IMG/VR virus record: IMGVR_UViG_3300048591_000147
Coordinates: 64,001-128,000 of that record
Strand: one strand, 5' to 3'
Length of the DNA stretch: 64,000 bases
From: a virus
Each line of letters starts with the position of its first letter. Position 1 is the first letter of the stretch. Positions 1-64,000 of this stretch are shown piece by piece. The position numbers and the translations under genes were made by a program. The notes under the pieces were generated by a model that saw only the letters and a list, made by a program, of their open reading frames with translations, was not told the origin of the DNA and searched no databases.

Positions 1-5
1 TTATT

Positions 6-335
6 ATGAATGTTCAAATTATTCATAGAACAGAAGGGCGATACGTAACATATGAAGATTACTATGCGCAAATGGAAAGCCTGACGGATTCAATAAACAA
101 ACTTCAGGCAGAAGTAGAGTCATATAAACCAAATGTGAATTCGTCGTTTATCATCAAATATCAGCATACACCAGTTCGGTCGCTGAACAACGAGGCATAC
201 GCTGGAGACTATGCAACTCTTATAGCTAAGTTGCAAGAGTTAAATCATAGTAGCAACATTAGTTCCATAAGAGTCTTCGCATTGCATGAGTTGCCAGTAG
301 TCACACAATCAATCACCGTTAAATTACCGGAGTGA
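6..335 (+). CDS. Small coiled-coil protein, paralogous family A (copy 1)
   Basis: 109 aa, function unknown. A predicted coiled coil covers roughly residues 20-45, and the C-terminus has the pattern V-x-ALHELPVV followed by LPE. The same layout recurs in the genes at 342 and 3440, so these are three diverged copies of one phage family. The stop is 6 nt before the next start, so the two are probably co-transcribed. The upstream promoter lies outside the window. Confidence 0.75.
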   Translation: MNVQIIHRTEGRYVTYEDYYAQMESLTDSINKLQAEVESYKPNVNSSFIIKYQHTPVRSLNNEAYAGDYATLIAKLQELNHSSNISSIRVFALHELPVVTQSITVKLPE

Positions 336-341
336 AGAAAG

Positions 342-725
342 ATGAGTATTGATAGATATTCACAACCAACCACAGCAGATCTTTATCCTTCTGCCAATGG
401 CAAATATGTAAAATATGATGACCATCATAATGAGGTCATACGACTCAAAGAGATCATTAATAATTTATATGATCAGTTGAGTGAAATTAGCACACTCAAG
501 GCTATGGTAGATACACTTAAGCCGACTGAAAATTCAAAGTTCGTGGTGATGTACAAAACCGAAAGTGGTGGGTATGATTACACGTTAAAATATCAAAGAT
601 GGTTCAAGCATGCAGTTGAGCGTGTAAATCAATTACAAAAAGATCCAGACGTGTTTGACGTTAAAGCATTTGCATTGACCGAAGTACCTATAGTAGAATC
701 ACTGACAATCCAACTACCAGAGTAA
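342..725 (+). CDS. Small coiled-coil protein, paralogous family A (copy 2)
   Basis: 127 aa, unknown function. It shares with the gene at 6 a central heptad-rich helix (about residues 30-60), an F-V/I-x-x-Y strand and a C-terminal ALTEVPIV...LPE block. The AAGAAAG ribosome-binding site overlaps the previous stop region. Tandem duplication within the phage is the simplest origin. Confidence 0.75.
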   Translation: MSIDRYSQPTTADLYPSANGKYVKYDDHHNEVIRLKEIINNLYDQLSEISTLKAMVDTLKPTENSKFVVMYKTESGGYDYTLKYQRWFKHAVERVNQLQKDPDVFDVKAFALTEVPIVESLTIQLPE

Positions 726-803
726 AGTTATGAGCGAATCCAATAAAAAGTACGTGTTGGTGATGAATCTGGTTGTTATGTGATTGAATGGTAAGTCCAA
801 AAA

Positions 804-823
804 CAAAAACGTAATTTTATTCT
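804..823 (+). repeat. 20-nt box CAAAAACGTAATTTTATTCT, copy 1
   Basis: An exact 20-mer also found at 34260 and 57520. In the other two copies it sits directly in front of a terminator-like hairpin. Here a weaker CCAC/GTGG stem-loop follows. Confidence 0.7.
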
Positions 824-1079
824 TGACTATCCAAGCCACACCAGATATATTGGAGTGGTGGTAAAAAAGTCCACACCAACTATTTGATAGGGGGTGTAAG
901 GGGTAACCCTAACGTATGCGTTAGTCTTTAATTAATAGATGGCTCTGGAGCGATCAGGATATACAAGGACGTCTAAATGATTGATATTAGGGCTATTTAT
1001 GAATATTTTGACATTTTTGGGAATTTTCTGGTAAGCGTGTGGCCGTTTTTTGAGTGTGGATTGTGTATAGAATTCAAGT

Positions 1080-1113
1080 GGTCAAATTGACCATGTGGGT
1101 GGCGTAATACGCC
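1080..1113. repeat. Tandem small palindromes
   Basis: GGTCAAATTGACC (1080-1092) and GGCGTAATACGCC (1101-1113) are perfect inverted repeats, each followed by ATGTGGGT. A related palindrome, GTGGTAAAAATACCAC, lies at 1195-1210. They may be operators or short RNA hairpins. Confidence 0.55.
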
Positions 1114-1476
1114 ATGTGGGTAAAATGAGTGGGGGTTGGTGGTAATGTATGGGGAAAAGTGGTAAAGCCGATGAGTGGTATGTAAAGAACAAGTGTGGTA
1201 AAAATACCACAAACCTCAAGCAAAATGTTAAATGTTTTAGGAATGATATAAATAGATTTGTTGCGAAGTTGTGGCTGGTAATGTGTTGATAATATTGAAG
1301 AAAACAATTTAGTAATAATTTTGGAAATGAATTAAATTGTGGTAAAAATGAGACATACGGTGGCGATTTTGGAAGAACGTGTACAAAATTGAAGAGGGTA
1401 CTTCTCGTTCAAAATGTCTTTAAAATCAATGACTTAGCGCACTTTTTCCGCACGATATTCATCTTAAATTAACACA

Positions 1477-1508
1477 ATTTTAACGATATTTTAACGAAAT
1501 TTTAACAT
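1477..1508. repeat. Iteron-like ATTTTAAC repeats
   Basis: Three ATTTTAAC units occur head to tail with 11-12 nt spacing in an AT-rich stretch inside the non-coding block. Such arrays occur at replication origins and at multi-site operators; no initiator gene is visible nearby. Confidence 0.4.
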
Positions 1509-1703
1509 TTCAGACCCTCCCTCAACCCTCCAGTATAGCATAAAAACCCTCATTTGTCAAGCTTTTTCGACGATTTTCACCATCTGTTACAATCATCGTT
1601 CAGTTTGGCTTAACATTTGAAGAAAATTCACATTTTTCTATAAATTTTGGTCAGACGCTCCGCCTACAAACAGCATACACGAGTAATATATTATTGTCAA
1701 GTC

Positions 1704-1728
1704 TTGACATGTAATCATTTATAGTGTA
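1704..1728 (+). promoter_or_regulatory. Sigma70-like promoter
   Basis: TTGACA at 1704-1709, then a TATAGT-like -10 about 15-16 nt downstream. It lies just upstream of the tandem-TTCAG promoter at 1741. Confidence 0.4.
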
Positions 1729-1740
1729 GGCGAAACCCTG

Positions 1741-1790
1741 TTCAGCGTCTGTTCAGGATTGGTATGCTAAAATAGGGTGGAGGTTGGGAG
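1741..1790 (+). promoter_or_regulatory. Tandem-TTCAG promoter with G-rich downstream block
   Basis: TTCAG at 1741 and 1752 (11-nt period), 11-nt gap, TAAAAT at 1768-1773, then a diverged GGGTGGAGGTTGGG. It transcribes toward 2137. Confidence 0.6.
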
Positions 1791-1929
1791 AACTGTGCAA
1801 AATTCTCATCAGAACAGTTTACAATCTCGTTACAAAGTAGGTTTTTCACTGGTATTTCATCGACTTTTTCACCCATTTTGCTTAAAATGTAAAGGAAACT
1901 TGACATTTTCTGTCAAATATTTCGAACGA

Positions 1930-1976
1930 TTCAGGTTCTGTTCAGCTATCATGTGCTAAAATGGGTGCGTGGTCGG
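1930..1976 (+). promoter_or_regulatory. Tandem-TTCAG promoter with GGGTGCGTGGTCGG block
   Basis: TTCAG at 1930 and 1941, 11-nt gap, TAAAAT at 1957-1962, then the conserved 14-nt block at 1963-1976. This copy combines the TTCAG pair with the conserved block, linking the two promoter families. Confidence 0.7.
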
Positions 1977-2136
1977 AGGGATAGGTCGAATTTCTGGTAA
2001 AAATGTCGATGAACGGTATAAAAAGACCGACGAATGGTGTTTTGCACTAGTGTTTCATCAACTTTTTCGCCATAGTTGCATTAAATTGTCTCTCATGGTA
2101 TGCTTTAGGCTCATCCAACGATCAAAAAGGCACTAG

Positions 2137-2325
2137 ATGAACCCTAATAAGAAGAAAGAAGAACAGTCTAGCAACATGATGGATATGGCAGAGTCTGTCA
2201 TTAGCATCGCTGCTGACATCGTGGAGCTTAGTGCTAGTGCTGCGACTACTGTAGTCGATCATGGCTGTAGCGCTGGCAAGGCTATTGTAGAGAGTATGTG
2301 TGATATCGGATCATTCTTGGATTGA
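2137..2325 (+). CDS. Hypothetical 62-aa protein
   Basis: Unknown function. A charged N-terminus (MNPNKKKEEQ) precedes an Ala/Ser/Val-rich stretch that could form one amphipathic helix. First gene after the long non-coding block; the stop is 3 nt before the next start. No strong Shine-Dalgarno sequence. Confidence 0.6.
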   Translation: MNPNKKKEEQSSNMMDMAESVISIAADIVELSASAATTVVDHGCSAGKAIVESMCDIGSFLD

Positions 2326-2328
2326 CCC

Positions 2329-3054
2329 ATGAAAATTTTTTCAAACTTCAAAGACTATTACGATCACGTTCAAGCCTTCGGGCAGGATGAGGATGTTTCC
2401 TATATCCGTGCTACCAAGACGTATTGCGATCCCTATCGCAACCATTCCTATTTTCGTAATAACAATAAATGGGATTCAAGATATGTCTGGTATAAGGTTA
2501 TTCTTGATGGGGATGGTCGAGAGACTCTAGTTCATCGTGATCCTGAAGAACATATTATAACTCATGCTGGTTGGGGTGGTAATGTCATCACTGTGCACTT
2601 TTGTGGCAAAGTGTATTACGCCATTGAGCATAATGTTCACTCTACCCTTAAGAAGGAATACTTCTACGATCCTGCCAAGTATGAGAAATGGTTTAACGAA
2701 ACCAATCGCAGTCGTTATGATCGGTATTATCTAAAATCCGAATTGGAATTGCTTGCCAGCAATGGTAAGGTTGATCAGCGAGAATTGAACAAGATCAATC
2801 GAACGCCTATCATTCTGATCAAGAAAACTTATGAAGGTTTGTATAATATCCACAATCCTCGTCTAAATGTAATTGAGTTTCAAAAGGTTGTTGATCCTTA
2901 TACTGCATTCATGGAATTGGATATGTTTCTTTCAGGTGTGCTTGGCAAGACTGGCGGGGATATGGTTACAATCTCTGACAAAGACAAGATTGACAAGCAT
3001 GGGTTTGACATGCAATATGGATTCCGTACTCGTCCTAAAGGTGTATCAGCGTGA
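2329..3054 (+). CDS. Hypothetical 241-aa protein
   Basis: Not recognised. It is soluble-looking and rich in aromatic residues and histidine (many Tyr, Trp and His in residues 20-130), with no signal peptide or membrane segment. The C-terminal MVTISDKDKID stretch is hydrophilic. It overlaps the next GTG start by 4 nt, which suggests translational coupling. Confidence 0.75.
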   Translation: MKIFSNFKDYYDHVQAFGQDEDVSYIRATKTYCDPYRNHSYFRNNNKWDSRYVWYKVILDGDGRETLVHRDPEEHIITHAGWGGNVITVHFCGKVYYAIEHNVHSTLKKEYFYDPAKYEKWFNETNRSRYDRYYLKSELELLASNGKVDQRELNKINRTPIILIKKTYEGLYNIHNPRLNVIEFQKVVDPYTAFMELDMFLSGVLGKTGGDMVTISDKDKIDKHGFDMQYGFRTRPKGVSA

Positions 3055-3368
3055 TCTTTGAGATTTCTTTTATAGCCGCAGCCATAGTGGTTGGGAGTGT
3101 TGTTGGATTCTGGATTGGCAAGTCCTATACAGATAACAAGACTACTGTGCGTCTGCGAAAGCGTGGTTACACCATAAAGAATGTGACTAGCTATGGCTAC
3201 CATGCTGGCTATAAATTTGTCTATAATGGTTTTAATGATAAGCTTCAGACGGTTCTATCAGAAGGTCCAACGTTGCCAGAATGGGATGATGCTGTGGCCA
3301 ATGCGGATGCCCACTATTACGCCAAGACCATCAAAGATTCACCGTTTGACATCAACAAAGTTTGTTGA
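3051..3368 (+). CDS. Hypothetical protein with N-terminal membrane anchor
   Basis: 105 aa, GTG start overlapping the upstream stop. Residues 3-24 (ISFIAAAIVVGSVVGFWIG) form one hydrophobic segment ending in a glycine-zipper-like pattern; the rest is basic and polar. Probably an inner-membrane protein. Function unknown. Confidence 0.7.
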   Translation: MIFEISFIAAAIVVGSVVGFWIGKSYTDNKTTVRLRKRGYTIKNVTSYGYHAGYKFVYNGFNDKLQTVLSEGPTLPEWDDAVANADAHYYAKTIKDSPFDINKVC

Positions 3369-3439
3369 TATCATTTGTTTCACACAAATGATTCGCTACG
3401 CGATATCATTACATCCTACGAACTGAAGAGATAGATTAA

Positions 3440-3784
3440 ATGAATGTCCGACGATATAGGGTAAATCGCGCTGGTCAGCTTGAAGAATCTGACACTGGCT
3501 TGGTGCTCCGTGTTTGCGATCATTGGAAGGAAGTTGAGAGACTTCAGAAGATCATTGATGAACAAAGTGTGACCATTAAAAAGTTGAAGGCGAACAAACA
3601 GAGTTTCTTTCTTGTGCAGCGATGGTATGGTAGTTCTAACCCAGAAAGGGACGTCAAGGATTACAATGAATTGCAAAGCTTCCTTGACTATTTGGCAGAA
3701 GATAAATCCATCACTGCCATTACCGTCTGTGCATTGCAACCTATTAAGGTCACTTGTAAGCAAGTGTTGACAGTCGAACTGTAA
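3440..3784 (+). CDS. Small coiled-coil protein, paralogous family A (copy 3)
   Basis: 114 aa. A helix-forming middle (about 30-55, WKEVERLQKIIDEQS) precedes an FFLVQRWYG strand and a VCALQPIKV C-terminal block matching the ALHELPVV/ALTEVPIV positions of the genes at 6 and 342. A convincing distant paralogue separated from them by the non-coding block. Confidence 0.7.
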   Translation: MNVRRYRVNRAGQLEESDTGLVLRVCDHWKEVERLQKIIDEQSVTIKKLKANKQSFFLVQRWYGSSNPERDVKDYNELQSFLDYLAEDKSITAITVCALQPIKVTCKQVLTVEL

Positions 3785-3822
3785 TCATATACACTAGCTA
3801 CATCAAATCAGGAAGTAAGACA

Positions 3823-4080
3823 ATGTCTGAAGAAACCAAAGTCCTCCTGTTAAAGGAACAGTTGCGGGAGATTTCTACACGGGTGCGTAATGATCTGACT
3901 GAAAAGTTCATTGCCAGCCTTGTTGGATATCTCAGGAACCGTGCCTTGGGTGGCTACACATTCTATGAAAGTGGTCCCATTCCTGATAATATTTGTAAAG
4001 AACAGTTGAAGGAATGGTTCAAGAGCGAAAAGATGATTATGTCTGTCAGGCATGATGACTCTATTGCTGTATACTGGTAA
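3823..4080 (+). CDS. Hypothetical protein, paralogous family B (copy 1)
   Basis: 85 aa, unknown function. It shares with its neighbour at 4115 a helix followed by a GY...P-x-NIC(K/R)-x-x-L motif and a terminal short strand, so the two are tandem duplicates. GGAAG Shine-Dalgarno sequence upstream. Confidence 0.7.
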   Translation: MSEETKVLLLKEQLREISTRVRNDLTEKFIASLVGYLRNRALGGYTFYESGPIPDNICKEQLKEWFKSEKMIMSVRHDDSIAVYW

Positions 4081-4114
4081 TCCATTAAACCCCATCACGT
4101 AAAGGTATAATAAA

Positions 4115-4384
4115 ATGAAAGTTCTTTTGATTCGCTCCATGACTCAGGTCGGTCGCGCTGAAAGCACTACCAATTTCTATGCGGTCATCCTTGACCTGAT
4201 TGTCAAGCGTGCGCAGGCAGGCTATGGTGATCTGAAGTATGAAAAGGTTCCCACGAATATTTGCAGGGATACCCTTGTCTCGCAATTGCGAAATGATGGC
4301 TTCGCGGCTTCAGTCCGTCCCTATGCTGGTTGTCTGTCAGGATTGCGTGAATGGGACGTCCTGAACGTCGAATGGACAAACTGA
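4115..4384 (+). CDS. Hypothetical protein, paralogous family B (copy 2)
   Basis: 89 aa. PTNICRDTL aligns with PDNICKEQL of the preceding gene, followed in both by a basic helix and a terminal V-x-W. The next gene starts after one base, so this is an operon. Function unknown. Confidence 0.7.
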   Translation: MKVLLIRSMTQVGRAESTTNFYAVILDLIVKRAQAGYGDLKYEKVPTNICRDTLVSQLRNDGFAASVRPYAGCLSGLREWDVLNVEWTN

Positions 4385-4385
4385 A

Positions 4386-4595
4386 ATGTTTGAGTTCCTT
4401 TGCTGGCTGTTTGTAGTACTCACGTTCATGTTTCTTGCAACTTCTGATGCAGAGCAGCATGCGCAAATCAGTTCAGCACGTATCGAAGTAGCACAGAAAC
4501 TATGTGCTGAACGTGGAGTGGAGTGGATCTCTCTACGAAAGGTTAAGTGCAAAGACAATTCCGTGTATACTAACTACTATGTCGAAACGAACTAG
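4386..4595 (+). CDS. Small membrane-anchored or exported protein
   Basis: 69 aa. Residues 2-19 (FEFLCWLFVVLTFMFLATS) are strongly hydrophobic, giving a signal anchor or an uncleaved signal peptide; the remainder is soluble and contains two cysteines. It ends with TAG. Function unknown. Confidence 0.7.
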   Translation: MFEFLCWLFVVLTFMFLATSDAEQHAQISSARIEVAQKLCAERGVEWISLRKVKCKDNSVYTNYYVETN

Positions 4596-4606
4596 GATAT
4601 AATCAA

Positions 4607-5122
4607 ATGAGTATTGAAGCGCGTATTGCTGCTGTCAAACAGGCATTGGAAGACTATAAGAAATCCTTTGTGCCTCCTGCCATCACTTGGGATGAATTCT
4701 GGGAACCGTACAAGGCGATCATTCCCCAGATTGCAAGTGGAGAGAACTTCACTTATGAGAATGAATGTGATGTGGAATTCACTCCATTCTATGATGACGA
4801 TATCGAAAAGTGGCGGCTATTCGCATATTCATTTGATCTTGAACGTAATGATGACGATGGCTTGTGTATCTTAATCTATTACTTCGATGGTGATTGTAGC
4901 TGGGAACCATTCGAACAGATCACTGTCGAGGATGATTTTAGTGATGCGTATAATCGATTCTTCAACACTGACGATTACTTTATCGGTTGGACTGAATACC
5001 ATCTCTGGTGTGCTGAGAATGGTGGCGTTGATCCGTTGAAAGAATTCTTTCACAGTGCAACTACTGTCGAGAATCATCTTAGCGCCGCTGAAGATACTAT
5101 CAGAGTCCTTTCTAAGCCCTAA
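4607..5122 (+). CDS. Hypothetical acidic protein, 171 aa
   Basis: Strongly acidic (Asp/Glu runs around residues 55-110) and aromatic-rich, with no signal or membrane segment. Acidic small phage proteins sometimes mimic DNA or inhibit host enzymes, but nothing here proves that. Start chosen at the ATG 12 nt after the previous stop, preceded by an AGGATAT ribosome-binding site. Confidence 0.7.
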   Translation: MSIEARIAAVKQALEDYKKSFVPPAITWDEFWEPYKAIIPQIASGENFTYENECDVEFTPFYDDDIEKWRLFAYSFDLERNDDDGLCILIYYFDGDCSWEPFEQITVEDDFSDAYNRFFNTDDYFIGWTEYHLWCAENGGVDPLKEFFHSATTVENHLSAAEDTIRVLSKP

Positions 5123-5139
5123 TTGATTAAAAATGTCGG

Positions 5140-5167
5140 TTGACTTCCATGTGGGCTAGCGTATAAT
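5140..5167 (+). promoter_or_regulatory. Sigma70-like promoter
   Basis: TTGACT at 5140-5145, 16-nt spacer, TATAAT at 5162-5167. It drives the 34-aa gene at 5194. Confidence 0.7.
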
Positions 5168-5193
5168 AGGCTTCACAAACGAGGATACAACCG

Positions 5194-5298
5194 ATGGCAT
5201 ACGCAGATATTAAAGCATTGATCGAAAATTGTAATGACGTAAATGAATTGAATGCGCTTTTAGCAGAGTTAAGTGCTGCTTTAGCAAACTTGAATTAA
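5194..5298 (+). CDS. 34-aa hypothetical protein
   Basis: A short Ala/Leu/Asn-rich helical peptide (MAYADIKALIENC...). It has its own promoter, a GAGGA ribosome-binding site and a dedicated terminator at 5320, so it is a one-gene unit despite its size. Function unknown. Confidence 0.65.
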   Translation: MAYADIKALIENCNDVNELNALLAELSAALANLN

Positions 5299-5319
5299 CA
5301 CCACGTCATAGCGCTACAC

Positions 5320-5351
5320 AAAAAGCCCAAGCCCATCTTGGGCTTTTTGTT
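5320..5351 (+). terminator. Rho-independent terminator
   Basis: AAAAAGCCCAAG / CTTGGGCTTTTT stem with a 5-nt loop and a T tract. It ends the 5194 transcript and is symmetric enough to work both ways. Confidence 0.85.
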
Positions 5352-5360
5352 CATGTGGCG

Positions 5361-5382
5361 TTCAGGTTCAGGCCCGTATAAT
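5361..5382 (+). promoter_or_regulatory. TTCAG-type promoter
   Basis: TTCAG at 5361-5365 with a degenerate partner TTCAT 11 nt upstream, an 11-nt gap, then TATAAT at 5377-5382. It drives the gene at 5409. Confidence 0.6.
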
Positions 5383-5408
5383 GTAATCTTACTCACTGGA
5401 GCAAAGAT

Positions 5409-5630
5409 ATGGCGATCATGCGGATCATGCGAGTTCAAAATGCGTTTAACGCATTCCTTTCCACCATCCGGGACGAAGTGTCGATCCCATCTGTCAACGC
5501 CACTGGCAACAATGATATTGCTTTTATCATTGCGGACGCTTTGGCAACGATCAATCCCGATGATGACAATGCGCAGCAGATTGCAACCAATCTGTCCTTT
5601 GTATTTGATAATATCGGTCGGAGCTATTAA
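5409..5630 (+). CDS. Hypothetical 73-aa protein
   Basis: Unknown, all-helical-looking protein. GGAGCAAAG ribosome-binding site. The next gene begins 2 nt after the stop, so the two form a small operon from the 5377 promoter. Confidence 0.65.
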   Translation: MAIMRIMRVQNAFNAFLSTIRDEVSIPSVNATGNNDIAFIIADALATINPDDDNAQQIATNLSFVFDNIGRSY

Positions 5631-5632
5631 TC

Positions 5633-5818
5633 ATGAAAACCGATAAAGACGAAGAGAAAAAGGTGATCGTTTATTCACTCAACATGGCGGAAGCTTGCGC
5701 GATAATTGCGTCACTTGCGAATCAGATGGCTGCGATAGACAAAGGTGTGTCGCATGGTGTTGTTTCAATGGGCTGTGATGGTGTGCGAATTGTTTTTGGT
5801 ATCAATTGTATAGCTTAA
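5633..5818 (+). CDS. Hypothetical 61-aa protein
   Basis: A charged N-terminus (MKTDKDEEKK) is followed by a hydrophobic helix and strand. No recognised domain. Second gene of a two-gene unit. Confidence 0.6.
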   Translation: MKTDKDEEKKVIVYSLNMAEACAIIASLANQMAAIDKGVSHGVVSMGCDGVRIVFGINCIA

Positions 5819-5828
5819 TTCAGTTTCA

Positions 5829-5860
5829 TTCAGCTACTGTTCAGTTTCATGTGATATAAT
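5829..5860 (+). promoter_or_regulatory. Tandem-TTCAG promoter
   Basis: TTCAG at 5829 and 5840 (11-nt period), 10-nt gap, TATAAT at 5855-5860. It drives the gene at 5891. Confidence 0.75.
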
Positions 5861-5890
5861 TCAATCTTACTCACTAGGGCGAACATCATC

Positions 5891-6631
5891 ATGACTTTCA
5901 AATTGCTGGCAGTATCGGGTGATGCAAAGACCATCAAGGGCGAAAAGATCGGAATTCTTACGGGTGTGATGTATTTTGCACCCGTAGACTTGTCAGGATA
6001 TCAGGTGTGTGCGAAGGCTACGGTTGCATGTAGCGCAGCATGCTTGTTCACTGCTGGTCGTGGTGTGTATCAGAATGTTCGCAATGGTCGCATGCGCAAG
6101 ACTAAATTGTTTTTCGAAAATCGCGAATTGTTTATGTCCACGTTGTATGAGGATGTACGCAAGCTAGTGGTTCGCGCTAAGAATAAGAAAATGCGCGCGG
6201 TTGTCCGTCCGAATGGTACGTCTGATATTCCTTGGGAAAAGATCGCATTCACTCATAAGGGAAACTATTATCGTAATATCATGGAAGCATTTCCAGAAGT
6301 AACGTTCTATGATTATACGAAAATCATTAATCGTAAGGCTGCGCTGGTGGTCCCGAACTATCATCTGACGTTCTCTCTTGCCGATGGTAACGATAAGGAT
6401 GCACTCAAGGCGCTTGCAATGGGGTTGAATGTTGCCGCTGTCATTCGTTGCAAGCGAAAGGATATCAAGCCTGCTACATTTTCTGGTTTCCCTACGGTGG
6501 ATGGTGACAAGGACGATGCACGTTTCCTTGATAACAAAGGTAGTATTGTATTGTTGCGCGCCAAGGGCAAAGCACAGTATGATGCATCTGGATTCGTGAA
6601 GCCGCTGGATTATCAGATCAAGGGGATTTGA
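5891..6631 (+). CDS. Conserved phage protein of unknown function (246 aa)
   Basis: The N-terminal third carries closely spaced cysteines (residues about 40-54, VCAKATVACSAAC) next to a basic Asn/Arg loop and a conserved-looking VRPNGTSDIPWE motif near residue 100. From memory this resembles a widespread phage domain of unknown function with a possible metal site; I cannot confirm the family name. GGGCGAAC upstream. It is followed after 3 nt by the next gene. Confidence 0.75.
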   Translation: MTFKLLAVSGDAKTIKGEKIGILTGVMYFAPVDLSGYQVCAKATVACSAACLFTAGRGVYQNVRNGRMRKTKLFFENRELFMSTLYEDVRKLVVRAKNKKMRAVVRPNGTSDIPWEKIAFTHKGNYYRNIMEAFPEVTFYDYTKIINRKAALVVPNYHLTFSLADGNDKDALKALAMGLNVAAVIRCKRKDIKPATFSGFPTVDGDKDDARFLDNKGSIVLLRAKGKAQYDASGFVKPLDYQIKGI

Positions 6632-6634
6632 CAA

Positions 6635-6964
6635 ATGTTAGTAGAACTGGAAAATCACAAATTCGTTCTGGCGCGAGCAATTGATTTACAAATTGAAATG
6701 CTTGGCGAAGTCGCTAATCTGAAACTCAATAGTTATCTGACTATTGGCGATATGTTAACGATGGCCAAGGATTTCTTGATTGGCTATAAAACAATCTGGA
6801 TTAGTGATTGCCTCCGCTATATTGAAAAGGCAAAACACAAGCTTGGTGACAACGTTGGTTCACAAGGTGTTACATTCGAACATTACATTAATACAGTTGA
6901 TTTAGAAACTCGGTTGATCAAAGAGGCAAAACATCTCGGGTTCCGTTTCGTGTATTCAGACTGA
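6635..6964 (+). CDS. Hypothetical 109-aa protein
   Basis: Helix-rich (alternating Leu/Ile) with no membrane segment and no recognised motif. Its start is 3 nt after the upstream stop, so it is co-transcribed with the gene at 5891. Confidence 0.65.
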   Translation: MLVELENHKFVLARAIDLQIEMLGEVANLKLNSYLTIGDMLTMAKDFLIGYKTIWISDCLRYIEKAKHKLGDNVGSQGVTFEHYINTVDLETRLIKEAKHLGFRFVYSD

Positions 6965-7060
6965 CCATGCTTGACAGTATAGGCTTTACCTTGTAGAGTG
7001 TAATCCATCGAAAGCGAATAGGTCGCAAATAGAAATTAAATTACAACTGAAACGAAGCGC

Positions 7061-7092
7061 TTGACAAAGTAATTGATTCAGAGTAGTATAAT
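7061..7092 (+). promoter_or_regulatory. Sigma70-like promoter
   Basis: TTGACA at 7061-7066 with TAGTAT 17 nt downstream (7084-7089), overlapping TATAAT at 7087-7092. It drives the gene at 7145. Confidence 0.6.
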
Positions 7093-7144
7093 AAATGTGA
7101 CATCCCGTCACTACCAAACTTAACCATCACTAAGGATATAAATC

Positions 7145-7525
7145 ATGAGTACTGAAAACGCTGTTGAATCCGTTGAATCCACCACTGAAGTTGCTACTGC
7201 GGTTGCCACTGAAGTTGCTGCTGCTGTCGCTACTGAAGTTGCCACTGCCGTGGTTGCTAATGCTGCTGTCAGTGAATCCGAACTCGCTGAAGCCGTCGTG
7301 CATACCAGTGTATCAGCAGTGATCGAAGGTGTGAAGGCGAAGGGTAAGCCGGGTCGCAAGATTGTCCCCGGATCGAACCTCCAACGTGCCAAGTCGATTT
7401 TTACGCGCATGGCTGGTGCTGAACGCGCTGATGTTGTGGCTGCATTCGTCGCAGACAAGATTCCGAAGCCTTCTGCAAATACGTATTACCATTTGATCAA
7501 GAATGCGAGTAGCAATCCGTCCTGA
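7145..7525 (+). CDS. Ala/Val/Thr-repeat protein with basic C-terminal domain
   Basis: 126 aa. Residues 10-45 are degenerate ATEVA repeats, a low-complexity and probably extended or coiled region. Residues 65-120 are basic (GKPGRK, RAKSIF) and fold-like, ending in a PSANTYYHLIKNA segment reminiscent of small DNA-binding proteins. It has its own promoter and terminator, typical of an abundant nucleoid-type protein. Function is inferred only. Compare the AT-hook protein at 39531. Confidence 0.7.
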   Translation: MSTENAVESVESTTEVATAVATEVAAAVATEVATAVVANAAVSESELAEAVVHTSVSAVIEGVKAKGKPGRKIVPGSNLQRAKSIFTRMAGAERADVVAAFVADKIPKPSANTYYHLIKNASSNPS

Positions 7526-7628
7526 TCTGTAAGTAAATTGCAATGTGTCAGTTCAGTCATATCCCTAATAACTGACTACTGGAATCCGGCTTGTCCGTGA
7601 AGGTATTGGGAATGACGCATATTTAAAG

Positions 7629-7662
7629 GTGGCTGGCTATCAGACTCCAGCCACTTTTTTAT
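7629..7662 (+). terminator. Rho-independent terminator
   Basis: GTGGCTGG / CCAGCCAC stem (7629-7636, 7647-7654) followed by six T residues. Confidence 0.85.
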
Positions 7663-7691
7663 TTTATTTTTTACATAACTAAAGATAGTCG

Positions 7692-7734
7692 TTGACATGT
7701 AATTAATTACATGCTAAAATGGGCTGGAGGTCGG
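7692..7734 (+). promoter_or_regulatory. Early-type promoter with conserved downstream block
   Basis: TTGACA 7692-7697, 17-nt spacer, TAAAAT 7715-7720, then GGGCTGGAGGTCGG (7721-7734). It belongs to the family repeated at 35100, 40641, 46573, 52943 and 58360. Confidence 0.75.
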
Positions 7735-7787
7735 AACACTATGGTGGGTAATAGACCTGTTAGTGCAAAGATCGTCGAAAATTTCTG

Positions 7788-7816
7788 TTGACTGATGCAT
7801 TGTATTAGTCTATGAT
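7788..7816 (+). promoter_or_regulatory. Sigma70-like promoter of the rII operon
   Basis: TTGACT 7788-7793, 17-nt spacer, TATGAT 7811-7816, ending 32 nt before the rIIA-like start. Confidence 0.65.
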
Positions 7817-7848
7817 CCTTCCATACTTCAACGACACGAGGAAATGAA

Positions 7849-10212
7849 ATGCTTCTGAATACAAATCACTTTGATGGTGCCATCTCCAACATTGGAGTCC
7901 AGAAGAATTTTGGATTCGCCAGTAATGGAAAGGCTTTCCGAACCTTGTTCGATACCCTGTATCAGGATAAGATTGGTTCCATCGTCCGCGAAGTCGGTTG
8001 TAATGCGTATGATGCGCATGTGTTCGCTGGCAAGAGTGATATTCCTTTCGAAATCCATTTGCCGTCCATGATGGAACCTTTCTTCTCTGTGAAGGATTAT
8101 GGTATTGGCATGGATGAAGAAACGATTGGTGAAGTCTTCACCATTATGTTTGCTTCTACCAAAGATAAGACCAATATTGGTGTCGGTGGTTTCGGTCTGG
8201 GCAGTAAGACTCCATTTGCTTATACTGATAACTTCACTGTTATCTCTACCAAGGATGGACTGCGTTCCACCTATACGATGTATATCACCCAAGACGGTAC
8301 TCCGGGTTATGTCAAACTGTCCGATGACCATACGTCTGATTGCAATGGCGTGGAAATCGTCATGCCAGTTAATGACTTGAAGGATCGCCGTGCATTCTCT
8401 GAAGCTATTGTCAACCAGTTGCACTTCTTTCCCGTGCGTCCAGAAATCAAGGGTGGCGATTATGGTCTTACTTGGATGGTGGAACCCGCTGACAGTAAGG
8501 CTAGCTTGATCCATAATAATATCAAGTTCTTCAATGATAATAATCTGGACTCTCAGGACCGCCATGGTTGCTTTGCGGTTGTTGGTCCGGTTGGTTATGA
8601 ATTGAATTTCAGGATTTTGTCTGAACGTCTTCCGCACCATGAAAAACTGCTTAACTGGATGGATGACCAGAATATCCGCATTTTCTTTGATATTGGCGAA
8701 GTGTCGGTTACTCCGTCCCGTGAAACTCTGTCATATGATCCGATGACGATTGCCGCATTTGATAATCGGTTCAATGGTCTTATCGATGAACTGACCAAGC
8801 AATATCGCGAAGATTTTAATGCATGTGCCTCACTGGCTGAGAAAGCCATTTTCATGGCACAGAATAATTCGTGGTCGCGTAAACTGGTTGAGAAATCATT
8901 TTTTGATGTGTTCAATAAGAGCATTTTCAAGCGTGATTATAGTGGCGCATATAACATTATTAGTGGCGAGCATATTGAATCGTTGATCGGTCATACTGGC
9001 GGTTGGAGTAACGTAAATTTCACCGCACTACAAGGTTTGACGGTATCAAAGAAAGCGTCTCGCAATGGTAGTCGAGAATTCAAGTTTCTGCGAACTGATC
9101 TGAACTTTTGTATCGTTGACGTAACGCGATTGGCTGACCGTCGTGCGATAACTGCTGGCACTTGTATGAATGCCGCAGAAACGTATGCAGTGCACATTAA
9201 CCGCCAGAGTTTGGATGATGCCGCATTCAACGCACTGGTAGCCAAGACAAAGGACTTGTTGGAGTCCTACGGGTTCACGGTACACCTGTTGTCCAAGTAT
9301 GCGCCAGCGAAGGTAGATCGTGATTATGGTGTGATCAAGACGCATGGCTATCGTATTAATGAATATGCCACGTTTAATAATGTCACTACCGCATTGTCTG
9401 GTTCAAGTGCATGGACGAAACTGGTAGCCAAGTCTGAGATTGAACCGGGTTTCTATGTTCAGTCCCATTATGGCAATATCCAAGATGCTGACGCTGCGAA
9501 AATCTGCAAGCTGTTGCAGTTGAAGGCATTCAAGATGCTGCCAGCGGAAATGATGGACGTGGATGTTTTTGCAATGCCTATTAAGGCTTGTGAGAAATTG
9601 CAGGCGGATGATGGTTGGATCAATCTGGCCGAATACATTGATAAGGTGGCGGATGTTAATGTCGCTGAACTCTGCTATGACGTATGGGTAGCAGAAACCC
9701 TTAAAGGTGTTATTGGTAGTATGGATACTGCATCGAAGCACACCTTGCAGATTTTCGATAAGATCCTCCCATTGCGCGCATTGTTTTCGGAATTGCGTTC
9801 GATTATGTTGGATAATGAGATTATGCTGAGCGGTTATGATCCTGATACTCTGCGGGTTATGATTAGCCTGAAGCCTCATGATTATGTTATCGCTGGTAAT
9901 AATATCCGTAATATGATTCAGCGTTATGTGATTGAAGTATTCAAGAAGTTTCCGCTGTTGCCTACGCATGATATCTTCTGCTACTCATATATGAATGCGG
10001 ATGTGAACCTCATTGCAGAGTATATGGAATATATCACCTACTTCGCTAATACCTATCCAGAACGGATGAATCATACGCCATTTGATGTGAATTCCATTAT
10101 GAGTAAATTCCCCAAGCTACCAGTGGTGAAAGTGATTCCAGTAACGGATATCGAAGATGAATTAGTGGCAGAAGCATTAGAAGAAATCGAAGAAGAAGTT
10201 GTTGACAGGTAA
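7849..10212 (+). CDS. rIIA: RIIA-like protein (GHKL ATPase fold)
   Basis: 787 aa, close to the 725 aa of T4 RIIA. The N-terminal 200 residues show a GHKL ATP-binding site: N-box VREVGCNAYDAH (Glu48, Asn52), G1 DYGIGMD (83-89) and G2 GVGGFGLGSKTPFA (111-124). In T4, RIIA is a membrane-associated factor that controls lysis and allows growth on lambda lysogens. The C-terminal 400 residues are unassigned. GAGGAAAT ribosome-binding site; two promoters upstream; the rIIB-like gene follows directly, which strongly supports the call. Confidence 0.85.
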   Translation: MLLNTNHFDGAISNIGVQKNFGFASNGKAFRTLFDTLYQDKIGSIVREVGCNAYDAHVFAGKSDIPFEIHLPSMMEPFFSVKDYGIGMDEETIGEVFTIMFASTKDKTNIGVGGFGLGSKTPFAYTDNFTVISTKDGLRSTYTMYITQDGTPGYVKLSDDHTSDCNGVEIVMPVNDLKDRRAFSEAIVNQLHFFPVRPEIKGGDYGLTWMVEPADSKASLIHNNIKFFNDNNLDSQDRHGCFAVVGPVGYELNFRILSERLPHHEKLLNWMDDQNIRIFFDIGEVSVTPSRETLSYDPMTIAAFDNRFNGLIDELTKQYREDFNACASLAEKAIFMAQNNSWSRKLVEKSFFDVFNKSIFKRDYSGAYNIISGEHIESLIGHTGGWSNVNFTALQGLTVSKKASRNGSREFKFLRTDLNFCIVDVTRLADRRAITAGTCMNAAETYAVHINRQSLDDAAFNALVAKTKDLLESYGFTVHLLSKYAPAKVDRDYGVIKTHGYRINEYATFNNVTTALSGSSAWTKLVAKSEIEPGFYVQSHYGNIQDADAAKICKLLQLKAFKMLPAEMMDVDVFAMPIKACEKLQADDGWINLAEYIDKVADVNVAELCYDVWVAETLKGVIGSMDTASKHTLQIFDKILPLRALFSELRSIMLDNEIMLSGYDPDTLRVMISLKPHDYVIAGNNIRNMIQRYVIEVFKKFPLLPTHDIFCYSYMNADVNLIAEYMEYITYFANTYPERMNHTPFDVNSIMSKFPKLPVVKVIPVTDIEDELVAEALEEIEEEVVDR

Positions 10213-10269
10213 GATCACTTGATGTACCATAGCTACACATTAAACAAAACCCCAGTCAGGAGAAACAAA

Positions 10270-11307
10270 ATGCCAGTTCCGTTTATTTTCACCCCTACCG
10301 CGATCACCGTCGTTGTCAATGGTCGCACGCAAGTTGTACCTGCAAGCTCGCATAACTTTGATGATCTCAAGGTAGCATTGCGTAAGAATGCAGATGAAGA
10401 TACGATCAAGAAGATTCTTAATATCAAAGCGTATATTGCACAGTTGTCTGAAGGTCGTGCAGATATCGTTGATGGTCGCCTGTACTTTGATGGTGCACCA
10501 TTGGCTGGCGTGCTTGCTGAACGTGTGCAGCAGATGTTCGCTGAAGGTCTGGGAGTTCTCCCGCTGTTGCGCTTCCTGAATCGTGTCCAGCTTAATCCGC
10601 GCAAGGATATTGCGGTAGAATTGTACGAATTCTTGGAATCGGGTAACCTTCCTATTACGGAAGATGGTTTCATCCTTGCATACAAGATGGTGCGCCCGAA
10701 TTTCTTTGACGTCCACAGTGGCACCATGGATAATAGTCCGGGCAAGGTTGTCAGTCTGCCGTCTTATGAGGCTGTTGACGCCAATCGTTATAATGATTGC
10801 TCGGTCGGTCTTCACTTCTGTTCGCTGGCGTATATCGAAGCTGGTCTGGCACGATTCGTTGAACCGGGTAACCGTCTGGTACAGCTTCTGATCGATCCCG
10901 CTGATATTGTTGCAATCCCAACGGATTACAACCGCTCCAAGGGTCGTGCATGGAAGTACACTGTAATCCGCGAACTGGATTGGAATGATCGAATCAAGGC
11001 AAACTTTGCATCGAATGCTCATCTCAATGGTGAAGATGAACCAGAGCTTGACGAGGATGAAGAGATTGAAGATGTAGAGCTTGACGAAATCGAAGATTCT
11101 GATGATAATGATTCTCCAGTAGAGAACAAGGCGCCAGCAGGATCGAAGCTTGATGAAGATGATGTACGCGAAATCCTGAAGCTGTTGGATGATGGTACAA
11201 GCACTCTGACCGCGATTGGTAAGCTGTACGATATCAGTCCACGTCAGGTAGCCCGAATCCGCGATGGTGAAGCTTGGGGTTGGGTTTCGGATGCCTACTA
11301 CAGCTAA
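10270..11307 (+). CDS. rIIB: RIIB-like protein with C-terminal helix-turn-helix
   Basis: 345 aa from the ATG at 10270 (CAGGAG site at 10256); an upstream in-frame ATG at 10219 is possible but lacks a good site. The central region ELYEFLESGNLPITEDGFILAYKMV is the hallmark of phage RIIB proteins. After a Glu/Asp-rich linker (about 260-295) a C-terminal segment (DDVREILKLLDDG...ISPRQVARIRDG) looks like a resolvase-type helix-turn-helix, an extra DNA-binding module. Operon with rIIA. Confidence 0.8.
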   Translation: MPVPFIFTPTAITVVVNGRTQVVPASSHNFDDLKVALRKNADEDTIKKILNIKAYIAQLSEGRADIVDGRLYFDGAPLAGVLAERVQQMFAEGLGVLPLLRFLNRVQLNPRKDIAVELYEFLESGNLPITEDGFILAYKMVRPNFFDVHSGTMDNSPGKVVSLPSYEAVDANRYNDCSVGLHFCSLAYIEAGLARFVEPGNRLVQLLIDPADIVAIPTDYNRSKGRAWKYTVIRELDWNDRIKANFASNAHLNGEDEPELDEDEEIEDVELDEIEDSDDNDSPVENKAPAGSKLDEDDVREILKLLDDGTSTLTAIGKLYDISPRQVARIRDGEAWGWVSDAYYS

Positions 11308-11319
11308 TACGTAACAAAG

Positions 11320-11350
11320 AATGGGAGGGGAAACCCTCCCATTCATTTTA
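11320..11350 (+). terminator. Rho-independent terminator
   Basis: AATGGGAGGG / CCCTCCCATT stem with a GAAA tetraloop, then CATTTTAT. It ends the rII operon. Confidence 0.85.
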
Positions 11351-11352
11351 TG

Positions 11353-11388
11353 TTCAGTATGGGAATGATAAAATGGGAGCGTGGTCGG
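11353..11388 (+). promoter_or_regulatory. TTCAG-type promoter with conserved block
   Basis: TTCAG 11353-11357 (degenerate partner 11 nt upstream), 11-nt gap, TAAAAT 11369-11374, GGGAGCGTGGTCGG 11375-11388. It drives the exported protein at 11429. Confidence 0.7.
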
Positions 11389-11428
11389 AGATCTTTGATA
11401 TATAGATGTATACCTCGGAGATTTCTAC

Positions 11429-11950
11429 ATGAAAAATTTTATTAAAGTTGTATGCGCAACAGTCTTAGCATTCGCATCATTCACAGCAGTAGCAAAACCA
11501 ATCTATTTAACACTTCCACCAGTCCCAGTTTCCACTACAACTGTAGTTCCAGCGGACGCGTCTGGATATTGGGTTTCCCACCAAGTTGCTGGTCTTAGTT
11601 TGGTTCTAGCCTCTGGTAAATATTCTGCTGGTAGTTATGGTCCAGCAACCTGTGGTAAGGTCGTAAAGGCTACTGTGTCAATTCCTCGCGTATCGCCTAC
11701 TAATGGATGGCAGTTTGCGGCAGGCCATGTATATGATCCAACTAATACTGGCATCCCTTATGGTCAAACATTTAACTTATTGACTAAAGGTGCATTAGCT
11801 GGTACGATGAGTGTTGTAGCGTATGATTCAACTAATAACTATTTAACAATTCAGTTAAATACACCTGCTGGTGGACCTTCAGGTCAGTTTGTGTTAAACC
11901 GTGATTCATTAGTACCATACACAGCATTGATCGTTCCGAATTGTCCATAA
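11429..11950 (+). CDS. Exported protein, 173 aa
   Basis: N-terminal Sec signal peptide: basic MKNFIK, hydrophobic VVCATVLAFASFTA, likely cleavage after AVA at about residue 22. The mature part is rich in Thr, Ser, Val and Pro, beta-rich, with two cysteines near the ends. A periplasmic or cell-surface role is likely; function unknown. CGGAG ribosome-binding site; own promoter and terminator. Confidence 0.75.
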   Translation: MKNFIKVVCATVLAFASFTAVAKPIYLTLPPVPVSTTTVVPADASGYWVSHQVAGLSLVLASGKYSAGSYGPATCGKVVKATVSIPRVSPTNGWQFAAGHVYDPTNTGIPYGQTFNLLTKGALAGTMSVVAYDSTNNYLTIQLNTPAGGPSGQFVLNRDSLVPYTALIVPNCP

Positions 11951-11980
11951 GTGTAAATAATAAACAGTTGTAACATTCCG

Positions 11981-12012
11981 AAGGGGGAGCTTGACGCTCC
12001 CCTTCTTTTTTG
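11981..12012 (+). terminator. Rho-independent terminator overlapping a promoter
   Basis: AAGGGGGAGC / GCTCCCCTT stem with a TTGAC loop and a T tract. The loop TTGACG also forms the -35 box of the next promoter. Confidence 0.85.
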
Positions 12013-12019
12013 GTATAGT
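11991..12019 (+). promoter_or_regulatory. Sigma70-like promoter nested in a terminator
   Basis: TTGACG 11991-11996 lies in the terminator loop; after 17 nt, TATAGT is at 12014-12019. It drives the gene at 12054. Confidence 0.65.
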
Positions 12020-12053
12020 TTGTACTCACTAGACAACAGGATGTAAAAACAAA

Positions 12054-12245
12054 ATGAGCAACCTGAACAATCTTCAGGCACGTTTGGTTACACTCTCCAA
12101 GCAACTGTCGGCTGCAAGGGCTGATGCGGAAGTCAACGAAGAGTTGATGTGGGACTTGGAAGATGAGATTGCAGATATCGAAGATGAGATTGAAGGTATC
12201 ATGCAAGATGATTATAATGACAAGCACGCAGCGCAGTGGCGCTAA
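12054..12245 (+). CDS. Small acidic coiled-coil protein
   Basis: 63 aa; nearly the whole chain is one predicted coiled coil (heptads from NNLQARLVTL to EIEGIMQ) with an acidic second half. Unknown function. AACAGGATG Shine-Dalgarno region. The tRNA gene follows 20 nt later. Confidence 0.7.
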   Translation: MSNLNNLQARLVTLSKQLSAARADAEVNEELMWDLEDEIADIEDEIEGIMQDDYNDKHAAQWR

Positions 12246-12265
12246 TTATAATTACATTTACATGT

Positions 12266-12343
12266 GGCTCCGTAGCTTAGCGATCTAAAGCGGGTAATTC
12301 TAAACTACTGTCATCCTCGGTTTGAATCCGAGCGGAGCCACCA
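12266..12343 (+). tRNA. tRNA, anticodon probably CUA (possible amber suppressor) or degenerate
   Basis: Perfect 7-bp acceptor stem (GGCTCCG/CGGAGCC), perfect T arm (CTCGG, TTTGAAT, CCGAG) and encoded CCA. The best anticodon stem (GGTAA/CTACT, one A-C mismatch) gives loop TTCTAAA and anticodon CTA, which would read UAG. The alternative TCT (Arg) reading needs a badly paired stem. The D loop lacks the usual GG. An HNH gene on the other strand ends inside this tRNA. Confidence 0.7.
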
Positions 12344-12918
12344 ATATTTCTTCCACAATATGTTGAAGTTTGGCTATGACAATTTGGACATAACCATCTT
12401 AAATTTTCAATGCGATGATCATTCCGAATGCCATTTATGTGATCTAAATGTAATATTAATGGGCGCCCATTCCATATTAGTTCATTTGATAATATACATG
12501 AACTAATTGAACAATGATATGGAAGTAACGAATCTCTATGAATTCTACGTTTAACAACTGGCGTGTCTACAGTTGAATTTGCTTGAAATATATAAGAGTT
12601 TGGGTAATCCTTTTGCCCTGTGCATAATCGCTTTCTATCTATTGTTAGTTTTCCAGATTTAATCGCCAATGTTATAGCAGTAGGAGATATGCCAGTGGCC
12701 AATTTTAATTCTGTGATACACAGTCCTGTATCATATATTTTTTGAACTTCCACCCAATCATAATTTTTAGTTTTTACGCCGTGCTTCTTATTTAAAGAAT
12801 TTTGCCTAGCATGATAAGCTACGGTAGATTTTGCCACCCCAAGTTTATTGCAAATTTCACTATAAGTTTTTCCATCATTAATCATATTAATAATATCATC
12901 TTTTTTATTTGTCTTCAT
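12277..12918 (-). CDS. HNH homing endonuclease
   Basis: 213 aa. A helix-turn-helix N-terminus (TYSEICNKLGVAKSTVAYHA, about 18-37) is followed by an HNH core: LHLDHINGIRNDHRIENL then CPNCHSQT (about 150-185). It is a free-standing endonuclease convergent with the tRNA at 12266, and its last codons are antisense to that tRNA. Its start is preceded by an RBS-covering hairpin with a late-type promoter in the loop (12920-12966). Confidence 0.85.
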   Translation of the reverse strand: MKTNKKDDIINMINDGKTYSEICNKLGVAKSTVAYHARQNSLNKKHGVKTKNYDWVEVQKIYDTGLCITELKLATGISPTAITLAIKSGKLTIDRKRLCTGQKDYPNSYIFQANSTVDTPVVKRRIHRDSLLPYHCSISSCILSNELIWNGRPLILHLDHINGIRNDHRIENLRWLCPNCHSQTSTYCGRNIGGSARIQTEDDSSLELPALDR

Positions 12919-12919
12919 T

Positions 12920-12966
12920 TCGAACCCTTTATAAGTAATAGTCTATACTATTTATCAAAGATTCGA
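12920..12966 (-). promoter_or_regulatory. Late promoter inside an RBS-sequestering hairpin
   Basis: On the minus strand, TCGAATCTTT pairs with AAAGGGTTCGA (one bulge), which contains the AAAGGG ribosome-binding site of the HNH gene. GATAAATA (12949-12956) lies between the arms. A start about 13 nt after its first base leaves out the 5' arm. Confidence 0.65.
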
Positions 12967-13041
12967 TAAAAAGCAGATAAATCTTGACAAACAAGTTCTG
13001 ATAGGCTAGGTTTTCTGGTAATCCTGACTAGGGGCGCCATA

Positions 13042-13647
13042 ATGTTTCGTTTTCTTGTTAAAGTTCCTAATAAAGTAGGCATTGCCTTTTCGGGTGGTGT
13101 CGATTCACTAGCTGTTGCACACTTCCTGAAGAAAGGTAAAAAGGATATTACTTTATACCATTTCAATCATGGTTGTGAGTATTCCAAAGACATCGAAGAC
13201 AAGTGTAGGGAGTCAGCAGAAAAGCTATCTCTTCCCATCATTGTGAGTGGTTATGATGGTGCTCGCCTGAAGGGCCAATCTCTTGAGGATGCATGGCGTA
13301 GAGCTAGGTATCGTTTCCTTAGATCGTTCGATGAGAAAATTATCACTTGTCATCATCTTGACGATGCTGTAGAGACTTGGGTTTGGTCCAGCATGCATGG
13401 TGAAGGTAAGTTGATCCCTGTAGAATCTGGCAACATTGTTAGACCATTTCTCACCACTGAAAAGTCAACTTTTGAGAACTACAGTAAAAACAATGACTTA
13501 GAAGTTGTCGAAGATGAAATGAACAAAGATCAGCACTTGATTCGAAACTACATGCGTGTTAATCTAATGCATCACTTGTATCACATCAATCCCGGTCTTC
13601 GAACAGTTATCAGGAAAAAGTATAATGAACTTCAAAGACACAGTTAA
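13042..13647 (+). CDS. tilS: TilS-like tRNA-Ile lysidine synthetase (short form)
   Basis: 201 aa. PP-loop ATPase of the TilS family: SGGVDS (17-22), HFNHGCEYS, SLEDAWRRARYRFL, HHLDDAVET and the late IRNYMRVNLM...NPGLR element matching the RN-x-IR signature of TilS. Bacterial TilS (about 430 aa in E. coli) attaches lysine to C34 of tRNA-Ile(CAU) so that it reads AUA; this protein keeps the catalytic domain and lacks the C-terminal domains. A phage-encoded CAU tRNA with Ile2-like acceptor pairs lies at 19557. It overlaps the next gene by 23 nt. Confidence 0.8.
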   Translation: MFRFLVKVPNKVGIAFSGGVDSLAVAHFLKKGKKDITLYHFNHGCEYSKDIEDKCRESAEKLSLPIIVSGYDGARLKGQSLEDAWRRARYRFLRSFDEKIITCHHLDDAVETWVWSSMHGEGKLIPVESGNIVRPFLTTEKSTFENYSKNNDLEVVEDEMNKDQHLIRNYMRVNLMHHLYHINPGLRTVIRKKYNELQRHS

Positions 13648-14311
13648 GCACATGATGTTTAACTACCCCTCAATTTTTCCTACTCCGTTGGCTGCATGCC
13701 GTCAACTATTCTTCACTGTTGGCAATGGGATGGAATGGGTAAAGGGTGAATTGGTTACCACCATGCGCTATCCGGGCGAGAAGAATTCCGCCACGATGTT
13801 GTATGATGATATTGATGACAATATCAAACACTATAAAGAAATGGATTATATTGTTTCAAAGCGGTACATTCTGGAAGAAGAATTGCGCAGGCTCAATCGC
13901 AAGTTCATTGAAGAACATATCGATGAATTCATTAGCGATAACTGCATGATCAATCTAACTGACCGAAGTAGCACCTGTAATGGTCATTATGAATTGAATA
14001 TTGGTGATTATGCAAAAGTCCTTTGTGTTCCCAATAATGTTAAAAAGGATTGGGGGCAAGCCGCGTTAGATGCTATCGATTGGGCATTTGTCAACCTCAA
14101 TATGGTCTATGGTGTTGCTAACCAAAAGCCGTATGATGCGCATTGGCCAGACAGTGCAAAGCAGACCCATAGCAATCTCATGAAGGCAAGAGACAAGATT
14201 AGAAATATCATGAAACTCCCCACTCAGCAGCAGTTGGACGATATTGCTGATAAAATCATCACCGAAATTTTAAACGAAGAGAAACTGGAGAAAGAAAATG
14301 CTCAAGCTTGA
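13625..14311 (+). CDS. Hypothetical 228-aa protein
   Basis: Unknown, largely helical and charged, with C-terminal Lys/Glu-rich helices and no signal or membrane segment. It starts inside the end of tilS (CAGGAAAAAG site) and overlaps the following gene by 14 nt, so the three form a coupled operon. Confidence 0.7.
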   Translation: MNFKDTVKHMMFNYPSIFPTPLAACRQLFFTVGNGMEWVKGELVTTMRYPGEKNSATMLYDDIDDNIKHYKEMDYIVSKRYILEEELRRLNRKFIEEHIDEFISDNCMINLTDRSSTCNGHYELNIGDYAKVLCVPNNVKKDWGQAALDAIDWAFVNLNMVYGVANQKPYDAHWPDSAKQTHSNLMKARDKIRNIMKLPTQQQLDDIADKIITEILNEEKLEKENAQA

Positions 14312-14753
14312 CAGTAATGGTTACATCTATCATTTGCTACTGAATTACTCATCGCGTAATCCGTATTACATTAACAACCTATGTGATGTCATTAAAGGGC
14401 TGATGTCATCAGTAATTGTCATTTGCCTCACGATTCTACTAGCAGTAGGCGTGTCAATGGTTCTATTTACATGGGTCGTCGCATTAGCCGCATGTGGATT
14501 TTCATGGGACTTGGCAATAGATGAACCAGCGTTTAAATTCTCATTGTCAGCTTTCGCGTTTGCTGTCGTTCTGTGTTTTCTTGGATGGGTAGATATCAAG
14601 ATTGCAGCAGCACGTCGAGAACGCATCAATAAATTGTATGAACAGGGATTGCGTCCAGATGGAGGCCCATCGTTGTTTGCGGCTTGGTACGATGGTGTGA
14701 AAAATAAGTACTGTCCTCGCGTAGAATTTGTTGACAAGAGCGAAGACGTATAG
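14298..14753 (+). CDS. Membrane protein with two transmembrane segments
   Basis: 151 aa. Hydrophobic segments at about residues 36-62 (SSVIVICLTILLAVGVSMVLF onward) and 80-100, separated by a short loop and followed by a basic cytoplasmic tail (AARRERINKLYEQG). CTGGAGAAAG ribosome-binding site. Function unknown. Confidence 0.7.
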   Translation: MLKLDSNGYIYHLLLNYSSRNPYYINNLCDVIKGLMSSVIVICLTILLAVGVSMVLFTWVVALAACGFSWDLAIDEPAFKFSLSAFAFAVVLCFLGWVDIKIAAARRERINKLYEQGLRPDGGPSLFAAWYDGVKNKYCPRVEFVDKSEDV

Positions 14754-14759
14754 TATTAT
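14731..14759 (+). promoter_or_regulatory. Sigma70-like promoter
   Basis: TTGACA 14731-14736 inside the end of the previous gene, 17-nt spacer, TATTAT 14754-14759. It drives the RNA ligase at 14789. Confidence 0.65.
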
Positions 14760-14788
14760 AGTTACATCAACTCAACGGAGACATCCAA

Positions 14789-15913
14789 GTGAACCAGTTC
14801 CAGCAGACTCTTTACAATGATCTCATGAAGCTTTGTGAGAACGAAGCTTTCTATTATGTAGATCAACAGGTAGATGGTAAGGTGTTCCGTGTCTTCACGT
14901 ATCGGTTGGCATCTTACACTGAGTTCCTGCTTCCGAATGCGATGGAATGCCGTGGTCACACTTTCTTGGTGGCTGGCGATGTTCCCTTGGCGCTGGTGTG
15001 CTTGCCTCCTGCAAAGTTTTTCAATGCTTATGAGAATCCATTCGTAATGGATGTGGATTTCTCCAAGTCATTGATTTATATGGATAAGAAGGATGGCTCA
15101 CTGATTTCGTCAGTGCGTGATGCTCTTTCGCAGTGGGGTTTCCGTCTGAAGTCCAAGACTTCATTCACTTCTTCTCAGGCGAAGGATGCTGAACGTTTGC
15201 TGAATAGCCATCCAGTACTTGAAAAGTTTATCCTTGATCAGACTGCATTGGATCGTACCGTGAACATGGAATATTGTTCGCCTGCGAACCGGATTGTGAT
15301 TGGTTATGCTGAACCGCACCTGACCATTCTCAATGTGCGCGATAACAAGACTGGTGAAACTTTTTACCCACATGATTTTTGGCATATTGAATCTATCCGC
15401 AAGTATTTGGTGATGTATCTAACCAATCTTGAAGTGCAGTATTCTTATGATGAAATTCTGGCGATGACTGGCATCGAAGGTTTCGTGGTTCTGTTTGATG
15501 ATGGTCGTGTATGCAAGGTGAAGACCGAAGCGTATTGCGTGCTTCACAAGACCAAGGATTCTATCAACAACCCGAAAGCATTGTTCCAAGCGTGTTTGTA
15601 TGAAACTTCTGATGACTTGCGTTCATTGTTCCACGATGATGCGCTGGCGATGATTCAGATCAACAACATGGAGACTTTGGTTCGGTTGCACTACAACCAC
15701 ATTTCTTCACAGTTGCAGAAGTTTTACATTCAGAACCACTTGCTTTCGAGAAAGGATTACGCTATCTTAGGTCAACAAACTTTCACCGATGGCACCTTCT
15801 CTCTGGCGATGAATCTCTATCTTGGAAAGGATATGGGGTTGAAAGATTGGATGATGAAGGAATACCGTCGATTTGGTATCAATGATGCCCCAGTAGTGGA
15901 ACCGGAGAACTAA
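14789..15913 (+). CDS. rnlA: RNA ligase, T4 Rnl1 type
   Basis: 374 aa, the same size as T4 RnlA. Nucleotidyltransferase motif I KKDGSL is at 100-105; Lys100 aligns with the AMP-accepting Lys99 of T4. MEYCSPANRIVIGY (about 153-166) fits motif III, EGFVV (about 228-232) motif IV and CKVKTEAY (about 239-246) motif V. T4 Rnl1 reseals tRNAs cut in the anticodon loop by host defence nucleases such as PrrC. GTG start after CGGAG. The tRNA context fits a repair role. Confidence 0.9.
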   Translation: MNQFQQTLYNDLMKLCENEAFYYVDQQVDGKVFRVFTYRLASYTEFLLPNAMECRGHTFLVAGDVPLALVCLPPAKFFNAYENPFVMDVDFSKSLIYMDKKDGSLISSVRDALSQWGFRLKSKTSFTSSQAKDAERLLNSHPVLEKFILDQTALDRTVNMEYCSPANRIVIGYAEPHLTILNVRDNKTGETFYPHDFWHIESIRKYLVMYLTNLEVQYSYDEILAMTGIEGFVVLFDDGRVCKVKTEAYCVLHKTKDSINNPKALFQACLYETSDDLRSLFHDDALAMIQINNMETLVRLHYNHISSQLQKFYIQNHLLSRKDYAILGQQTFTDGTFSLAMNLYLGKDMGLKDWMMKEYRRFGINDAPVVEPEN

Positions 15914-15914
15914 G

Positions 15915-16061
15915 GTGAATCTGATTCAAAAGGCTGGCGCTGTAACCAACACGGTGACAACCATTGCGGTTCTGGTATTCGCGTTCACTAACCCCGCTGC
16001 CGCCCTGATTGGGGCGGCAGCAATAGTCGCAATCAAAGATGCTGTTAAGGATAAGAAATGA
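15915..16061 (+). CDS. Small hydrophobic membrane peptide
   Basis: 48 aa, GTG start just after the ligase stop (TAAG-GTG). One long Ala/Val/Ile-rich hydrophobic helix (about 10-38), then a basic tail KDAVKDKK. Its TGA overlaps the next ATG (ATGA). Unknown function; holin-like only in its general shape. Confidence 0.55.
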   Translation: MNLIQKAGAVTNTVTTIAVLVFAFTNPAAALIGAAAIVAIKDAVKDKK

Positions 16062-16315
16062 AAACCGATGATGAACTGTTCAATAATCTCTACGCCCTTT
16101 ACTATGCTGAGCATATTTTTAAGAGCCAATGCAAGATGTTTTGGCACGATCTAGGTGAAGGACGAACGCCACAAGAACTCTGCGCAAAGTTGATGGAATT
16201 GAAAACTCGTTATGACCAACAGGTATGTGACGGTCAGATGAGTAACTTGCCAAGTGAATTGGAACTTAGTTTAGTTTTCTTAAGGGATGCAGTGCGGCAA
16301 GGAAATGTCCAATGA
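16058..16315 (+). CDS. Hypothetical 85-aa protein
   Basis: Helical and soluble, with no recognised domain. ATGA overlaps at both ends place it in a translationally coupled micro-gene operon (15915-17863). Confidence 0.65.
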   Translation: MKTDDELFNNLYALYYAEHIFKSQCKMFWHDLGEGRTPQELCAKLMELKTRYDQQVCDGQMSNLPSELELSLVFLRDAVRQGNVQ

Positions 16316-16779
16316 AACCCGCTATGGTACAGTATACAGGTGACTTCAAGTCTCTTATCCCATCTGGATGGAGGTTTCAGAAGCTGTATGCCAAGAACTA
16401 TAGGGCATATATGAAAGATGATATGATCATCTGGCAAGGTGGACGTGAGTTTAAAATCGATGACTATGGTGAATACACCAGTGTACTGATTAAACATATC
16501 ATGGAACATGGTTCTAAATCATTGGCGTATCATGATACGATGTTCGGTGAGAATAACGTTCGCTATTGGATAACTCTCGATAGGAAGAATCTGAAGTTAA
16601 TCCCGTATCGTTCCCCAGAATATGATGCATGCAGGCGTTCATTTTATACCGCTATCAGTGATGAGCAGATTGATGCATATTATGAGCAGTATCGGGAAGC
16701 TAATGTGTCCCAAGCTACTATAGACTTGTTGGAAGACTTCATCTATACTGGCAAACTGACCGTGAAGGAAATGAAATGA
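16312..16779 (+). CDS. Hypothetical 155-aa protein
   Basis: Unknown, mixed alpha/beta composition rich in Tyr and Asp. ATGA overlaps with both neighbours. No signal peptide. Confidence 0.65.
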   Translation: MKPAMVQYTGDFKSLIPSGWRFQKLYAKNYRAYMKDDMIIWQGGREFKIDDYGEYTSVLIKHIMEHGSKSLAYHDTMFGENNVRYWITLDRKNLKLIPYRSPEYDACRRSFYTAISDEQIDAYYEQYREANVSQATIDLLEDFIYTGKLTVKEMK

Positions 16780-16895
16780 GTGCTAAACTAACTGAAAATG
16801 AATGGTATGGCGTTGCACTAGCTATGCTGATCCTCGGAGTAATTTGCACGGTCTTTGGAATTTGGCTGGGGCAGATATCGTCATGCAACCTATAA
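16776..16895 (+). CDS. Single-pass membrane peptide, 39 aa
   Basis: A hydrophobic helix (VALAMLILGVICTVFGIWLG) spans residues 13-32. It overlaps the genes on both sides. Function unknown. Confidence 0.55.
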   Translation: MSAKLTENEWYGVALAMLILGVICTVFGIWLGQISSCNL

Positions 16896-17110
16896 TCAAA
16901 TATGCCAAAATTCAAGCAGAAGACCCAAGGACAGTTCTTACTCCTGTAACACCAGAAGAGTGGGAAGATTATAGGGCTAAAGCCAATAAGTTCTTGAGTG
17001 GTATCACAAAGCATGTATACCATGACTGCAAGCGTGTTACTGCCGCAGGCATAGCAGAATACATGGCGTTCTTAGACGGAAAGAAAGTAGTAAGGGATAG
17101 CTTACCATGA
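16883..17110 (+). CDS. Hypothetical 75-aa protein
   Basis: Basic and helical, with a TPEEWEDYRAKA helix; start taken at the internal ATG of the previous gene's last codons. Its stop overlaps the next ATG. Unknown function. Confidence 0.6.
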   Translation: MQPIIKYAKIQAEDPRTVLTPVTPEEWEDYRAKANKFLSGITKHVYHDCKRVTAAGIAEYMAFLDGKKVVRDSLP

Positions 17111-17244
17111 GATACTTTGCAATCGCAGTGATGTGGGCAAGTGTTGCAGCCATCGCCATATTTGGTGGTCCTGATGGTGGATCAGTGGCACTGTTCCTTG
17201 GATTTTTTGCTTTCATAGCAACATGCACCGCAATGGAGAATTAA
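17107..17244 (+). CDS. Membrane peptide, 45 aa
   Basis: Two short hydrophobic stretches (FAIAVMWASVAAIAIFGG and VALFLGFFAFIATC) separated by a GPDGG turn, a probable helical hairpin. The next ATG follows its stop directly. Confidence 0.55.
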   Translation: MRYFAIAVMWASVAAIAIFGGPDGGSVALFLGFFAFIATCTAMEN

Positions 17245-17370
17245 ATGAAAGTTGTAGGCATCTGTATACTATGGGTGGTTATAGTGATCACAGCCTTTGT
17301 CGATCCATTATTTGGAATGGCGCTAGCATTTTGTGGTGTAATCGTAACTGAAGAGATCATGAAATCGTGA
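17245..17370 (+). CDS. Membrane peptide, 41 aa
   Basis: Hydrophobic throughout (VVGICILWVVIVITAFV, then GMALAFCGVIV), probably a second helical hairpin after the 45-aa peptide. It overlaps the next GTG start. Confidence 0.55.
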   Translation: MKVVGICILWVVIVITAFVDPLFGMALAFCGVIVTEEIMKS

Positions 17371-17546
17371 ACACCAAAAGGGCAGCAGAGTTGGCGTTCA
17401 AATACAGGGATATGATGGGTGAAACTATTATTGCGCTGTATGGTCGTCCAGCATTAGATGAAGCATTTATAGCTCTTCGTGTACTACAAGAAGCTAGAGA
17501 TAATGGAGAAGCTATTGATCCAGAAATCTTGGAATTAATTCAATGA
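17367..17546 (+). CDS. Hypothetical 59-aa protein
   Basis: GTG start overlapping the previous TGA. Helical, with an ALRVLQEARDNGE helix. Unknown function. Its TGA overlaps the next ATG. Confidence 0.55.
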   Translation: MNTKRAAELAFKYRDMMGETIIALYGRPALDEAFIALRVLQEARDNGEAIDPEILELIQ

Positions 17547-17863
17547 GTGCATTATATTACGAATCGCATATCACAATCGAACCAGTTGATGAAGATGGTA
17601 GAGCGAAGATTGACGTAATTGTAAATTCGTGTGGATTCAGGCTGGCCAAGTTGTTGATGCAGAAAAGAGATGTTGACACACCAGAACGATCCAAGTATGA
17701 TACATTTTGCACTGGACACAGTACAGATGAGCCGAAATTGATCCTCCACATGGTTAGATGTGTCAAAGCGTTACAATCTGCTGGGTATCAAGTATGGCGC
17801 TACAAGATTGAATGTGTTACCATAGATTCTCGAAATGCAGACTCACTCAACCTACTGAGCTAG
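17543..17863 (+). CDS. Hypothetical 106-aa protein
   Basis: Begins SALYYESHITIEPV; this beta-rich His-containing start and the later LILHMVRCVKAL helix look like a small 2H-phosphoesterase-like or ferredoxin-like fold, but the evidence is weak (HIT at 10-12; no clear second H-x-T). Ends with TAG. Confidence 0.6.
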   Translation: MSALYYESHITIEPVDEDGRAKIDVIVNSCGFRLAKLLMQKRDVDTPERSKYDTFCTGHSTDEPKLILHMVRCVKALQSAGYQVWRYKIECVTIDSRNADSLNLLS

Positions 17864-17866
17864 TAA

Positions 17867-18100
17867 ATGAAAACCATCCTCCAGTTATATCCGAATGAAG
17901 ACGTGTTTGGTTTCGAACACGGTGACGAGTTTGTGTACTGGGTTGCTGTCAATGACAACCAGAAAAGCATCATCACCGCAATCAACTGGTTGATGTGCTC
18001 AGAGATTGACGTACATGAGAATATCGATTATGATATCTCAAACGGTGGTATTGGCGAAGCGTTGAACGTGTTGAATCAAATTCTAACTGACCTAAACTAA
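17867..18100 (+). CDS. Hypothetical 77-aa acidic protein
   Basis: Unknown function. Acidic C-terminal half, no signal peptide. It follows the previous gene after 3 nt. Confidence 0.6.
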   Translation: MKTILQLYPNEDVFGFEHGDEFVYWVAVNDNQKSIITAINWLMCSEIDVHENIDYDISNGGIGEALNVLNQILTDLN

Positions 18101-18112
18101 GGATTAAACGAA

Positions 18113-18274
18113 ATGGCCGAAGAACGAAAGACTGGTATGGATTACCCGGAGTACAAGACTCCGAAGAGCATCGCAATGTGCTTGCGAGTTGACGAAATTT
18201 GTCGTAAGCTCACCGAAGAGCGCATGGCAATTCAGCGTAAGTTGTTGAATCGTCACGGAAAGTTGCGCAAGTGA
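18113..18274 (+). CDS. Hypothetical 53-aa basic protein
   Basis: Lys/Arg-rich C-terminal helix (RMAIQRKLLNRHGKLRK) suggests nucleic-acid binding. AAGGATTAAACGAA upstream. Its TGA overlaps the next GTG. Confidence 0.6.
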   Translation: MAEERKTGMDYPEYKTPKSIAMCLRVDEICRKLTEERMAIQRKLLNRHGKLRK

Positions 18275-18744
18275 AGATACGGGTTGACCTGAACGTCTTT
18301 GTCTCTGGCGATGCGGACGATGTAGATGACTTGATCGTCAGTTCCATGACGTCTGATGACAATGATGATAATGCATGGCCAGAGTTGACCGCATTGATGC
18401 CGTCTGGTTGCTGCGAATGGCTCAATGTAATCCGCGAGGCTGGTGAACCACCTGATGAGTGGGATATTGTCGGGATGGACGATTCTGATGATGTGACTGC
18501 TGCATTGACATTATCATTTTACCTTCCGAAGATGGAGAACTGGTTGGAAGTGTACAATGCATTGGGGGATATCAGTAGAGAATATCCTCTATTGGAGATC
18601 ACCCACGAAGTGGTTATCGAAAAGTTTCAGATAGCAGAAAAGACGACCATGAAAGATGGTGTGTTAATTTCTGAAGAATCATATGAATGGGATAGTGACG
18701 AAGGCATTGCACTTCGCGAAAGTCTGGGATGTGATATCGAATGA
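18271..18744 (+). CDS. Hypothetical acidic protein, 157 aa
   Basis: GTG start coupled to the previous gene. Very acidic (VSGDADDVDDLIV and a DDNDDN run within the first 35 residues). No recognised domain. Confidence 0.65.
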   Translation: MKIRVDLNVFVSGDADDVDDLIVSSMTSDDNDDNAWPELTALMPSGCCEWLNVIREAGEPPDEWDIVGMDDSDDVTAALTLSFYLPKMENWLEVYNALGDISREYPLLEITHEVVIEKFQIAEKTTMKDGVLISEESYEWDSDEGIALRESLGCDIE

Positions 18745-18953
18745 ATCTGAAGATTACACCTGATAAGCATTTTCGTAATACGTATCTGTTGGAGGATGGT
18801 AAGGCATTCATCGGCATAGTGCACGAAGACTATTCTGACCTTACTAAAAGAGAACTGTCTTTAACACGTAATCGTATGGCTGTAGAAGACATTCAGGAAA
18901 TTCTGGACTTCATCAAAAGTTACGATAAGTGGTTGACAGACGATCAGTGGTGA
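18741..18953 (+). CDS. Hypothetical 70-aa protein
   Basis: Coupled by an ATGA overlap. Mixed alpha/beta with a DIQEILDFIKSYDKW C-terminal helix. Unknown. Confidence 0.6.
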   Translation: MNLKITPDKHFRNTYLLEDGKAFIGIVHEDYSDLTKRELSLTRNRMAVEDIQEILDFIKSYDKWLTDDQW

Positions 18954-18981
18954 TGTAGAATTCTTACATGGTCGCAAACAT

Positions 18982-19000
18982 ATGAGATTGAAAATCTCAT
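18982..19000 (+). other. Hairpin after a gene cluster
   Basis: ATGAGATT / AATCTCAT stem with a 3-nt loop; no T tract, so terminator function is uncertain. Confidence 0.45.
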
Positions 19001-19079
19001 TCAACAAAGTTGATATATAGATGTACTAAAGAATAAATGATAACATCGTTTGGCCGATTGGTGCCTCACAAGGGGAACG

Positions 19080-19397
19080 ATGAGCAAGATAAAAGACGAC
19101 TCCATAGTTTGTCTTGGCACTAGAGCGATACTTTACTGGGATATGATATACTCTAGTGAAAAATTAATCCCTCGCGGTTTTTTGAATTGTGAAATGGGTT
19201 TAGAAGTACATCGAGTACGGGTTGTCGAGTCGGCTACTAAGTGGGACTGCCAGCGCGCAAAATATTGCTGGAGGAAGGTAAACCTGCCACACTCGCATTT
19301 CACAATGTTTCATTATCAACTGGAAAGAAAATGGGCTATAAAGAACTTGCTGAAGGATGGCTCGCCAAGAAAGAAAAAGAATTTAGTGTGTTATTGA
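19080..19397 (+). CDS. Hypothetical protein, 5' part of a possible frameshifted gene
   Basis: A strong AAGGGGAAC Shine-Dalgarno sequence precedes ATG 19080, and the first ~60 codons (MSKIKDDSIVCLGTRAILYW...) look protein-like. Beyond about 19262 the coding signal seems to move to the -1 frame, which has no good start of its own. Either a -1 shift at the AAAA run (19259-19262), a sequence error or two overlapping genes explains this. Confidence 0.5.
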   Translation: MSKIKDDSIVCLGTRAILYWDMIYSSEKLIPRGFLNCEMGLEVHRVRVVESATKWDCQRAKYCWRKVNLPHSHFTMFHYQLERKWAIKNLLKDGSPRKKKNLVCY

Positions 19398-19546
19398 CTA
19401 CTGCCAATGATGCTGTTAGCATTGCTCCCACAACGGTTGAGCAGTTAAACGAAGCGATTGAAAAATCAATGGTTGCCGTCAATAGAGCATTAGTTGTCGC
19501 TCACGAAATAGAGATGGAAAAGCTAAGAATCAAAAAGACTAAATAG
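19241..19546 (+). CDS. Hypothetical protein, 3' part of a possible frameshifted gene
   Basis: A 101-codon open frame whose only early starts are GTG 19241, directly after a stop, and ATG 19329; neither has a ribosome-binding site. The sequence (LLEEGKPATLAFHNVSL..., then a long helix to EIEMEKLRIKKTK) looks genuine. Best read as the -1 frame continuation of 19080. Confidence 0.55.
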   Translation: MGLPARKILLEEGKPATLAFHNVSLSTGKKMGYKELAEGWLAKKEKEFSVLLTTANDAVSIAPTTVEQLNEAIEKSMVAVNRALVVAHEIEMEKLRIKKTK

Positions 19547-19556
19547 TATCATTAAT

Positions 19557-19632
19557 GGCCCGGAAGCTTATTCGGTCAAGCATCGAACTCATAATTCGGA
19601 GAAAGTGGGTTCGAATCCCACACGGGCCACCA
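19557..19632 (+). tRNA. tRNA with CAU anticodon, likely tRNA-Ile2 (TilS substrate)
   Basis: Loop CTCATAA gives anticodon CAT. Acceptor GGCCCGG/ACGGGCC includes C4-G69 and C5-G68, the pairs by which TilS separates tRNA-Ile2 from tRNA-Met, and the ends resemble E. coli tRNA-Ile2. CCA is encoded. With the TilS-like gene at 13042 this would decode AUA after lysidine modification. The alternative is elongator Met. Confidence 0.85.
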
Positions 19633-19641
19633 AACTACATG

Positions 19642-19670
19642 TTGACGGTTACACTAAATAGATGTATGAT
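19642..19670 (+). promoter_or_regulatory. Sigma70-like promoter with late-type box in spacer
   Basis: TTGACG 19642-19647, 17-nt spacer containing CTAAATAG, TATGAT 19665-19670. It lies before tRNA-Pro. Confidence 0.6.
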
Positions 19671-19682
19671 GGCAACACAACT

Positions 19683-19760
19683 CGGGGATTGGCGCAGTCT
19701 GGCTAGCGCATCTGCTTTGGGAGCAGAGGGTCGTAGGTTCGAATCCTACATTCCCGACCA
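19683..19760 (+). tRNA. tRNA-Pro(UGG)
   Basis: TCTGC/GCAGA anticodon stem, loop TTTGGGA, anticodon TGG. Acceptor CGGGGAT/ATTCCCG; CCA encoded. Confidence 0.9.
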
Positions 19761-19771
19761 AAATTACATGT

Positions 19772-19848
19772 GCGTCCGTGGCCCGAATGGATTAGGCAAC
19801 GGTCTTCTAAGCCGAACTACGTAGGTTCGAATCCTACCGGGCGCGCCA
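19772..19848 (+). tRNA. tRNA-Arg(UCU), copy 1
   Basis: Loop CTTCTAA gives TCT. Acceptor GCGTCCG/CGGGCGC; T arm GTAGG/CCTAC; CCA encoded. It reads AGA/AGG. Confidence 0.85.
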
Positions 19849-19852
19849 AATA

Positions 19853-19930
19853 TCTCTCGTTAGCTCAATTGGATAGAGCATCGTCCTTCTAAGACGAGGG
19901 TTACAGGTTCAAATCCTGTACGGGGGGCCA
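19853..19930 (+). tRNA. tRNA-Arg(UCU), copy 2, weak acceptor stem
   Basis: TCGTC/GACGA stem with loop CTTCTAA gives TCT. The acceptor pairs mainly through T-G wobbles and has mismatches near the body. Possibly a diverged duplicate of copy 1. Confidence 0.75.
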
Positions 19931-19951
19931 GTTCTTAGCCAAGGATATAAA

Positions 19952-20032
19952 ATGGAAACCATTAAGCTGATCCTGTCTTCAATCGTAATTCTAATCTTCC
20001 TTGTCCCTTTCTGGTGGACTCTGGTGATTTAA
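19952..20032 (+). CDS. 26-aa transmembrane peptide
   Basis: AAGGATAT ribosome-binding site; one hydrophobic helix (LILSSIVILIFLVPFWW) makes up almost the whole peptide. It lies between tRNAs and a late promoter. Function unknown. Confidence 0.5.
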   Translation: METIKLILSSIVILIFLVPFWWTLVI

Positions 20033-20064
20033 TATAAATAGAGGTATTCATAGATGAGTACCTC
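20033..20064 (+). promoter_or_regulatory. T4-late-type promoter with leader hairpin
   Basis: TATAAATA 20033-20040, then GAGGTA (20041) pairing with TACCTC (20059), directly in front of the lipoprotein ATG. A transcript starting about 13 nt after the box would lose most of the 5' arm, so only read-through RNA would be folded. Confidence 0.65.
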
Positions 20065-20547
20065 ATGTTCAAATATATTTCAGTAATACTTCTTTCACTA
20101 AGCTTGTTTGCGTGTGCTTCAACAGAAATAAGAGACAAAGCATATCCAACCGCAATAGTCCACAGTACAGAACAAACGGAACAAATCCAACAATCGATAA
20201 AGATAGCATCAAAGAATGACATAGAAACTTCTTTGGGTTTGGTGTTTGATAAAGCTGAATGGACTAGACAAGAAAAAATAGCATTCACATTATCCACGCT
20301 AGCGCACTTAGCCGATCTTGGATCATCTTTGGCTAGTGATGAAAGATGTGAAGAGTCTACACCACTTTTAGGAAAGAATCCAAGTAATGGTGCGCTGATA
20401 GGTGTTAAAGTATTAGCGATAGGATTTGAGTACTGGTTGTATAACAATCCTAGATTCGGTAGTGGTACGCACTTTTATGGCTATACAGCAGCATTGTTCC
20501 ATGGTATAACTGCATATCAAAATAGTAGAAATGATTGTTACGACTAA
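20065..20547 (+). CDS. Phage lipoprotein, 160 aa
   Basis: Signal peptide with lipobox LFAC (Cys17): MFKYISVILLSLSLFAC. The mature part has a hydrophobic region at about 100-140 (GALIGVKVLAIGFEYWLY). Probably membrane-anchored in the periplasm, perhaps in exclusion or lysis. It has its own late promoter. Confidence 0.75.
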   Translation: MFKYISVILLSLSLFACASTEIRDKAYPTAIVHSTEQTEQIQQSIKIASKNDIETSLGLVFDKAEWTRQEKIAFTLSTLAHLADLGSSLASDERCEESTPLLGKNPSNGALIGVKVLAIGFEYWLYNNPRFGSGTHFYGYTAALFHGITAYQNSRNDCYD

Positions 20548-20560
20548 ATGAGAGATTGAC

Positions 20561-20638
20561 ATGGACATTGATGCAGAGTATGATTCAACCTTCAAACAAC
20601 TGATGATCATTACACTAATAGTGCTCATCGCATTCTAA
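20561..20638 (+). CDS. 25-aa tail-anchored membrane peptide
   Basis: MDIDAEYDSTFK then a hydrophobic helix LMIITLIVLIAF to the end. GAGAGATTG upstream. Function unknown. Confidence 0.45.
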   Translation: MDIDAEYDSTFKQLMIITLIVLIAF

Positions 20639-20659
20639 TCTAATTTCAGGTAACACAAA

Positions 20660-21175
20660 ATGAACACCAATGTTTACGCAGTTCTGAAGAATGTTGCAAC
20701 CAACAAGACCACTACCGTTCTTGTTCGGAATGGAAAGATTTCTCACCGCCAATGTCACGAAGCTATCAAGCGCGTCAGTAATGGTGATAGCAATCGCTTT
20801 AATATTACCAGCGATAGAACCATCAAGGTGTTGGGATCGACTCTGATCATTACTCCGAATGGACCAACGATTGATAACGTTGATCATATCATTCAGAATT
20901 CCCAGAAGCGTTATACGGTTGTGTACCGTATTGACGAAACCAGTAATAATAACTTCCGAATCAATTATGGTCTGGCATTGACTGCACCTAACGATAATTT
21001 CTCGCGAAAGCTTGGTCGCACTATTGCCACTGGTAGGCTCAATAGTGGTAAGGCTGGAAATGTTTCCAGTATTGAACTCACTGGTGCCAAGATTCCTTCC
21101 AATGGAAAGCAGTGGCATGATCTTGAAAAGTTCATCATGCAAGTGGTAGAATCCAAGCATCGCCGCAAGGGTTGA
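20660..21175 (+). CDS. Hypothetical 171-aa protein
   Basis: Asn/Thr/Arg-rich and basic overall (ends ESKHRRKG), beta-rich, possibly nucleic-acid-binding. No signal peptide. AGGTAACAC upstream; the next gene starts 1 nt after the stop. Confidence 0.65.
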   Translation: MNTNVYAVLKNVATNKTTTVLVRNGKISHRQCHEAIKRVSNGDSNRFNITSDRTIKVLGSTLIITPNGPTIDNVDHIIQNSQKRYTVVYRIDETSNNNFRINYGLALTAPNDNFSRKLGRTIATGRLNSGKAGNVSSIELTGAKIPSNGKQWHDLEKFIMQVVESKHRRKG

Positions 21176-21176
21176 A

Positions 21177-21383
21177 ATGCTTCAACATCTGGAATGTGAT
21201 TTCAAGATTGGTGAAATGGTGCGCGTGCGAGGTTTAACAGACTTCATGATTGTTAAATCTCTTGCACCTAAACGATCTAATAAGGGCTATACATTCTGGG
21301 AAGTTTATTGCGAAGATGTTGACACTGATGAAGTGAAGATGTATCATGAGTGGCAGATAGTATCTAACGAGGATGATAGCTGA
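21177..21383 (+). CDS. Hypothetical 68-aa SH3-like protein
   Basis: The pattern FKIGEMVRVRGLTDFMIVKSL resembles small SH3/KOW-type barrels found in many phages. Acidic tail. Function unknown. Confidence 0.6.
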   Translation: MLQHLECDFKIGEMVRVRGLTDFMIVKSLAPKRSNKGYTFWEVYCEDVDTDEVKMYHEWQIVSNEDDS

Positions 21384-21384
21384 T

Positions 21385-21573
21385 ATGAAGAACATTTTGA
21401 TTTTGATCGTGGCTTGTATTGCACTGGTTGGTTGTGGTAAGGCTAGTCGCATGGAAGCAGCACTAACGGGTTATAGTGAAGAATGTGTTGATGGAGTTGT
21501 CTACTTGCAGTTTACATCGGGTGTCACTGTCAAGTATAATCGCGATGGAACACACGCTACCTGTAAAGAATGA
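21385..21573 (+). CDS. Small lipoprotein, 62 aa
   Basis: Start at ATG 21385: MKNILILIVACIALVGC, a lipoprotein signal with Cys17 after LVG. The mature domain has two more cysteines that could form a disulfide. Function unknown. Confidence 0.65.
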   Translation: MKNILILIVACIALVGCGKASRMEAALTGYSEECVDGVVYLQFTSGVTVKYNRDGTHATCKE

Positions 21574-21585
21574 GTAGGGATAAAA

Positions 21586-22116
21586 ATGGATCGTATAGTG
21601 CTGACTGCTGATGTGATGGAATCGCTGTATAACGATGACTGGCATATCAATTTTGCTTGCACGAATGATGAATCAGTTCATGGGCTAACTTTAGAAGACA
21701 TTCTAAACATGAGCGATCAGTGGTGGGAACAATGTCATTGCTTCATTCAGATAATTTTCCCCAATCCAATGCCCAGCAAGATGAATCCTGATGCGCCAAT
21801 CATCGAAGACTTCTCAGTGTTTGATGGTGTGCTTAGGTATGAGGTTGCAGTAATGGTTGGAAGGTTCCTCAAGTTCCTTGGTGTGAACATTCGTAAACCA
21901 AAATACAGCAATTATGACAGAGTTGCTGAATGGTTCCGCCCAGATAATCACAACATCCTACGAGTTACAAGGCTGTTGATTTTTCTGAAAGGTGTTGGTA
22001 TGATTGCTGAAATGAACAAGTTGAAAGAGTTTCTGGCAAATTACCAATATGAACTTGCTGATGGTGAATTGCGTAACAGAATGTCATATACAATGACTAT
22101 CTGGCAGAATGTATAA
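21586..22116 (+). CDS. Hypothetical 176-aa protein
   Basis: Unknown, helical, Trp/Met-rich, no signal peptide. GAGTAGGGATAAAA upstream. TATAAATA overlaps its end and precedes the next tRNA group. Confidence 0.65.
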   Translation: MDRIVLTADVMESLYNDDWHINFACTNDESVHGLTLEDILNMSDQWWEQCHCFIQIIFPNPMPSKMNPDAPIIEDFSVFDGVLRYEVAVMVGRFLKFLGVNIRKPKYSNYDRVAEWFRPDNHNILRVTRLLIFLKGVGMIAEMNKLKEFLANYQYELADGELRNRMSYTMTIWQNV

Positions 22117-22119
22117 ATA
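22112..22119 (+). promoter_or_regulatory. T4-late-type promoter box
   Basis: TATAAATA 21 nt before tRNA-Leu(UAG). Confidence 0.55.
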
Positions 22120-22132
22120 GATGTTATGATGT

Positions 22133-22220
22133 GGGCTTGTGGCGAAATTGGTAAACGCGCTAGTCTTAGAAACTAGTCCCTGTAATGGGGTTGTCGGTTC
22201 GAGTCCGACCTAGCCCACCA
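22133..22220 (+). tRNA. tRNA-Leu(UAG)
   Basis: Class II tRNA with long variable arm; stem CTAGT/ACTAG, loop CTTAGAA, anticodon TAG. CCA encoded. Confidence 0.9.
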
Positions 22221-22235
22221 AGAATTGATTTAAAT

Positions 22236-22321
22236 GGGGTTGTGGCGAAATTGGTAGACGCAGCAGACTCAAAATCTGCCGCCCTCTGGGCGTGTCGGTT
22301 CGAGTCCGACCTACCCCACCA
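22236..22321 (+). tRNA. tRNA-Leu(CAA)
   Basis: Class II; stem GCAGA/TCTGC, loop CTCAAAA, anticodon CAA. Body very similar to tRNA-Leu(UAG), so a recent duplication. CCA encoded. Confidence 0.9.
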
Positions 22322-22337
22322 AAATAAGAGTATCACA

Positions 22338-22559
22338 ATGCGAAAAATAATGGATCACGTTGATACCTGCAAAGAATGCGGTAGTAAAGAATTAACATGG
22401 TTCACTAGTTTGCAGAATAACGGTAGTGCTGTTGATGGTCGTTTGAAGTTGAATGAGGTTGGCTGTATATTTGTGTTAGGTTGCGACGAATGTTCTGAAA
22501 CCTTACAAATTGTACCCGCTGATCTTGTTGCTTCAGTAATGACAGAAAATCTTCGCTAG
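22338..22559 (+). CDS. Small zinc-ribbon-like protein
   Basis: 73 aa with two Cys-x2-Cys pairs (CKECGS near residue 10, CDECSE near residue 51), the layout of a zinc ribbon. It lies between tRNA genes. Function unknown. Ends with TAG. Confidence 0.65.
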   Translation: MRKIMDHVDTCKECGSKELTWFTSLQNNGSAVDGRLKLNEVGCIFVLGCDECSETLQIVPADLVASVMTENLR

Positions 22560-22570
22560 ATTTTTAGTTG

Positions 22571-22599
22571 TTGACAAGCACTATATAGTAGTGTATGAT
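22571..22599 (+). promoter_or_regulatory. Sigma70-like promoter of tRNA array
   Basis: TTGACA 22571-22576, 17-nt spacer, TATGAT 22594-22599. Confidence 0.7.
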
Positions 22600-22605
22600 T
22601 TAAAA

Positions 22606-22667
22606 AGTGGTCGAAGTTTAAGGGTTATCTCGCATATAGAAACTAGTCCTTAACGATGTCTTACCAC
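22606..22667 (+). ncRNA. Structured RNA before tRNA-Glu
   Basis: AGTGGT / ACCACT closing stem with an inner TTTAAGG / CCTTAA stem; no T-loop. It starts at the expected transcription start of the 22571 promoter. Could be a decayed tRNA or a leader RNA. Confidence 0.4.
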
Positions 22668-22674
22668 TAAATTT

Positions 22675-22751
22675 GCAGATGTCTTCTAATTGGCTAGGAA
22701 AATTGACTTTCAATCAGTGAAATGACGGTTCGAATCCGTTCATCTGCACCA
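22675..22751 (+). tRNA. tRNA-Glu(UUC)
   Basis: Acceptor GCAGATG/CATCTGC, loop CTTTCAA, anticodon TTC; CCA encoded. Confidence 0.9.
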
Positions 22752-22768
22752 AAATTTGTAACAAATGT

Positions 22769-22854
22769 GCGCGTATGGCGGAATTGGTAGACGCCCGAGA
22801 CTTAAAATCTTGTTCCCTCTGGGAGTGTCAGTTCGACTCTGACTATGCGCACCA
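22769..22854 (+). tRNA. tRNA-Leu(UAA)
   Basis: Class II; acceptor GCGCGTA/TATGCGC, loop CTTAAAA, anticodon TAA; CCA encoded. Confidence 0.9.
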
Positions 22855-22865
22855 AAATTTAGATG

Positions 22866-22894
22866 TTGACAAACACTAAATAGTACTGTAGAAT
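22866..22894 (+). promoter_or_regulatory. Sigma70-like promoter with late-type box in spacer
   Basis: TTGACA 22866-22871, 17-nt spacer containing CTAAATAG, TAGAAT 22889-22894. It drives tRNA-Tyr and following genes. Confidence 0.65.
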
Positions 22895-22907
22895 TTTTAA
22901 GATAGTT

Positions 22908-22992
22908 GGATGTGACGTCACACGGGTAGTGACACCAGTCTGTAAAACTGGCGCCCTCGGGCATATAGGTTCGAGTCCTATGACATCCACCA
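22908..22992 (+). tRNA. tRNA-Tyr(GUA)
   Basis: Class II; CCAGT/ACTGG stem, loop CTGTAAA, anticodon GTA; CCA encoded. Confidence 0.9.
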
Positions 22993-23000
22993 GAATGTAA

Positions 23001-23076
23001 GCCCTCTTAGCTCAGAGAAATAGAGCACTCCCGTTCTAGGGAGGGGTCGGTGGTTTAAGTCCATCAGAGGGCGCCA
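23001..23076 (+). tRNA. tRNA with irregular anticodon arm (probably UCU)
   Basis: Perfect acceptor GCCCTCT/AGAGGGC, T arm GGTGG/CCATC, encoded CCA. The stem CTCCC/GGGAG leaves a 6-nt loop GTTCTA; with a 7- or 8-nt loop the anticodon reads TCT (Arg). Possibly degenerate. Confidence 0.7.
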
Positions 23077-23086
23077 AAAGTTAAAG

Positions 23087-23297
23087 TTGTAAGCCGAACG
23101 AGAATAGGTTACCAAACAGAGAGCTAGGACGAGCAACAACAGCGCCTAAAATTGTCTGATACGAACATGCAAATGAGTATCATGTTTCCTTACAAGAATA
23201 TGGAACGTAACCAACAGGACTTAATTGACTTGTGCTGACACGAAAGTTAGCGTCCTATTTTCTTCACCTTGCTTATGATGGTTGTAAAATGAATTAA
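23087..23297 (+). ncRNA. 210-nt CDS-free segment inside tRNA array
   Basis: No open frame of note and no tRNA; transcribed with the flanking tRNAs. I see local pairings but no clean fold. Confidence 0.3.
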
Positions 23298-23373
23298 CAG
23301 TGTGTAATGTAGTCTGGTAACATCCAAGCCTTGGACGCTTGTATCGTAGGTTCGAATCCTATCACACTGACCA
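23298..23373 (+). tRNA. tRNA-Pro(UGG), second gene
   Basis: Acceptor CAGTGTG/CACACTG (7 of 7), CAAGC/GCTTG stem, loop CTTGGAC, anticodon TGG; CCA encoded. The body differs from the copy at 19683. Confidence 0.85.
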
Positions 23374-23562
23374 GTTTGCCAGTATTCTAAAAACTGGACG
23401 TTATAGGTATTACGATACACCTTTCGGGCGGTGCGCTGGACGTTATGCAGTGTGACAATTTTCCGGGCGGTTAGGACAATCCGGTAGCCTCGCTCTAGGC
23501 TAAGATATAACCAACGTACATGGTGAATCTAAAGTTATTAGAAACATGAGTAAAAATTATAT
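23374..23562 (+). ncRNA. 189-nt CDS-free segment with internal repeats
   Basis: CTGGACGTTAT and CGGGCGGT each occur twice about 45 nt apart, and a TAGCCT/AGGCTA hairpin lies near 23495. Possibly decayed tRNAs or small RNAs. Confidence 0.35.
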
Positions 23563-23636
23563 GGTCCTGTAACTCAGAGGCAGAGTGTTGGTGTTACATA
23601 CCAAAAGCGAGATTTCGAAATTCTCCGGGACTACCA
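23563..23636 (+). tRNA. tRNA-Val(UAC)
   Basis: TTGGT/ACCAA stem, loop GTTACAT, anticodon TAC; acceptor GGTCCTG/CGGGACT; CCA encoded. Confidence 0.85.
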
Positions 23637-23637
23637 A

Positions 23638-23759
23638 ATTTATATAAAGTCTATCGGTCTAATTCTGATTCAGCATTACAGATATATCGAAATAGTCTAA
23701 TTAACTATCGATAAAATGCTAGAGGACACATTGACGATGTCTTCGGTAGACTTTATATG
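23638..23759 (+). ncRNA. Structured RNA closed by a 13-bp stem
   Basis: TATAAAGTCTATCG near 23640 pairs with CGGTAGACTTTATA near 23744 (13 of 14 including one wobble), enclosing about 90 nt with a GACA...TGTC hairpin. It lies between tRNA-Val and tRNA-Ala with no gap for another gene. Unknown RNA. Confidence 0.5.
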
Positions 23760-23787
23760 TTTCTTACGAAACAAGCAACGCAGTTGA

Positions 23788-23795
23788 TATAAATA
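23788..23795 (+). promoter_or_regulatory. T4-late-type promoter box
   Basis: TATAAATA 19 nt before tRNA-Ala. Confidence 0.55.
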
Positions 23796-23813
23796 GATTA
23801 AAATGTATACGAT

Positions 23814-23893
23814 GGGGTATGGGACTGCTGGGGGTGGTCACTTCACTTGCAATGAAGCTAAACAGGAGGGTTCGAATCCCTCATGCTCCACCA
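23814..23893 (+). tRNA. tRNA-Ala(UGC)
   Basis: CTTCA/TGAAG stem, loop CTTGCAA, anticodon TGC; acceptor GGGGTAT/ATGCTCC; CCA encoded. D loop enlarged. Confidence 0.85.
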
Positions 23894-23903
23894 AGAATAC
23901 TGT

Positions 23904-23981
23904 AGCGGGATAAAATCAGCCCGGAAGATTGGCAGCCTCATAAGCTGTTACGCATTGGTTCAAATCCAATTCCCGCTACCA
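23904..23981 (+). tRNA. tRNA-Met(CAU)
   Basis: Loop CTCATAA, anticodon CAT; acceptor AGCGGGA/TCCCGCT with G4-C69, unlike TilS substrates, so more likely Met than Ile2. CCA encoded. Confidence 0.85.
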
Positions 23982-24006
23982 ATATTAGTTTCAAAAAGTT
24001 TCAGTG

Positions 24007-24082
24007 GTGGCTATAGTGTAATGGTTTCGCACAAGAGGCTGTGAACCTCTGAGAGAAAGTTCAAATCTTTCTAGTCACACCA
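24007..24082 (+). tRNA. tRNA-His(GUG)
   Basis: AGAGG/CCTCT stem, loop CTGTGAA, anticodon GTG; a G precedes position 1 as needed for tRNA-His. CCA encoded. Confidence 0.88.
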
Positions 24083-24089
24083 AAATTGC

Positions 24090-24178
24090 GCCGGGGTAGC
24101 CAAGTGGTTGACGGCAATTGATTTGTAATCAATCGGGCTTTACGCCCCTCGCAGGTTCGAATCCTGTCCCCGGCTCCA
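24090..24178 (+). tRNA. Class II tRNA with UGU (Thr) anticodon
   Basis: Perfect acceptor GCCGGGG/CCCCGGC, ATTGA/TCAAT stem, loop TTTGTAA, anticodon TGT. It has a GCC/GGC D stem and a long variable arm, as in Ser/Leu tRNAs, and U73. Ordinary tRNA-Thr is class I. The HNH gene on the other strand ends inside it. Confidence 0.8.
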
Positions 24179-24887
24179 ATTCTTTATTTCTAAAGTTATA
24201 AATCTTCATATCTATTCCAAGCAATTTAGCCCGCTTCCTGATAGAATTATCGGACACTCCAAATTTCTTTCCAACTGTGATTACAGGGAACTTAAGTAGT
24301 AGCTGTTCCAATTCTTCTTTAGTTACTGTAAATTTCAATGGTCTTTCATATTTTTCCAGTGGACTTGTTCTTTCATATTTCTTCACTCTCATTTTATTTT
24401 TACCACCCCATGTTTTGGTTTGGCTGTGGCAATTTGGACACAGAAAACATAAATTTTCTATACGATGATCATTAGAAACCCCATTTACGTGTTCTAACTG
24501 AAGTACTATTGGCTTTTCATTGTAAGTATTGATTATACCACAATCTCTGCAAATATATGGGATCAATTTATCAGTGATAACTCTTGCCTTAATGATTCCT
24601 CTAGTAATTTTACTATTGTCATGAAACATAGTTTCTGAACAATGTTTATGTGATGTTATAATATTATTCATATGTCTTTCTTTGTTCAATTTGTAATTAA
24701 TATTAAATTGATCAAGATTTACACTATCTTCTTTGATACGTTCATTCAAGGTAATGTAATTACCTGAAGAATAGCTAGAAAAAATTTTGAGTATGATTTC
24801 TTTATATGAATGATTTTCATCAAACAGTTTTTGAAACTCTTGTCTGCTTAGTTTCCATATTTTTGACCTTTTGACTTTTTGTTTCAT
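24129..24887 (-). CDS. HNH homing endonuclease
   Basis: 252 aa. HNH core LQLEHVNGVSNDHRIENL with CPNCHSQT (about 155-185), preceded by Cys pairs; C-terminal helix-turn-helix-like segment (VGKKFGVSDNSIRKRAKLLG). The final residues (GFEPARG) are antisense to the T arm of the class II UGU tRNA, so endonuclease and tRNA are interlocked at their 3' ends. Paralogue of 12277 and 36827. Confidence 0.85.
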   Translation of the reverse strand: MKQKVKRSKIWKLSRQEFQKLFDENHSYKEIILKIFSSYSSGNYITLNERIKEDSVNLDQFNINYKLNKERHMNNIITSHKHCSETMFHDNSKITRGIIKARVITDKLIPYICRDCGIINTYNEKPIVLQLEHVNGVSNDHRIENLCFLCPNCHSQTKTWGGKNKMRVKKYERTSPLEKYERPLKFTVTKEELEQLLLKFPVITVGKKFGVSDNSIRKRAKLLGIDMKIYNFRNKELEPGTGFEPARGVKPD

Positions 24888-24888
24888 T

Positions 24889-24933
24889 GTGAATTGCTCC
24901 TTGTTTATTCTATTTATAGCTGGTGCAATTCAC
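24889..24933 (-). promoter_or_regulatory. Late promoter inside an RBS-adjacent hairpin
   Basis: Minus strand: GTGAATTGC pairs perfectly with GCAATTCAC, which lies between the AAGGAG site and the HNH ATG. TATAAATA (24911-24918) is in the loop; a transcript from it lacks the 5' arm. Confidence 0.75.
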
Positions 24934-25106
24934 TGTGCGATATGGTATCATGTTTTTGATAAATATATTTTTCGCAAATAATTAAAACTCTGGCAGGTAA
25001 CGTACCTTACGCCATAAGTGAAAAAACGTAACGGGAGTAGAGTCCTCCTAGCAATTTGCGAATTCTTCTGCTACAATCCCCCCTCCACACAATCAAGAAA
25101 AAGATC

Positions 25107-25277
25107 ATGGAACTACAAATTGGTGATCGTGTAAAATATTATTCCATCACATCCAATTATGTTGGGACGGGTGTCATTGATGAGATTGGTGAAAAGAATG
25201 GCATGGTCGTTTATGACGTGCAACTAGACAACGGCGATCTGCGCTGGGGTTATGTTGATCAATTCAAAAGGGTGTAA
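25107..25277 (+). CDS. Small SH3-like protein, 56 aa
   Basis: Start at ATG 25107 (MELQIGDRVKYYS). The pattern IGDRVKYY...GTGVIDEIG...YDVQLDNGD is typical of KOW/SH3-like barrels. Function unknown. Confidence 0.6.
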   Translation: MELQIGDRVKYYSITSNYVGTGVIDEIGEKNGMVVYDVQLDNGDLRWGYVDQFKRV

Positions 25278-25281
25278 CCAA

Positions 25282-25692
25282 ATGCCAATCAGAAACAACA
25301 TCAACTTTCTCGTAACCGATATCAAAGCATGTTGCAAGCGAAATAATATAGATATCACGCAGAAAATCGCCATAGCACTCATGGTGGAGTGGCTTGTAAC
25401 TGGTTGTGAACCAGACGATCTGCAAGATGTTTTCACAGAAAATGGTATTATCGATCCACCAAATGTTTGGGATTCTACGCTAGATGTACTCGAATATTTT
25501 GAAAGACTGAATCTCACGGTCCTGATCAAGCATATTGATTATACCAATAAGGGTGTGTCATATGTTAAATTTGATTTGGGTGGTGAACAGGCATATCTAG
25601 ATTTCTATATGACCCCATATCGTTCGGATTTTGTCAACGGATCATATGGTATTCGATTGATCGCAAATACTGATGGTTGGGTTAAAGGGTAA
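25282..25692 (+). CDS. Hypothetical 136-aa protein
   Basis: Unknown. N-terminal basic helical part, C-terminal beta-rich aromatic part (YVKFDLGGEQAYLDFYM). Start taken at ATG 25282. Confidence 0.65.
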   Translation: MPIRNNINFLVTDIKACCKRNNIDITQKIAIALMVEWLVTGCEPDDLQDVFTENGIIDPPNVWDSTLDVLEYFERLNLTVLIKHIDYTNKGVSYVKFDLGGEQAYLDFYMTPYRSDFVNGSYGIRLIANTDGWVKG

Positions 25693-25698
25693 TACCTG

Positions 25699-25728
25699 TT
25701 GACAAGGTTAAGCAGCCCATAGTATAAT
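25699..25728 (+). promoter_or_regulatory. Sigma70-like promoter
   Basis: TTGACA 25699-25704, 18-nt spacer, TATAAT 25723-25728. Confidence 0.65.
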
Positions 25729-25757
25729 TGTTTCTCACTAGATTGATGGACCTTAAA

Positions 25758-26033
25758 ATGACTAATGACCCAGTAACCGTAGACCTTGAGTCAACCCTTG
25801 ATTCAATCATGCGTCGAATCGGGGAAATGTCGCACCCAGATTGTTTTGATGACGTCAGGAACGATGCGAAGGAATTCATTGAAGAGGGTTGGTTGCCCAG
25901 TGAAATTGTGGATCATCTTCGTTGCCGTGAAGAAGTTGACAAAGAGCTTGAAGAAGATGTAGCATTGGCACGAATGGCTGTTATTGAGAAACGTGTTGAG
26001 GCACGGTTGCGCGCTGAACGTAATCAGCACTAA
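25758..26033 (+). CDS. Hypothetical 91-aa acidic helical protein
   Basis: MTNDPVTVDLEST... to a Glu/Arg-rich helix. No recognised domain. An alternative start is ATG 25746. The class II tRNA follows. Confidence 0.65.
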   Translation: MTNDPVTVDLESTLDSIMRRIGEMSHPDCFDDVRNDAKEFIEEGWLPSEIVDHLRCREEVDKELEEDVALARMAVIEKRVEARLRAERNQH

Positions 26034-26049
26034 ATAGGAATACATTTAT

Positions 26050-26138
26050 GGTAGTCTGGCCGTCTGGCTGAAGGCACCCGACTGATAATCGGTGAGTCTA
26101 ACGACTCTAGGTAGGTTCGATCCCTACGGCTACCACCA
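26050..26138 (+). tRNA. Class II tRNA with GAU (Ile) anticodon
   Basis: Acceptor GGTAGTC/GGCTACC, loop CTGATAA, anticodon GAT. The D arm (GCC/GGC) and a long variable arm (GAGTCTAACGACTC) are Ser/Leu-like; discriminator A73. tRNA-Ile is normally class I. CCA encoded. Confidence 0.8.
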
Positions 26139-26166
26139 ATATGCTGGAACACTCTTAAATATATTG

Positions 26167-26174
26167 TATAAATA
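26167..26174 (+). promoter_or_regulatory. T4-late-type promoter box
   Basis: TATAAATA between the tRNA and the wall hydrolase gene. Confidence 0.5.
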
Positions 26175-26190
26175 TATAACATAATAGTAG

Positions 26191-26219
26191 TTGACAGCAT
26201 CGCAATACAATGCTATGCT
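26191..26219 (+). promoter_or_regulatory. Sigma70-like promoter
   Basis: TTGACA 26191-26196, 17-nt spacer, TATGCT 26214-26219. It drives the hydrolase at 26250. Confidence 0.75.
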
Positions 26220-26249
26220 GTCTCCACACTAACAAGAAAGGAGAAAGCC

Positions 26250-26876
26250 ATGTATACGAAGCTCCTACTTCGTAGTATCTTGATCATGCTGTTCATCACT
26301 GAAGTCGGTTTCTTAGTGTTGCTGTCAGGATTCAACCCACATAACATCTACGCCAAAGAAGACGTAGCACTACCTGTACCCACCTTTTACTCTGTCGATG
26401 AAGTAGAAGAGCGACTGAGGCTCACAGAAGCAGCAACGGAAATCGTTGTTGAAAATCATGTAACATATATCAACGAGAAGGAATATGAATGTCTGGTAAA
26501 GAACATCTATTTCGAAGCACGTAACCAACCAATCAAAGGTAAGCAAGCTATTGCTGCTGTGACGTTGACCAGAGCAAACCACAAGAATTTCCCCAATACC
26601 ATTTGTAAGGTTGTTGCAGAGCAACGTAAACGTGGTGTGTGTCAGTTTTCATGGATGTGTGACGGTAAGTCTGACAATCCCAATCTTGATTCTAAAGAAG
26701 AACTGGCAGCGTGGAAACGTGCTAACGCAGTTGCTGAAGATGCTTTGCTTGGAAAGCTTGATAATATGCTTGACGGTGTAACCCATTTTCATGCATCATA
26801 TGTGAATCCAAGTTGGGCACGTAAGTTGACCAAGATTGGTAAAATTGGCGATCATATCTTTTATAAGGAAACATGA
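26250..26876 (+). CDS. SleB-type cell wall hydrolase
   Basis: 208 aa. N-terminal signal anchor (about 4-28), then a SleB/CwlJ (Hydrolase_2) domain: ECLVKNIYFEARNQPIKGKQ (catalytic Glu in FEAR), IAAVTLTRAN and FSWMCDGKSD. This family cleaves peptidoglycan as a lytic transglycosylase-like amidase. Together with the membrane anchor it could serve lysis or wall remodelling. AAGGAGAAAG ribosome-binding site; own promoter. Confidence 0.88.
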   Translation: MYTKLLLRSILIMLFITEVGFLVLLSGFNPHNIYAKEDVALPVPTFYSVDEVEERLRLTEAATEIVVENHVTYINEKEYECLVKNIYFEARNQPIKGKQAIAAVTLTRANHKNFPNTICKVVAEQRKRGVCQFSWMCDGKSDNPNLDSKEELAAWKRANAVAEDALLGKLDNMLDGVTHFHASYVNPSWARKLTKIGKIGDHIFYKET

Positions 26877-27055
26877 ACATGGAACTCTTGTCTGATTTTT
26901 CCAATGATGTGCGAAAGATCGCCAGTGATATGCGCAAATATGCGAAGAAGTCTAAAGATGCTCCATATTTGTTGAATACTGCGACAAGACTTGAACGATT
27001 GGCAGAATCGTATAAAGAAACTGCTTGGGAAATTTCCATGGGCGAAGATCTGTGA
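26873..27055 (+). CDS. Hypothetical 60-aa helical protein
   Basis: Overlaps the hydrolase stop by 4 nt. Basic and helical (KIASDMRKYAKKSKD). Unknown function. Confidence 0.6.
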   Translation: MNMELLSDFSNDVRKIASDMRKYAKKSKDAPYLLNTATRLERLAESYKETAWEISMGEDL

Positions 27056-27056
27056 C

Positions 27057-27365
27057 ATGAATGTCATCGTATCTACACATGCTGTTCAAAGATTGCGAGA
27101 GAGATTCTTCAATTACTTTCCAGTGTCATGCTTTTATACTAAGGCAGATACAAGAGCATTAATCTGCGCACAGATGAAACATGCTGTAAAACTTCGTGAG
27201 TGGAAGATGGTCCCGTTCTATGTTAATATGATGGGATGGAAGCATGGTCCTAACATTGAAGTGTATTATCGTGCTCCAGTATTCTACTTTGTGGAAGAAA
27301 CCGCAGAGAGAATGTGTGTGGTCACGGTGACCAAGAACTTTAGAAAGAATGAGAAAAAGAAATGA
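27057..27365 (+). CDS. Hypothetical 102-aa basic protein
   Basis: Start at ATG 27057. STHAVQRLRERF near the N-terminus resembles the His-Arg pattern of small RelE/BrnT-like or DUF4258-type proteins, followed by beta strands and a basic tail. Toxin-like fold is only a suggestion. Overlaps the next gene. Confidence 0.6.
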   Translation: MNVIVSTHAVQRLRERFFNYFPVSCFYTKADTRALICAQMKHAVKLREWKMVPFYVNMMGWKHGPNIEVYYRAPVFYFVEETAERMCVVTVTKNFRKNEKKK

Positions 27366-27580
27366 GCATTAAAGCAGTAGTTAGTATTAAGGGTAGTATT
27401 CGCAAGTTCTTTACTGGTGATGGTGTGTTGGGTAGCACACAAAGGGATGTGCATTTCATGAATGAGGTTGATGTAGAATCTTATGTCAAGATGAAGTTGC
27501 TATCTGGACATGAGTGCGCTATACTCTCAGCCGAACAGTTCGCATTCAATGAATTGATCCCCACATTCACAAAACCCTAA
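27362..27580 (+). CDS. Hypothetical 72-aa protein
   Basis: ATGA overlap with the previous gene. Beta-rich start SIKAVVSIKGSIRKFF. Unknown. Confidence 0.6.
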   Translation: MSIKAVVSIKGSIRKFFTGDGVLGSTQRDVHFMNEVDVESYVKMKLLSGHECAILSAEQFAFNELIPTFTKP

Positions 27581-27600
27581 TAATAACGTAAGGAAACAAG

Positions 27601-27813
27601 ATGACAAACGCATATAAGAAGGTAGTTGGGCTGCGCAAGATTTACTGGAACTTTTTCAATAATGGTCGTAGATTTCAGTTCGATCCGAACAAGCGTACAG
27701 TAGATATCAAGAACATGCCCACGACATTAGGTGATGTGCATCGCGAGTTGGTTCGCTCTGCAAATTCACCTTCTGTATTTCTTTTGAATGAACTCGGCGA
27801 ATCAATCGCCTGA
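27601..27813 (+). CDS. Hypothetical 70-aa protein
   Basis: AAGGAAAC ribosome-binding site. Basic N-terminal half. Unknown function. Confidence 0.6.
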   Translation: MTNAYKKVVGLRKIYWNFFNNGRRFQFDPNKRTVDIKNMPTTLGDVHRELVRSANSPSVFLLNELGESIA

Positions 27814-27815
27814 TC

Positions 27816-27968
27816 ATGAGCGAGAAAAGACTACACCTATGGTATACCACGGGGATGAAAGGTATACCATGGGCAGTTTGCGGGAAATGTGGTTTGATTA
27901 GACTGAAGAATACAAAGACTGATAAGAAAGTTAGACAAGCTTGTCCGGGTTCTGAAGAAGACAAATAG
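27816..27968 (+). CDS. Small Cys-rich protein, 50 aa
   Basis: GIPWAVCGKCGLIRLKN with a later ACPGS Cys, a possible small zinc knuckle. Ends with TAG. The promoter for the next gene starts 4 nt later. Confidence 0.55.
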   Translation: MSEKRLHLWYTTGMKGIPWAVCGKCGLIRLKNTKTDKKVRQACPGSEEDK

Positions 27969-27971
27969 TAG

Positions 27972-28006
27972 TTGACGAATCCCTGTTGGTTGCGGTAGAA
28001 TAAAAT
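27972..28006 (+). promoter_or_regulatory. Sigma70-like promoter
   Basis: TTGACG 27972-27977, then TAGAAT 27996-28001 (18-nt spacer) overlapping TAAAAT. Confidence 0.55.
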
Positions 28007-28034
28007 CTACTTCAATTAACAGGGATTTTTATTT

Positions 28035-28487
28035 ATGGCGACCTTCTCCAGAGCCCTCCAGATCGCTGTAGAAGCGCATTTCAATGTCTTAGACAAAGGT
28101 GGGCACTCCTACATTTTGCATCCCATACGGATCGCCATGCGCCTTCGTACACCGGATGAAGAACTGATGTCTGCTGCGGTCCTGCATGACGTCATCGAAG
28201 ACTCTAATGTTACCTTTGAGGATTTGTATAACTTTGGTTTCTCAGACCGAGTTGTTGGCATTCTCCGTCTTCTCACTCATCAAAAGGGTGTATCATACGA
28301 ACAGTACATCGAAAACATGCGTGGTAACTTGGGCGCACTACTGATCAAACGTGAGGACTTGCGTGATAACTCTGATATCACCCGATTGAAGAGTAAGGAA
28401 CCCACTGCAAAGGATATTGAGCGAATCATGAAATACCAGCGTGCATTCCTCAAAGTTGAAGCATTCATAAAGGAATTGATGCCATGA
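28035..28487 (+). CDS. HD-domain hydrolase, (p)ppGpp hydrolase (MESH1/SpoT)-like
   Basis: 150 aa. A His from HPIRIAMRL (about 28), the HD pair in AAVLHDVIEDSNVTFEDL (about 50-67) and a later Asp match the small alarmone hydrolase type of HD domain. Such enzymes remove the 3' pyrophosphate of ppGpp with Mn2+. In a phage this could blunt stringent response or alarmone-based abortive infection; that role is inference. Confidence 0.75.
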   Translation: MATFSRALQIAVEAHFNVLDKGGHSYILHPIRIAMRLRTPDEELMSAAVLHDVIEDSNVTFEDLYNFGFSDRVVGILRLLTHQKGVSYEQYIENMRGNLGALLIKREDLRDNSDITRLKSKEPTAKDIERIMKYQRAFLKVEAFIKELMP

Positions 28488-28648
28488 TTATCTATCACAC
28501 AGCAACTTTATTAATTCATACTGATTTGGATGAAGATGTATTACTACGCGAAATGGGTAAGTCTGACTGGATACTTGCATGTGCAAGTACAATAAATAAT
28601 GGCGCTGGCGCTAAATACTATTTCTACAAAGACATACCGAATTATTAA
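28484..28648 (+). CDS. Hypothetical 54-aa protein
   Basis: ATGA overlap with the HD gene. Alternating hydrophobic pattern, no motif recognised. Confidence 0.55.
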   Translation: MIIYHTATLLIHTDLDEDVLLREMGKSDWILACASTINNGAGAKYYFYKDIPNY

Positions 28649-28662
28649 TCAGGAGATGAACA

Positions 28663-28860
28663 ATGAGTGAACAGCACGCTGATATCTTGGCAATCTTGGA
28701 AGTTTCTTGCCATGAATTGTTTGCATCGCCAGCGAATTCTGTTATACTTATTCCAGATGGCGAGGACGAACCTTGTGGTGAAGTTTACTTCCGCAATGAT
28801 AGGTTTGGTGCTCGTTTCGGTGACTACAATAAATCTCCAATCAAAAAGGTACTACCGTGA
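28663..28860 (+). CDS. Hypothetical 65-aa protein
   Basis: AGGAGATG ribosome-binding site. Unknown; coupled by overlap to the next gene. Confidence 0.6.
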   Translation: MSEQHADILAILEVSCHELFASPANSVILIPDGEDEPCGEVYFRNDRFGARFGDYNKSPIKKVLP

Positions 28861-28976
28861 TCAAGAATTCGCCAGTTGCAAAAAACATGAACAAGTTCAA
28901 CAAGCCCGCTGTGCATCGTGATCGCAAGGCGCAGTATTCCCGCAAGCATAAGCACAAAAAATCCGATCTACAATGA
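28857..28976 (+). CDS. Very basic 39-aa peptide
   Basis: GTG start. Lys/Arg/His-rich C-terminus (RDRKAQYSRKHKHKK), likely to bind nucleic acid. Coupled on both sides. Confidence 0.55.
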   Translation: MIKNSPVAKNMNKFNKPAVHRDRKAQYSRKHKHKKSDLQ

Positions 28977-29182
28977 GCGAGTGTGGTATATTACATTGGC
29001 AGGGGATGTACGCATCCCCTAAAGATGCGGATGGGTGTGTATTACCTGACATCCATGATGGTCCACATTTGTTTATAGACGAGGATGGAGTTGAATGGTG
29101 TTGGGAAACGGATTGGAGTTGTGAATGTGAACATTGTATGAGTGCTGAAGGCGATTATTGCACAATATACTGGAAGAAATGA
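28973..29182 (+). CDS. Cys/Trp-rich acidic protein, 69 aa
   Basis: Contains CVLPDIHDGPH and a CECEHCMSAEGDYC cluster that may bind zinc. Acidic. Unknown function. Confidence 0.6.
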   Translation: MSECGILHWQGMYASPKDADGCVLPDIHDGPHLFIDEDGVEWCWETDWSCECEHCMSAEGDYCTIYWKK

Positions 29183-29209
29183 TTAGGTTGAGTGCTCTAA
29201 GACGTTCTG

Positions 29210-29237
29210 GCTAAATACTCCTTCACAACTTTAGGAG
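29210..29237 (+). promoter_or_regulatory. Late-type promoter beside an RBS hairpin
   Basis: GCTAAATA (29210-29217) overlaps the 5' arm CTCCT (29218-29222), which pairs with AGGAG (29233-29237), the ribosome-binding site of the gene at 29246. A start near 29223 removes the 5' arm. Confidence 0.5.
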
Positions 29238-29245
29238 ATTCAATC

Positions 29246-29353
29246 GTGAGAAACTTACTTAACAACTGGCAAGACATCGTAATGCCCATTATCTGTTTGG
29301 GTTTGGGTACATTCATCATCGCGGTTATGTTGGATGCCGTATCGAAGTTTTAA
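29246..29353 (+). CDS. 35-aa transmembrane peptide
   Basis: GTG start after TTAGGAGAT. MRNLLNNWQD then one hydrophobic helix (IVMPIICLGLGTFIIAVML). Unknown function. Confidence 0.5.
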   Translation: MRNLLNNWQDIVMPIICLGLGTFIIAVMLDAVSKF

Positions 29354-29433
29354 CAAAACAATGTAATTAAACATCTTGACCTGTAGATATACTTATGGTA
29401 TTCTACAGGTCAACTCATTTATGGAACAACGAA

Positions 29434-30396
29434 ATGTCCTTCCTCGACAAGTTCTTTGGATTCTTCACTCTTAAGACAAGTGCAGAATTGCGTGGGGATA
29501 TTGCCGATCAGCAAGTCATCGAAGAGCATAACAGCCCAGAGAATGATTGGCGTCGTGATCGAAAGAATCTTGATTACGTCACTAATGGCATCGTCAAGCA
29601 GTATACGGATTTCCTTGATAACCTTATGAAAAGTAAGGAAATTATCCATAACTTGCTGGGTACTGAATTGATCTGTTTGCTTAATAAGCCAATCCTGCAA
29701 CAGGCAATGGTCAATGATGACAAGAATGATGGTGCAATTCATCTGCAATGGGCTTCAGGTAACGCGCACGATGAAATGACTGTTATGTCAGTGGGCTTTA
29801 ATAATAAAGGTTTGTTCCGTCTGACTTGTGCTAGCAAGTGCATTGGCCCTGAATCCCAAGACAGTGGCGTGTATATGTCTGAATTCAGTGAAACCATTGA
29901 TGCACTTCCAGAATGGTTCAAGAATATCCTTGAATTGATTAAGGAAGCTCATATGGATCATGTACGCGAGCTTGATTCTGAATCGGATTTGGATTTGGAT
30001 AAGCTTATTAACGAAACCAAAGCTCAGTTTGAACCTCGGATTAAAGCCGCCAAAGTCTGTCACGATGTTATCAGTTATGTGCTGCATGATGAATATCAGG
30101 ATATGGCGTATTATCCTAAGATCAGTGGTTCTACCGTGTTCGATACGGATACGTCATTCGCTGTTTATCTTTTGTGGAATCTGGAGGGTGGGGACCATCT
30201 GCATATGCGAGTAGAATACTACTACCCGAGTGACTTGGGAATTACTGTAGCTTTCTATTACGAAACACGAAATAAGCTGGTGTCTATCTCTAGTGGATTG
30301 ACAGAAATGTCAGCAAAGAATGTGCGGATGCCGAAATGGTTCGCTAGTGTGCTGGACAAAGTAAAAAGTTCCACATTCGGTGACAATACCAATTGA
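29434..30396 (+). CDS. Hypothetical 320-aa protein
   Basis: Soluble and acidic, with no recognised domain. Two similar halves may exist: GAIHLQWASGNAHDEMTVMSVGF...GLFRLT near 105-135 and YLLWNLEGGDHLHMRVEYYYPSDLG near 255-280 have the same strand pattern, and both halves end in a P-x-WF motif. Start taken at ATG 29434; an upstream in-frame ATG at 29395 exists. Confidence 0.7.
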   Translation: MSFLDKFFGFFTLKTSAELRGDIADQQVIEEHNSPENDWRRDRKNLDYVTNGIVKQYTDFLDNLMKSKEIIHNLLGTELICLLNKPILQQAMVNDDKNDGAIHLQWASGNAHDEMTVMSVGFNNKGLFRLTCASKCIGPESQDSGVYMSEFSETIDALPEWFKNILELIKEAHMDHVRELDSESDLDLDKLINETKAQFEPRIKAAKVCHDVISYVLHDEYQDMAYYPKISGSTVFDTDTSFAVYLLWNLEGGDHLHMRVEYYYPSDLGITVAFYYETRNKLVSISSGLTEMSAKNVRMPKWFASVLDKVKSSTFGDNTN

Positions 30397-30421
30397 CATG
30401 TAATTAATTATGGGCTATGCT
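30393..30421 (+). promoter_or_regulatory. Sigma70-like promoter
   Basis: TTGACA 30393-30398, 17-nt spacer, TATGCT 30416-30421. The spacer resembles those at 7692 and 46573. Confidence 0.7.
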
Positions 30422-30450
30422 TGGCACATGTTCAACGATCAAAGAAGATC

Positions 30451-30780
30451 ATGTGTCAGGCAATCTCTCATAAAGTAAAGAATCTTTCTTGCTTGGCGCC
30501 ACCGATCAATCTACTCTACGCCTACCAGAATGCCAAGTGCTTCTATTGCAACAAGTACATGGAATTCTTCGCACATAGGGGTGGACATGTGCTACAGAAA
30601 GGTTATACAATTGACCACCTGTTCCCACGTTCCAAAGGTTTCCGCAAAGCTGGTAACAGTGTGTTGAGTTGTCGTAGGTGTAACGAAATCAAAGGTAATC
30701 GAATGCCAACCGTAAAAGAAATCAATAAGGCATTCGATCTTTATAAACTAATGGGTCGAACATTCATCTTGGAGGCTTAA
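30451..30780 (+). CDS. Small HNH endonuclease
   Basis: 109 aa. CFYCNKYM, IDHLFPRSKG, then GNSVLSCRRCNEIKGNRMP is a full McrA-type HNH site with zinc cysteines. Being solitary and small, it could be a nickase or a homing enzyme. The ATG lies in an 8-bp hairpin arm (GGCACATG / CATGTGTC). Confidence 0.8.
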   Translation: MCQAISHKVKNLSCLAPPINLLYAYQNAKCFYCNKYMEFFAHRGGHVLQKGYTIDHLFPRSKGFRKAGNSVLSCRRCNEIKGNRMPTVKEINKAFDLYKLMGRTFILEA

Positions 30781-31296
30781 ATGTCACTTACTCATTATGG
30801 TGCGTCCATGCGCCCGAGTATGCTGAAATCGCAAGCGGTGATCATGGCTAATCGATTGGCTGACAAATATACCAGCAAAGATGACAGGCTTGTGTTATTC
30901 TATTCTGGTATGTCAGGGGTGGCCAGCGCAACTGCATTGTCTATCGTGATGGATGATGACCACAATTTTCCAGTGATTACTGCCATGGTTTACGTGCGTA
31001 AGCTAGGTGAAGTGTCACATGGCATTCATATTGAATCCAGTATCATTAATACCATTGAGCCAGCGCACAGACTTGTACCTATCTTTGTGGATGATTTTGT
31101 TTGTAATGGTACTACGTTCAAGTATGTTAAGCGTGAAGTGGCTAAGTACGTCAGGGACAATACTGTTTTGTTCTATGACTATAATGCCAATTCTATAAAA
31201 TTCTTCGATAAGTTATCTCGCGCAAGAAATTGGATGATAGCAGAAGTGGATCGTGGTTCATTGAAGTCCCCAGACAAGGCCCTAGAAGATGCTTGA
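30781..31296 (+). CDS. Phosphoribosyltransferase-like protein
   Basis: 171 aa. VPIFVDDFVCNGTTFKYV (near 101-118) matches the PRPP-binding loop of type I phosphoribosyltransferases (two acidic residues, then a G-T-T turn). A preceding FYSGMSGVASATAL could be the pyrophosphate loop. Nucleotide salvage or NAD-related chemistry is possible; the substrate is unknown. Confidence 0.65.
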   Translation: MSLTHYGASMRPSMLKSQAVIMANRLADKYTSKDDRLVLFYSGMSGVASATALSIVMDDDHNFPVITAMVYVRKLGEVSHGIHIESSIINTIEPAHRLVPIFVDDFVCNGTTFKYVKREVAKYVRDNTVLFYDYNANSIKFFDKLSRARNWMIAEVDRGSLKSPDKALEDA

Positions 31297-31447
31297 CAAG
31301 GCTGAAGCAAAAGGTTATATTGTATACCTCAAGACGCTGTTCCTATCCGATGAGGATGTAGCAGAGTCAAAACGCGGACTTCGCGAATATCTAGCACAGG
31401 ACGATGAAGAGTCATGTTTACCTTTGGAGACATTGTTGAAGGCATAA
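31289..31447 (+). CDS. Hypothetical 52-aa acidic protein
   Basis: Starts within the end of the previous gene. Acidic and helical. Overlaps the next gene by 34 nt. Confidence 0.5.
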   Translation: MLDKAEAKGYIVYLKTLFLSDEDVAESKRGLREYLAQDDEESCLPLETLLKA

Positions 31448-31632
31448 CCGCCATACTGAGTGTGTATGTCGAAGTTTTCCTTAAGGCAATCGGAATGGTG
31501 TTTGGCATCCTTGGGTTGCACCTAATAGGTGTGGTGTTGTTCTTTCCCATCTTTGGTGCTCTGATCTGGTGCACATATTACATCTTCATAGGTATAGGAA
31601 ATGTTCTATACTTTATTGGACATTTGTTTTAA
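31414..31632 (+). CDS. Membrane protein, 72 aa
   Basis: Two or three hydrophobic segments (about 10-30, 31-55, 56-70) with almost no charge. Unknown function; coupled to the deaminase gene (its TAATG includes the next start). Confidence 0.6.
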   Translation: MFTFGDIVEGITAILSVYVEVFLKAIGMVFGILGLHLIGVVLFFPIFGALIWCTYYIFIGIGNVLYFIGHLF

Positions 31633-32042
31633 TGCCCACAATCGTTCCAACTACTAGGCAAATGCGTTTCTTTACCCGTGCCTGTCTAGCCATGAAAAAA
31701 TCCACACATCACACGCCTACTGGGTGTGTGATTGTGTCTGGAAACTATGTGGTGTCTGAAGGATTCAATCAAAAAAAATCTCACACAATTCAGCATCGAA
31801 ACGATAGAAAAGTTGACTATCATGCCGCATACGCTAATATTCATGCAGAAGTCAATGCATTGATCAAGTCCAAGTTTTTCGATTTGAGTAATTGCGAATT
31901 GTATTTGTATCGTGAAGACAAACTTGGCATGATTGCCAATAGTAGGCCATGTATTTCTTGTATGCCAGCACTGATTACTGCTGGTGTCAGGCATTTATAT
32001 TACACAGACAAGTTTGGTTATTGCTATGAGCGAGTGGGCTGA
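31632..32042 (+). CDS. Zinc-dependent nucleotide/cytidine deaminase
   Basis: 136 aa. IHAEVNAL (His-Ala-Glu near 73-75) and RPCISCM (Pro-Cys-x2-Cys near 108-112) form the zinc site and catalytic Glu of the CDA/dCMP deaminase fold. It may deaminate dCMP or a modified base. The last 19 nt overlap the convergent GIY-YIG gene. Confidence 0.8.
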   Translation: MPTIVPTTRQMRFFTRACLAMKKSTHHTPTGCVIVSGNYVVSEGFNQKKSHTIQHRNDRKVDYHAAYANIHAEVNALIKSKFFDLSNCELYLYREDKLGMIANSRPCISCMPALITAGVRHLYYTDKFGYCYERVG

Positions 32043-32953
32043 CCATCATTAGCCGACCATTCATTATTAATATAATTTAGATTATGTCCAAATTTTGATA
32101 TTATTCGCAGAAGACTTCTCTTATTTAATCCGATAGTTCTACTAGCTAATGATATAGATGCGTATACAACATTGTTTATAGTAATGGATTTATTTGTACT
32201 ATGTTGTATCAATGGTAATTGTACTTTTGGATTGTCATTATTATACCACATTCTATTGGATAGCAATAAGTGTCTACCAAATTTATTGATCGCATTAGTA
32301 ATTGCATGTGTGCCCATATCTATGGCCTTTGACGCATTCAATATTGATGGATACATCACATCATTGATGGATATTGGTTTAGACTTCGGATGAGTTTCAC
32401 TGGAATAAGTAGTTTTGTTAGCTACTACATATTCTGATTTATTCTTTTGCTTACGGCCGCCTCGTGGTCGTCTCATTTTGTCTATTGTTTCTTTGGAAAA
32501 TATTCTACCTTTCATCGCATTTGATAATTTCTCTCTCGTTTCTTTAGATTTTATCTTACCTTTCATCTTCTCCCTTGTTTGTAAAGAATGTTTCTTACCT
32601 AGTCTGGCTAAACGCCTTTTTTCTTTAGTTGCTTCAGATGTTGGCTGTTTCTTTTCTGTTGGACCGCCTTGACCACCGGGTGCGACATTATATCCTATGG
32701 CCGGATTTCTAGCATCTAATTGCACTATCAATGTCTGTTCCATATCTAAAATTGTTTGTTTGTCATCTGATTCAAAAAGAATTTCTGATTGAAAATTCTC
32801 AAATCCGTATAAATGTAATGCATGTTGAAAATGAGATTTACCTTTATTTCTCTTACAATGTTTCTCAAAACGTTCTTCTATATTTTTAGATGTATAGCCG
32901 ATGTAAAACTTACCATCTATACGATTAGTTACTTTGTATACTATGTATTTCAT
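32024..32953 (-). CDS. GIY-YIG homing endonuclease
   Basis: 309 aa. GIY-YIG domain at the N-terminus (YIVYKVTNRIDGKFYIGYTS, later Arg and Glu), then NUMOD3-type repeats (HSLQTREKMKG, SKETREKLSNAMKG) and a C-terminal NUMOD1-like helix-turn-helix (SILNASKAIDMGTHAITNAI). Convergent with, and overlapping, the deaminase. GGGAG site; late promoter upstream. Confidence 0.88.
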   Translation of the reverse strand: MKYIVYKVTNRIDGKFYIGYTSKNIEERFEKHCKRNKGKSHFQHALHLYGFENFQSEILFESDDKQTILDMEQTLIVQLDARNPAIGYNVAPGGQGGPTEKKQPTSEATKEKRRLARLGKKHSLQTREKMKGKIKSKETREKLSNAMKGRIFSKETIDKMRRPRGGRKQKNKSEYVVANKTTYSSETHPKSKPISINDVMYPSILNASKAIDMGTHAITNAINKFGRHLLLSNRMWYNNDNPKVQLPLIQHSTNKSITINNVVYASISLASRTIGLNKRSLLRIISKFGHNLNYINNEWSANDGQPTRS

Positions 32954-32974
32954 ATTTTTGCTCCCATGATCTTC

Positions 32975-32982
32975 TATTTATA
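32975..32982 (-). promoter_or_regulatory. T4-late-type promoter
   Basis: TATAAATA on the minus strand, about 22 nt before the GIY-YIG start. A start-codon hairpin like those of the HNH genes is weak here. Confidence 0.6.
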
Positions 32983-32992
32983 TCAAAATGCA

Positions 32993-33025
32993 TTCAGTGT
33001 TCATTCAGGCTGAATTTGATAGACT
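32993..33025 (+). promoter_or_regulatory. Tandem-TTCAG promoter
   Basis: TTCAG at 32993 and 33004, 11-nt gap, TAGACT 33020-33025. It drives the macro-domain gene. Confidence 0.65.
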
Positions 33026-33052
33026 ATAGGCCGATCAACTAGGAATCTTTAA

Positions 33053-33526
33053 ATGATAAAGATAATCAAGAAAGATGTAACGACTGTGACATCTGGTGTT
33101 GTAGCACATGGAGCGAACGCAGTTTCTGTTATGGGAAGTGGGGTAGCATTAGCTATTGCAGGGAAATGGCCCAAAGTCTTTGAACAATACAAAATATATT
33201 TGGCAACTTACGGAAAGGATTTCCATAAAGCATTAGGAAACACACAGCTAGTCATACTAGATGACAATCTATGGGTGGTAAATTGCATTACTCAAGTGTA
33301 TACTGGTTTTGATAAGTTTGGCAATCCTCCAGCTAGCCTAGATGCAATTGAGAGATCATTGCGGGAGACTATCATACACTGTAATACGCTTAATTTAGAT
33401 CTTTATACACCACAGATTGGTTGTGGTCTTGGTGGTCTAGACTGGGAAACTCAAGTGAAGCCAATCTATGAAAAGCTTTCTGAAGAGTTGAGCGATGGTT
33501 TGAACTGGTATGTTTGCACAATCTAA
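33053..33526 (+). CDS. Macro-domain protein (ADP-ribose phosphate phosphatase-like)
   Basis: 157 aa, one macro domain: VVAHGANAVSVMGSGVALAI (about 16-35) and PQIGCGLGGLDW (about 125-136). It resembles the Poa1-type branch that acts on ADP-ribose 1''-phosphate, a by-product of tRNA splicing or ligation. Alternatively it may remove ADP-ribose from proteins or DNA. Confidence 0.85.
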   Translation: MIKIIKKDVTTVTSGVVAHGANAVSVMGSGVALAIAGKWPKVFEQYKIYLATYGKDFHKALGNTQLVILDDNLWVVNCITQVYTGFDKFGNPPASLDAIERSLRETIIHCNTLNLDLYTPQIGCGLGGLDWETQVKPIYEKLSEELSDGLNWYVCTI

Positions 33527-33535
33527 GGGATGATT

Positions 33536-33751
33536 ATGAACGAAAATGTAAAAGATGGCACCTACAATGAAAGTAATGAACGTCAGCGCATGTTGAACAA
33601 TTTGGCAAAGAATGGTTTGCGTGGTGATGATGTCCATGGTAAGCTTGCTTGGAACATTGTGACACAGACTCACGAACTTGCGTATAAACAGGAAGACCTC
33701 TTCGCTGAATTATGCAATCTAATCAACAAGATACGTAACTCGAAGCGATAA
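33536..33751 (+). CDS. Hypothetical 71-aa protein
   Basis: Start at ATG 33536, 5 nt after AAGGGA; helical and charged. Unknown function. Confidence 0.6.
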   Translation: MNENVKDGTYNESNERQRMLNNLAKNGLRGDDVHGKLAWNIVTQTHELAYKQEDLFAELCNLINKIRNSKR

Positions 33752-33752
33752 A

Positions 33753-33956
33753 ATGCGCAAGTTAGATAATGACGAATGCTGTGCAGCCTGTCGGGGTTGG
33801 ATGGGTAATGTTGAGTGGGAGTCTAGCGTTTACTCACCGAATAGGCGATTTTTGTTATGTGAGTATTGTGGGCAAAATGAAGAAGCAATGATCGACCAGA
33901 AAGGTTGTAATGATCTTCCTGAACTTATTAAACTATATGAGAGTAATGTTATATGA
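33753..33956 (+). CDS. Small zinc-finger-like protein
   Basis: 67 aa with CCAACRGW and CEYCGQ, giving two Cys-x2-Cys pairs in zinc-ribbon spacing. Overlaps the next gene. Unknown function. Confidence 0.65.
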   Translation: MRKLDNDECCAACRGWMGNVEWESSVYSPNRRFLLCEYCGQNEEAMIDQKGCNDLPELIKLYESNVI

Positions 33957-34270
33957 ACATCCAACGCCTGCGAACCCTTACCACTCGTAAACTCCATGCT
34001 GACATCGGTTTCGTCTATGATGACATTGAATACTTGAGTGGTGCTCCGGGGATCATGACACACCACATTCCCGCTGCAATGGCTGCACTACAACCATACC
34101 TGCGAGCACAGATCACTGATCCTCGTTTCTGGGATGGTGAATATGATGACACGCATACGGGTGAAATTGATCTTCGTCCGATGAATGAGGAAGAGCTTGA
34201 GGCTTTCTGGAAAGAATTTGAAGTCCAGATCAACAAGTTTTGGGATGCGGTTGAAGAATCAAAAACGTAA
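33953..34270 (+). CDS. Hypothetical 105-aa protein
   Basis: Acidic C-terminal half (EEELEAFWKEFE). Its stop lies inside the 20-nt repeated box. Unknown function. Confidence 0.65.
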   Translation: MNIQRLRTLTTRKLHADIGFVYDDIEYLSGAPGIMTHHIPAAMAALQPYLRAQITDPRFWDGEYDDTHTGEIDLRPMNEEELEAFWKEFEVQINKFWDAVEESKT

Positions 34271-34279
34271 TTTTATTCT
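34260..34279 (+). repeat. 20-nt box CAAAAACGTAATTTTATTCT, copy 2
   Basis: Exact copy of 804-823, directly before a 12-bp hairpin. Confidence 0.75.
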
Positions 34280-34309
34280 ACGCTACCCACAATAATATGT
34301 GGGTAGCGT
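34280..34309 (+). terminator. Hairpin, probable terminator
   Basis: ACGCTACCCACA / TGTGGGTAGCGT, 12 bp, 6-nt loop. No T tract follows, so it may act as a processing or stability element. Confidence 0.6.
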
Positions 34310-34406
34310 GCTTGGTATAATAAGCCACACCAGAGTTTTTAGCAGGGTATAGGTGGGGTATACTTACGTAAGCGTTAGCATTTAATGATCACCAAGGGCC
34401 ATAGCA

Positions 34407-34916
34407 ATGACTACACATCAAAACTGTTATGCGACAAGAGCCGAAGCTTTTGAGCGCATTGATTTCTGCTTGCGTAGATCGACATTGCTTTATAAAATAC
34501 TTGGGATTGTAGCGCGATTCACCGTCAAGTATTATGGCCATGACATCCCACTAGTATTGAAGCATCGTTTAGCTTCATTAAGAAACAACATGACATACTA
34601 TTATGATCAGGTGTTCTACGTAAGGTGGGATGGATATTCTGCCGCTGAACACTTAGCTTATATCAAGCGGCAAAGAGAAGAGCTAACTGTCAAGATGTGT
34701 CGAAAGACTTTCAGAAAGAAATTCTACTTCTCCAAGTCCAATAGGATATTAAGCAAATATCTTGGTAATCGATATCCACCAGCATTGCAGAATGCAGGAT
34801 TTGTGTGGGATGAGTTTACCAATCTACCAGTAAATTCTGATGACGATTATACAACCAGTTATAACTCAGAAGATTATAAGATGCCTTGGTGGCATGTCGG
34901 TTGGGATGCAACCTGA
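34407..34916 (+). CDS. Hypothetical basic 169-aa protein
   Basis: Arg/Lys/Tyr-rich (KRQREELTVKMCRKTFRKKF), with an acidic tail. Probably interacts with nucleic acid or an acidic partner. Unknown. Confidence 0.65.
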   Translation: MTTHQNCYATRAEAFERIDFCLRRSTLLYKILGIVARFTVKYYGHDIPLVLKHRLASLRNNMTYYYDQVFYVRWDGYSAAEHLAYIKRQREELTVKMCRKTFRKKFYFSKSNRILSKYLGNRYPPALQNAGFVWDEFTNLPVNSDDDYTTSYNSEDYKMPWWHVGWDAT

Positions 34917-35099
34917 ACGCAGGCTGAACAGAATTTCGCGGCCATGGTTCTCGCCAACCCTTGATAATAGCTGACTCATTCTGAACCTACGCTGAACGGA
35001 ATTACTTCTTTTATAAATTTAATAAGAATTTACAATTCGGTGAGGGTTCAGCATGGCAGGTTGAAGCTGAATGAACTCTGAACAGAATTCAAAAGTCGC
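34917..35099. other. Intergenic region with CTGAAC repeats
   Basis: At least four CTGAA(C/T) boxes (reverse TTCAG) are scattered here, some about 11 nt apart, but no well-spaced -10 box could be picked with confidence. Confidence 0.4.
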
Positions 35100-35142
35100 T
35101 TGACTTATAATCAATTATAAGGTAAAATGGGTGCGTGGTCGG
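35100..35142 (+). promoter_or_regulatory. Early-type promoter with GGGTGCGTGGTCGG block
   Basis: TTGACT 35100-35105, 17-nt spacer, TAAAAT 35123-35128, conserved block 35129-35142. A 20-nt leader motif follows at 35165-35184, also seen at 58422. Confidence 0.8.
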
Positions 35143-35223
35143 AGAGAGTAGTTATCGATTGGGAGTGTGGTAAAAATACAACACCCCGTGCGCATTTGTT
35201 GCACAAATACAACAAAATAAAGC

Positions 35224-35251
35224 TTGCATTGTTTTATAAGTGGTGTAGAAT
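35224..35251 (+). promoter_or_regulatory. Sigma70-like promoter
   Basis: TTGCAT 35224-35229, 16-nt spacer, TAGAAT 35246-35251. Confidence 0.55.
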
Positions 35252-35276
35252 ACAATACATACACGGGAGACAAGAA

Positions 35277-35633
35277 ATGAACGCACAACATCTCTGCAAC
35301 TTGCACGCCTTGGAAGAACTGCGCTCTGATTATACCAAGCCCATGACTCGTGAAGAATTCATTGCATATTGGCTCAACTGTGGCAATGATCCTTATGATA
35401 TGCCCGCTCTGGAATCATGCATCGAAGGAATCGGTGAAAGCATCAGTGAATTTGGGAGCGAGTGCGCCTTGTTTGGTGATGCTGGTCCCGGTTCTCTTTA
35501 TCATATTCAACGCAGAATCGAACGCATTCAGGGTGTTGTACATCGCTTGAATGAATTTGGTTGCAATATTACGATGCCGCAGTTTCGTATTCCGATGCTT
35601 GGTGCTCATGCTGCATACGATGATCGTTATTGA
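35277..35633 (+). CDS. Hypothetical 118-aa protein
   Basis: Start at ATG 35277 after CGGGAGAC. Acidic, helical. A GDAGPGSLYHIQRRIERI segment precedes the C-terminus. Unknown. Confidence 0.65.
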   Translation: MNAQHLCNLHALEELRSDYTKPMTREEFIAYWLNCGNDPYDMPALESCIEGIGESISEFGSECALFGDAGPGSLYHIQRRIERIQGVVHRLNEFGCNITMPQFRIPMLGAHAAYDDRY

Positions 35634-35665
35634 TTCAGCAACTGTTCAGGTTCAACCCGTATAAT
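35634..35665 (+). promoter_or_regulatory. Tandem-TTCAG promoter
   Basis: TTCAG 35634 and 35645, 10-nt gap, TATAAT 35660-35665; drives 35697. Confidence 0.8.
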
Positions 35666-35696
35666 ACATTACATCACCAATCAGGGGTCCGATAAC

Positions 35697-36017
35697 ATGA
35701 AGAAATTCAATAGGGTAAAGGATACCGTAGAGTCGGTGATGGAACGGCTCACCGATATTCATCATATGTATTATGATCCCATTGACAAGAGCACTATCGA
35801 TTATCCGAAAATGTGTAGGCATCTTGACTTCCAGAAGGGAGAAGTTAAGAATTACCTAGCCAGAGGTTGGTACGGTGGTGAAATTGTTGCGTTTTTGCAA
35901 CACTTAAAGGAAATTAACCCGCATCAACCCGAAGAACTCGCAATAGCGAACATGACCAGTATTCGCGATATGGTATGCAGGCGTTTTGGTCTTCCGCTTA
36001 CAACACGTCAAATGTGA
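35697..36017 (+). CDS. Hypothetical 106-aa protein
   Basis: Helical, mixed charge, no recognised motif. Single-gene unit between two TTCAG promoters. Confidence 0.65.
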   Translation: MKKFNRVKDTVESVMERLTDIHHMYYDPIDKSTIDYPKMCRHLDFQKGEVKNYLARGWYGGEIVAFLQHLKEINPHQPEELAIANMTSIRDMVCRRFGLPLTTRQM

Positions 36018-36019
36018 TA

Positions 36020-36051
36020 TTCAGCAACCGTTCAGCTAATTACGTTATAAT
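36020..36051 (+). promoter_or_regulatory. Tandem-TTCAG promoter
   Basis: TTCAG 36020 and 36031, 10-nt gap, TATAAT 36046-36051; typical leader ATACCAACCAAGGA follows. Confidence 0.8.
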
Positions 36052-36079
36052 AGCACCATACCAACCAAGGACAAACGCC

Positions 36080-36613
36080 ATGACCATCGAAACTGATCTG
36101 CGCGCTGCTTTCACTCGTCACATGGACAATGCTTGCCGTTTGTATCCTGATCTGGCTCGCATCAGCAGCAGGGTGATGTTTGAGATCAAGTATAACATGG
36201 GGCGACGGGCAGGAACTGCATACGGTCACAGTCGGGTGTGTGTCAATCTCGCCATGGCTCGCCAGAATTTCGGTCACATTGCAAACGATACGATTCCTCA
36301 CGAAATTGCGCATATCATCTGCTCATATTTCAATTGGGACAATGGGCACGGACGCATGTGGAAGCGTGTGGCTGCAAGCCTTGGAATCGTCCCGAATCGT
36401 TGCTTTTCCACTGTTGACACTGGCATCAAAGCTGTTACCATGCGTCAGCGGACTAAGTACCTGCACAAGGCAACGTGTGGAACTGAAATTTGGGTGGGTG
36501 ACGTGCTCCACAAAAAGATCATGAACGGTGATAATAGTCGTTTGCTCAGGAATACGGGTGGTCGATTGTCTGCCAGCACCTACACGGGGAAGTTTAACCT
36601 TTCACGCTCCTGA
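36080..36613 (+). CDS. SprT-like metalloprotease
   Basis: 177 aa from ATG 36080. HEIAHIICSYFNWDNGHGRMW (about 75-95) gives the HExxH zinc-protease motif with a downstream His, as in SprT/Spartan-like domains that cut DNA-bound proteins. There is no zinc ribbon at the C-terminus. Possible role in clearing DNA-protein crosslinks or host factors. Confidence 0.8.
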   Translation: MTIETDLRAAFTRHMDNACRLYPDLARISSRVMFEIKYNMGRRAGTAYGHSRVCVNLAMARQNFGHIANDTIPHEIAHIICSYFNWDNGHGRMWKRVAASLGIVPNRCFSTVDTGIKAVTMRQRTKYLHKATCGTEIWVGDVLHKKIMNGDNSRLLRNTGGRLSASTYTGKFNLSRS

Positions 36614-36662
36614 TCAAATAGTTCTTGATTCTCAGCAACAGATAGTCTATAGTTGATTCTCT

Positions 36663-36770
36663 GGGAGCGTGGCCAAGTGGTAAGGCAGCAGACTTTTTAA
36701 GTATTTTTACAGTCATTAAGAATACTTAGAAATCTGTTTATCGTGGGTTCGAATCCCACCGCTCCCACCA
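36663..36770 (+). tRNA. tRNA-Lys(UUU) with a ~31-nt insertion in the anticodon loop
   Basis: Perfect acceptor GGGAGCG/CGCTCCC, T arm GTGGG/CCCAC and encoded CCA. The anticodon stem (GCAGA...TCTG) encloses about 40 nt instead of 7; after CTTTT the sequence forms an AAGTATT / AATACTT hairpin. Removing about 31 nt would leave a UUU (Lys) loop. This would be an intron-like insertion near position 37/38 or an inactivated tRNA. Confidence 0.7.
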
Positions 36771-36790
36771 AATATTCAAAAAGTCGAACC

Positions 36791-36820
36791 ACTCGTATAA
36801 ATACTTTCATACGAGTGGAG
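36791..36820 (+). promoter_or_regulatory. Late promoter inside an RBS-sequestering hairpin
   Basis: ACTCGTAT (36791-36798) pairs with ATACGAGT (36809-36816), abutting the GGAG site of the HNH gene. TATAAATA (36796-36803) overlaps the 5' arm and loop; initiation about 13 nt from its first base falls at 36809, so late RNA lacks the 5' arm. This is the logic known for T4 I-TevI. Confidence 0.75.
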
Positions 36821-36826
36821 TTCGAT

Positions 36827-37447
36827 ATGAAAGAATGTAAAAAGTGTAATAAGGGGTTTTTACCAAGTAAAGGGTTAGTCAGTTACTGTTCGCTACAATG
36901 TAGAAACTCAAGAGTCTTTTCTGAAGAAACTAAAACCAAAAAGAGAGAAGCATCGGTTATATATTGGAACTCATTAACCGATGAACAACGTGTGGCAATT
37001 TCCAAGAGTATTCACTCCAAAGAAAGAGTTGAAAAATCACGTCAGACCTACAGAAAAAAATTGTTGGCGGCAGATTTTGAGTCGCTAGGTTCTGGTGGAC
37101 AAAGAACTAGAATTATACATGAACAGGATAACACTTGTAATAGATGTAAAAACGCAGAATGGTTGGGTTTCCCTATCATTCTAGAAATTGATCATATAGA
37201 TGGTAACAATTTGAATAATGCAAGGGACAACCTAGAAGGCATATGTCCCAATTGTCATTCTTTAACGCCTACGTGGCGCGGTAGGAACAAACCGTCACGA
37301 AATGGTTTAGTGAAAGTTACTGATGAAGAGTTGTTGAAAAATATTTCAGAGTATGGTAACATAAGACAAGGTCTTCTAGCTTCCGGTATTGCTGCAAAGG
37401 GTAGCAACTATGAGAGAGCAAAGAAGTTATTAAATATTGACAAATAA
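36827..37447 (+). CDS. HNH homing endonuclease
   Basis: 206 aa from ATG 36827. N-terminal zinc finger (CKKCNKGF...YCSLQC), HNH core LEIDHIDGNNLNNARDNL plus CPNCHSLTPTWRGRN (about 120-150), C-terminal DNA-binding tail. It lies directly downstream of the interrupted tRNA-Lys, a plausible homing site. Related to 12277 and 24129. Confidence 0.85.
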   Translation: MKECKKCNKGFLPSKGLVSYCSLQCRNSRVFSEETKTKKREASVIYWNSLTDEQRVAISKSIHSKERVEKSRQTYRKKLLAADFESLGSGGQRTRIIHEQDNTCNRCKNAEWLGFPIILEIDHIDGNNLNNARDNLEGICPNCHSLTPTWRGRNKPSRNGLVKVTDEELLKNISEYGNIRQGLLASGIAAKGSNYERAKKLLNIDK

Positions 37448-37459
37448 AGGAAGTTACAC

Positions 37460-37792
37460 ATGCTAGCAATCGTCTCAATTTTACTATTTCTTTGCGTTGG
37501 AATTCCATTGGCATTCTACAATGGTGTCATTGTTGCAGATGCTTGGAATTGGTTCATCAAAGATCCATTTGGTCTACCTGCACTCTCTAGCCTTCAGGGT
37601 TGGGGTATGATGCTGTTCATTAGCTCCACCACGATCTTCAGGGAAGTTCAACGAGTACTTGCCCAGAAGAAAGAGAATGAACCCGATTTTGAAGAAGCTT
37701 TGGGCAAGACTCTCTTACTTTTCATTACATTCTTTATCACTGCACTATTCGTCCATGGTTACATGTGGGCCATTCACACTTTATTCTGGTGA
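37460..37792 (+). CDS. Membrane protein, 110 aa
   Basis: Three hydrophobic segments (about 1-22, 44-60, 82-105) around a charged loop (REVQRVLAQKKENE). AAGGAAG ribosome-binding site. Unknown function. Confidence 0.7.
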   Translation: MLAIVSILLFLCVGIPLAFYNGVIVADAWNWFIKDPFGLPALSSLQGWGMMLFISSTTIFREVQRVLAQKKENEPDFEEALGKTLLLFITFFITALFVHGYMWAIHTLFW

Positions 37793-37798
37793 AAACTT

Positions 37799-38038
37799 GT
37801 GAATAATCAATACTTTATCTCGAAACCATTTTACGATGCTGTCGAGAGTGCATGCAAAACGCTGGAAAATTCGAAAATCAGTGTGGAGCGAGAAATGGCG
37901 GCACAAAGTCCGCCATATGCTGGTGAAGTGTTGAATCTATTGTTGACAAGGTTAGCCGAAATTGACTTAGAAATCAGTGCCTTACAGGTTTTCTTGAAAC
38001 AATTTCAGTATTTGTTCAGGCGCCATTCAGTCAATTGA
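37799..38038 (+). CDS. Hypothetical 79-aa protein
   Basis: GTG start. Helical, with leucine-rich heptads in the second half. The next promoter's TTCAG boxes overlap its 3' end. Confidence 0.55.
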   Translation: MNNQYFISKPFYDAVESACKTLENSKISVEREMAAQSPPYAGEVLNLLLTRLAEIDLEISALQVFLKQFQYLFRRHSVN

Positions 38039-38047
38039 TGGTATCAT
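38015..38047 (+). promoter_or_regulatory. Tandem-TTCAG promoter
   Basis: TTCAG 38015 and 38026, 11-nt gap, TATCAT 38042-38047; drives 38071. Confidence 0.75.
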
Positions 38048-38070
38048 AGCTTTAACAACTGGAGATTGAC

Positions 38071-38292
38071 ATGTACGAACAAATGATCGGCAAGAAAGTC
38101 ACCAAGCTGCGGGATGGTAAGAACCCCAAGCCGTTCAAGTCACGGTTGATCGTGAACACTGTCAAGGGTATCATCAATCATCCCATCCTGAACAGGCCAG
38201 CATTCACATTCGAAGAAGATGACTCATTCGTGGAATGTCGCCGCTGCTATGCACAATCTGATGAAGGTGATTCTGACAGATGGTGTCAGTAA
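38071..38292 (+). CDS. Hypothetical 73-aa protein
   Basis: Basic N-terminal half (KKVTKLRDGKNPKPFKSR), acidic Cys-containing C-terminus (CRRCYAQ). Unknown. Confidence 0.6.
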   Translation: MYEQMIGKKVTKLRDGKNPKPFKSRLIVNTVKGIINHPILNRPAFTFEEDDSFVECRRCYAQSDEGDSDRWCQ

Positions 38293-38306
38293 AGAATTCA
38301 TAGAAA

Positions 38307-38600
38307 ATGGTAAAGCCGAGGATTTTGAACCCCATGAGCACTCGTAAACAAGTCTGGTATTTCAAGTTCAATTATTGTATACTTGGCCCTATCATTTGGC
38401 AAGCAAAATGGGCGGGTAGGGAGTATAATCCAGAAGATTTACCGGATTATGTTTATGCGGCACTCGGAATGGCTGGACATGTTCGCCTCACCCGTGCTAG
38501 AATGTATCCTGATTTGAATCAGTTTGAAAGCGAGAGTAAGTTGGGTAGAACATACCCGCTACACTGGCGCTGGAACCGTGTAGAAATTCAACCGGAGTAA
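38307..38600 (+). CDS. Hypothetical 97-aa protein
   Basis: Trp/Arg/Tyr-rich, soluble, unknown. An internal ATG at 38334 is an alternative start. Confidence 0.6.
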   Translation: MVKPRILNPMSTRKQVWYFKFNYCILGPIIWQAKWAGREYNPEDLPDYVYAALGMAGHVRLTRARMYPDLNQFESESKLGRTYPLHWRWNRVEIQPE

Positions 38601-38605
38601 CTGAA

Positions 38606-38737
38606 ATGGCTCAGATGAACATCGAATGTATTGATATACAGGAATTCCTGAATGTTATCAAGGGCTTAGTCATGCGAGGCTTGACATTCGACGCCAATGC
38701 GACTACATTCAAGATCAAACTTACTGGAGGATTTTAA
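38606..38737 (+). CDS. Hypothetical 43-aa protein
   Basis: Short alpha/beta peptide. Its last codons contain the GGAGG site of the next gene, so the two are coupled. Confidence 0.5.
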   Translation: MAQMNIECIDIQEFLNVIKGLVMRGLTFDANATTFKIKLTGGF

Positions 38738-38738
38738 C

Positions 38739-39023
38739 ATGACACAAGCAATAATCCGCGTGAAGGGTGATCCAAGCGTTGGAATCAAGCATCAAGACTT
38801 CATTGTTGATGACCTTGAACTCATGGACCAAGCACATGCTACGGATGTTGCCTTGGCGTTGCGTCAATGCTTCGCGAGGATCACTGGAGAACATGTCAAT
38901 GATGTTACTGTCAGGTTTGTCAATGATGAAATTGTGGCAGATGAACGAGCATTGGATGATCGCATGGGTAGCTGGAAAGTCGAAGGGTTGACTGACACCT
39001 ACCTCAACGAACAGCGCAATTAA
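38739..39023 (+). CDS. Hypothetical 94-aa acidic protein
   Basis: Start at ATG 38739 after GGAGG. Asp/Val-rich, unknown. Convergent with the minus-strand gene at 39113. Confidence 0.65.
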   Translation: MTQAIIRVKGDPSVGIKHQDFIVDDLELMDQAHATDVALALRQCFARITGEHVNDVTVRFVNDEIVADERALDDRMGSWKVEGLTDTYLNEQRN

Positions 39024-39043
39024 TCGCGCTTTTCCTAGTCTCC

Positions 39044-39090
39044 CCGACCTCCAACCCATTTTACCATATCAATACTGAACAATAGCTGAA
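39044..39090 (-). promoter_or_regulatory. Leftward tandem-TTCAG promoter
   Basis: Minus strand: TTCAG pair (CTGAA at 39075 and 39086), 11-nt gap, TAAAAT at 39058-39063, then GGGTTGGAGGTCGG (39044-39057). It points into the 3' end of rightward gene 38739. Confidence 0.7.
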
Positions 39091-39115
39091 TGGGCCATTT
39101 CTGGCCCATTCTTTA
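39089..39115 (+). terminator. Bidirectional terminator
   Basis: AATGGGCCA / TGGCCCATT stem between convergent genes; C-T-T-T follows on the plus strand. Confidence 0.7.
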
Positions 39116-39334
39116 GAACCAACCGATGATGCAGCCAATCGGCCAGAGGAAGATTGCAACGATTCGTACCATCGTTTCACCATCAATGACTGATGCATTC
39201 CATACAGCCTTGACGTTCAACACCCATCCCCATGCCATCGCGGCAATAAACAGGCCAACCAGTGTTACGGTGATCCAGTTGGTCATACGATCAAGAAACC
39301 GCTTGCGCTTCGATACTCCTACCCAGTTAGCCAT
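39113..39334 (-). CDS. Membrane protein, 73 aa
   Basis: Minus strand, start at 39334 after a GAGGA site. Two hydrophobic helices (WITVTLVGLFIAAMAWGWVL and MVRIVAIFLWPIGCIIGWF). Own sigma70-like promoter. Unknown function. Confidence 0.7.
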   Translation of the reverse strand: MANWVGVSKRKRFLDRMTNWITVTLVGLFIAAMAWGWVLNVKAVWNASVIDGETMVRIVAIFLWPIGCIIGWF

Positions 39335-39361
39335 GTATGTTCCTCGTTGTGTGTGATAGAA

Positions 39362-39390
39362 ACTATACGCCAACCATATCCTATAGTCAA
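39362..39390 (-). promoter_or_regulatory. Sigma70-like promoter, minus strand
   Basis: TTGACT (39385-39390), 17-nt spacer, TATAGT (39362-39367). Confidence 0.7.
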
Positions 39391-39444
39391 TGATCAATTC
39401 AGATTCATTCAGAAATGATTAACGAATCTGTTACAAAAAAGGTG

Positions 39445-39473
39445 TTGCATCTTTTAGAACTAAAGACTATGAT
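39445..39473 (+). promoter_or_regulatory. Sigma70-like promoter
   Basis: TTGCAT 39445-39450, 17-nt spacer, TATGAT 39468-39473. Confidence 0.6.
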
Positions 39474-39530
39474 TGCTCCACGGTGGTGATGAGCACTACC
39501 GACCAACCCCAAATATGAAGGAGTTTCACC

Positions 39531-40238
39531 ATGAACGTCAATGATCTGGTCCAGTTTGGTCTGAAGGGTAATTCCGCTGCTTCGGATGTCAATTTCATCA
39601 AGAAGAATGCGGATGTCGCGGAAGCGCTCTGCACGTTTTTCAACCTGACCGTGGAAGATGGTCAGCCCAAGATTCAGGCTGCACAGTACGCTGTCAACGA
39701 ATCCTACCGCAACAATGGTGATGATGCAGTCACCGTCGAAACGATTGCCGCAACGGTTCAGAGCAAGATGGAAACGTACCGCAGCAAGCTCCGCAAGCTG
39801 GTCGCTCCGGTTGTCACTCCCGAAGTCGTGGAAACTCCGGTGGAAGTGGTTGTGCCCGTCGAAGCCGCAGAAGTTCCCTCTGGTGAAGTCGCAGCGGAAG
39901 CAACGGTTGAACTGACCGAGTTCGATCCCGCTGCAAATGTTCCGAACGAAACTCCGGTTGTCAAGCGTGGTCGTGGTCGTCCGCGAAAAGATCCGAATGC
40001 TCCGGTGGTCGCGAAGGTCGCCAAGAATCCGGGTTCGGGCAAGGGTCGCCCCAAGCTGGCTGCTGGTCTGTCGCAGTATGACCGAGTTGTGACGTGGGTC
40101 AATGGTTCCAAGTTCGTCGGAATCGTGGACAAGGATCGCAATGCCGCTGCACTGGCTTGCGCTGTCGAGACTTCCATCCCGGTTGGTTCGATTCTGGTGT
40201 ACTTCTCCAAGGGCATCAAGGCTGGATTGTTCAGCTAA
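39531..40238 (+). CDS. AT-hook DNA-binding protein
   Basis: 235 aa. N-terminal helical domain (1-85), a Val/Glu/Pro/Ala-rich linker (85-130), an AT-hook KRGRGRPRKDP (about 143-153) with a second basic GSGKGRPK (about 165), and a C-terminal alpha/beta domain. H-NS-like or nucleoid-organising modular layout. AAGGAG site. GC-richer codon use than its neighbours suggests high expression. Compare 7145. Confidence 0.8.
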   Translation: MNVNDLVQFGLKGNSAASDVNFIKKNADVAEALCTFFNLTVEDGQPKIQAAQYAVNESYRNNGDDAVTVETIAATVQSKMETYRSKLRKLVAPVVTPEVVETPVEVVVPVEAAEVPSGEVAAEATVELTEFDPAANVPNETPVVKRGRGRPRKDPNAPVVAKVAKNPGSGKGRPKLAAGLSQYDRVVTWVNGSKFVGIVDKDRNAAALACAVETSIPVGSILVYFSKGIKAGLFS

Positions 40239-40242
40239 GTAG

Positions 40243-40271
40243 TTGACAAGCGTCGATGGCTGGAGTAATCT
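40243..40271 (+). promoter_or_regulatory. Sigma70-like promoter
   Basis: TTGACA 40243-40248, 17-nt spacer, TAATCT 40266-40271. Confidence 0.65.
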
Positions 40272-40318
40272 AGCCATCGACGTATCAACAAACATTAATT
40301 AAATCAAGGAGTTACACC

Positions 40319-40591
40319 ATGGCAGTCCGCGCAATTACAGTTTACGAAGCATCCGATGGCAAGAAGTTTGACACGCAAGAGAAGGCGCACGCATACGAAT
40401 TCGCCTCCACTCGAATCAACAACTTCCGGCGAATCCTCGCAAATCCCAACATCATCCGCGCCCCTGAAGGTCTTGCGGTTGACCTGTTCAACAGTCCAGC
40501 GATTCTCGAAGAATTGCGCGATGCTTGCAACAAGGGACTTGACTATCACCGTCGTTACGGGAAGCTCAAGGGTGTAACGCCAGCCAAGTAA
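40319..40591 (+). CDS. Hypothetical 90-aa protein
   Basis: MAVRAITVYEASDGKKFDTQEKA resembles small phage proteins with a short beta-hairpin then helices; basic C-terminus. AAGGAG site. Own promoter and terminator, so probably abundant. Unknown function. Confidence 0.7.
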   Translation: MAVRAITVYEASDGKKFDTQEKAHAYEFASTRINNFRRILANPNIIRAPEGLAVDLFNSPAILEELRDACNKGLDYHRRYGKLKGVTPAK

Positions 40592-40611
40592 CAATAGTCG
40601 AGTAAGATGAA

Positions 40612-40640
40612 CAAAGCCTGAATGACCTTCAGGCTTGTTC
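40612..40640 (+). terminator. Rho-independent terminator
   Basis: AAGCCTGAA / TTCAGGCTT stem, TGACC loop, then TGTTCTTT. Confidence 0.75.
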
Positions 40641-40683
40641 TTTACTTATAATCAATTATAGTGTAAAATGGGTGCGTGGTCGG
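40641..40683 (+). promoter_or_regulatory. Early-type promoter with GGGTGCGTGGTCGG block
   Basis: TTTACT 40641-40646, 17-nt spacer, TAAAAT 40664-40669, block 40670-40683. Confidence 0.75.
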
Positions 40684-40727
40684 AACAATAGTGGGATAAA
40701 TTCCGTCCCACTGAGAAATGTTTTCTG

Positions 40728-40759
40728 TTCAGCTACCATTCAGTCTAGTGTGATACCAT
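40728..40759 (+). promoter_or_regulatory. Tandem-TTCAG promoter
   Basis: TTCAG 40728 and 40739, 10-nt gap, TACCAT 40754-40759; drives 40783. Confidence 0.7.
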
Positions 40760-40782
40760 ATACTTAACAACTGGAGAACACC

Positions 40783-41094
40783 ATGACGTACAAACTGTTT
40801 CTGGATGACGAGCGATTCCCGCCAGAAGATGGTACGGTCTGGATCATCGTTCGTAACTATGCAGAATTTTTGAAGTGTATTGGCACCTATGGGATACCTT
40901 CGTTCATTTCGTTTGACCATGATCTTGGTGAAGGCAAGGATGGTTACGATTGTGCTACGTGGTTGGGTGACTTTTCCATTGACTGTGATCTTGACTTGCC
41001 TGATTTCTATGTGCATAGTCAGAATCCTATTGGCGCTGCTTCCATCAATGGATATCTGAATTGCCTCAAGAAGTTTCGAAAAGAGAACCGTTAA
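40783..41094 (+). CDS. Cyclic-phosphate-processing receiver-like protein
   Basis: 103 aa. YKLFLDDERFPPEDGTVW and ISFDHDLGEGKDGYDCATWL match the stand-alone receiver-like family (LDDxRxP, then FDHDLG) predicted to act on cyclic phosphates at RNA ends. In a phage with two RNA ligases this may prepare 2',3'-cyclic ends for sealing; inference from the family. Confidence 0.75.
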   Translation: MTYKLFLDDERFPPEDGTVWIIVRNYAEFLKCIGTYGIPSFISFDHDLGEGKDGYDCATWLGDFSIDCDLDLPDFYVHSQNPIGAASINGYLNCLKKFRKENR

Positions 41095-41101
41095 GGTATT
41101 G

Positions 41102-41123
41102 TTCAGCTAGCATGTAGTATCAT
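41102..41123 (+). promoter_or_regulatory. TTCAG-type promoter
   Basis: TTCAG 41102-41106 with degenerate TTAAG 11 nt upstream, 11-nt gap, TATCAT 41118-41123. Confidence 0.6.
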
Positions 41124-41146
41124 ATCCTTAACAACTGGAGAACAGC

Positions 41147-41350
41147 ATGGCCCGTTTGACTTACAGTGACATCGCGAACCTGCCGCAGAACCATCCTGAC
41201 TACATCCGTTTCATGAAGGAAAACAATGACTTGGATGATGCATATGCAAGCGCATCCGTTTTTGATTTCTTCTGTGAAGATGAAGATGAAGATTATGATG
41301 ATGAAGGGTCGTTGGAGCATTTTGACCGCTACATTGCAGGGGATCGGTAA
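41147..41350 (+). CDS. Hypothetical acidic 67-aa protein
   Basis: Highly acidic middle (an Asp/Glu run near 46-55). CTGGAGAA site. Its TAATG overlaps the next start. Unknown. Confidence 0.6.
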   Translation: MARLTYSDIANLPQNHPDYIRFMKENNDLDDAYASASVFDFFCEDEDEDYDDEGSLEHFDRYIAGDR

Positions 41351-41577
41351 TGAGTCGCGTGTTTGACGACAGTATGGTGTATGATCACGGCGAAGTGATT
41401 TACCTGATTCTGGAGGCGGTCCAGTATTATTCTGGTGATTACATCATTGCAACGTTCTTGGATAAAGAGCTTGCGGAACGGTGGCTTGCCAAGTATAATG
41501 CAGACTTGTCGCATGCGCCCGGTTATTTGGCAACTCACTTTATCACAACGTCACAGCCGAAGGAATTTCCATCGTGA
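41350..41577 (+). CDS. Hypothetical 75-aa protein
   Basis: Coupled to both neighbours (TAATG and GTGA overlaps). Alpha/beta, unknown. Confidence 0.6.
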   Translation: MSRVFDDSMVYDHGEVIYLILEAVQYYSGDYIIATFLDKELAERWLAKYNADLSHAPGYLATHFITTSQPKEFPS

Positions 41578-41819
41578 ACGTCTACGAAGTCATCGAAGCA
41601 CGCTCCTACGTTCATCCTGAAAAGAATTACAAGGTTAGCATCTATGGTTGCCCACCTGTTGGTGATGGTTGGGAAGTCAAGACATGTGGTTACACAGTTT
41701 ACAACAATGAACGTGGAACCGTTGGCATTGGTCGTGTACCATGGACGAATCGTGAAGATGCGCAGAAGTGGGTTGATGCTGAGCATGCACGGTTGAGTGC
41801 TATCAGGAATCGAAAATGA
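41574..41819 (+). CDS. Hypothetical 81-aa protein
   Basis: GTG start. MNVYEVIEARSYVHPEKNYKV... beta-rich with a C-terminal helix DAQKWVDAEHARLS. Unknown. Confidence 0.6.
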   Translation: MNVYEVIEARSYVHPEKNYKVSIYGCPPVGDGWEVKTCGYTVYNNERGTVGIGRVPWTNREDAQKWVDAEHARLSAIRNRK

Positions 41820-42160
41820 ACATAGAGACAACGGAACGTGGTTTTGGTATCGTGAGGTTCCAAGATGCATATGGTTACAAATGTAGTCTGCAAGAATCTT
41901 CATGTAGTGAAAAGCGCCTTTGGTTTGGTGTGAGTGGTGCTGGCGCAACTGCACAGATATTGGCGCCTGACGCCCGTGCACTGGGAATCCCCACTCATAT
42001 GGCTCTTGGGTGGATTCCATACCATATCCCAAAGGAAGTGATGTTGCATGATCGTATGCTGCTTTCACGGGAACAAGTCAAGGAACTGTTGCCCCTCTTG
42101 CGGTATTTTGTAAAGACTGGCAGGCTGCCTGATCCACCAGAAGAGGAAGTTGTTCAGTAA
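41816..42160 (+). CDS. Hypothetical 114-aa protein
   Basis: FQDAYGYKCSLQESSC...LWFGVSGAGATAQIL... resembles a recurring small phage protein family; function unknown. The C-terminal helix LLPLLRYFVKTGRL is hydrophobic. Last gene before the RNA locus. Confidence 0.65.
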   Translation: MNIETTERGFGIVRFQDAYGYKCSLQESSCSEKRLWFGVSGAGATAQILAPDARALGIPTHMALGWIPYHIPKEVMLHDRMLLSREQVKELLPLLRYFVKTGRLPDPPEEEVVQ

Positions 42161-42185
42161 CGGTTCAGCTTCACAATGATAGAAT
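42153..42185 (+). promoter_or_regulatory. Tandem-TTCAG promoter of CDS-free RNA 1
   Basis: TTCAG 42153 and 42164, 11-nt gap, TAGAAT 42180-42185. No gene follows for 700 nt. Confidence 0.7.
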
Positions 42186-42465
42186 GGTTTTGCTGAGTTG
42201 GGACAGATATCCCAATAGTCCCTCAGAACTGGTCTGGGTATGTCGTAGGGATCGTTGCCTAACTACGAAAGAAGCTGCAACGGATGTAGCCACGGTGTAG
42301 ACTGAAATATCGCGGAGCATCCATATTGATGGCGTTCAGTCGGGGGAGTGGAGGCGAAAGCCGTGGAAGCATTGATCCCGCCAAGTTTCGTGTGACTTAT
42401 ACACGATAGATGATCTACCATCGAAAATTTGAGAGCAAGACCCTCCCGGTAGATCGGGAGACAAA
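42186..42465 (+). ncRNA. Structured non-coding RNA 1
   Basis: Starts at a dedicated promoter. Nested stem CTGAG-TTGGGA ... TCCCAA-CTCAG near 42194-42228 and a CGTAG/CTACG stem follow. No ORF with a ribosome-binding site. Function unknown. Confidence 0.5.
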
Positions 42466-42498
42466 TTCAGGAACCATTCAGGTTAGTAATGATAGAAT
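42466..42498 (+). promoter_or_regulatory. Tandem-TTCAG promoter of CDS-free RNA 2
   Basis: TTCAG 42466 and 42477, 11-nt gap, TAGAAT 42493-42498; near-copy of the promoter at 42153. Confidence 0.7.
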
Positions 42499-42780
42499 GG
42501 TTTCAACAAATGAGGAAGAGATACCGTAACTTAGATTGTCACCCTCCGGTTGGGTTAACGATGGTTCGATTCCATCTGACAATGTAAGCGCCCACGGGTA
42601 TATGTCTAACGAGGCTCGGACATACCATTTCAGTGCGATGTGACCGTTACACAAAGGTAAGAGAGTTTGGTGAGATTACACCATTCAGGTATGTCTAGTC
42701 ATGCCCCATCGCCCAATTACACTAGGTAAGCCATGGCCATGGTGAAGCCTACACGTAGAGTCATGATCTATGTGGTGTTG
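42499..42780 (+). ncRNA. Structured non-coding RNA 2, with tRNA-like module
   Basis: Includes a 49-nt module (42535-42583): ATTGTCA/TGACAAT 7-bp stem next to a canonical T arm (GATGG, TTCGATT, CCATC), but only 18 nt where D and anticodon arms should be. Further stems (GTATATGTC / GGACATAC) follow. The tRNA at 42782 ends the transcript. Confidence 0.5.
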
Positions 42781-42781
42781 C

Positions 42782-42856
42782 GTCCAGATTCTTCTAGTGG
42801 TTAGGAAAGGCCCCCGATTGCGGGCTTAACACAGGTTCGAATCCTGTATCTGGACT
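42782..42856 (+). tRNA. tRNA, anticodon unclear
   Basis: Acceptor GTCCAGA/TCTGGAC, T arm ACAGG/CCTGT and a D arm TCTAGTGGTTAGGA like Glu/Gln tRNAs. The stem GGCCC/GGGCT leaves an 8-nt loop CCGATTGC without U33, so the anticodon cannot be read. No encoded CCA. Confidence 0.65.
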
Positions 42857-42885
42857 AAGTTCTTCAATCAAATCAAGAGGTTATC

Positions 42886-43047
42886 GTGAAAATTTTTCTG
42901 CAAATATTCTCTGCCGTACTACTGATAATTGCGATAACCGCAGTGAACAAAGCGTTACAGTCGCCTATGAATGGTATGCCTTTTGTAGCTGGTGCATGTG
43001 TCACAGCATTCATCGAAGTATTCCGCGCCTATTGCAGGAAGGATTAA
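42886..43047 (+). CDS. Small membrane protein, 53 aa
   Basis: GTG start after AAGAGG. MKIFLQIFSAVLLIIAITAV hydrophobic N-terminus plus a second segment MPFVAGACVTAFIEVF. Unknown. Confidence 0.55.
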   Translation: MKIFLQIFSAVLLIIAITAVNKALQSPMNGMPFVAGACVTAFIEVFRAYCRKD

Positions 43048-43048
43048 C

Positions 43049-43216
43049 ATGAACGTCATCCGCTCAAACCTTGAAACATATTTTTACATGGCTCTGCAAA
43101 CTTCGCGGGAAGTTGATCAACGGATTGGCGAAAACTTCAAGTCCATTCAGACAGCAGCAATCGAAGATACACTGAAAGCCGTCCAAGATGGCGAACAACT
43201 GTGGATTGTAGAATAA
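43049..43216 (+). CDS. Hypothetical 55-aa protein
   Basis: AGGAAGGA site overlapping the previous stop. Helical, acidic. Its stop overlaps the next start. Confidence 0.6.
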   Translation: MNVIRSNLETYFYMALQTSREVDQRIGENFKSIQTAAIEDTLKAVQDGEQLWIVE

Positions 43217-43794
43217 TGTATCGCTATAATCAAACATTCATTCAACGGTACTGGGGCTGGAGCATCCCGATTGCTCTAGCCTTGGTGTTTACATATTTTG
43301 CATGGCCTCGCCAACATGTGGCTGAGATCATTGGTATTGAATGGACTCGATATTATCAAATTCAGATTCTCAAGACTGTAACTCATTATAACGATGAATC
43401 TCCACCAAGTGGTGCCAGAATTTTCAATGAAGATTCATCGTATGAATGTAGTGGCGAAGGTAAAGATGAAGAGTGTGAATGGGAGACAGAATACGATTAT
43501 GAGATCGAAGAGTATGTAAACAATCGTGTAGTAGCTGCGAATGCTATCTATCCTGTTCATCCATACTGGCCCAAGTACACGCTCAGTGGCCCTAGTGGAG
43601 AGCCATATGGCGTAGGTCATGAAGTTATAGGAAGTGCTGTAGAACGCTACACGCTCACGTTTAAGACCAAGGATGGAACCATCTACACGGATGATCTACC
43701 AATGGCAGAATGGATGCTTTACATACCACATCAAGTGGTGTATCTTACCATATCTCTTGGAAGTGTTGTAAAAATACGACAACTGGAAAGCTAA
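43216..43794 (+). CDS. Membrane-anchored protein, 192 aa
   Basis: Residues 15-35 (YWGWSIPIALALVFTYFAW) form an N-terminal anchor; the rest is beta-rich, with two Cys and an acidic patch near 75-100 (ECSGEGKDEECEWETEYDYE). Probably periplasmic. Resembles phage proteins of unknown role in superinfection or envelope stress; unproven. Confidence 0.7.
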   Translation: MYRYNQTFIQRYWGWSIPIALALVFTYFAWPRQHVAEIIGIEWTRYYQIQILKTVTHYNDESPPSGARIFNEDSSYECSGEGKDEECEWETEYDYEIEEYVNNRVVAANAIYPVHPYWPKYTLSGPSGEPYGVGHEVIGSAVERYTLTFKTKDGTIYTDDLPMAEWMLYIPHQVVYLTISLGSVVKIRQLES

Positions 43795-43795
43795 T

Positions 43796-44059
43796 ATGAG
43801 TCATGATAAGAAAGTCAAGGAACATCTAATTGCGCGAATGAAACAGTGTGAACTGTACGCGCTCCATTGGATGCATAGTGCTAGCAATGGTACATGCTTG
43901 AATCGTACCATGTATCGCTATAACGATGCTGGTGAAGAAGTCCTATTGACTCCCGATGAACTTCGTCAGGATGCCATGCGTACATCACAACGTCACATTG
44001 AGAATTTTAACCAAGCCATGGATGATCTCATGGGTTTGCCTGATGAAGCATTCAGCTAG
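43796..44059 (+). CDS. Hypothetical 87-aa protein
   Basis: Helical, Met/His-rich, no motif recognised. Overlaps the next promoter's first TTCAG box. Confidence 0.6.
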   Translation: MSHDKKVKEHLIARMKQCELYALHWMHSASNGTCLNRTMYRYNDAGEEVLLTPDELRQDAMRTSQRHIENFNQAMDDLMGLPDEAFS

Positions 44060-44082
44060 CGTTCAGGTGACTATGGTATAGT
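44051..44082 (+). promoter_or_regulatory. Tandem-TTCAG promoter
   Basis: TTCAG 44051 and 44062, 10-nt gap, TATAGT 44077-44082; drives 44107. Confidence 0.75.
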
Positions 44083-44106
44083 TACTATACACAAACGGGG
44101 GTCACC

Positions 44107-44319
44107 ATGAAAAACTACAAGATCACACTTGAAGATAAATTTCTGGTGACGGATGAAAAGTCAACCTCCAATTTCATTTGGGCTCTGACTGGTGGTGGCA
44201 TGTCAAAGGCAGCAACCATCAGAGCACTGAACGCATCGCGCGTACTGGACAATGATGGTCGATTGGAACTGAAGACCAAGGATGGCAAGATCGTCCTGTT
44301 CGAAACCATTCCGAAGTAA
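44107..44319 (+). CDS. Hypothetical 70-aa protein
   Basis: Alpha/beta, with GGGMSKAATIRALNASRVLD helix. Unknown. Confidence 0.6.
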   Translation: MKNYKITLEDKFLVTDEKSTSNFIWALTGGGMSKAATIRALNASRVLDNDGRLELKTKDGKIVLFETIPK

Positions 44320-44324
44320 ATCAA

Positions 44325-44567
44325 ATGGATATGCACGATACAATTTTTGAGCTTGGAGAAAAATGTAAGTCATTACATGGACAACTTCGTGAATTGGGCG
44401 TGTCATCATTTGATACACCCGAAAAATTCCATGTGTATTGTATCCTGAATGCTGCATGGATTTGGACTGCATCCTATCACAGGCTATGCGAATATGGTAT
44501 AACTGATGAGATTGAAGAATCACTTGATGACGCTGAAAGATATCTGAATAAGATTAGAAGGACATAA
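44325..44567 (+). CDS. Hypothetical 80-aa helical protein
   Basis: Start 5 nt after the previous stop; C-terminal acidic helix (EIEESLDDAERYLNKI). Unknown. Confidence 0.6.
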   Translation: MDMHDTIFELGEKCKSLHGQLRELGVSSFDTPEKFHVYCILNAAWIWTASYHRLCEYGITDEIEESLDDAERYLNKIRRT

Positions 44568-44588
44568 CTTAACGATTCTTCAAGTCAA

Positions 44589-44628
44589 AAGTCAATGGGG
44601 GCCTAGCTTCCGTTGACTGTTTCTTTAC
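44589..44628 (+). terminator. Probable terminator hairpin
   Basis: AGTCAA...TTGACT stem followed by GTTTCTTT. Confidence 0.55.
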
Positions 44629-44637
44629 GATACTTCC

Positions 44638-44684
44638 CCGACCACGCACCCATTTTAACATAACTATTCTGAACGATAGCTGAA
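44638..44684 (-). promoter_or_regulatory. Leftward tandem-TTCAG promoter with conserved block
   Basis: Minus strand: TTCAG pair (CTGAA at 44669 and 44680), 11-nt gap, TAAAAT (44652-44657), GGGTGCGTGGTCGG (44638-44651). Confidence 0.75.
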
Positions 44685-44999
44685 TGGAGAGCGCCCTGTT
44701 CGGTATATGCAACTCCGACAAACGCTCCCCATTCATTTTGTTACAAACTGACCTTGGCGTCAGCGGGCCATCCCAGATTGGTAGGAAACTTCACCTTTTT
44801 CGCCCCCACTTTCTCTCTTGGGCAGGGGTTGCCCACAACCTGTATCGTAGGTTGCTATCGCTACGGGCTATGGCCATCAGATACAACTCATTATACGAGT
44901 CCTTTGCCTTCTGGCTGCTGTGCTTTAGTGTGGAGCCAGTATGACACCGTGATACTGAACGAACCATGAATAGATTGTATTATCGCTCGTTACATTCTA
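44685..44999 (-). other. Gene-poor segment, possible minus-strand micro-genes
   Basis: No good plus-strand gene. On the minus strand, two tiny frames of 28 aa (MAIARSDSNL...) and 22 aa (VGAKKVKFPTNL...) overlap, the second after AAGAGAG. They lie downstream of a leftward TTCAG box (44955-44959) and the 28-nt repeat at 44921. Weak support. Confidence 0.35.
44921..44948 (-). repeat. 28-nt repeat, copy 1 (leftward promoter and leader)
   Basis: Exactly repeated at 59582-59609. On the minus strand it spans a CATACT -10 candidate and a CACACTAAAGCA leader, with TTCAG boxes upstream. Confidence 0.6.
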
Positions 45000-45032
45000 T
45001 TCAGCAATGATTCAGTTAAGATGTCCCATAAT
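45000..45032 (+). promoter_or_regulatory. Tandem-TTCAG promoter
   Basis: TTCAG 45000 and 45011, 11-nt gap, CATAAT 45027-45032; drives the ArdC-like gene. Confidence 0.75.
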
Positions 45033-45063
45033 GGATACACACTAAAGCAACGGAGCAAGCGTC

Positions 45064-45939
45064 ATGAGCAAGGTTCATCAGATTCTGACTGACAAAGTGC
45101 TGGCCATGATTGACGGTGGTGTTGCCCCTTGGAAGCGTCCTTGGCGCGCTGCTGGCCGTCCGCGCAACATTCGTGGCACCAACTATCATGGCATCAACTA
45201 TTTCATGCTGTCGATGGTTGCTGAAATGAATGGCTGGTCGAATGTGTGGATGACGTTCAATCAGATCAAGGAAAAGGGTGGCACGATCAAAGAAGATCAG
45301 AAGAAGAATGGAACGTGTGCATACTTCTTCAAGATGCTGGAACGTGAGAATGCCATCACTGGCGATATGGAAAACAGCCACCCGATTTTCCGATTCTTTC
45401 TGGTCTTCAATCTGGATCAGGTTGACGGAATCATCGTCAAAGGGGTGAATGATCAGACTGGCACTGTGCATGCTGAATTGCCCGCTCCGCAGAGCATCGT
45501 GGATGGCTACCAGAATGCGCCTGAGATTCGTTTCGGTGGTGGTGCGGCATACTACCAGCCTGTAACCGATAAGGTCACCATGCCGCTTCTGAGTGCATTC
45601 CATACAGCGGAACAGTACTATGCCACCATGTTCCACGAATTGGCGCACAGCACTGGTCATCTGACTCGCTTGAACCGCAAGGAAATCATGGACCCGGTTG
45701 GATATGCGTCACATGAATACTCGCTTGAAGAATTGGTTGCTGAGCTTACCAGTGTCTACTTGTGTGATGAATGTGGTATCACGAATAATCGCACGCTGGA
45801 AAACTCTGCTGCATACCTTGCAAACTGGTACAGCGCACTGAAGAATGATCCGAAAATGTTCGCCACTGCTGCCGCGCGAGCACAGAAAGCCGCAACGCAT
45901 ATCCTTGGCAAGGTCGAGGATGCTGCGCAAGAGGATTGA
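45064..45939 (+). CDS. ArdC-like antirestriction protein
   Basis: 291 aa. ArdC N-terminal ssDNA-binding domain (GGVAPWKRPW, PRNIRGTNYHGINYFML, WMTFNQIKEKGG) followed by a zincin metallopeptidase domain: MFHELAHSTGH (about 195-205, HExxH) and a later ELTSVYLCDE Glu. This fold is shared by ArdC of plasmids and conjugation-linked proteins that shield incoming DNA from restriction. Single-gene unit. Confidence 0.9.
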   Translation: MSKVHQILTDKVLAMIDGGVAPWKRPWRAAGRPRNIRGTNYHGINYFMLSMVAEMNGWSNVWMTFNQIKEKGGTIKEDQKKNGTCAYFFKMLERENAITGDMENSHPIFRFFLVFNLDQVDGIIVKGVNDQTGTVHAELPAPQSIVDGYQNAPEIRFGGGAAYYQPVTDKVTMPLLSAFHTAEQYYATMFHELAHSTGHLTRLNRKEIMDPVGYASHEYSLEELVAELTSVYLCDECGITNNRTLENSAAYLANWYSALKNDPKMFATAAARAQKAATHILGKVEDAAQED

Positions 45940-45972
45940 TTCAGAATCCATTCATCTAGTGTGTAGTATCAT
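45940..45972 (+). promoter_or_regulatory. Tandem-TTCAG promoter
   Basis: TTCAG 45940, TTCAT 45951, 11-nt gap, TATCAT 45967-45972; drives 46003. Confidence 0.7.
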
Positions 45973-46002
45973 AGCTACACACTAGAGCAAACGGAGAACG
46001 AA

Positions 46003-46116
46003 ATGTCCGATGAACAGGTTCTGGCAGTGCTGGCACGAATGGCTGAAGACGCTGGCGATTATGCGGAAGCTGATCGCCTTCGCGAACCCTCCTACGATCA
46101 ATCAAAGGAAGTGTGA
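46003..46116 (+). CDS. 37-aa helical acidic peptide
   Basis: MSDEQVLAVLARMAEDAGDY... resembles the end of an ArdC- or UvrB-type helical hairpin. ACGGAGAAC site. TGATG overlap with the next gene. Confidence 0.55.
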   Translation: MSDEQVLAVLARMAEDAGDYAEADRLREPSYDQSKEV

Positions 46117-46394
46117 TGAACCTTCCCACCAACATCCAGAATTTGATTGCCACTGCCCTCCCGGTTGACCCCGGAAACTACAACAATTCGATTGAAGCAT
46201 ATGACGGTGGTTATCGCGATGCGATGGAATCAATCGCCATGGCGTTGACTGGCACCATTCCAGAAGGATTGTTGTTGGATGCGGTGAATGCTGCACTGGA
46301 CGCATTCGCCAACAATTGTGCTGATGGTGATTTCGAGGATGATGGCCAGCCATCTGAACAGCAAGAATGGCGCGATTACGATCCTGACTGTTAA
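46116..46394 (+). CDS. Hypothetical 92-aa acidic protein
   Basis: Start ATG 46116 coupled to the previous stop. Helical with acidic C-terminus. Unknown. Confidence 0.65.
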   Translation: MNLPTNIQNLIATALPVDPGNYNNSIEAYDGGYRDAMESIAMALTGTIPEGLLLDAVNAALDAFANNCADGDFEDDGQPSEQQEWRDYDPDC

Positions 46395-46401
46395 GCTGGC
46401 A

Positions 46402-46422
46402 TTCAGGTAGGTAGCGTATAAT
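46402..46422 (+). promoter_or_regulatory. TTCAG-type promoter
   Basis: TTCAG 46402-46406 with TTAAG 11 nt upstream, 10-nt gap, TATAAT 46417-46422. Confidence 0.65.
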
Positions 46423-46450
46423 ACAATACATCAACCAAGAGGGGAACGTC

Positions 46451-46537
46451 ATGCAGGAAACAGAAGATCTGTGGGAAGCTGAATGGAACGCTTGGATGGA
46501 ATCGCAGGAAGATGAAGAGTTGGACTGCTGTCTGTAA
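46451..46537 (+). CDS. 28-aa acidic peptide
   Basis: MQETEDLWEAEWNAWMESQE... with Cys-Cys near the end. It has its own promoter, a GAGGGGAAC ribosome-binding site and the cassette terminator, so it is a real unit despite its length. Confidence 0.55.
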   Translation: MQETEDLWEAEWNAWMESQEDEELDCCL

Positions 46538-46615
46538 GATGAACAAAGCCTGAATGACCTTCAGGCTTTTTCTTTACTTGTAATCAATTACATGCTAAAA
46601 TGGGTGCGTGGTCGG
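46536..46615 (+). repeat. 80-nt terminator-promoter cassette, copy 2
   Basis: Nearly identical to 40604-40683. Confidence 0.8.
46573..46615 (+). promoter_or_regulatory. Early-type promoter with GGGTGCGTGGTCGG block
   Basis: TTTACT 46573-46578, 17-nt spacer, TAAAAT 46596-46601, block 46602-46615. Confidence 0.75.
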
Positions 46616-46617
46616 GG

Positions 46618-46655
46618 AAAACTCCTTTAAGATAAATAGATAGAAAAGGAGTTTT
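46618..46655 (+). promoter_or_regulatory. Late promoter inside a perfect RBS-sequestering hairpin
   Basis: AAAACTCCTTT (46618-46628) pairs perfectly with AAAGGAGTTTT (46645-46655), which holds the AAAGGAG site of the next gene. GATAAATA (46631-46638) lies in the loop; a late start near 46644 drops the 5' arm. RNA from the early promoter at 46573 would be locked. Confidence 0.8.
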
Positions 46656-46661
46656 ACAAAA

Positions 46662-47213
46662 ATGGCAAATACAAAGATTAGTGCGTTACCTGCTGCGACC
46701 AACCTGACAAGTGCTGAGTTACCTATAGCACAAGGTGGTGTCACTAAGAAGATTTCAGCCGCAGACCTTAACACACATATTCAAACTACGCTTGTTTCTA
46801 CTACTATAAGTCTAGGTGTGGTAGAATTAGCAACAACGGCTGAAGTTAGCGCTGGAACAGACACTGCTCGCGTATTGACTCCAGACACATACAGAAATGC
46901 TATTCCCTATTACATTAGCAGAAGCACATCCTACAATCTAGCGCTTACTGACAGAAACACTGACCAATGGTGTACTGCTGCTCTTACTGCCAACATCCCC
47001 GCAGAGAGTGGTGTAGCATTTGACATTGGCACTTCAATACCATTTCTTCGCATAGGTTCTGGTACTGTTACTATTGACGCCAACGGTGCAGTAACTTTGA
47101 ATGGTGTGCTTGGTGGTTCCTGTACCATACGCACACAATATCAAGGTGCCCTGTTAAAGAAAATCGGCAACGATAATTGGGTGATCAGTGGTGACGTGAG
47201 TGCTGTTGTATGA
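46662..47213 (+). CDS. Probable tail-fibre or virion decoration protein
   Basis: 183 aa. MANTKISALPAATNLTSAELPIAQGG is typical of phage structural proteins that begin with a KISALPA repeat. Residues 85-180 form a beta-rich domain (GVAFDIGTSIPFLRIGSGTVTIDANG). Late-promoter control fits a virion protein. Overlaps the next gene by 4 nt. Confidence 0.75.
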   Translation: MANTKISALPAATNLTSAELPIAQGGVTKKISAADLNTHIQTTLVSTTISLGVVELATTAEVSAGTDTARVLTPDTYRNAIPYYISRSTSYNLALTDRNTDQWCTAALTANIPAESGVAFDIGTSIPFLRIGSGTVTIDANGAVTLNGVLGGSCTIRTQYQGALLKKIGNDNWVISGDVSAVV

Positions 47214-47956
47214 ATAATTCTCAATACTATACTACAAGGCGCAATAAACTTGGTATTTTTATGATGGAGGAATTGTATACTGGTACAAGCACTTCATCTA
47301 TTCCAAATTATGAAGGATATACCCTATCATTCACTACGGCGCCAGCAGTAGGTCAATTGATAGTATTAACCACTCACTCAAGAAATTTCAATGTGGTTGG
47401 TGGTGTTGGTCCTGCGCCAACAATAGGCGGTCAACCTTTCCTATTAGCCGCTAGGGGTGGAACATATGGCGCTATCAGCCCCGGTGCAAGATCATACATG
47501 GCTGAGATATGGTATAGAACTGCAACTGCTGCTGATGCTGCAAATTCGTATACCGTATATTTCTGGGCGGATGGTGTCAATATGCTATCAGCTACAAAAT
47601 TCTCTGGTGGTACATATTGGGGTACACCAGAAGACCCAAACGTAACACCTGATTCAACATATGCTAATAGAGCGGCTACTGGTTCGACTTCTACCATTAT
47701 TGCTGGTGCGACTGGCGTCAATGTGTCTACAGGTGGTTTTGTTATTGCCGCTGGTGCAAGATTCACAAGTACATCCACGCCAACAGTCAACAATTCATTT
47801 TCATTAACATCACAGTCTTATAGTGAAGCAAGTTTTGGCGCGTTCCATGTTGCACGTAGAGATAACTATGACGCTGCGGCAGTCGCACAGAATACGACAT
47901 TCTCCTATAGTGGAAATGACTACATGGCATCTGCAATAGCAGCATTCAATCCTTGA
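47210..47956 (+). CDS. Probable virion surface or fibre protein
   Basis: 248 aa, Thr/Ser/Gly/Ala-rich, beta-sandwich-like pattern throughout (SIPNYEGYTLSFTTAPAVGQ...). Coupled to the gene at 46662, so probably part of the same structure. No signal peptide. Its end abuts a leftward promoter block. Confidence 0.65.
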   Translation: MNNSQYYTTRRNKLGIFMMEELYTGTSTSSIPNYEGYTLSFTTAPAVGQLIVLTTHSRNFNVVGGVGPAPTIGGQPFLLAARGGTYGAISPGARSYMAEIWYRTATAADAANSYTVYFWADGVNMLSATKFSGGTYWGTPEDPNVTPDSTYANRAATGSTSTIIAGATGVNVSTGGFVIAAGARFTSTSTPTVNNSFSLTSQSYSEASFGAFHVARRDNYDAAAVAQNTTFSYSGNDYMASAIAAFNP

Positions 47957-48003
47957 CCGACCACGCACCCATTTTAACATACTCATCCTGAATGAAATCT
48001 GAA
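47957..48003 (-). promoter_or_regulatory. Leftward tandem-TTCAG promoter with conserved block
   Basis: TTCAG pair (CTGAA at 47988 and 47999), 11-nt gap, TAAAAT (47971-47976), block 47957-47970. It points into the 3' end of the fibre-like gene. Confidence 0.75.
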
Positions 48004-48022
48004 CGTAATTTATTGATTACGT

Positions 48023-48217
48023 TCAGAATTTCAATTTGGATTCATAGATAGCTTCTTCAACCTTGGCTGCTTCGGTAGCTTTCTCAAGCGTATACCATTC
48101 CGATTTTGGCTTGATAGGAATATCAAATGCTGAAAACACTCCCCACATATCTTGTTCTTCAAGGTATGCAACGAAGTGATTTGATAGTTGAAACGCCGCT
48201 TTAGATTCTCCACTCAT
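48023..48217 (-). CDS. Hypothetical 64-aa protein
   Basis: Minus strand from ATG 48217 after GGAGAATATT. MSGESKAAFQLSNHFVAYL..., soluble, unknown function. Preceded by a long CDS-free leader. Confidence 0.65.
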   Translation of the reverse strand: MSGESKAAFQLSNHFVAYLEEQDMWGVFSAFDIPIKPKSEWYTLEKATEAAKVEEAIYESKLKF

Positions 48218-48234
48218 AATATTCTCCAATAGAA

Positions 48235-48268
48235 TCGCCCCACCCGGTTGACTAGACACGGATGGGGC
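48235..48268 (-). other. Stable leader hairpin
   Basis: GCCCCATCC / GGGTGGGGC stem 18-20 nt before the minus-strand gene's ribosome-binding site; may act as attenuator or RNA stabiliser. Confidence 0.5.
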
Positions 48269-48485
48269 AGCCCTGTAGCAATATTTATCAAGGGACTTTT
48301 TGTCGAAGGATTCGTCCCAGTCTTTCTACCTTGCAGCCGACTTTAGGGGCGCTGCTAACCTTCCGGCTTTACCGTTACCTATATGAGGGCCAAGTCATGT
48401 CTTAGGTTCTCTCTAATGCGTCCGTAGACTAATTTGATGCTCTGACCATCTCCGTTTCGATGGGGTTGTTGTTACCCCGTCGATG
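48269..48485 (-). ncRNA. CDS-free RNA leader or small RNA, minus strand
   Basis: Begins at a sigma70-like promoter (48492-48520). Contains GGGAC...GTCCC and ACGGGG...CCCC stems. Roughly 215 nt without an open frame. Function unknown. Confidence 0.4.
48283..48290 (-). promoter_or_regulatory. Late-type promoter box
   Basis: GATAAATA on the minus strand, before the leader hairpin of the gene at 48217. Confidence 0.45.
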
Positions 48486-48491
48486 GATTGA

Positions 48492-48520
48492 ACTATAGAC
48501 CCATCAATTGATTATTGCAA
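48492..48520 (-). promoter_or_regulatory. Sigma70-like promoter, minus strand
   Basis: TTGCAA (48515-48520), 17-nt spacer, TATAGT (48492-48497). Confidence 0.6.
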
Positions 48521-48553
48521 CGACTATTTTGTAACAAGTTATGTTGCATTTCA

Positions 48554-48585
48554 TTCAGCTATGATTCATGTTCATGCTGTAGAAT
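48554..48585 (+). promoter_or_regulatory. Tandem-TTCAG promoter
   Basis: TTCAG 48554, TTCAT 48565, 10-nt gap, TAGAAT 48580-48585; drives 48610. Confidence 0.7.
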
Positions 48586-48609
48586 TGATCATAACAACTG
48601 GAGAGACAA

Positions 48610-48846
48610 ATGAAAAAGATCATGTTGGCCCTGTGTGTGGGCCTGTTGCTTGGCGGATGTGATGCAACCACAACTGAAGTTCATGGCTTTATCCTACCAG
48701 AAGGTCTGAAAGACTGTAAGATCTACCGACTGCGAGATGGCATTAGCCACATCACTGTCACCCGATGCCCGAATTCCTCCACATCCACACAGTATCAGAC
48801 GGGTAAGACTACCAGTAGCTCAACGCTTGTGGAAGATTCTCCGTGA
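48610..48846 (+). CDS. Small lipoprotein, 78 aa
   Basis: MKKIMLALCVGLLLGGC: lipoprotein signal with Cys17 after LGG. Mature part has two cysteines and a Ser/Thr-rich tail. CTGGAGA site. Unknown function; overlaps the next GTG. Confidence 0.7.
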   Translation: MKKIMLALCVGLLLGGCDATTTEVHGFILPEGLKDCKIYRLRDGISHITVTRCPNSSTSTQYQTGKTTSSSTLVEDSP

Positions 48847-48926
48847 GCAAATTCAAGGAAATGCCTGTTGCAACGTGGACCACAGTTGTGGCATCATACG
48901 TCTACTGTCTGTTGACAGCTATCTAA
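48843..48926 (+). CDS. 27-aa membrane peptide
   Basis: GTG start coupled to the lipoprotein. MSKFKEMP then hydrophobic TWTTVVASYVYCLLTAI. Unknown. Confidence 0.45.
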   Translation: MSKFKEMPVATWTTVVASYVYCLLTAI

Positions 48927-48950
48927 ACCTCTATCAACCAAGGAACTCCA

Positions 48951-49226
48951 ATGGGCTATTACATCGAAACAAACAGTAACAAGAACAAGGCGCAGTACAT
49001 CGCTGCCAATCATGGTGGCAAGATTGTCAGCCGTCAAGAGCTTCTGGCTGCTGACGTGAACGCCAATGGTCTGGTCGTTGTTGTCAACAATGGCTTTTTC
49101 GAGGCTGCTGCATTCTGCTTCAGTGATCGCGAACGTCAGGAATTCACTGATCTGAACGATCATCGCCCGAAGCAGTATGTGATCATGGACCGCAAGCTCG
49201 CTGAACAGTTGACCGGATACCGCTAA
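48951..49226 (+). CDS. Hypothetical 91-aa protein
   Basis: Alpha/beta; GYYIETNSNKNKAQYIAANHGG start looks like a small conserved phage fold. AAGGAAC site. Unknown. Confidence 0.65.
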   Translation: MGYYIETNSNKNKAQYIAANHGGKIVSRQELLAADVNANGLVVVVNNGFFEAAAFCFSDRERQEFTDLNDHRPKQYVIMDRKLAEQLTGYR

Positions 49227-49233
49227 ACAATCC

Positions 49234-49267
49234 ATTCAGCTACGGTTCAGGCTTCGCACTATATAAT
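49234..49267 (+). promoter_or_regulatory. Tandem-TTCAG promoter
   Basis: TTCAG 49234 and 49245, 12-nt gap, TATAAT 49262-49267; drives 49297. Confidence 0.7.
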
Positions 49268-49296
49268 ATTATCCATAGTCAAGGAGAATATTAGAT

Positions 49297-49698
49297 ATGC
49301 GAAGCCTGATTGCTGTTCTGATCTTCACCCTGTGCGCCAGCGCGAATGCTGCCACAGTAACAATCGTTGATTTTTCAAAGACTTACGAGCATCAATTTTC
49401 GAATTGCTCAATCAATCTGTATAACACAGAATTTCTATATGCTTCTTGTGAACGATACGCTGCGCCATTCGCCAGTGCATCAGCATCAGATTGGTCGTCA
49501 CCACTGTTCGATGAGATTGGTATCAATGGTGTTTACTGGCATGGCTGCAAGCTGACTGGCGATCCTTCGCTGTCAATTCGCTTTGAATGTAATGTTCCAG
49601 TATCGCCCATGGAATTTGAAGTTGTCGATGAATATAACAATCCTGTTCAGGATTGGTTCAGGTTCTATCGTCCATACTATGGTCCATACACTCACTGA
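49297..49698 (+). CDS. Exported protein, 133 aa
   Basis: Sec signal peptide MRSLIAVLIFTLCASANA (cleavage after ANA, residue 18). The mature part has four cysteines and an aromatic C-terminus (RFYRPYYGPY). Periplasmic; unknown function. AAGGAG site. Confidence 0.75.
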   Translation: MRSLIAVLIFTLCASANAATVTIVDFSKTYEHQFSNCSINLYNTEFLYASCERYAAPFASASASDWSSPLFDEIGINGVYWHGCKLTGDPSLSIRFECNVPVSPMEFEVVDEYNNPVQDWFRFYRPYYGPYTH

Positions 49699-49711
49699 TC
49701 GGGAAGACGCC

Positions 49712-49936
49712 ATGAATAACCTGAATGAGTACATCCGCACCAAGAACTTCCGCCTCAAGATGTTTGGTCAGGCTTGCTTGGAACTTCCGAAGGATGCCAA
49801 GAAGATCATGGAGATGCTGGATTCGGATATGTCGCCTGAGAATGTTTCGTGTGATGGTGAACTCAGTCGCGCCGAAGTGGCTCGCAAGATGAAGTTTTTC
49901 AAGAGTGTGGAACAGGAACTCGGGGCATACCAATGA
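49712..49936 (+). CDS. Hypothetical 74-aa helical protein
   Basis: GGGAAGACG site; charged helices (KKIMEMLDSDMS, ARKMKFFKSVEQ). Overlaps the next ATG. Confidence 0.65.
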   Translation: MNNLNEYIRTKNFRLKMFGQACLELPKDAKKIMEMLDSDMSPENVSCDGELSRAEVARKMKFFKSVEQELGAYQ

Positions 49937-50136
49937 TGAGAGTCATAACAGCAGTTGGATTTTGCAGATACAAAGGCTGGCTCGTATCTTTCTCTGATAA
50001 TGCGCCAGTGACTGGACGGTGGAGCGCTACCAAGTATGGTATCAGCATATGTAACACAACCGAGGATGGTTTGAAGCAAATGATTGATATCAATGTCCAT
50101 GACAAATGGCATGCAACCGCTCACCTTCCACGATAG
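49933..50136 (+). CDS. Hypothetical 67-aa protein
   Basis: ATGA overlap. Beta-rich, Trp-containing. Unknown. Confidence 0.6.
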   Translation: MMRVITAVGFCRYKGWLVSFSDNAPVTGRWSATKYGISICNTTEDGLKQMIDINVHDKWHATAHLPR

Positions 50137-50144
50137 TCTGAACG

Positions 50145-50248
50145 GGAACGGCTAGGTCTGTAAACCTAACACAATGGGAGAAGTGACTCCCCATCAGAGT
50201 GATGGTCTATCTGGTAAGGATAGACAGGCCGGGTATAAACCGGGTTCC
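50145..50248 (+). ncRNA. Compact multi-hairpin RNA
   Basis: Closing stem GGAAC (50145-50149) / GTTCC (50244-50248) surrounds at least three hairpins, including GTCTATC/GATAGAC (7 bp, 50205-50225) and CCGG/CCGG (50229-50243). tRNA-like size, but no T loop. Unknown RNA. Confidence 0.5.
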
Positions 50249-50260
50249 TTATTACCTCTT

Positions 50261-50307
50261 CCGACCTCCAACCCATTTTATACTAACCAACCTGAACAGA
50301 GTCTGAA
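50261..50307 (-). promoter_or_regulatory. Leftward tandem-TTCAG promoter
   Basis: TTCAG pair (CTGAA at 50292 and 50303), 11-nt gap, TAAAAT (50275-50280), GGGTTGGAGGTCGG (50261-50274). It reads back through the hairpin RNA. Confidence 0.7.
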
Positions 50308-50340
50308 TGATAAGTGATTGATTCTGTTACAAAATAGTTG

Positions 50341-50369
50341 TTGACAGCCAAACAATTGTCAGGCATCAT
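50341..50369 (+). promoter_or_regulatory. Sigma70-like promoter
   Basis: TTGACA 50341-50346, 17-nt spacer, CATCAT 50364-50369. Confidence 0.55.
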
Positions 50370-50396
50370 AGCACCATACTGAATCGGAACACGATC

Positions 50397-50627
50397 ATGA
50401 ACGAGGGCACAAGCCGAAAGGTGTTGAAACTGGCCGAACAGAATTATGTTGCGCTTTTGCAACATCCTCATGATAATTGGCGCATTCGCAATCAGCGTAC
50501 ATTATGTGATGCTCGTGAACTGGTGTCCATATTGACTGGCGAGACTGGTCAGGAAGTGCAAGATCGTTTCGAGAATGTGCTTTGGGATGTTCATGAGCTT
50601 TGCGATATGTTGAATAGGAAAGTATGA
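50397..50627 (+). CDS. Hypothetical 76-aa helical protein
   Basis: Helical and charged, with VQDRFENVLWDVHELCDML at the end. Unknown. Confidence 0.6.
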   Translation: MNEGTSRKVLKLAEQNYVALLQHPHDNWRIRNQRTLCDARELVSILTGETGQEVQDRFENVLWDVHELCDMLNRKV

Positions 50628-50628
50628 T

Positions 50629-50895
50629 ATGAGCGAACCGCTTAAAGATTGGGAAACATTCACCCATACACTATCAACTGGCACCACTGTTGTGGCTGGT
50701 CTTTGCCATGATACTGGCGATTTCGGTGCAGAATTTTCAAAAGATGGTGTAGAAACTCTGAAATTTTCTTTGTCTGATGAAGCGGTAGAAGTGTTGATTC
50801 AGCTTTGGATCAACCTCAAATATGGTAAAGGTATTACCGAAGGCAAATTCTATGATGTTGCATTCGACTTGGTTGAATGGGTGAAACCGAAATGA
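50629..50895 (+). CDS. Hypothetical 88-aa protein
   Basis: Alpha/beta, acidic, unknown. ATGA overlap with the next gene. Confidence 0.6.
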   Translation: MSEPLKDWETFTHTLSTGTTVVAGLCHDTGDFGAEFSKDGVETLKFSLSDEAVEVLIQLWINLKYGKGITEGKFYDVAFDLVEWVKPK

Positions 50896-51215
50896 ACATG
50901 ATCAAAGAAACACGTAAAATACCGCTGAACGAATCGAACGAATTATGTCCGATTGCATATATAAAGCCCATTGCTGGGGAATATTTCGATACTGCATCAA
51001 TCGGCTATGAATGGGGCTATGGGCTGGTATTGGTCTGGCAGCGTCCAGAAACCCAAGCCGAAATGGATGCACGTTTGGCAAGGTCTGCAAGGACCAAAGA
51101 GAATACACGCTTGAACATGCTTGAACAAGTGGCTGCAATCGAAAAGCGAATTGCAAAAGATCAACAAAAATTGCAAAACGTGAAGAAAACCATTGCGGAC
51201 CACTATTCCGAGTGA
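50892..51215 (+). CDS. Hypothetical 107-aa protein with coiled coil
   Basis: Start at the coupled ATG 50892. Residues 60-105 form a coiled coil (LNMLEQVAAIEKRIAKDQQK). Unknown. Confidence 0.6.
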   Translation: MNMIKETRKIPLNESNELCPIAYIKPIAGEYFDTASIGYEWGYGLVLVWQRPETQAEMDARLARSARTKENTRLNMLEQVAAIEKRIAKDQQKLQNVKKTIADHYSE

Positions 51216-51248
51216 TATAATTCATCCATACTGAAATGGAGCAGAACG

Positions 51249-51506
51249 ATGGACCCGGATTTCACAATCAGTGTCAGCGATGCTGCGGTGCATGTGCATT
51301 ATAAACCGTGGACGATGATTTATAGCAATGAGGATTTTGATCGGGTGAGTCGTCTTTCAAGTGATCTTCTTGCTACTGGTAAGCTCAATTATCAGCAATG
51401 CTTGACGCTTGCAAACGTGGCGATCAAGACTGCCAACCAGAATTCTGTGAAGCATGACCCAACCATGAGTCACATGATGATGTTCAGCAACGATTCAGGT
51501 AAGTAG
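51249..51506 (+). CDS. Hypothetical 85-aa protein
   Basis: TGGAGCAG site; a lone TATAAT (51217-51222) precedes it. Met/His-rich C-terminus. Unknown. Confidence 0.6.
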   Translation: MDPDFTISVSDAAVHVHYKPWTMIYSNEDFDRVSRLSSDLLATGKLNYQQCLTLANVAIKTANQNSVKHDPTMSHMMMFSNDSGK

Positions 51507-51514
51507 AGTATAAT
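51483..51514 (+). promoter_or_regulatory. Tandem-TTCAG promoter
   Basis: TTCAG 51483 and 51494 inside the previous gene, 10-nt gap, TATAAT 51509-51514. Confidence 0.75.
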
Positions 51515-51541
51515 TCATCCATACCAACTAGGGGACAAGTC

Positions 51542-52408
51542 ATGCGAACTGACATTCATCGTAAAGGTGCTATCGTTCCCGCTGATTACAGCTATGTGAT
51601 GAGCTACAGTCTGTCCACAAGTCAGGATGGCTGGCCCGTTCCGTCATACAATGTCAATTGCATCATTGACACGCATCATACCAAGACCACGCATAGTGGC
51701 AACTGCTGCCTGATCGGGATGTTCAGCGATCCCACCAAAAAGTTTGCAAAGCATGGTAGCACTGGTAAGTGCACCATCTGTGGTGCTGCATACGTCTATG
51801 GTGACGTGTGGCAGCATGGTCCCACTGGTGAATACATCCATGTTGGGCACGATTGTGCGGACAAAATGAATTCTCAGGACCGTCGCGCTTTCGAGCATGG
51901 TCGTGTGAAGTACATCAATGGGCAGATCAAGCTGGCACGGTTGGCAAAGTTTTGTGAAGAAAATGAGGGCATGAAGCTTGTGTTCTCCTGTGCTGACAAA
52001 AATCATATCATCGCTGATATGCGTTCCAAGGTCATGGAATGGGGCAACTTGTCCGAAAAGCAGATTGCTTTTGCAAAGAAATTGGCCGATACCATCCTCA
52101 ATCCTGCGCCCACTGAGGACGAACCAGAACCGCTTCTGCTGAAGGATGGTCGTGGGGAATATACTGGTCGCTTCGTAGCATTCAAATCCAGTGAAGGCCC
52201 GTATGGTTACGTCATGAAGGGGTTGTTTATCGTAGTGCAGGATGGTAAGCAAGCCAAGGTCTGGATGACTGTCCCGAGTGGCTATGGCGATGAAAAGAAT
52301 GTGGAAGCCACCATTGTAGTGGCATTGTCCAAGGGTGACAAAGCTGGATTCTACTTCGGGAATCGCCCCAAGCTGTTGAAAGTGCTTGACACCGTAGAAT
52401 GTAATTGA
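51542..52408 (+). CDS. Zinc-finger-containing protein, 288 aa
   Basis: CTICGAAYVYGDVWQH...HVGHDCADKM (about 77-110) provides Cys/His ligands of a zinc finger seen in plasmid and phage DNA-associated proteins. An LSEKQIAFAKKLAD segment (about 173-186) resembles a recurring motif in such proteins. C-terminal beta domain. The role is probably in DNA metabolism; unproven. Confidence 0.7.
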   Translation: MRTDIHRKGAIVPADYSYVMSYSLSTSQDGWPVPSYNVNCIIDTHHTKTTHSGNCCLIGMFSDPTKKFAKHGSTGKCTICGAAYVYGDVWQHGPTGEYIHVGHDCADKMNSQDRRAFEHGRVKYINGQIKLARLAKFCEENEGMKLVFSCADKNHIIADMRSKVMEWGNLSEKQIAFAKKLADTILNPAPTEDEPEPLLLKDGRGEYTGRFVAFKSSEGPYGYVMKGLFIVVQDGKQAKVWMTVPSGYGDEKNVEATIVVALSKGDKAGFYFGNRPKLLKVLDTVECN

Positions 52409-52414
52409 TATGAT
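52386..52414 (+). promoter_or_regulatory. Sigma70-like promoter
   Basis: TTGACA 52386-52391, 17-nt spacer, TATGAT 52409-52414. Confidence 0.65.
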
Positions 52415-52441
52415 AGTTTCACACTGAATGAGGGGCACGAA

Positions 52442-52681
52442 ATGGCGATGAAGCTCTGGCGGTTGGATATGACTGATCATGAACATAACGATCATTACCA
52501 AGATGGCTGTCACAATTACGCCGATGGACATTATGTCATCGCTGAAACTGAAGCCCAAGCGCGTGCGATGATTGATGATCCCCGAACACCCGGAGTATGG
52601 GGAAATCCCGAATATTCTGCATGTGAAGAAATTGACATGACCGAACCACGGTATCTCACTTGCGAATATGATGTTCACTAA
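52442..52681 (+). CDS. Hypothetical His-rich 79-aa protein
   Basis: DMTDHEHNDHYQDGCHNYADGHY (residues about 9-31) is dense in His and Asp and may bind metal. Unknown. Confidence 0.6.
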   Translation: MAMKLWRLDMTDHEHNDHYQDGCHNYADGHYVIAETEAQARAMIDDPRTPGVWGNPEYSACEEIDMTEPRYLTCEYDVH

Positions 52682-52695
52682 TTGGAGAAAATACA

Positions 52696-52908
52696 ATGCT
52701 TATCACCCGAGTTTCCCCGTGGAACGGTAAAGTAAATGAGCGCGATCTCCCTGTTACGGATGCACAGATGGAACGCTTCGCGAGGCGTGAAGATCACATT
52801 CAGAACATTTTTCCCGATCTGAGTGCTGGTGACCGCGAGTTCATCATGACCGGATACACTGAACAGGACTGGGACGAGTTGTTCCCAGAGGATGATGATG
52901 AAGCATAA
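52696..52908 (+). CDS. Hypothetical acidic 70-aa protein
   Basis: Acidic C-terminus ending DDDEA. TTGGAGAAA site. Unknown. Confidence 0.6.
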   Translation: MLITRVSPWNGKVNERDLPVTDAQMERFARREDHIQNIFPDLSAGDREFIMTGYTEQDWDELFPEDDDEA

Positions 52909-52942
52909 CTGAACGAACCCTGAATGATCTTCAGTGTTCTTC

Positions 52943-52985
52943 TTTACATCTATAACATAATATAGTAAAATGGGTGCGTGGTCGG
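52943..52985 (+). promoter_or_regulatory. Early-type promoter with GGGTGCGTGGTCGG block
   Basis: TTTACA 52943-52948, 17-nt spacer, TAAAAT 52966-52971, block 52972-52985. It faces leftward genes, so it would make antisense RNA to 53080-53605. Confidence 0.7.
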
Positions 52986-53075
52986 AGGGAGTCGAACCCT
53001 CTAGGTGATCAAGCCTTGTCTCCGTAAGCTGCACATTCAAGTGCTGTGCGAATCAACACACGCCATCTAGCCCAT
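52986..53075 (-). other. tRNA-like remnant, minus strand
   Basis: Minus strand contains a T-arm-like GAGGG-TTCGACT-CCCTC and a GCAC/GTGC hairpin with a CTTGAAT-type loop, but no matching acceptor stem. Probably a decayed tRNA-Ser. Confidence 0.35.
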
Positions 53076-53079
53076 ATAA

Positions 53080-53229
53080 TCAATCAACCTGTTCAATCCT
53101 GACATATGCTTCTTTTTCGTAGTCGTACATTGCGAATGCGTCGTACCGTGGGCCGATCATGATCTTATCATAATCCGCATCTGCTGGCAACATTCTGATC
53201 AACTCAGCCAGACTAAACTCTCTACTCAT
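53080..53229 (-). CDS. Hypothetical 49-aa acidic protein
   Basis: Minus strand, MSREFSLAELIRMLPADAD...; an upstream in-frame ATG at 53256 overlaps the previous gene. Third gene of a leftward operon. Unknown. Confidence 0.55.
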   Translation of the reverse strand: MSREFSLAELIRMLPADADYDKIMIGPRYDAFAMYDYEKEAYVRIEQVD

Positions 53230-53234
53230 TCGCT

Positions 53235-53408
53235 TTATGATAGTGCGGTTTGCCATTTCAGGTTCTCGTTACGCATCTTTGCATCCTCATCCGCAGTCCA
53301 TTGGCATGCCCATGAACTATACGCATGTACTTCAGCATCGTCAACATTGAAAACACACCATAGTGCTGTGTCTTCATCGTAATCGGCATAGTACGGACCA
53401 TCGTTCAT
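53235..53408 (-). CDS. Hypothetical 57-aa acidic protein
   Basis: Minus strand from ATG 53408 (GGAG 7 nt upstream; ATGA overlap with the previous stop). Acidic, Trp-rich. Unknown. Confidence 0.6.
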   Translation of the reverse strand: MNDGPYYADYDEDTALWCVFNVDDAEVHAYSSWACQWTADEDAKMRNENLKWQTALS

Positions 53409-53605
53409 TCTTCTACTCCACACGCCTTGATGAACTTCGCTTTATCGAAATTCGGATTGGTGGCTGCTAAATCATCAGCCAATCCCGGAATGAAATTAAA
53501 ATCAAACTGGTTGAGGAAATTTCCAGAACCGTATCGGGTTATGCCTGTGCGCACTGCTGACATCTGCAATGCAATAAACTCGAAGTGTTGCCGACTCATC
53601 TTCAT
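53405..53605 (-). CDS. Hypothetical 66-aa protein
   Basis: Minus strand, AGGATATATC before ATG 53605. First protein gene of the leftward operon, downstream of a tRNA-like leader. Unknown. Confidence 0.6.
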   Translation of the reverse strand: MKMSRQHFEFIALQMSAVRTGITRYGSGNFLNQFDFNFIPGLADDLAATNPNFDKAKFIKACGVEE

Positions 53606-53632
53606 GATATATCCTATTGATCTAAAAAGGAA

Positions 53633-53785
53633 GGGGCTGGCAGGATTCGAACCTACTAGTATCTCTCGCCTTGTAAGGTGAGCGCAAAACTGTCCATCAG
53701 TCGGAAAGATCCCTCATTATGCTATGAGTTATCATATCGAGTAGAACGTGATCAGCGCCCTACTGTTTCCTCCGACATCAGCCCC
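53633..53785 (-). ncRNA. tRNA-like structured RNA (about 153 nt)
   Basis: GGGGCTG at its 5' end pairs with CAGCCCC at its 3' end, next to a canonical T arm (GTAGG, TTCGAAT, CCTGC) and a CTTACAA loop as in tRNA-Val(UAC). About 75 extra nt lie in the 5' half. The ends resemble those of tmRNA, but it is far too short and no tag frame is evident. Transcription would begin about 7 nt upstream from a TTCAG promoter. Confidence 0.5.
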
Positions 53786-53798
53786 GTTGTTGAGATGA

Positions 53799-53830
53799 AC
53801 TATACCATAGTTACCTGAACACAAGCTGAA
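53799..53830 (-). promoter_or_regulatory. Leftward tandem-TTCAG promoter
   Basis: TTCAG pair (CTGAA at 53815 and 53826), 10-nt gap, TATAGT (53799-53804). It drives the tRNA-like RNA and the leftward operon. Confidence 0.7.
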
Positions 53831-53837
53831 CAAGACA

Positions 53838-53869
53838 TTCAGGAATCATTCATATTAGTGTGGTATAAT
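53838..53869 (+). promoter_or_regulatory. Tandem-TTCAG promoter
   Basis: TTCAG 53838, TTCAT 53849, 10-nt gap, TATAAT 53864-53869; divergent from the leftward promoter at 53830. Confidence 0.7.
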
Positions 53870-53913
53870 GCGCCGAAATCATCAAGTACGCTACAAAGAC
53901 CCGGAGAATACAA

Positions 53914-54231
53914 ATGTCCAATAATTTTGTCTATCGTGTGATGCGCAATGCTGACAGCACCGAAGGTCGTGGCCCCATGATCTATGTCGTCACATTCGAA
54001 ACCTTTGCTGCTGCAAATGCCTACGTCATGCACAAAGGTTCGCCATATGGTCACAAACTCACCGCTTCTCGCAACACAGACGGTGATAAATGGTCGTATG
54101 ATGGGTGGTATGATGTTCACAAGGATGAAGTGTTGCAAGAGTATGACATCGAACAAGTGAAAAAGAACCTAGCAGAATTGAGGCAGATTGAAGAGCGTGC
54201 AGCAGTCTTGCGCGCACTGACCAAGCTGTAA
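53914..54231 (+). CDS. Hypothetical 105-aa protein
   Basis: Alpha/beta N-terminal half, charged helix at the end (LAELRQIEERAAVLRAL). CCCGGAG site. Upstream of the ligase in the same unit. Unknown. Confidence 0.65.
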   Translation: MSNNFVYRVMRNADSTEGRGPMIYVVTFETFAAANAYVMHKGSPYGHKLTASRNTDGDKWSYDGWYDVHKDEVLQEYDIEQVKKNLAELRQIEERAAVLRALTKL

Positions 54232-54265
54232 TATACTACCAATCCAACATTAGAGAATTACACAA

Positions 54266-55003
54266 ATGAGTGAAATGATCGCCTTTCCATCCATCGAATC
54301 TTTGCGCCATGTTGTCAAAGGCACGGAAATTCGTTGCAAAATCAATAACTTGCAGTTGCCCAAGGTCGAGTACATTGGCACTGTCAAGCTCCATGGCAGC
54401 AATGCGTCTGTGCGATTCACTGCGGATGGCCAGATCATCCCACAATCTCGCAACCGTGTGCTGAGCGTTGGCGATGACAATTTCGGCTTTGCCGCATTCG
54501 TTGAAAAGAACAAACCACTTTTCAAGCATTTCCAAGACATCATTCCCGAAAATGAATTCACAGTTTACGGTGAGTGGTGTGGTGGTAGTGTTCAACCCAA
54601 GGTAGCATTGGAGCAATTGGAAAAGCATTTTGTCATCTTTTCCATCTTGATTGATGGTGTCATGTGCCCAGTGGTGCTGGGTGGTGATGTGTTTGTCTGG
54701 AATGAAGCTGGAATCTGGTGTGTCAGTCAAATTCCAACGTATAAGATCACAGTCGATTTCAGTCGTCCAGAAGATGTGGTTGATGAACTGACCGGTCTTA
54801 CCATCGCTGTAGAAAAGGAATGTCCATGGGGTAAATTCCGTGTGCAGAAGGATTTCAACAATACTTGCACCATTAACAATGGTAATATCACATGGGATAA
54901 TGATATTGCGGATTGCAAACTAAAGGATGAAATAGAATCAAAGATTATCCGATATGTCCAAGCAAATAACTTGCTTAGTAAGAGAATTACCATTTCTGTT
55001 TGA
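54266..55003 (+). CDS. RNA ligase, Rnl2 type, N-terminal part (split gene)
   Basis: 245 aa. Motif I KLHGSN (Lys41), motif III VYGEW (100-104), motif IIIa HFVIF (121-125), then VEKECPWGKF (182-191), where family members continue into motif IV. Here the reading frame runs into unrelated Asn-rich sequence and stops. Motifs IV and V are in the separate gene at 56021. A GIY-YIG gene in opposite orientation fills the gap. Rnl2-type enzymes seal nicks in duplex RNA. Confidence 0.85.
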   Translation: MSEMIAFPSIESLRHVVKGTEIRCKINNLQLPKVEYIGTVKLHGSNASVRFTADGQIIPQSRNRVLSVGDDNFGFAAFVEKNKPLFKHFQDIIPENEFTVYGEWCGGSVQPKVALEQLEKHFVIFSILIDGVMCPVVLGGDVFVWNEAGIWCVSQIPTYKITVDFSRPEDVVDELTGLTIAVEKECPWGKFRVQKDFNNTCTINNGNITWDNDIADCKLKDEIESKIIRYVQANNLLSKRITISV

Positions 55004-56006
55004 TAAAGGTATATTCATTATACTGAATTTCATCAGGATGGCGCAACAATCGTTTAATTGTCTTATCATTGGCTCCAAGTTTGGTAAGAAACTTCCCAAT
55101 GCTGATAATGGTAAACTCGCTATTATCAGCATTGTTTTTTACTATGTACTTGTTTGATGATAATGGAGCATATTCACCGCTGACGAATCTATCATCTAAT
55201 ACTGACATGCGACATACTTGATTGTTTATATTTCTAACAGTCATCATTTTCTGGCGCATATTACTCAATTTCTGTTTTGTTTCTTCTGAATGTTTCATGC
55301 CTTTATTATGATGCTTGAATATTTCACTAGAATACTCAGAAGTTTTGATTCTACATTTGTTACCACGCACATCAAATACAGTAACATATCCTTTGGAATG
55401 TCCTACAAGATTAGGATTACTTGCAAATTCAGAATTATTAACCAATATCTTGTTGCCGCTTGTGATATCTAACGCCACAACCTTGTTAGTATTACACGGT
55501 ATCATATATGAACTATCAAAGTCTTCACTCGTTATCTGCCGTATGATACCGTTATTGGTATCGAACACTTTGAATTTACCTTTGGTAATACCAACATACC
55601 CATCCGTAGACTCACCAGTTTTAACTATCTCCGGTTTCATGGTAGTTGTGTTCAACATCAATCGATTATTCTTGTTCCTACTATGCTGAAGACTGCATGA
55701 AAATCCTCTAGAAGTTTGTTTTGCTTTATTATAGAATGATGGGTTAGTATCTACATTGAATCTTTTATGTAAACGAATCTCCAAGTTCAATGCTTTAGTT
55801 TTTTCTGTAGTTGTGTATAGTACAATATATTTGTAGTGTGATCTATTGGTTAATTGATCTTTTACAAATTCTTTGTCCTTGGATGATGAAAAATATTTAA
55901 CTCCCAAGTCATTGACAGGTAACACATTTGATGGTATGCTTCTGTATCCATAGTAATGTTTACCAAGTAATTTATTGGTAATGCGATACACATAATAAAT
56001 TCTCAT
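54987..56006 (-). CDS. GIY-YIG homing endonuclease interrupting the ligase gene
   Basis: 339 aa. GIY-YIG domain (YYVYRITNKLLGKHYYGYRS, then Arg and Glu), a NUMOD3-like HSEETKQKLSNMRQKM (about 235-250) and repeated DNA-binding linkers (VFDTNNGIIRQITSEDF, VFDVRGNKCRIKTSEY). Antisense to the ligase; its stop overlaps the N-part's last codons. GGAGAG site. Confidence 0.85.
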   Translation of the reverse strand: MRIYYVYRITNKLLGKHYYGYRSIPSNVLPVNDLGVKYFSSSKDKEFVKDQLTNRSHYKYIVLYTTTEKTKALNLEIRLHKRFNVDTNPSFYNKAKQTSRGFSCSLQHSRNKNNRLMLNTTTMKPEIVKTGESTDGYVGITKGKFKVFDTNNGIIRQITSEDFDSSYMIPCNTNKVVALDITSGNKILVNNSEFASNPNLVGHSKGYVTVFDVRGNKCRIKTSEYSSEIFKHHNKGMKHSEETKQKLSNMRQKMMTVRNINNQVCRMSVLDDRFVSGEYAPLSSNKYIVKNNADNSEFTIISIGKFLTKLGANDKTIKRLLRHPDEIQYNEYTFIKQKW

Positions 56007-56020
56007 CTAGGACTCTCCAT

Positions 56021-56470
56021 ATGCAAATTTGTATAACGAAAATTGATGAAACTCCCGTCAACATACCTATTTATAGCTTTTCCAATTTTATCGGTGAAGG
56101 CATTGTGTGGGCACCAGTGGATAACAGCCTACCATTTGAAATGTGGTTCAAGACCAAGGGCTTGGAGCATAAGAAGGGAGCGAAGGCACCAAAGGTTGAA
56201 GTGGCCCCAGAAGTCATGCAGACGCAACGTGAGCTAGCAGAAAAGCTGTTGCCTGACTGGCGGTTGGAACAAGGTATCAGTGTCCTGCGCGAGCGTGGGT
56301 TGGATATTGAGCCCAAGAATATTGGTGTATATCTACAGTGGATCAGTGAAGACATTCTGAAAGAGGAACAGGATGTGATGGCTGCAAATGGTGTGGAGTG
56401 GAAAAAGATCAATCCTATCGTACTCCAACGTGCTCGCCAGCACATTCTGGAACTCTGTAAGAAGTTCTGA
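56021..56470 (+). CDS. RNA ligase, Rnl2 type, C-terminal part (split gene)
   Basis: 149 aa. After 20 novel residues it enters NFIGEGIVWAP (motif IV, Glu26) and FKTKG (motif V, 43-47), followed by the helical C-terminal domain. It lacks motif I, so it can work only together with the product of 54266. Start at ATG 56021; weak site GACTCTCC upstream. Confidence 0.8.
   Translation: MQICITKIDETPVNIPIYSFSNFIGEGIVWAPVDNSLPFEMWFKTKGLEHKKGAKAPKVEVAPEVMQTQRELAEKLLPDWRLEQGISVLRERGLDIEPKNIGVYLQWISEDILKEEQDVMAANGVEWKKINPIVLQRARQHILELCKKF
56068..56075 (-). promoter_or_regulatory. T4-late-type promoter within ligase C-part
   Basis: TATAAATA on the minus strand, 62 nt upstream of the GIY-YIG start and inside the coding region of 56021. 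Confidence 0.55.
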
Positions 56471-56503
56471 TTCAGCAACCATTCAGGATGGATAGGCTAT
56501 CAT
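56471..56503 (+). promoter_or_regulatory. Tandem-TTCAG promoter
   Basis: TTCAG 56471 and 56482, 11-nt gap, TATCAT 56498-56503; drives 56535. Confidence 0.7.
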
Positions 56504-56534
56504 GCTATCCATCCTGAACACATAGAGAAATCCG

Positions 56535-56744
56535 ATGTATATCGTACTGGAACGCGAAGTAGATCACGACGGGGAGAGTGGTAACAATCGTTGTCTAGGT
56601 GATACGTTTGGCCCATTTGCCACATATGAGGGGGCGTCAATATTCGCTGACTACAAGTCCGATCTCTCATCCAACAAAACCATTTGTGGTCAACATTACA
56701 TGGACTATTGTGTAATTGAACTGACCCACCCAAAGGTAGACTGA
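56535..56744 (+). CDS. Hypothetical 69-aa protein
   Basis: MYIVLEREVDHDGES... beta-rich with three Cys. Start 1 nt before the next gene's operon. Unknown. Confidence 0.6.
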   Translation: MYIVLEREVDHDGESGNNRCLGDTFGPFATYEGASIFADYKSDLSSNKTICGQHYMDYCVIELTHPKVD

Positions 56745-56745
56745 A

Positions 56746-57249
56746 ATGACTGACCTGACCGATCTTGACTATGCTTTCATTCTGTGCTTCAAACAGTGCA
56801 ACCATGACAATGCTACGCTGTTGCGCAGGTTGATGGCTGAACAGGCTGAATGGGCAGGCATACCAGTCAGTTCCATTGGTGTCAATGATGTTGCATACAT
56901 GATCAATGGGACCGTGGCACGTCTAGGGATTCTCAGTGATTATTACAAAATCCATCGCTGGTATGATGGTATGCGAACGGATGCACTGTCCAACCAGATT
57001 TCTGGCTACAATCCCATGAATGCTATCTTTGATGAACTGGAAACGCCAGATCATTATAAGGTATTGGCAGAGTTTTACATTCGCCACATTCTGAGCTTTG
57101 CAGATGCCATCCGATGGACAATGGCCAAAGACATTCCCGGTCTGGCTGAATATCGTGAAGCTCACAAGGAAAAATATCCTATCCGAGCACTTGACAAACT
57201 TGTGGATGCTGATAGTATTACATCACACAAGCAAGAGCAGGCATCATGA
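56746..57249 (+). CDS. Hypothetical 167-aa helical protein
   Basis: All-helical composition, many Met/Tyr; no motif recognised. ATGA overlap with the next gene. Confidence 0.65.
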   Translation: MTDLTDLDYAFILCFKQCNHDNATLLRRLMAEQAEWAGIPVSSIGVNDVAYMINGTVARLGILSDYYKIHRWYDGMRTDALSNQISGYNPMNAIFDELETPDHYKVLAEFYIRHILSFADAIRWTMAKDIPGLAEYREAHKEKYPIRALDKLVDADSITSHKQEQAS

Positions 57250-57413
57250 AACTCCAACATTGGACCACCTACGAAAGAAAGCCTGCCGTATCTATTGACA
57301 GGGATGATGGTGTGTATGTTACTACCATATACGGCGAAAAAGGTGCCGATGATCTGTTGAAGCTGGCTGCCATCCTGTTGGTTGAACACATGCACGCAAA
57401 TGGAGTAAGATAA
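57246..57413 (+). CDS. Hypothetical 55-aa protein
   Basis: Coupled to both neighbours. Beta hairpin then a hydrophobic helix (LLKLAAILLVEHMHA). Unknown. Confidence 0.6.
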   Translation: MKLQHWTTYERKPAVSIDRDDGVYVTTIYGEKGADDLLKLAAILLVEHMHANGVR

Positions 57414-57628
57414 TGTTTCCACCGATGGTCTTGATAGCTGTTCTTTGTGTCAGTCTATTCTTTCTTGGCGTATGGATGGTAAAGCTCAAGAATGACGATG
57501 GCGCTGAACGGCTGGAATCCAAAAACGTAATTTTATTCTCCGCACCACTGTTGTTTTTCTGCAACGGTGGTGTTGTTTTTATGCCACACCAACAAAATAA
57601 TACCACATTTCTGAGACAATTGCTTTAA
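57413..57628 (+). CDS. Membrane peptide, 71 aa, running through a terminator
   Basis: TAATG start. N-terminal hydrophobic helix (VLIAVLCVSLFFLGVWMV). The second half is encoded by the 20-nt box and terminator hairpin, so this end may be fortuitous. Confidence 0.5.
   Translation: MFPPMVLIAVLCVSLFFLGVWMVKLKNDDGAERLESKNVILFSAPLLFFCNGGVVFMPHQQNNTTFLRQLL
57520..57539 (+). repeat. 20-nt box CAAAAACGTAATTTTATTCT, copy 3
   Basis: Exact copy of 804 and 34260, immediately before a terminator. Confidence 0.75.
57543..57580 (+). terminator. Rho-independent terminator
   Basis: CACCACTGTTG / CAACGGTGGTG stem (one wobble) followed by TTGTTTTT. Confidence 0.75.
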
Positions 57629-57670
57629 CAATCAATGACATAGCATCACAAAACATCTGCAATATTGTTG

Positions 57671-57698
57671 TTGACAGTGCTCTGTAATGGTGTATAAT
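57671..57698 (+). promoter_or_regulatory. Sigma70-like promoter
   Basis: TTGACA 57671-57676, 16-nt spacer, TATAAT 57693-57698. Confidence 0.75.
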
Positions 57699-57738
57699 AC
57701 ATTACATCAACCAGCAACTACACTCAAAGGACCAGACG

Positions 57739-58134
57739 ATGAACAAGTCAGTCAGCAGCAATCTCCACTCACCTGAGAATAAGCTGTTCGGTTTGAACCT
57801 TCGTCTGAGCGATGGTAAGACCTATCATATCCCAGTGTATGAGCGAAATGTGCGAACCCACAATGGTGGTGTAGCATACACCTTCAACGTGCTGGAACGT
57901 TCCAGTACGAATCATCACAACATCATCTTCACCAACATGGTTGGATCATTCTCACCGTGCCACGCATGTGATGGTGACGATGCAAAGCGTCAAGTGTTGG
58001 AACATCTGGCAATGAAACCGGGTGACACTGACGATGAATTCTTCGAAGGATATTCGAAAGAACAATTGGATTTTGTCGATGACTTCAGCGATGAAATCAA
58101 GACGCTTGCTTGGGATCGCTACGGAGAAGGTTGA
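57739..58134 (+). CDS. Hypothetical 131-aa protein
   Basis: Beta-rich N-terminal half, acidic C-terminal tail (DTDDEFFEGYSKEQLDFVDD). Single-gene unit with own terminator. Unknown. Confidence 0.65.
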   Translation: MNKSVSSNLHSPENKLFGLNLRLSDGKTYHIPVYERNVRTHNGGVAYTFNVLERSSTNHHNIIFTNMVGSFSPCHACDGDDAKRQVLEHLAMKPGDTDDEFFEGYSKEQLDFVDDFSDEIKTLAWDRYGEG

Positions 58135-58152
58135 ATCGTCTAGGGATCATGG

Positions 58153-58182
58153 GGGGTTGGGTGGCTGAAGATGCCCAACCCC
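58153..58182 (+). terminator. Probable terminator hairpin
   Basis: GGGGTTGGG / CCCAACCCC stem; no T tract. Confidence 0.6.
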
Positions 58183-58184
58183 GA

Positions 58185-58217
58185 ATTGTATCACAGCCAA
58201 CCTGAACGGTAGCTGAA
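58185..58217 (-). promoter_or_regulatory. Leftward tandem-TTCAG promoter
   Basis: TTCAG pair (CTGAA at 58202 and 58213), 11-nt gap, TACAAT (58185-58190). It points at the terminator and the gene at 57739. Confidence 0.65.
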
Positions 58218-58359
58218 TGAAATAATCATGTGACAACCTGTTACAATCCTGTGCGGTGTCAGGATTAAGGAAAGTCAACAACCAGCATCATACTCCAATC
58301 GAATTGAGAGCACAAGTAGAAAATATCAGCCGTGCTGAATCTTACTTGTAAGATAATGC

Positions 58360-58402
58360 TTGACGTATAAACAATTATAAGGTAAAATGGGTGCGTGGTC
58401 GG
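58360..58402 (+). promoter_or_regulatory. Early-type promoter with GGGTGCGTGGTCGG block
   Basis: TTGACG 58360-58365, 17-nt spacer, TAAAAT 58383-58388, block 58389-58402; shared 20-nt leader motif at 58422-58441. Confidence 0.8.
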
Positions 58403-58446
58403 AGGAAGTGGTGCACAAGATGTGTGGTAAAAATACAACACATTTG

Positions 58447-58478
58447 TTCAGCTAGCATTCAGCTTCATACTGTATAAT
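58447..58478 (+). promoter_or_regulatory. Tandem-TTCAG promoter
   Basis: TTCAG 58447 and 58458, 10-nt gap, TATAAT 58473-58478. Confidence 0.75.
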
Positions 58479-58504
58479 TGTTTTATCAAATAAGGAGAGC
58501 GGTC

Positions 58505-58756
58505 ATGGATTGGAAGTATTCGATGCTCGGTATCTGGCACATTGGCACCATGTGTGGGATTGACAAGGGCCGTACAGCTAGCATTGAAGTCCATGGCAGT
58601 GGTGAAGCTGACACGGGTGGCTTTTGCATGCTCAACCGTTTCCCGAAGATCGGTGACAAAACCATTGGCCATTGGTCCATTGAACGACTCTACTGCGATT
58701 CACTGGAAAAAGCCAAGACGATTGGTCGCCACTGGGTGGAGAATGGCATCCTCTAA
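58505..58756 (+). CDS. Hypothetical 83-aa protein
   Basis: Start ATG 58505 after GGAGAG. Beta-rich, Gly/Trp-containing. Unknown. Confidence 0.65.
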   Translation: MDWKYSMLGIWHIGTMCGIDKGRTASIEVHGSGEADTGGFCMLNRFPKIGDKTIGHWSIERLYCDSLEKAKTIGRHWVENGIL

Positions 58757-58766
58757 AGCCGATTTG

Positions 58767-58798
58767 TTCAGCCAGCGTTCAGGTTGATCCCGTATAAT
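58767..58798 (+). promoter_or_regulatory. Tandem-TTCAG promoter
   Basis: TTCAG 58767 and 58778, 10-nt gap, TATAAT 58793-58798. Confidence 0.8.
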
Positions 58799-58825
58799 AC
58801 AATTCAACAACAACGGAGAGCGAAC

Positions 58826-59182
58826 ATGAACCCCATCGAACAATATGGCAACGTGGTTTCCGGTATCCTCGCCACCACGTATCCGAAGCCTGATGCAGTC
58901 GTAGGTGATGAGGCAACCATCCTGAATGGTCGTGATCGTGAACCCGCCAAGATCGTCGAGATCATCCGTCGAAAGGATGGCCGCAAGATCATCGGTTACT
59001 TGCTGCAACAATTCAAGTGGACCATGGACTCGGAGTCTGAAGGCTACGCCAAAGAGATCCACTGGGACCAACCGTCAGGCGAGCCAAGGGTTTATGCGGT
59101 GGTCACCCATGGTAAGCTGAAGGGCACGGTGAAAGGGGCTTACATTGGCAAGGCAAACCCCTTCTATGACCGATCATTCTAA
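58826..59182 (+). CDS. Hypothetical 118-aa protein
   Basis: DAVVGDEATILNGRDREPAKIVEIIRRKDG looks like an SH3/KOW-like barrel start. ACGGAGAG site. Unknown. Confidence 0.65.
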   Translation: MNPIEQYGNVVSGILATTYPKPDAVVGDEATILNGRDREPAKIVEIIRRKDGRKIIGYLLQQFKWTMDSESEGYAKEIHWDQPSGEPRVYAVVTHGKLKGTVKGAYIGKANPFYDRSF

Positions 59183-59389
59183 CGGAAGAAGCGCCCTTCG
59201 GGGCGCTTTCTTTTTTGCCCAACGATGCTTCCGACCTCCAGCCCATTTTAGCATATCATTCCTGAACGCATGATGAATGGGGTATCCATCTGGGTGATCT
59301 TCCCATTTGGAACCCCATTCAGGTACAGATGTTCGCGGTTCCCCCAACATCACTCTATCAGTCTGTCGATAGAGGTACTTCATAATCAT
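59174..59389 (-). CDS. Possible minus-strand gene (71 aa)
   Basis: MIMKYLYRQTDRVMLGEPRTSVPEW... looks protein-like, but the frame runs across a leftward promoter block and a terminator, and no ribosome-binding site is visible. Low confidence. Confidence 0.35.
   Translation of the reverse strand: MIMKYLYRQTDRVMLGEPRTSVPEWGSKWEDHPDGYPIHHAFRNDMLKWAGGRKHRWAKKKAPRRALLPLE
59189..59216 (+). terminator. Rho-independent terminator
   Basis: AAGCGCCC / GGGCGCTT stem, TTCG loop, T tract. Confidence 0.85.
59231..59277 (-). promoter_or_regulatory. Leftward TTCAG promoter with G-rich block
   Basis: CTGAA 59262 plus degenerate ATGAA 59273, 11-nt gap, TAAAAT (59245-59250), GGGCTGGAGGTCGG (59231-59244). Confidence 0.65.
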
Positions 59390-59581
59390 TATTTTTTTAT
59401 ATTCCTAATTTATAGTGGTTCGTCCAGTCAAAGACTGTTACCTTAGTCAGGTCCAAGTCATGTTCTATGCCCTCCATTCTGTCTTTAGTGGGTTCATTTA
59501 TTACATTTTAGGCGAGTATCGCAGACTATGTAAGTTTGATTAGAGGTTAGAAGACACTTTCTCCTTGGTGGGTGTGTGTGT
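59390..59581 (-). other. Gene-poor segment
   Basis: No plus-strand gene. On the minus strand there is a 26-codon frame (MEGIEHDLDLTKVTVFDW...) and an AAGGAG-GTG start that stops after five codons. Possibly decayed leftward genes. Confidence 0.35.
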
Positions 59582-59609
59582 TGCTTTAGTGTGGAGCCAG
59601 TATGACACC
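59582..59609 (-). repeat. 28-nt repeat, copy 2 (leftward promoter and leader)
   Basis: Exact copy of 44921-44948. TTCAG pair upstream on the minus strand (CTGAA at 59616 and 59627), -10 candidate CATACT. Confidence 0.65.
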
Positions 59610-59673
59610 ATCAAGCTGAACGGTTGCTGAACAAATTGTAATGTAAATCGTTGATTTCGTTACAATTCAGTGC

Positions 59674-59702
59674 TTGACTGCATAACATAATAGGTCTATT
59701 AT
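59674..59702 (+). promoter_or_regulatory. Sigma70-like promoter
   Basis: TTGACT 59674-59679, 17-nt spacer, TATTAT 59697-59702. Confidence 0.65.
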
Positions 59703-59727
59703 TCAATCATACCAAGTGGAGAACGAC

Positions 59728-60204
59728 ATGCGCAAGAATTACAAGGTTGGATATATCGGACGCAAGCCAGTATTTGTGTCGGTGGAATACGCCAATAACG
59801 CGCTGTCGATTACGGGTGTAGTCAATCCCAATCGCTGCGGCAATTGTGATAGCTGCGGGCAGATTGTCTCATCCCTGCCGGAGATTGACACGTTCACAGG
59901 TGAATGGACGCAAGCGGATATTAATCAACTGTTGTTCTATTGGGAACGCTGGCACCTGAACGATATGCGGGCAGGGTCGCAGGTACAAGAGGACTATTTG
60001 CGCAAGAATCCAGTTAGCGTGCGCTATCCTGAGTCGTATTATGTCAAGGCATCGGACGCACTGGCTGAGGCTGGTATTAACCCTGATGCTGATGGCTACA
60101 AGTATGGCAGCGCGTGGAAGTTTGAAGCTGTACCAGCTCGGGTGATTGCGTGGTTATTCTCTTTTGAGATGGCAGATGATCTGCCAGTAGTGTGGGCTAG
60201 ATGA
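59728..60204 (+). CDS. Hypothetical 158-aa protein with Cys cluster
   Basis: RCGNCDSCGQ (about 36-45) is a zinc-knuckle-like cluster. Rest alpha/beta. Start ATG 59728 after TGGAGAAC. Unknown. Confidence 0.65.
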   Translation: MRKNYKVGYIGRKPVFVSVEYANNALSITGVVNPNRCGNCDSCGQIVSSLPEIDTFTGEWTQADINQLLFYWERWHLNDMRAGSQVQEDYLRKNPVSVRYPESYYVKASDALAEAGINPDADGYKYGSAWKFEAVPARVIAWLFSFEMADDLPVVWAR

Positions 60205-60213
60205 CCAAAACTG

Positions 60214-60245
60214 TTCAGCAATCGTTCAGCTAAGTGATGTATAAT
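60214..60245 (+). promoter_or_regulatory. Tandem-TTCAG promoter
   Basis: TTCAG 60214 and 60225, 10-nt gap, TATAAT 60240-60245. Confidence 0.8.
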
Positions 60246-60271
60246 TCAATCATACCAACAAGGAACAGACC

Positions 60272-60517
60272 ATGAACTCCAGCGAACTCAAGCGCAACAT
60301 CGAACGTAACAATCCCGGTAGCCTGTTCTTTTCGCGTGGTGCCATGCAGAATGGCGGTGACACGATGCGCAACTATGGCGTCTGCACTGCAAAGATCATG
60401 ACCCCAGATGGTGAAAAAGAGGTATGGGAATTGTATCGCCGTCAAGCCACCCCACGGGGTTACACTAGCTCAGTGTATTGGGACAAGGCAACATTCAAAG
60501 TGGTCTACAAGGTCTGA
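60272..60517 (+). CDS. Hypothetical 81-aa protein
   Basis: AAGGAACA site. Basic, Asn/Arg-rich start and beta-rich end. Unknown. Confidence 0.65.
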   Translation: MNSSELKRNIERNNPGSLFFSRGAMQNGGDTMRNYGVCTAKIMTPDGEKEVWELYRRQATPRGYTSSVYWDKATFKVVYKV

Positions 60518-60549
60518 TTCAGCTAACGTTCAGGTTCTGAGCGTATAAT
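60518..60549 (+). promoter_or_regulatory. Tandem-TTCAG promoter
   Basis: TTCAG 60518 and 60529, 10-nt gap, TATAAT 60544-60549. Confidence 0.8.
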
Positions 60550-60577
60550 ACATTACATCAACCAAGGGAATGCAGCC

Positions 60578-60967
60578 ATGATCCTGAACACTGTCGAAGC
60601 CACCATCGCTTGCGAAGCTGCAACCACCATTCTGCTGGGGCATTTCCCGCATTTCATGGTCAATATTCGGGTGACGAGAATTCTTGGCGAGGTCGTTCAG
60701 TTCACCGTTGCCAACGTTCCCACCGAAAAGGATGCGCCCTATGGGATCATCCACAATGCATCCTTTCTGCTCAAAGGTCTGATCCAGACTGACCGCAAGG
60801 GAGCATACATGGAGAATCCGATTCTGTCTGGCCGTCACCTGAAGTTCCGCAAGATCAGCGGTTCCAGTGAAGCCGAAGTGTTGCAAAAGTTCGTGGCATG
60901 GTGTGTCAAGAACAAGGCGGAAATTCTCGCCATCGTCCCGAAACTTCGCGGGTATGAGGTCAGTTAA
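60578..60967 (+). CDS. Hypothetical 129-aa protein
   Basis: Alpha/beta; no motif recognised. Single-gene TTCAG unit. Confidence 0.65.
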   Translation: MILNTVEATIACEAATTILLGHFPHFMVNIRVTRILGEVVQFTVANVPTEKDAPYGIIHNASFLLKGLIQTDRKGAYMENPILSGRHLKFRKISGSSEAEVLQKFVAWCVKNKAEILAIVPKLRGYEVS

Positions 60968-60995
60968 GCTGGCGTTCAGGTTGTGGGGGTATAAT
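60964..60995 (+). promoter_or_regulatory. TTCAG-type promoter
   Basis: TTAAG 60964, TTCAG 60975, 10-nt gap, TATAAT 60990-60995. Confidence 0.7.
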
Positions 60996-61022
60996 ACAAC
61001 ACATACCAAGGGAGAACGCAAA

Positions 61023-61247
61023 ATGTCAAAGAAACGACGTGTCATGGTTCGCGAGACAACGATACGTTTCTCCCCAGTCTTCGAGTGTGAGTGTTGCGGG
61101 AAGGTAGAGGTTGGAGTTGCATTCTCTCAGACATTCTATCATCGTCTACCAGAGCTTGACGAGATAGATGTTCCAGCGCATACGCTGCCACCCGGCTGGA
61201 TAATGTTTCACAATCTCCAGTACTGCGTCAATTGTAACATCGAATGA
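61023..61247 (+). CDS. Zinc-ribbon-like protein, 74 aa
   Basis: Start ATG 61023 after GGGAGAACG. CECCGK (about 22) and CVNCN (about 68) form two Cys pairs. Basic N-terminus. Unknown function. Its stop lies in the terminator stem. Confidence 0.65.
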   Translation: MSKKRRVMVRETTIRFSPVFECECCGKVEVGVAFSQTFYHRLPELDEIDVPAHTLPPGWIMFHNLQYCVNCNIE

Positions 61248-61267
61248 GCCCTTCGGGGCTCTTTTTT
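61246..61267 (+). terminator. Rho-independent terminator
   Basis: GAGCCC / GGGCTC stem, TTCG loop, six T. Confidence 0.88.
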
Positions 61268-61285
61268 ATTGTGCCACCACTTCCT

Positions 61286-61332
61286 CCGACCACGCACCCA
61301 TTTTACTACACCCACCCTGAACAGAACCTGAA
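61286..61332 (-). promoter_or_regulatory. Leftward tandem-TTCAG promoter with conserved block
   Basis: TTCAG pair (CTGAA at 61317 and 61328), 11-nt gap, TAAAAT (61300-61305), GGGTGCGTGGTCGG (61286-61299). Confidence 0.75.
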
Positions 61333-61351
61333 CGACAAGTCATTGATTTTG

Positions 61352-61383
61352 TTCAGCTTGTGTTCAGCTAACTACTGTAGAAT
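61352..61383 (+). promoter_or_regulatory. Tandem-TTCAG promoter
   Basis: TTCAG 61352 and 61363, 10-nt gap, TAGAAT 61378-61383. Confidence 0.75.
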
Positions 61384-61410
61384 ACTGACTATACCCAATG
61401 AGGATAGATT

Positions 61411-61788
61411 ATGAACACTGCTGAAAGTCGGCTGAAAGAAACGATGTTCATCGTCGAGGCGACCTCATTCGAACGGCATATGCTCTGGGAAACCAATCAC
61501 ACGAAAGTCAAGTGGGAACAGATTTACGATGGATGGCTGGTGACAGTGGGTAAGCTGGATGATCGTCCCTGCTGTATCGATACTTCATGGGCGCGCATCA
61601 ATGGACAATTGGTCATGTTCTATGAACAGTGTAGCCAAGTGACTGACTGTCTTCAGACTGATGCATGGTTGGATGATCATTTCAATGGTACATGGGATAA
61701 CGGTCACCGTCGAGCGCGAACAGATGCGCAGAATTTTCATCTTTGTTTGAACGCGATCAGGGATGCAAATAACCCGGAGGCATTGTAA
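61411..61788 (+). CDS. Hypothetical 125-aa protein
   Basis: Trp/His/Asp-rich alpha/beta protein, unknown. The GGAGG of the next gene lies in its last codons. Confidence 0.65.
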   Translation: MNTAESRLKETMFIVEATSFERHMLWETNHTKVKWEQIYDGWLVTVGKLDDRPCCIDTSWARINGQLVMFYEQCSQVTDCLQTDAWLDDHFNGTWDNGHRRARTDAQNFHLCLNAIRDANNPEAL

Positions 61789-61789
61789 T

Positions 61790-61996
61790 ATGCAAAAGTC
61801 AGTTGTGATTGATTTGACAGTTCCCATCATGTTCATTACCAGTACGCTGGTGATTCTGAAATTTGTTGGAGCAATCAATCTACCATGGTTGTGGGTCTTT
61901 TTTCCTATCTGGGGCACCTACCTTCTTTTGTTTGTCATCTGGATGATGATCGCCTCCTTTGTTCTTATCATGGTGTTTCTTAAAATTACCCGTTGA
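61790..61996 (+). CDS. Membrane protein, 68 aa
   Basis: Two hydrophobic helices (IMFITSTLVILKFVGAI and WGTYLLLFVIWMMIASFVLI). Start ATG 61790. Holin-like size and layout, but no further support. Confidence 0.65.
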   Translation: MQKSVVIDLTVPIMFITSTLVILKFVGAINLPWLWVFFPIWGTYLLLFVIWMMIASFVLIMVFLKITR

Positions 61997-62021
61997 CACC
62001 TAATAAACTATTGGGTATAGT
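61993..62021 (+). promoter_or_regulatory. Sigma70-like promoter
   Basis: TTGACA 61993-61998, 17-nt spacer, TATAGT 62016-62021. Confidence 0.7.
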
Positions 62022-62048
62022 CTCTACATCGTCAACGGAGATAGCCAA

Positions 62049-62426
62049 ATGACCACCGAACGGGTTGCCACGCTGGAAGACTTGCAAGGCGCGTATTCTG
62101 ACGTGTTCAAGGACGTCTATGGCTTTCGTCCCCGTGGTTCCGTTATCTGGAACGATGAGGAAGCGTTGAAGGGTGAATTGACGTACCTGTACGCTGAGCT
62201 TGAGCGTGTGATCGAACGCGAGAAGGGTGAGCAGGCAATCGCTGTAGCCGATTTTGAGCAACGGGTGACTGAGACTATCGCCTTGGGTGCTGGAACGCGA
62301 GAGAACGCGATTCGTTGGATTGCACAGGGCATTGATGACGCTGACCCCGATGGCGTATGTTACTCGCTTGGTTTGCCGTTTGGCTACCTTGGTCAAACGT
62401 ATCTCTTTGAGCGTGAAAGTGCTTGA
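62049..62426 (+). CDS. Hypothetical 125-aa acidic protein
   Basis: Helical in the middle (EELERVIEREKGEQA-like), unknown. ACGGAGATAG site. Confidence 0.65.
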   Translation: MTTERVATLEDLQGAYSDVFKDVYGFRPRGSVIWNDEEALKGELTYLYAELERVIEREKGEQAIAVADFEQRVTETIALGAGTRENAIRWIAQGIDDADPDGVCYSLGLPFGYLGQTYLFERESA

Positions 62427-62450
62427 CGTTCAATAAAATCGCGATATAAT
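62423..62450 (+). promoter_or_regulatory. Sigma70-like promoter
   Basis: TTGACG 62423-62428, 16-nt spacer, TATAAT 62445-62450. Confidence 0.7.
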
Positions 62451-62479
62451 CTCAACCATACCAACTAAGGACCAACGTC

Positions 62480-62806
62480 ATGAAAGTTGCCCCGATTCCT
62501 CCCCGTGATCCGAACAGCACGCCCAATCCCGAATTCGTGCGCCTGTTGAAGGAAGGTCTGCCACGGTTGTGGAATGGCCATGGCTTCGAGGGTCGCAATG
62601 AAGAATTCATCTGCCACACCTTTGATCGTTGGGACGAGTGTACCCCAGCAATCCGTGAAATGATCAGCGCTCGTCTGTATGACAAATGGCATCGAACCTA
62701 TCACGATTGGGCTGATCGGTCCAAGACTATGAACAAGTTCACGAAGGCAGAGATCCAAGATGGTCGCAAGCGTTGGATGCTGGACTTGATCGCTGAGTTC
62801 AGCTAG
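62480..62806 (+). CDS. Hypothetical 108-aa protein
   Basis: Helical, Trp/Arg-rich, unknown. Overlaps the next promoter's first TTCAG. Confidence 0.65.
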   Translation: MKVAPIPPRDPNSTPNPEFVRLLKEGLPRLWNGHGFEGRNEEFICHTFDRWDECTPAIREMISARLYDKWHRTYHDWADRSKTMNKFTKAEIQDGRKRWMLDLIAEFS

Positions 62807-62829
62807 CGTTCAGGTTCTGAGCGTATAAT
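62798..62829 (+). promoter_or_regulatory. Tandem-TTCAG promoter
   Basis: TTCAG 62798 and 62809, 10-nt gap, TATAAT 62824-62829. Confidence 0.8.
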
Positions 62830-62857
62830 CTCAACCATACCAGACGAGGAACGAACC

Positions 62858-63106
62858 ATGTTCATGCGAATCGAAGATCAGAACGGGACGGTGTTGCTCT
62901 CTTCGGTGTATCCCGATGATCGTATCATGGACCCTGAAGCATGTCTGTTCGATTACTTGGGTGATTTTGAGCTTGATCGCGTGGTGGAAGTCTCTTGGCG
63001 TGAAGAGGCCAATGGATGCTACGAATATCGCGTGATTTTCTTCGAAGATGAAGAGAATCCCGATCACATCGTGGAGTCTGGCGCCTTCATCATCTCGGAT
63101 AGCTGA
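62858..63106 (+). CDS. Hypothetical acidic 82-aa protein
   Basis: Beta-rich, Asp/Glu-rich, unknown. GAGGAACG site. The next gene starts 2 nt later. Confidence 0.65.
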   Translation: MFMRIEDQNGTVLLSSVYPDDRIMDPEACLFDYLGDFELDRVVEVSWREEANGCYEYRVIFFEDEENPDHIVESGAFIISDS

Positions 63107-63108
63107 GT

Positions 63109-63291
63109 ATGGTACTATTCGTGTATGAACCGTCATGGCTGATTGACCCTGAAGATGAAATTCAACGGAGAATGATGATGGAAAAGGATTTGTCTCGCTA
63201 CGTGGAACAATGGGAGCCCACCATTTTCCGCTCCAAACACTACAAGGCTCGCGTGTTGCGCGCCAAGGCTCGGAGGATCAAGCAATGGTAG
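63109..63291 (+). CDS. Hypothetical 60-aa basic-tailed protein
   Basis: Ends in an Arg/Lys-rich helix (YKARVLRAKARRIKQW). Unknown; likely nucleic-acid binding. Confidence 0.6.
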   Translation: MVLFVYEPSWLIDPEDEIQRRMMMEKDLSRYVEQWEPTIFRSKHYKARVLRAKARRIKQW

Positions 63292-63295
63292 CTTC

Positions 63296-63320
63296 AAGCG
63301 CCCTTTCGGGCGCTTCTGGT
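63296..63320 (+). terminator. Rho-independent terminator
   Basis: AAGCGCCC / GGGCGCTT stem with TTTC loop; short T content after. Confidence 0.7.
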
Positions 63321-63332
63321 ATCTCAACCTTC

Positions 63333-63379
63333 CCGACCACGCACCCATTTTATACCAACCAACCTGAACCAACGCTGAA
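63333..63379 (-). promoter_or_regulatory. Leftward tandem-TTCAG promoter with conserved block
   Basis: TTCAG pair (CTGAA at 63364 and 63375), 11-nt gap, TAAAAT (63347-63352), GGGTGCGTGGTCGG (63333-63346). Confidence 0.75.
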
Positions 63380-63411
63380 TGAAACGCGCCAATAAATTTA
63401 CAATCAATTGC

Positions 63412-63440
63412 TTTACAAGCTAATCCATTAGGCGTATAGT
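63412..63440 (+). promoter_or_regulatory. Sigma70-like promoter
   Basis: TTTACA 63412-63417, 17-nt spacer, TATAGT 63435-63440. Confidence 0.65.
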
Positions 63441-63467
63441 TCATCCATACCAGCTAGGGAGAACACC

Positions 63468-63845
63468 ATGGCCAAGCGAATCCAAAAGCCCGTCCTGTTG
63501 ACCAGCAAGACCCATCAGGTCATTGACAAGGATTTCATTGTCAAGGCATTGACGAAAAGCAATGCATGGTTGTTCCGCGCCATCGTGTCGATTTTCGAAT
63601 ACCAAACCGCTGACGAACAGACTGCCGAAGTCACCGCGCACGATAATGGCGTTGGCTTCAGTGGTGTTGATGCACAGATGATGTCCAGCTTCGCCAAACA
63701 GATCATCGAACATGGCAAGGGTAACAGCAAGTTCGCTAGCCCGCTGTCCCCGAAACAGATCGAATTGGCGCGCAAGCGTATGGTCAAGTATGCCGGACAA
63801 TTGCTGCGCATCGCGCAGAGCCGTTCAGCCGCCGTTCAGCTTTAA
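63468..63845 (+). CDS. Hypothetical 125-aa basic protein
   Basis: Basic and helical, with a VTAHDNGVGFSGVDAQMMSSFA core segment. GGGAGAAC site. Unknown. Confidence 0.65.
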   Translation: MAKRIQKPVLLTSKTHQVIDKDFIVKALTKSNAWLFRAIVSIFEYQTADEQTAEVTAHDNGVGFSGVDAQMMSSFAKQIIEHGKGNSKFASPLSPKQIELARKRMVKYAGQLLRIAQSRSAAVQL

Positions 63846-63855
63846 CCTGTATACT
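63824..63855 (+). promoter_or_regulatory. Tandem-TTCAG promoter
   Basis: TTCAG 63824 and 63835, 10-nt gap, TATACT 63850-63855. Confidence 0.75.
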
Positions 63856-63884
63856 ACTCACATACCAACCAAGGAAGCAAAACC

Positions 63885-64000
63885 ATGAAGTCGATTCGCG
63901 AAGCTCAAACGTTCGTCACCATTCTCAACCTGATTCAGGACCGCTCGCGCGAAATCCTCTGCGATATCGTGGACGCGCTGATCTTCAACCGTGAATCCGT
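63885..64000 (+). CDS. Hypothetical protein, 5' part (runs off the window)
   Basis: MKSIREAQTFVTILNLIQDR... open to the window end; AAGGAAGC site. Helical start, function unknown. Confidence 0.6.
   Translation, partial: MKSIREAQTFVTILNLIQDRSREILCDIVDALIFNRES

What the first reader, a model, noticed from the sequence alone, without database searches (positions are those of the whole stretch)
54266..56470. Rnl2-type RNA ligase split into two genes by an antisense GIY-YIG endonuclease
The gene at 54266 carries motifs I, III and IIIa and ends its family similarity at VEKECPWGKF. The gene at 56021 begins with novel residues and then has motifs IV (EGIV) and V (FKTKG). Together they make one complete ligase with no motif missing. 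Between them lies a GIY-YIG gene on the opposite strand and no obvious room for a group I intron core. This resembles phage Aeh1 nrdA, split by an intron-less mobile endonuclease into two functional subunits. It would be a two-subunit RNA ligase.
Basis: partly seen in the sequence, partly recalled or inferred. Interest (0 to 1): 0.87.

Follow-up and report, generated by a model that had tools for sequence, protein, structure and literature searches.

The report
RNA ligase split by homing endonuclease
In a giant bacterial virus, a mobile DNA-cutting gene has split an RNA-repair enzyme into two separate genes, and related viruses keep such two-piece enzymes, one even without the mobile gene, so the enzyme very probably works as two proteins that re-assemble.

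Summary
A (54266-55003) and B (56021-56470) match adjoining parts of one ligase profile (phrog_548 positions 2-198 and 202-339), with an antisense GIY-YIG endonuclease between them. They keep 34 of 36 near-invariant ligase residues. A group I or II intron is unlikely: Rfam finds none at E<=10, while the T4 td and nrdD introns are found by the same search. The only good splice-site pairing (chance about 1%) would shorten a loop of nearly fixed length and lose its invariant Gly. A strong terminator-like hairpin follows A, and A's extra tail has coding-like codon usage (0 of 1408 shuffles). No split-intein residues occur. Other viral contigs show the same family split at this loop in further lineages (GIY-YIG in sense) and at a second site after motif V (antisense HNH). 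In one lineage the endonuclease is absent (120-nt gap) and the split stays. There the tails are under strong protein-level purifying selection (dN/dS about 0.05-0.12). The split gene is therefore most likely a stable two-subunit ligase with added tail and head segments. Genes-in-pieces made by homing endonucleases are known (Aeh1 nrdA); a recurrent split RNA ligase appears new. Neither assembly nor activity has been shown.

The parts
54266..54838 (+). A core: N-terminal part of Rnl2-like RNA ligase (motifs I, III, IIIa), to ECPWGKF
   Evidence: phrog_548 2-198; Pfam RNA_ligase E 3.5e-11; alignment to intact ligases
54839..55003 (+). A tail: 54 added residues and stop (the first residues RV may still be ligase-derived); coding-like codon usage; possibly related to tails of other split ligases
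   Evidence: codon test, 0 of 1408 stop-free shuffles reach it; tail profile p about 0.02
54987..56006 (-). GIY-YIG homing endonuclease, 339 aa, antisense to the ligase; NUMOD3-like region
   Evidence: phrog_314 E 1.2e-10; NUMOD3 E 0.0022, below cut-off; relatives in 26 phage records
55097..55134 (+). terminator-like hairpin (13-bp perfect stem, 16 pairs in all, then T6), 94 nt after the A stop, inside the antisense endonuclease gene
   Evidence: fold -21.7 kcal/mol
55912..55940 (+). candidate promoter for B (TTGACA-17-TATGCT, TG before the second hexamer); consensus match only, number of such sites in the region not above chance
56009..56012 (+). candidate ribosome-binding site of B (AGGA, 8 nt before ATG)
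   Evidence: sequence; anti-SD energy -3.6, about the median of window genes
56021..56089 (+). B head: 23 added residues before IGEGIVW
   Evidence: absent from intact ligases; codon test not significant
56090..56470 (+). B core: C-terminal part of the ligase (motifs IV, V and C-terminal domain)
   Evidence: phrog_548 202-339, E 1.4e-14; all 14 near-invariant residues in this part kept

Best explanation
A mobile GIY-YIG endonuclease gene lies in an Rnl2-type RNA ligase gene, which now exists as two genes. A (motifs I-IIIa with the catalytic lysine, plus a 54-aa tail) and B (motifs IV and V, the C-terminal domain, plus a 23-aa head) are translated separately from their own starts and assemble without any splicing into one ligase. 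The tail and head probably help the halves meet. Shown here: the split, conservation of both halves, lack of a detectable intron or intein, and recurrence and stable maintenance of the same design in other viruses. Inferred: co-expression, assembly, ligase activity, and the role of tail and head.
For: Complementary halves of one profile. 34 of 36 near-invariant columns kept, 14 of 14 in B. B diverges little more than A does (rank 6 of 67). Tail codon usage is coding-like. Hairpin with T6 after the A stop. B has its own ATG and a plausible RBS. No Rfam intron at E<=10, with positive controls T4 nrdD 105 bits and td 40 bits. The invariant loop Gly is not restored by the best join. Other split ligases of the family: at this loop in L292, L302, L321, L346, L370, L373, L376; after motif V in L194, L276, L284. 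L346 lacks the endonuclease and keeps the split. Tail dN/dS L321/L346 0.047/0.878, L302/L346 0.036/0.289. No intron in nine of these loci at E<=1.
Against: Only one sequence of this exact locus is known, so no selection test on the window's own tail or head was possible. The terminator-like hairpin and the antisense gene make co-expression of B uncertain; its promoter is only a consensus match. The head of B does not look coding-like by codon usage (23 codons only). Homology of the window's tail to the other tails is weak (p about 0.02) and its head is not recognisably homologous. The predicted structures leave tail and head unresolved (low pLDDT). Two other RNA ligases in the genome could allow loss.
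Confidence: 0.8

Rival explanations
1. The insert (54838-56076) is a group I intron with an antisense homing endonuclease gene; splicing after AAATT (54837) and TATAG (56076) would rejoin the ligase in frame.
For: A 10-nt guide-like stretch 54846-54855 could pair with both exon ends (5+5 pairs, U-G at the 5' site); it is the best of 81 in-frame pairs, and chance is about 1.2%. Antisense endonuclease genes in group I introns are known in nuclear rDNA (PMC9548176, title and abstract).
Against: No group I match at E<=10, although the T4 td intron with its endonuclease gene is found at 2e-8. The product would have a 9-residue loop where 59 of 65 relatives have 10 and 5 have 11, and would lack the invariant Gly. 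The fold is no more stable than shuffles. Terminator-like hairpin inside the insert. Tail codon usage is coding-like. Relatives split at this site show protein-level selection on the tail.
Confidence: 0.07
2. The ligase is a dying gene: the endonuclease broke it recently and the halves have not yet decayed; the other two ligases of the phage do the work.
For: Two further RNA ligases in the genome. Invariant loop Gly lost. Hairpin with T6 between the halves.
Against: All 14 near-invariant residues of B kept, no stops. Related split ligases persist over large synonymous divergence with low dN in A, tail and B, also without endonuclease (L346). A coding-like added tail is not expected of a fresh break.
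Confidence: 0.11
3. A fractured gene with a split intein: A tail and B head are intein halves that trans-splice the ligase.
For: The layout (half gene with tail, endonuclease, half gene with head) is that of known fractured genes with split inteins (own knowledge; cited in PMC3653736).
Against: No Cys/Ser starts the tail at the junction; no Asn followed by Cys/Ser/Thr ends the head before IGEGIVW; the head has only 23 residues; no intein model matches; the related tails and heads also lack these residues.
Confidence: 0.02

Closest known systems
Aeromonas phage Aeh1 nrdA split by mobE (genes-in-pieces ribonucleotide reductase)
   Same: Intron-less homing endonuclease inside a nucleic-acid enzyme gene; two ORFs with added tail (nrdA-a) and head (nrdA-b); functional enzyme from both pieces (PMC2988022; region read, ends)
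   Different: There the endonuclease is HNH and lies in sense; here GIY-YIG and antisense. The enzyme is an RNA ligase. The Aeh1 tail is not recognisably related to these tails
T4 gene 60 split by mobA; Aeromonas phage 25 gene 43 split with a seg endonuclease
   Same: Host gene broken into two polypeptides that must re-assemble (PMC2988022)
   Different: Topoisomerase and DNA polymerase, not a ligase; gene 43 may have been split before the endonuclease arrived
T4 RNA ligase 2 and phage ligases of phrog_548
   Same: Same motifs and fold; profile hit to 2hvq E 8e-13; read-through models hit T4 Rnl2 structures first
   Different: Single polypeptide; the phrog_548 relatives are far below the NCBI Rnl2 equivalog cut-off
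Split CCA-adding enzyme gene with a GIY-YIG relative in viral contig locus L012
   Same: A relative of the window's endonuclease lies inside a coding sequence with no room for an intron
   Different: Endonuclease in sense, almost no added tail; the first residues of the second part lie before its ATG, so that gene may simply be broken

Membership tests
Rnl2-type RNA ligase (phrog_548) | motifs I, III, IIIa, IV, V and C-terminal domain all present | tested here: met
   A covers profile 2-198 and B 202-339; 34 of 36 near-invariant columns kept
NCBI Rnl2 equivalog (TIGR02307) | curated cut-off of 197 bits | tested here: not met
   A 26 bits; intact relative RAS14 only 22 bits, so this is an Rnl2-like phage group, not the T4 Rnl2 equivalog
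Rnl2-type RNA ligase (phrog_548) | ATP-dependent ligation of nicked RNA | not testable with these tools
   needs purified A and B
Homing-endonuclease genes-in-pieces | endonuclease gene between two parts of one gene | tested here: met
Homing-endonuclease genes-in-pieces | no intron or intein that would rejoin the parts | tested here: met
   controls 62 and 67; residues of split inteins absent. An unknown self-splicing element is not excluded
Homing-endonuclease genes-in-pieces | active enzyme from the two polypeptides | not testable with these tools
   only conservation and persistence in relatives
Group I intron | conserved core P3-P8 with P7 | tested here: not met
   own helix scan was unselective
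Group I intron | guide pairing with both exons (P1, P10) and a sound in-frame product | tested here: inconclusive
   pairing present, chance about 1.2%; product shortened and without the invariant Gly
Split intein (fractured gene) | Cys/Ser at tail start; Asn then Cys/Ser/Thr at head end | tested here: not met
   sequence of the junctions
GIY-YIG homing endonuclease | GIY-YIG domain with catalytic Tyr, Arg, Glu, Asn | tested here: met
   phrog_314 (homing endonuclease) E 1.2e-10; YVYRITN, YYGYRS, LEIRLH, FYNKAKQTS read by eye; Pfam PF01541 itself not reached
GIY-YIG homing endonuclease | cuts the uninterrupted ligase allele and homes | not testable with these tools
   no sister phage with the empty site was found

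The most novel reading that the evidence does not exclude
The added tail and head are a dedicated split clasp domain: a small alpha/beta domain cut between two strands that re-pairs non-covalently and re-joins enzyme halves. It is kept by selection where the endonuclease is absent, and such ends have been used at two different sites of the ligase, so split genes with clasps would be a stable end state of homing-endonuclease invasion, a protein-level counterpart of introns and inteins.
Probability: 0.3. Interest if true: 0.82.

Novelty: new variant of a known kind. Interest (0 to 1): 0.7.

Why it matters
Splitting by intron-less homing endonucleases is known from a few phage genes, mainly nrdA of Aeh1. 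Here one enzyme family has been split at two sites in several viral lineages, by endonucleases of at least two families and in both orientations; one lineage has no endonuclease yet keeps the split and the added segments under selection. That makes it possible to ask directly how invasion by a selfish gene becomes a permanent two-subunit enzyme, and what the added ends do. A natural split RNA ligase is also a practical starting point for controllable ligases.

Tried and rejected
Group I intron: Rfam at E<=10, guide-sequence scan with shuffles, pseudoknot scan, fold statistics, protein loop test. Group II intron: a GUGYG-like start exists near 54841, but I found no suitable 3' end in frame by eye and Rfam gave no match. 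Split intein: residues missing. Origin of the A tail: no match in phages, elsewhere in the same genome, or to B. Tails of other split ligases against cultured phages: no convincing match. Homology of site-2 tails or the Aeh1 tail to site-1 tails: not supported by shuffles. DNA search for near relatives of the locus: none. The first codon test timed out and was repeated on the tail and head. Structure of tail and head: low confidence in both read-through models. One weak group I match elsewhere in the genome (18.6 bits) was not pursued. A first motif pattern failed and was corrected.

Full report
OBSERVATION. The window lies at 64001-128000 of a 314,956-base IMG/VR virus record. A (54266-55003) and B (56021-56470) lie on the + strand in the same frame. 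A GIY-YIG ORF (54987-56006, - strand) lies between them and overlaps the end of A by 17 bases. A matches phrog_548 (RNA ligase) positions 2-198 and B positions 202-339 of 341. The best relative of both is one intact gene in Stenotrophomonas phage RAS14. Aligned with intact relatives, ligase similarity ends at ECPWGKF(RV) and resumes at IGEGIVW, in the loop between motifs IIIa and IV. Of 36 columns at least 95% conserved among 66 other ligases, the two pieces keep 34; one is I to V and one, the loop Gly at the junction, is in neither piece. All 14 in the B part are kept. B is not evolving unusually fast compared with A (rank 6 of 67).

IS IT SPLICED? I took a group I intron seriously, because about 150 + 70 nt of the insert are not endonuclease. 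A scan of 81 in-frame splice pairs found one good candidate (5' site after 54837, 3' site after 56076) with a 10-nt guide-like stretch at 54846-54855 that pairs with both exon ends. Shuffles reach this in 1.2% of cases. Against it: Rfam finds no intron at E<=10, although the same search finds the T4 nrdD intron at 105 bits and the T4 td intron at 40 bits, E 2e-8, both with GIY-YIG endonuclease genes inside. The spliced loop would have 9 residues where 59 of 65 relatives have 10 and 5 have 11, without the invariant Gly. The fold is no better than shuffles. A hairpin with a 13-bp perfect stem and T6, one of few such in the window, lies 94 nt after the A stop on the + strand, where it would tend to end the A transcript before B. 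A's 54-residue tail has the codon usage of a gene (0 of 1408 stop-free shuffles). Split inteins are disfavoured by missing junction residues and by lack of any intein match.

RELATED LOCI. Scans of viral contigs with N-terminal halves and with the tail, and a profile search of all ORFs in the fetched loci, uncovered further split ligases of the same family. Site 1, the same loop as here: L292 (= L190), L302, L321, L370, L373 and L376, with gaps of about 950-1050 nt between the parts; in L292, L302, L321 and L370 the gap holds a GIY-YIG gene in sense orientation. L346 is of the same group as L302 but has only 120 nt between the A stop and the B start, with no endonuclease. Site 2, after motif V: L194 (the same in several contigs), L276 and L284, each with an antisense HNH-type endonuclease. 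In L190 the parts cover phrog_548 2-200 and 200-338; in L194 1-233 and 237-339. All have an added tail on A and an added head on B. In the L302/L321/L346/L373 group the tail changes much less in amino acids than at synonymous sites: dN/dS 0.047/0.878 (L321/L346), 0.036/0.289 (L302/L346), 0.028/0.335 (L346/L373); B cores likewise. This is selection on protein, not on an intron RNA. Heads show the same direction with few changes. Rfam finds no intron in nine of these loci at E<=1. The sense GIY-YIG of site 1 (phrog_10820, tested on L190) and the window's antisense one (phrog_314) match different families. The added tails of the other site-1 loci are homologous to each other. The window's tail shares the pattern NNT...NGNI.W at the same offset, but only at p about 0.02, and its head is not recognisably related. 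So there were at least two independent splits (two sites), perhaps three.

HOW IT PROBABLY WORKS. A supplies the catalytic lysine and most of the nucleotide-binding sheet, B the strands of motifs IV and V and the C-terminal domain, so neither should be a ligase alone (inference from the T4 Rnl2 fold). The halves must associate; the tail and head are the obvious candidates for holding them together, but AlphaFold leaves them unresolved. B has its own start with an ordinary RBS and may have its own promoter at 55912-55940 (consensus only). The phage has two more RNA ligases and many tRNA genes, which fits a tRNA-repair setting and leaves the importance of this ligase open.

COMPARISON. The kind is known: Aeh1 nrdA/mobE gives an active two-piece reductase, and T4 gene 60 and phage 25 gene 43 are similar (PMC2988022). 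No split RNA ligase turned up in the held literature. New here, as far as these searches go: the enzyme, recurrence at two sites of one family, antisense insertions, and persistence with selected tails in a lineage without the endonuclease.

LIMITS. There is one metagenomic sequence of this exact locus and no expression, assembly or activity data. The L346 gap is known from a single contig (L346 and L374 are two fetches of it) and could in principle be an assembly deletion. The clasp idea is a hypothesis. Absence of an Rfam match does not exclude an unknown type of self-splicing element.

Noticed in passing
window 36663-36767 (+): A strong tRNA match (61 bits) has about 33 extra bases in the anticodon loop that fold into a long extension of the anticodon stem (z -6.9); ARAGORN finds it only when introns are allowed, as tRNA-Ser(aga), though that anticodon assignment is uncertain. 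Possibly an intron or an anticodon-loop insertion.
   Followed up: partly
G000:C1:139411-140223 and 276753-277352 (L128, L127): Two further RNA ligases in the same phage: a 437-aa one with an extra N-terminal region and a minimal 206-aa one.
   Followed up: partly
L012:1006-2947: A relative of the window's GIY-YIG endonuclease lies inside a CCA-adding enzyme gene, breaking it between AFTE and VYRLARF with almost no flanking sequence.
   Followed up: partly
window 55097-55134 (+): Terminator-like hairpin with T6 inside the coding region of the antisense endonuclease; may end the ligase transcript and spare the endonuclease from antisense transcription.
   Followed up: partly
L011: Two similar GIY-YIG genes of the window's endonuclease type lie in the same short viral contig, with other genes between them.
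   Followed up: no
G000:C1:16037-16188 (-): Sub-threshold group I intron match (18.6 bits), probably chance.
   Followed up: no
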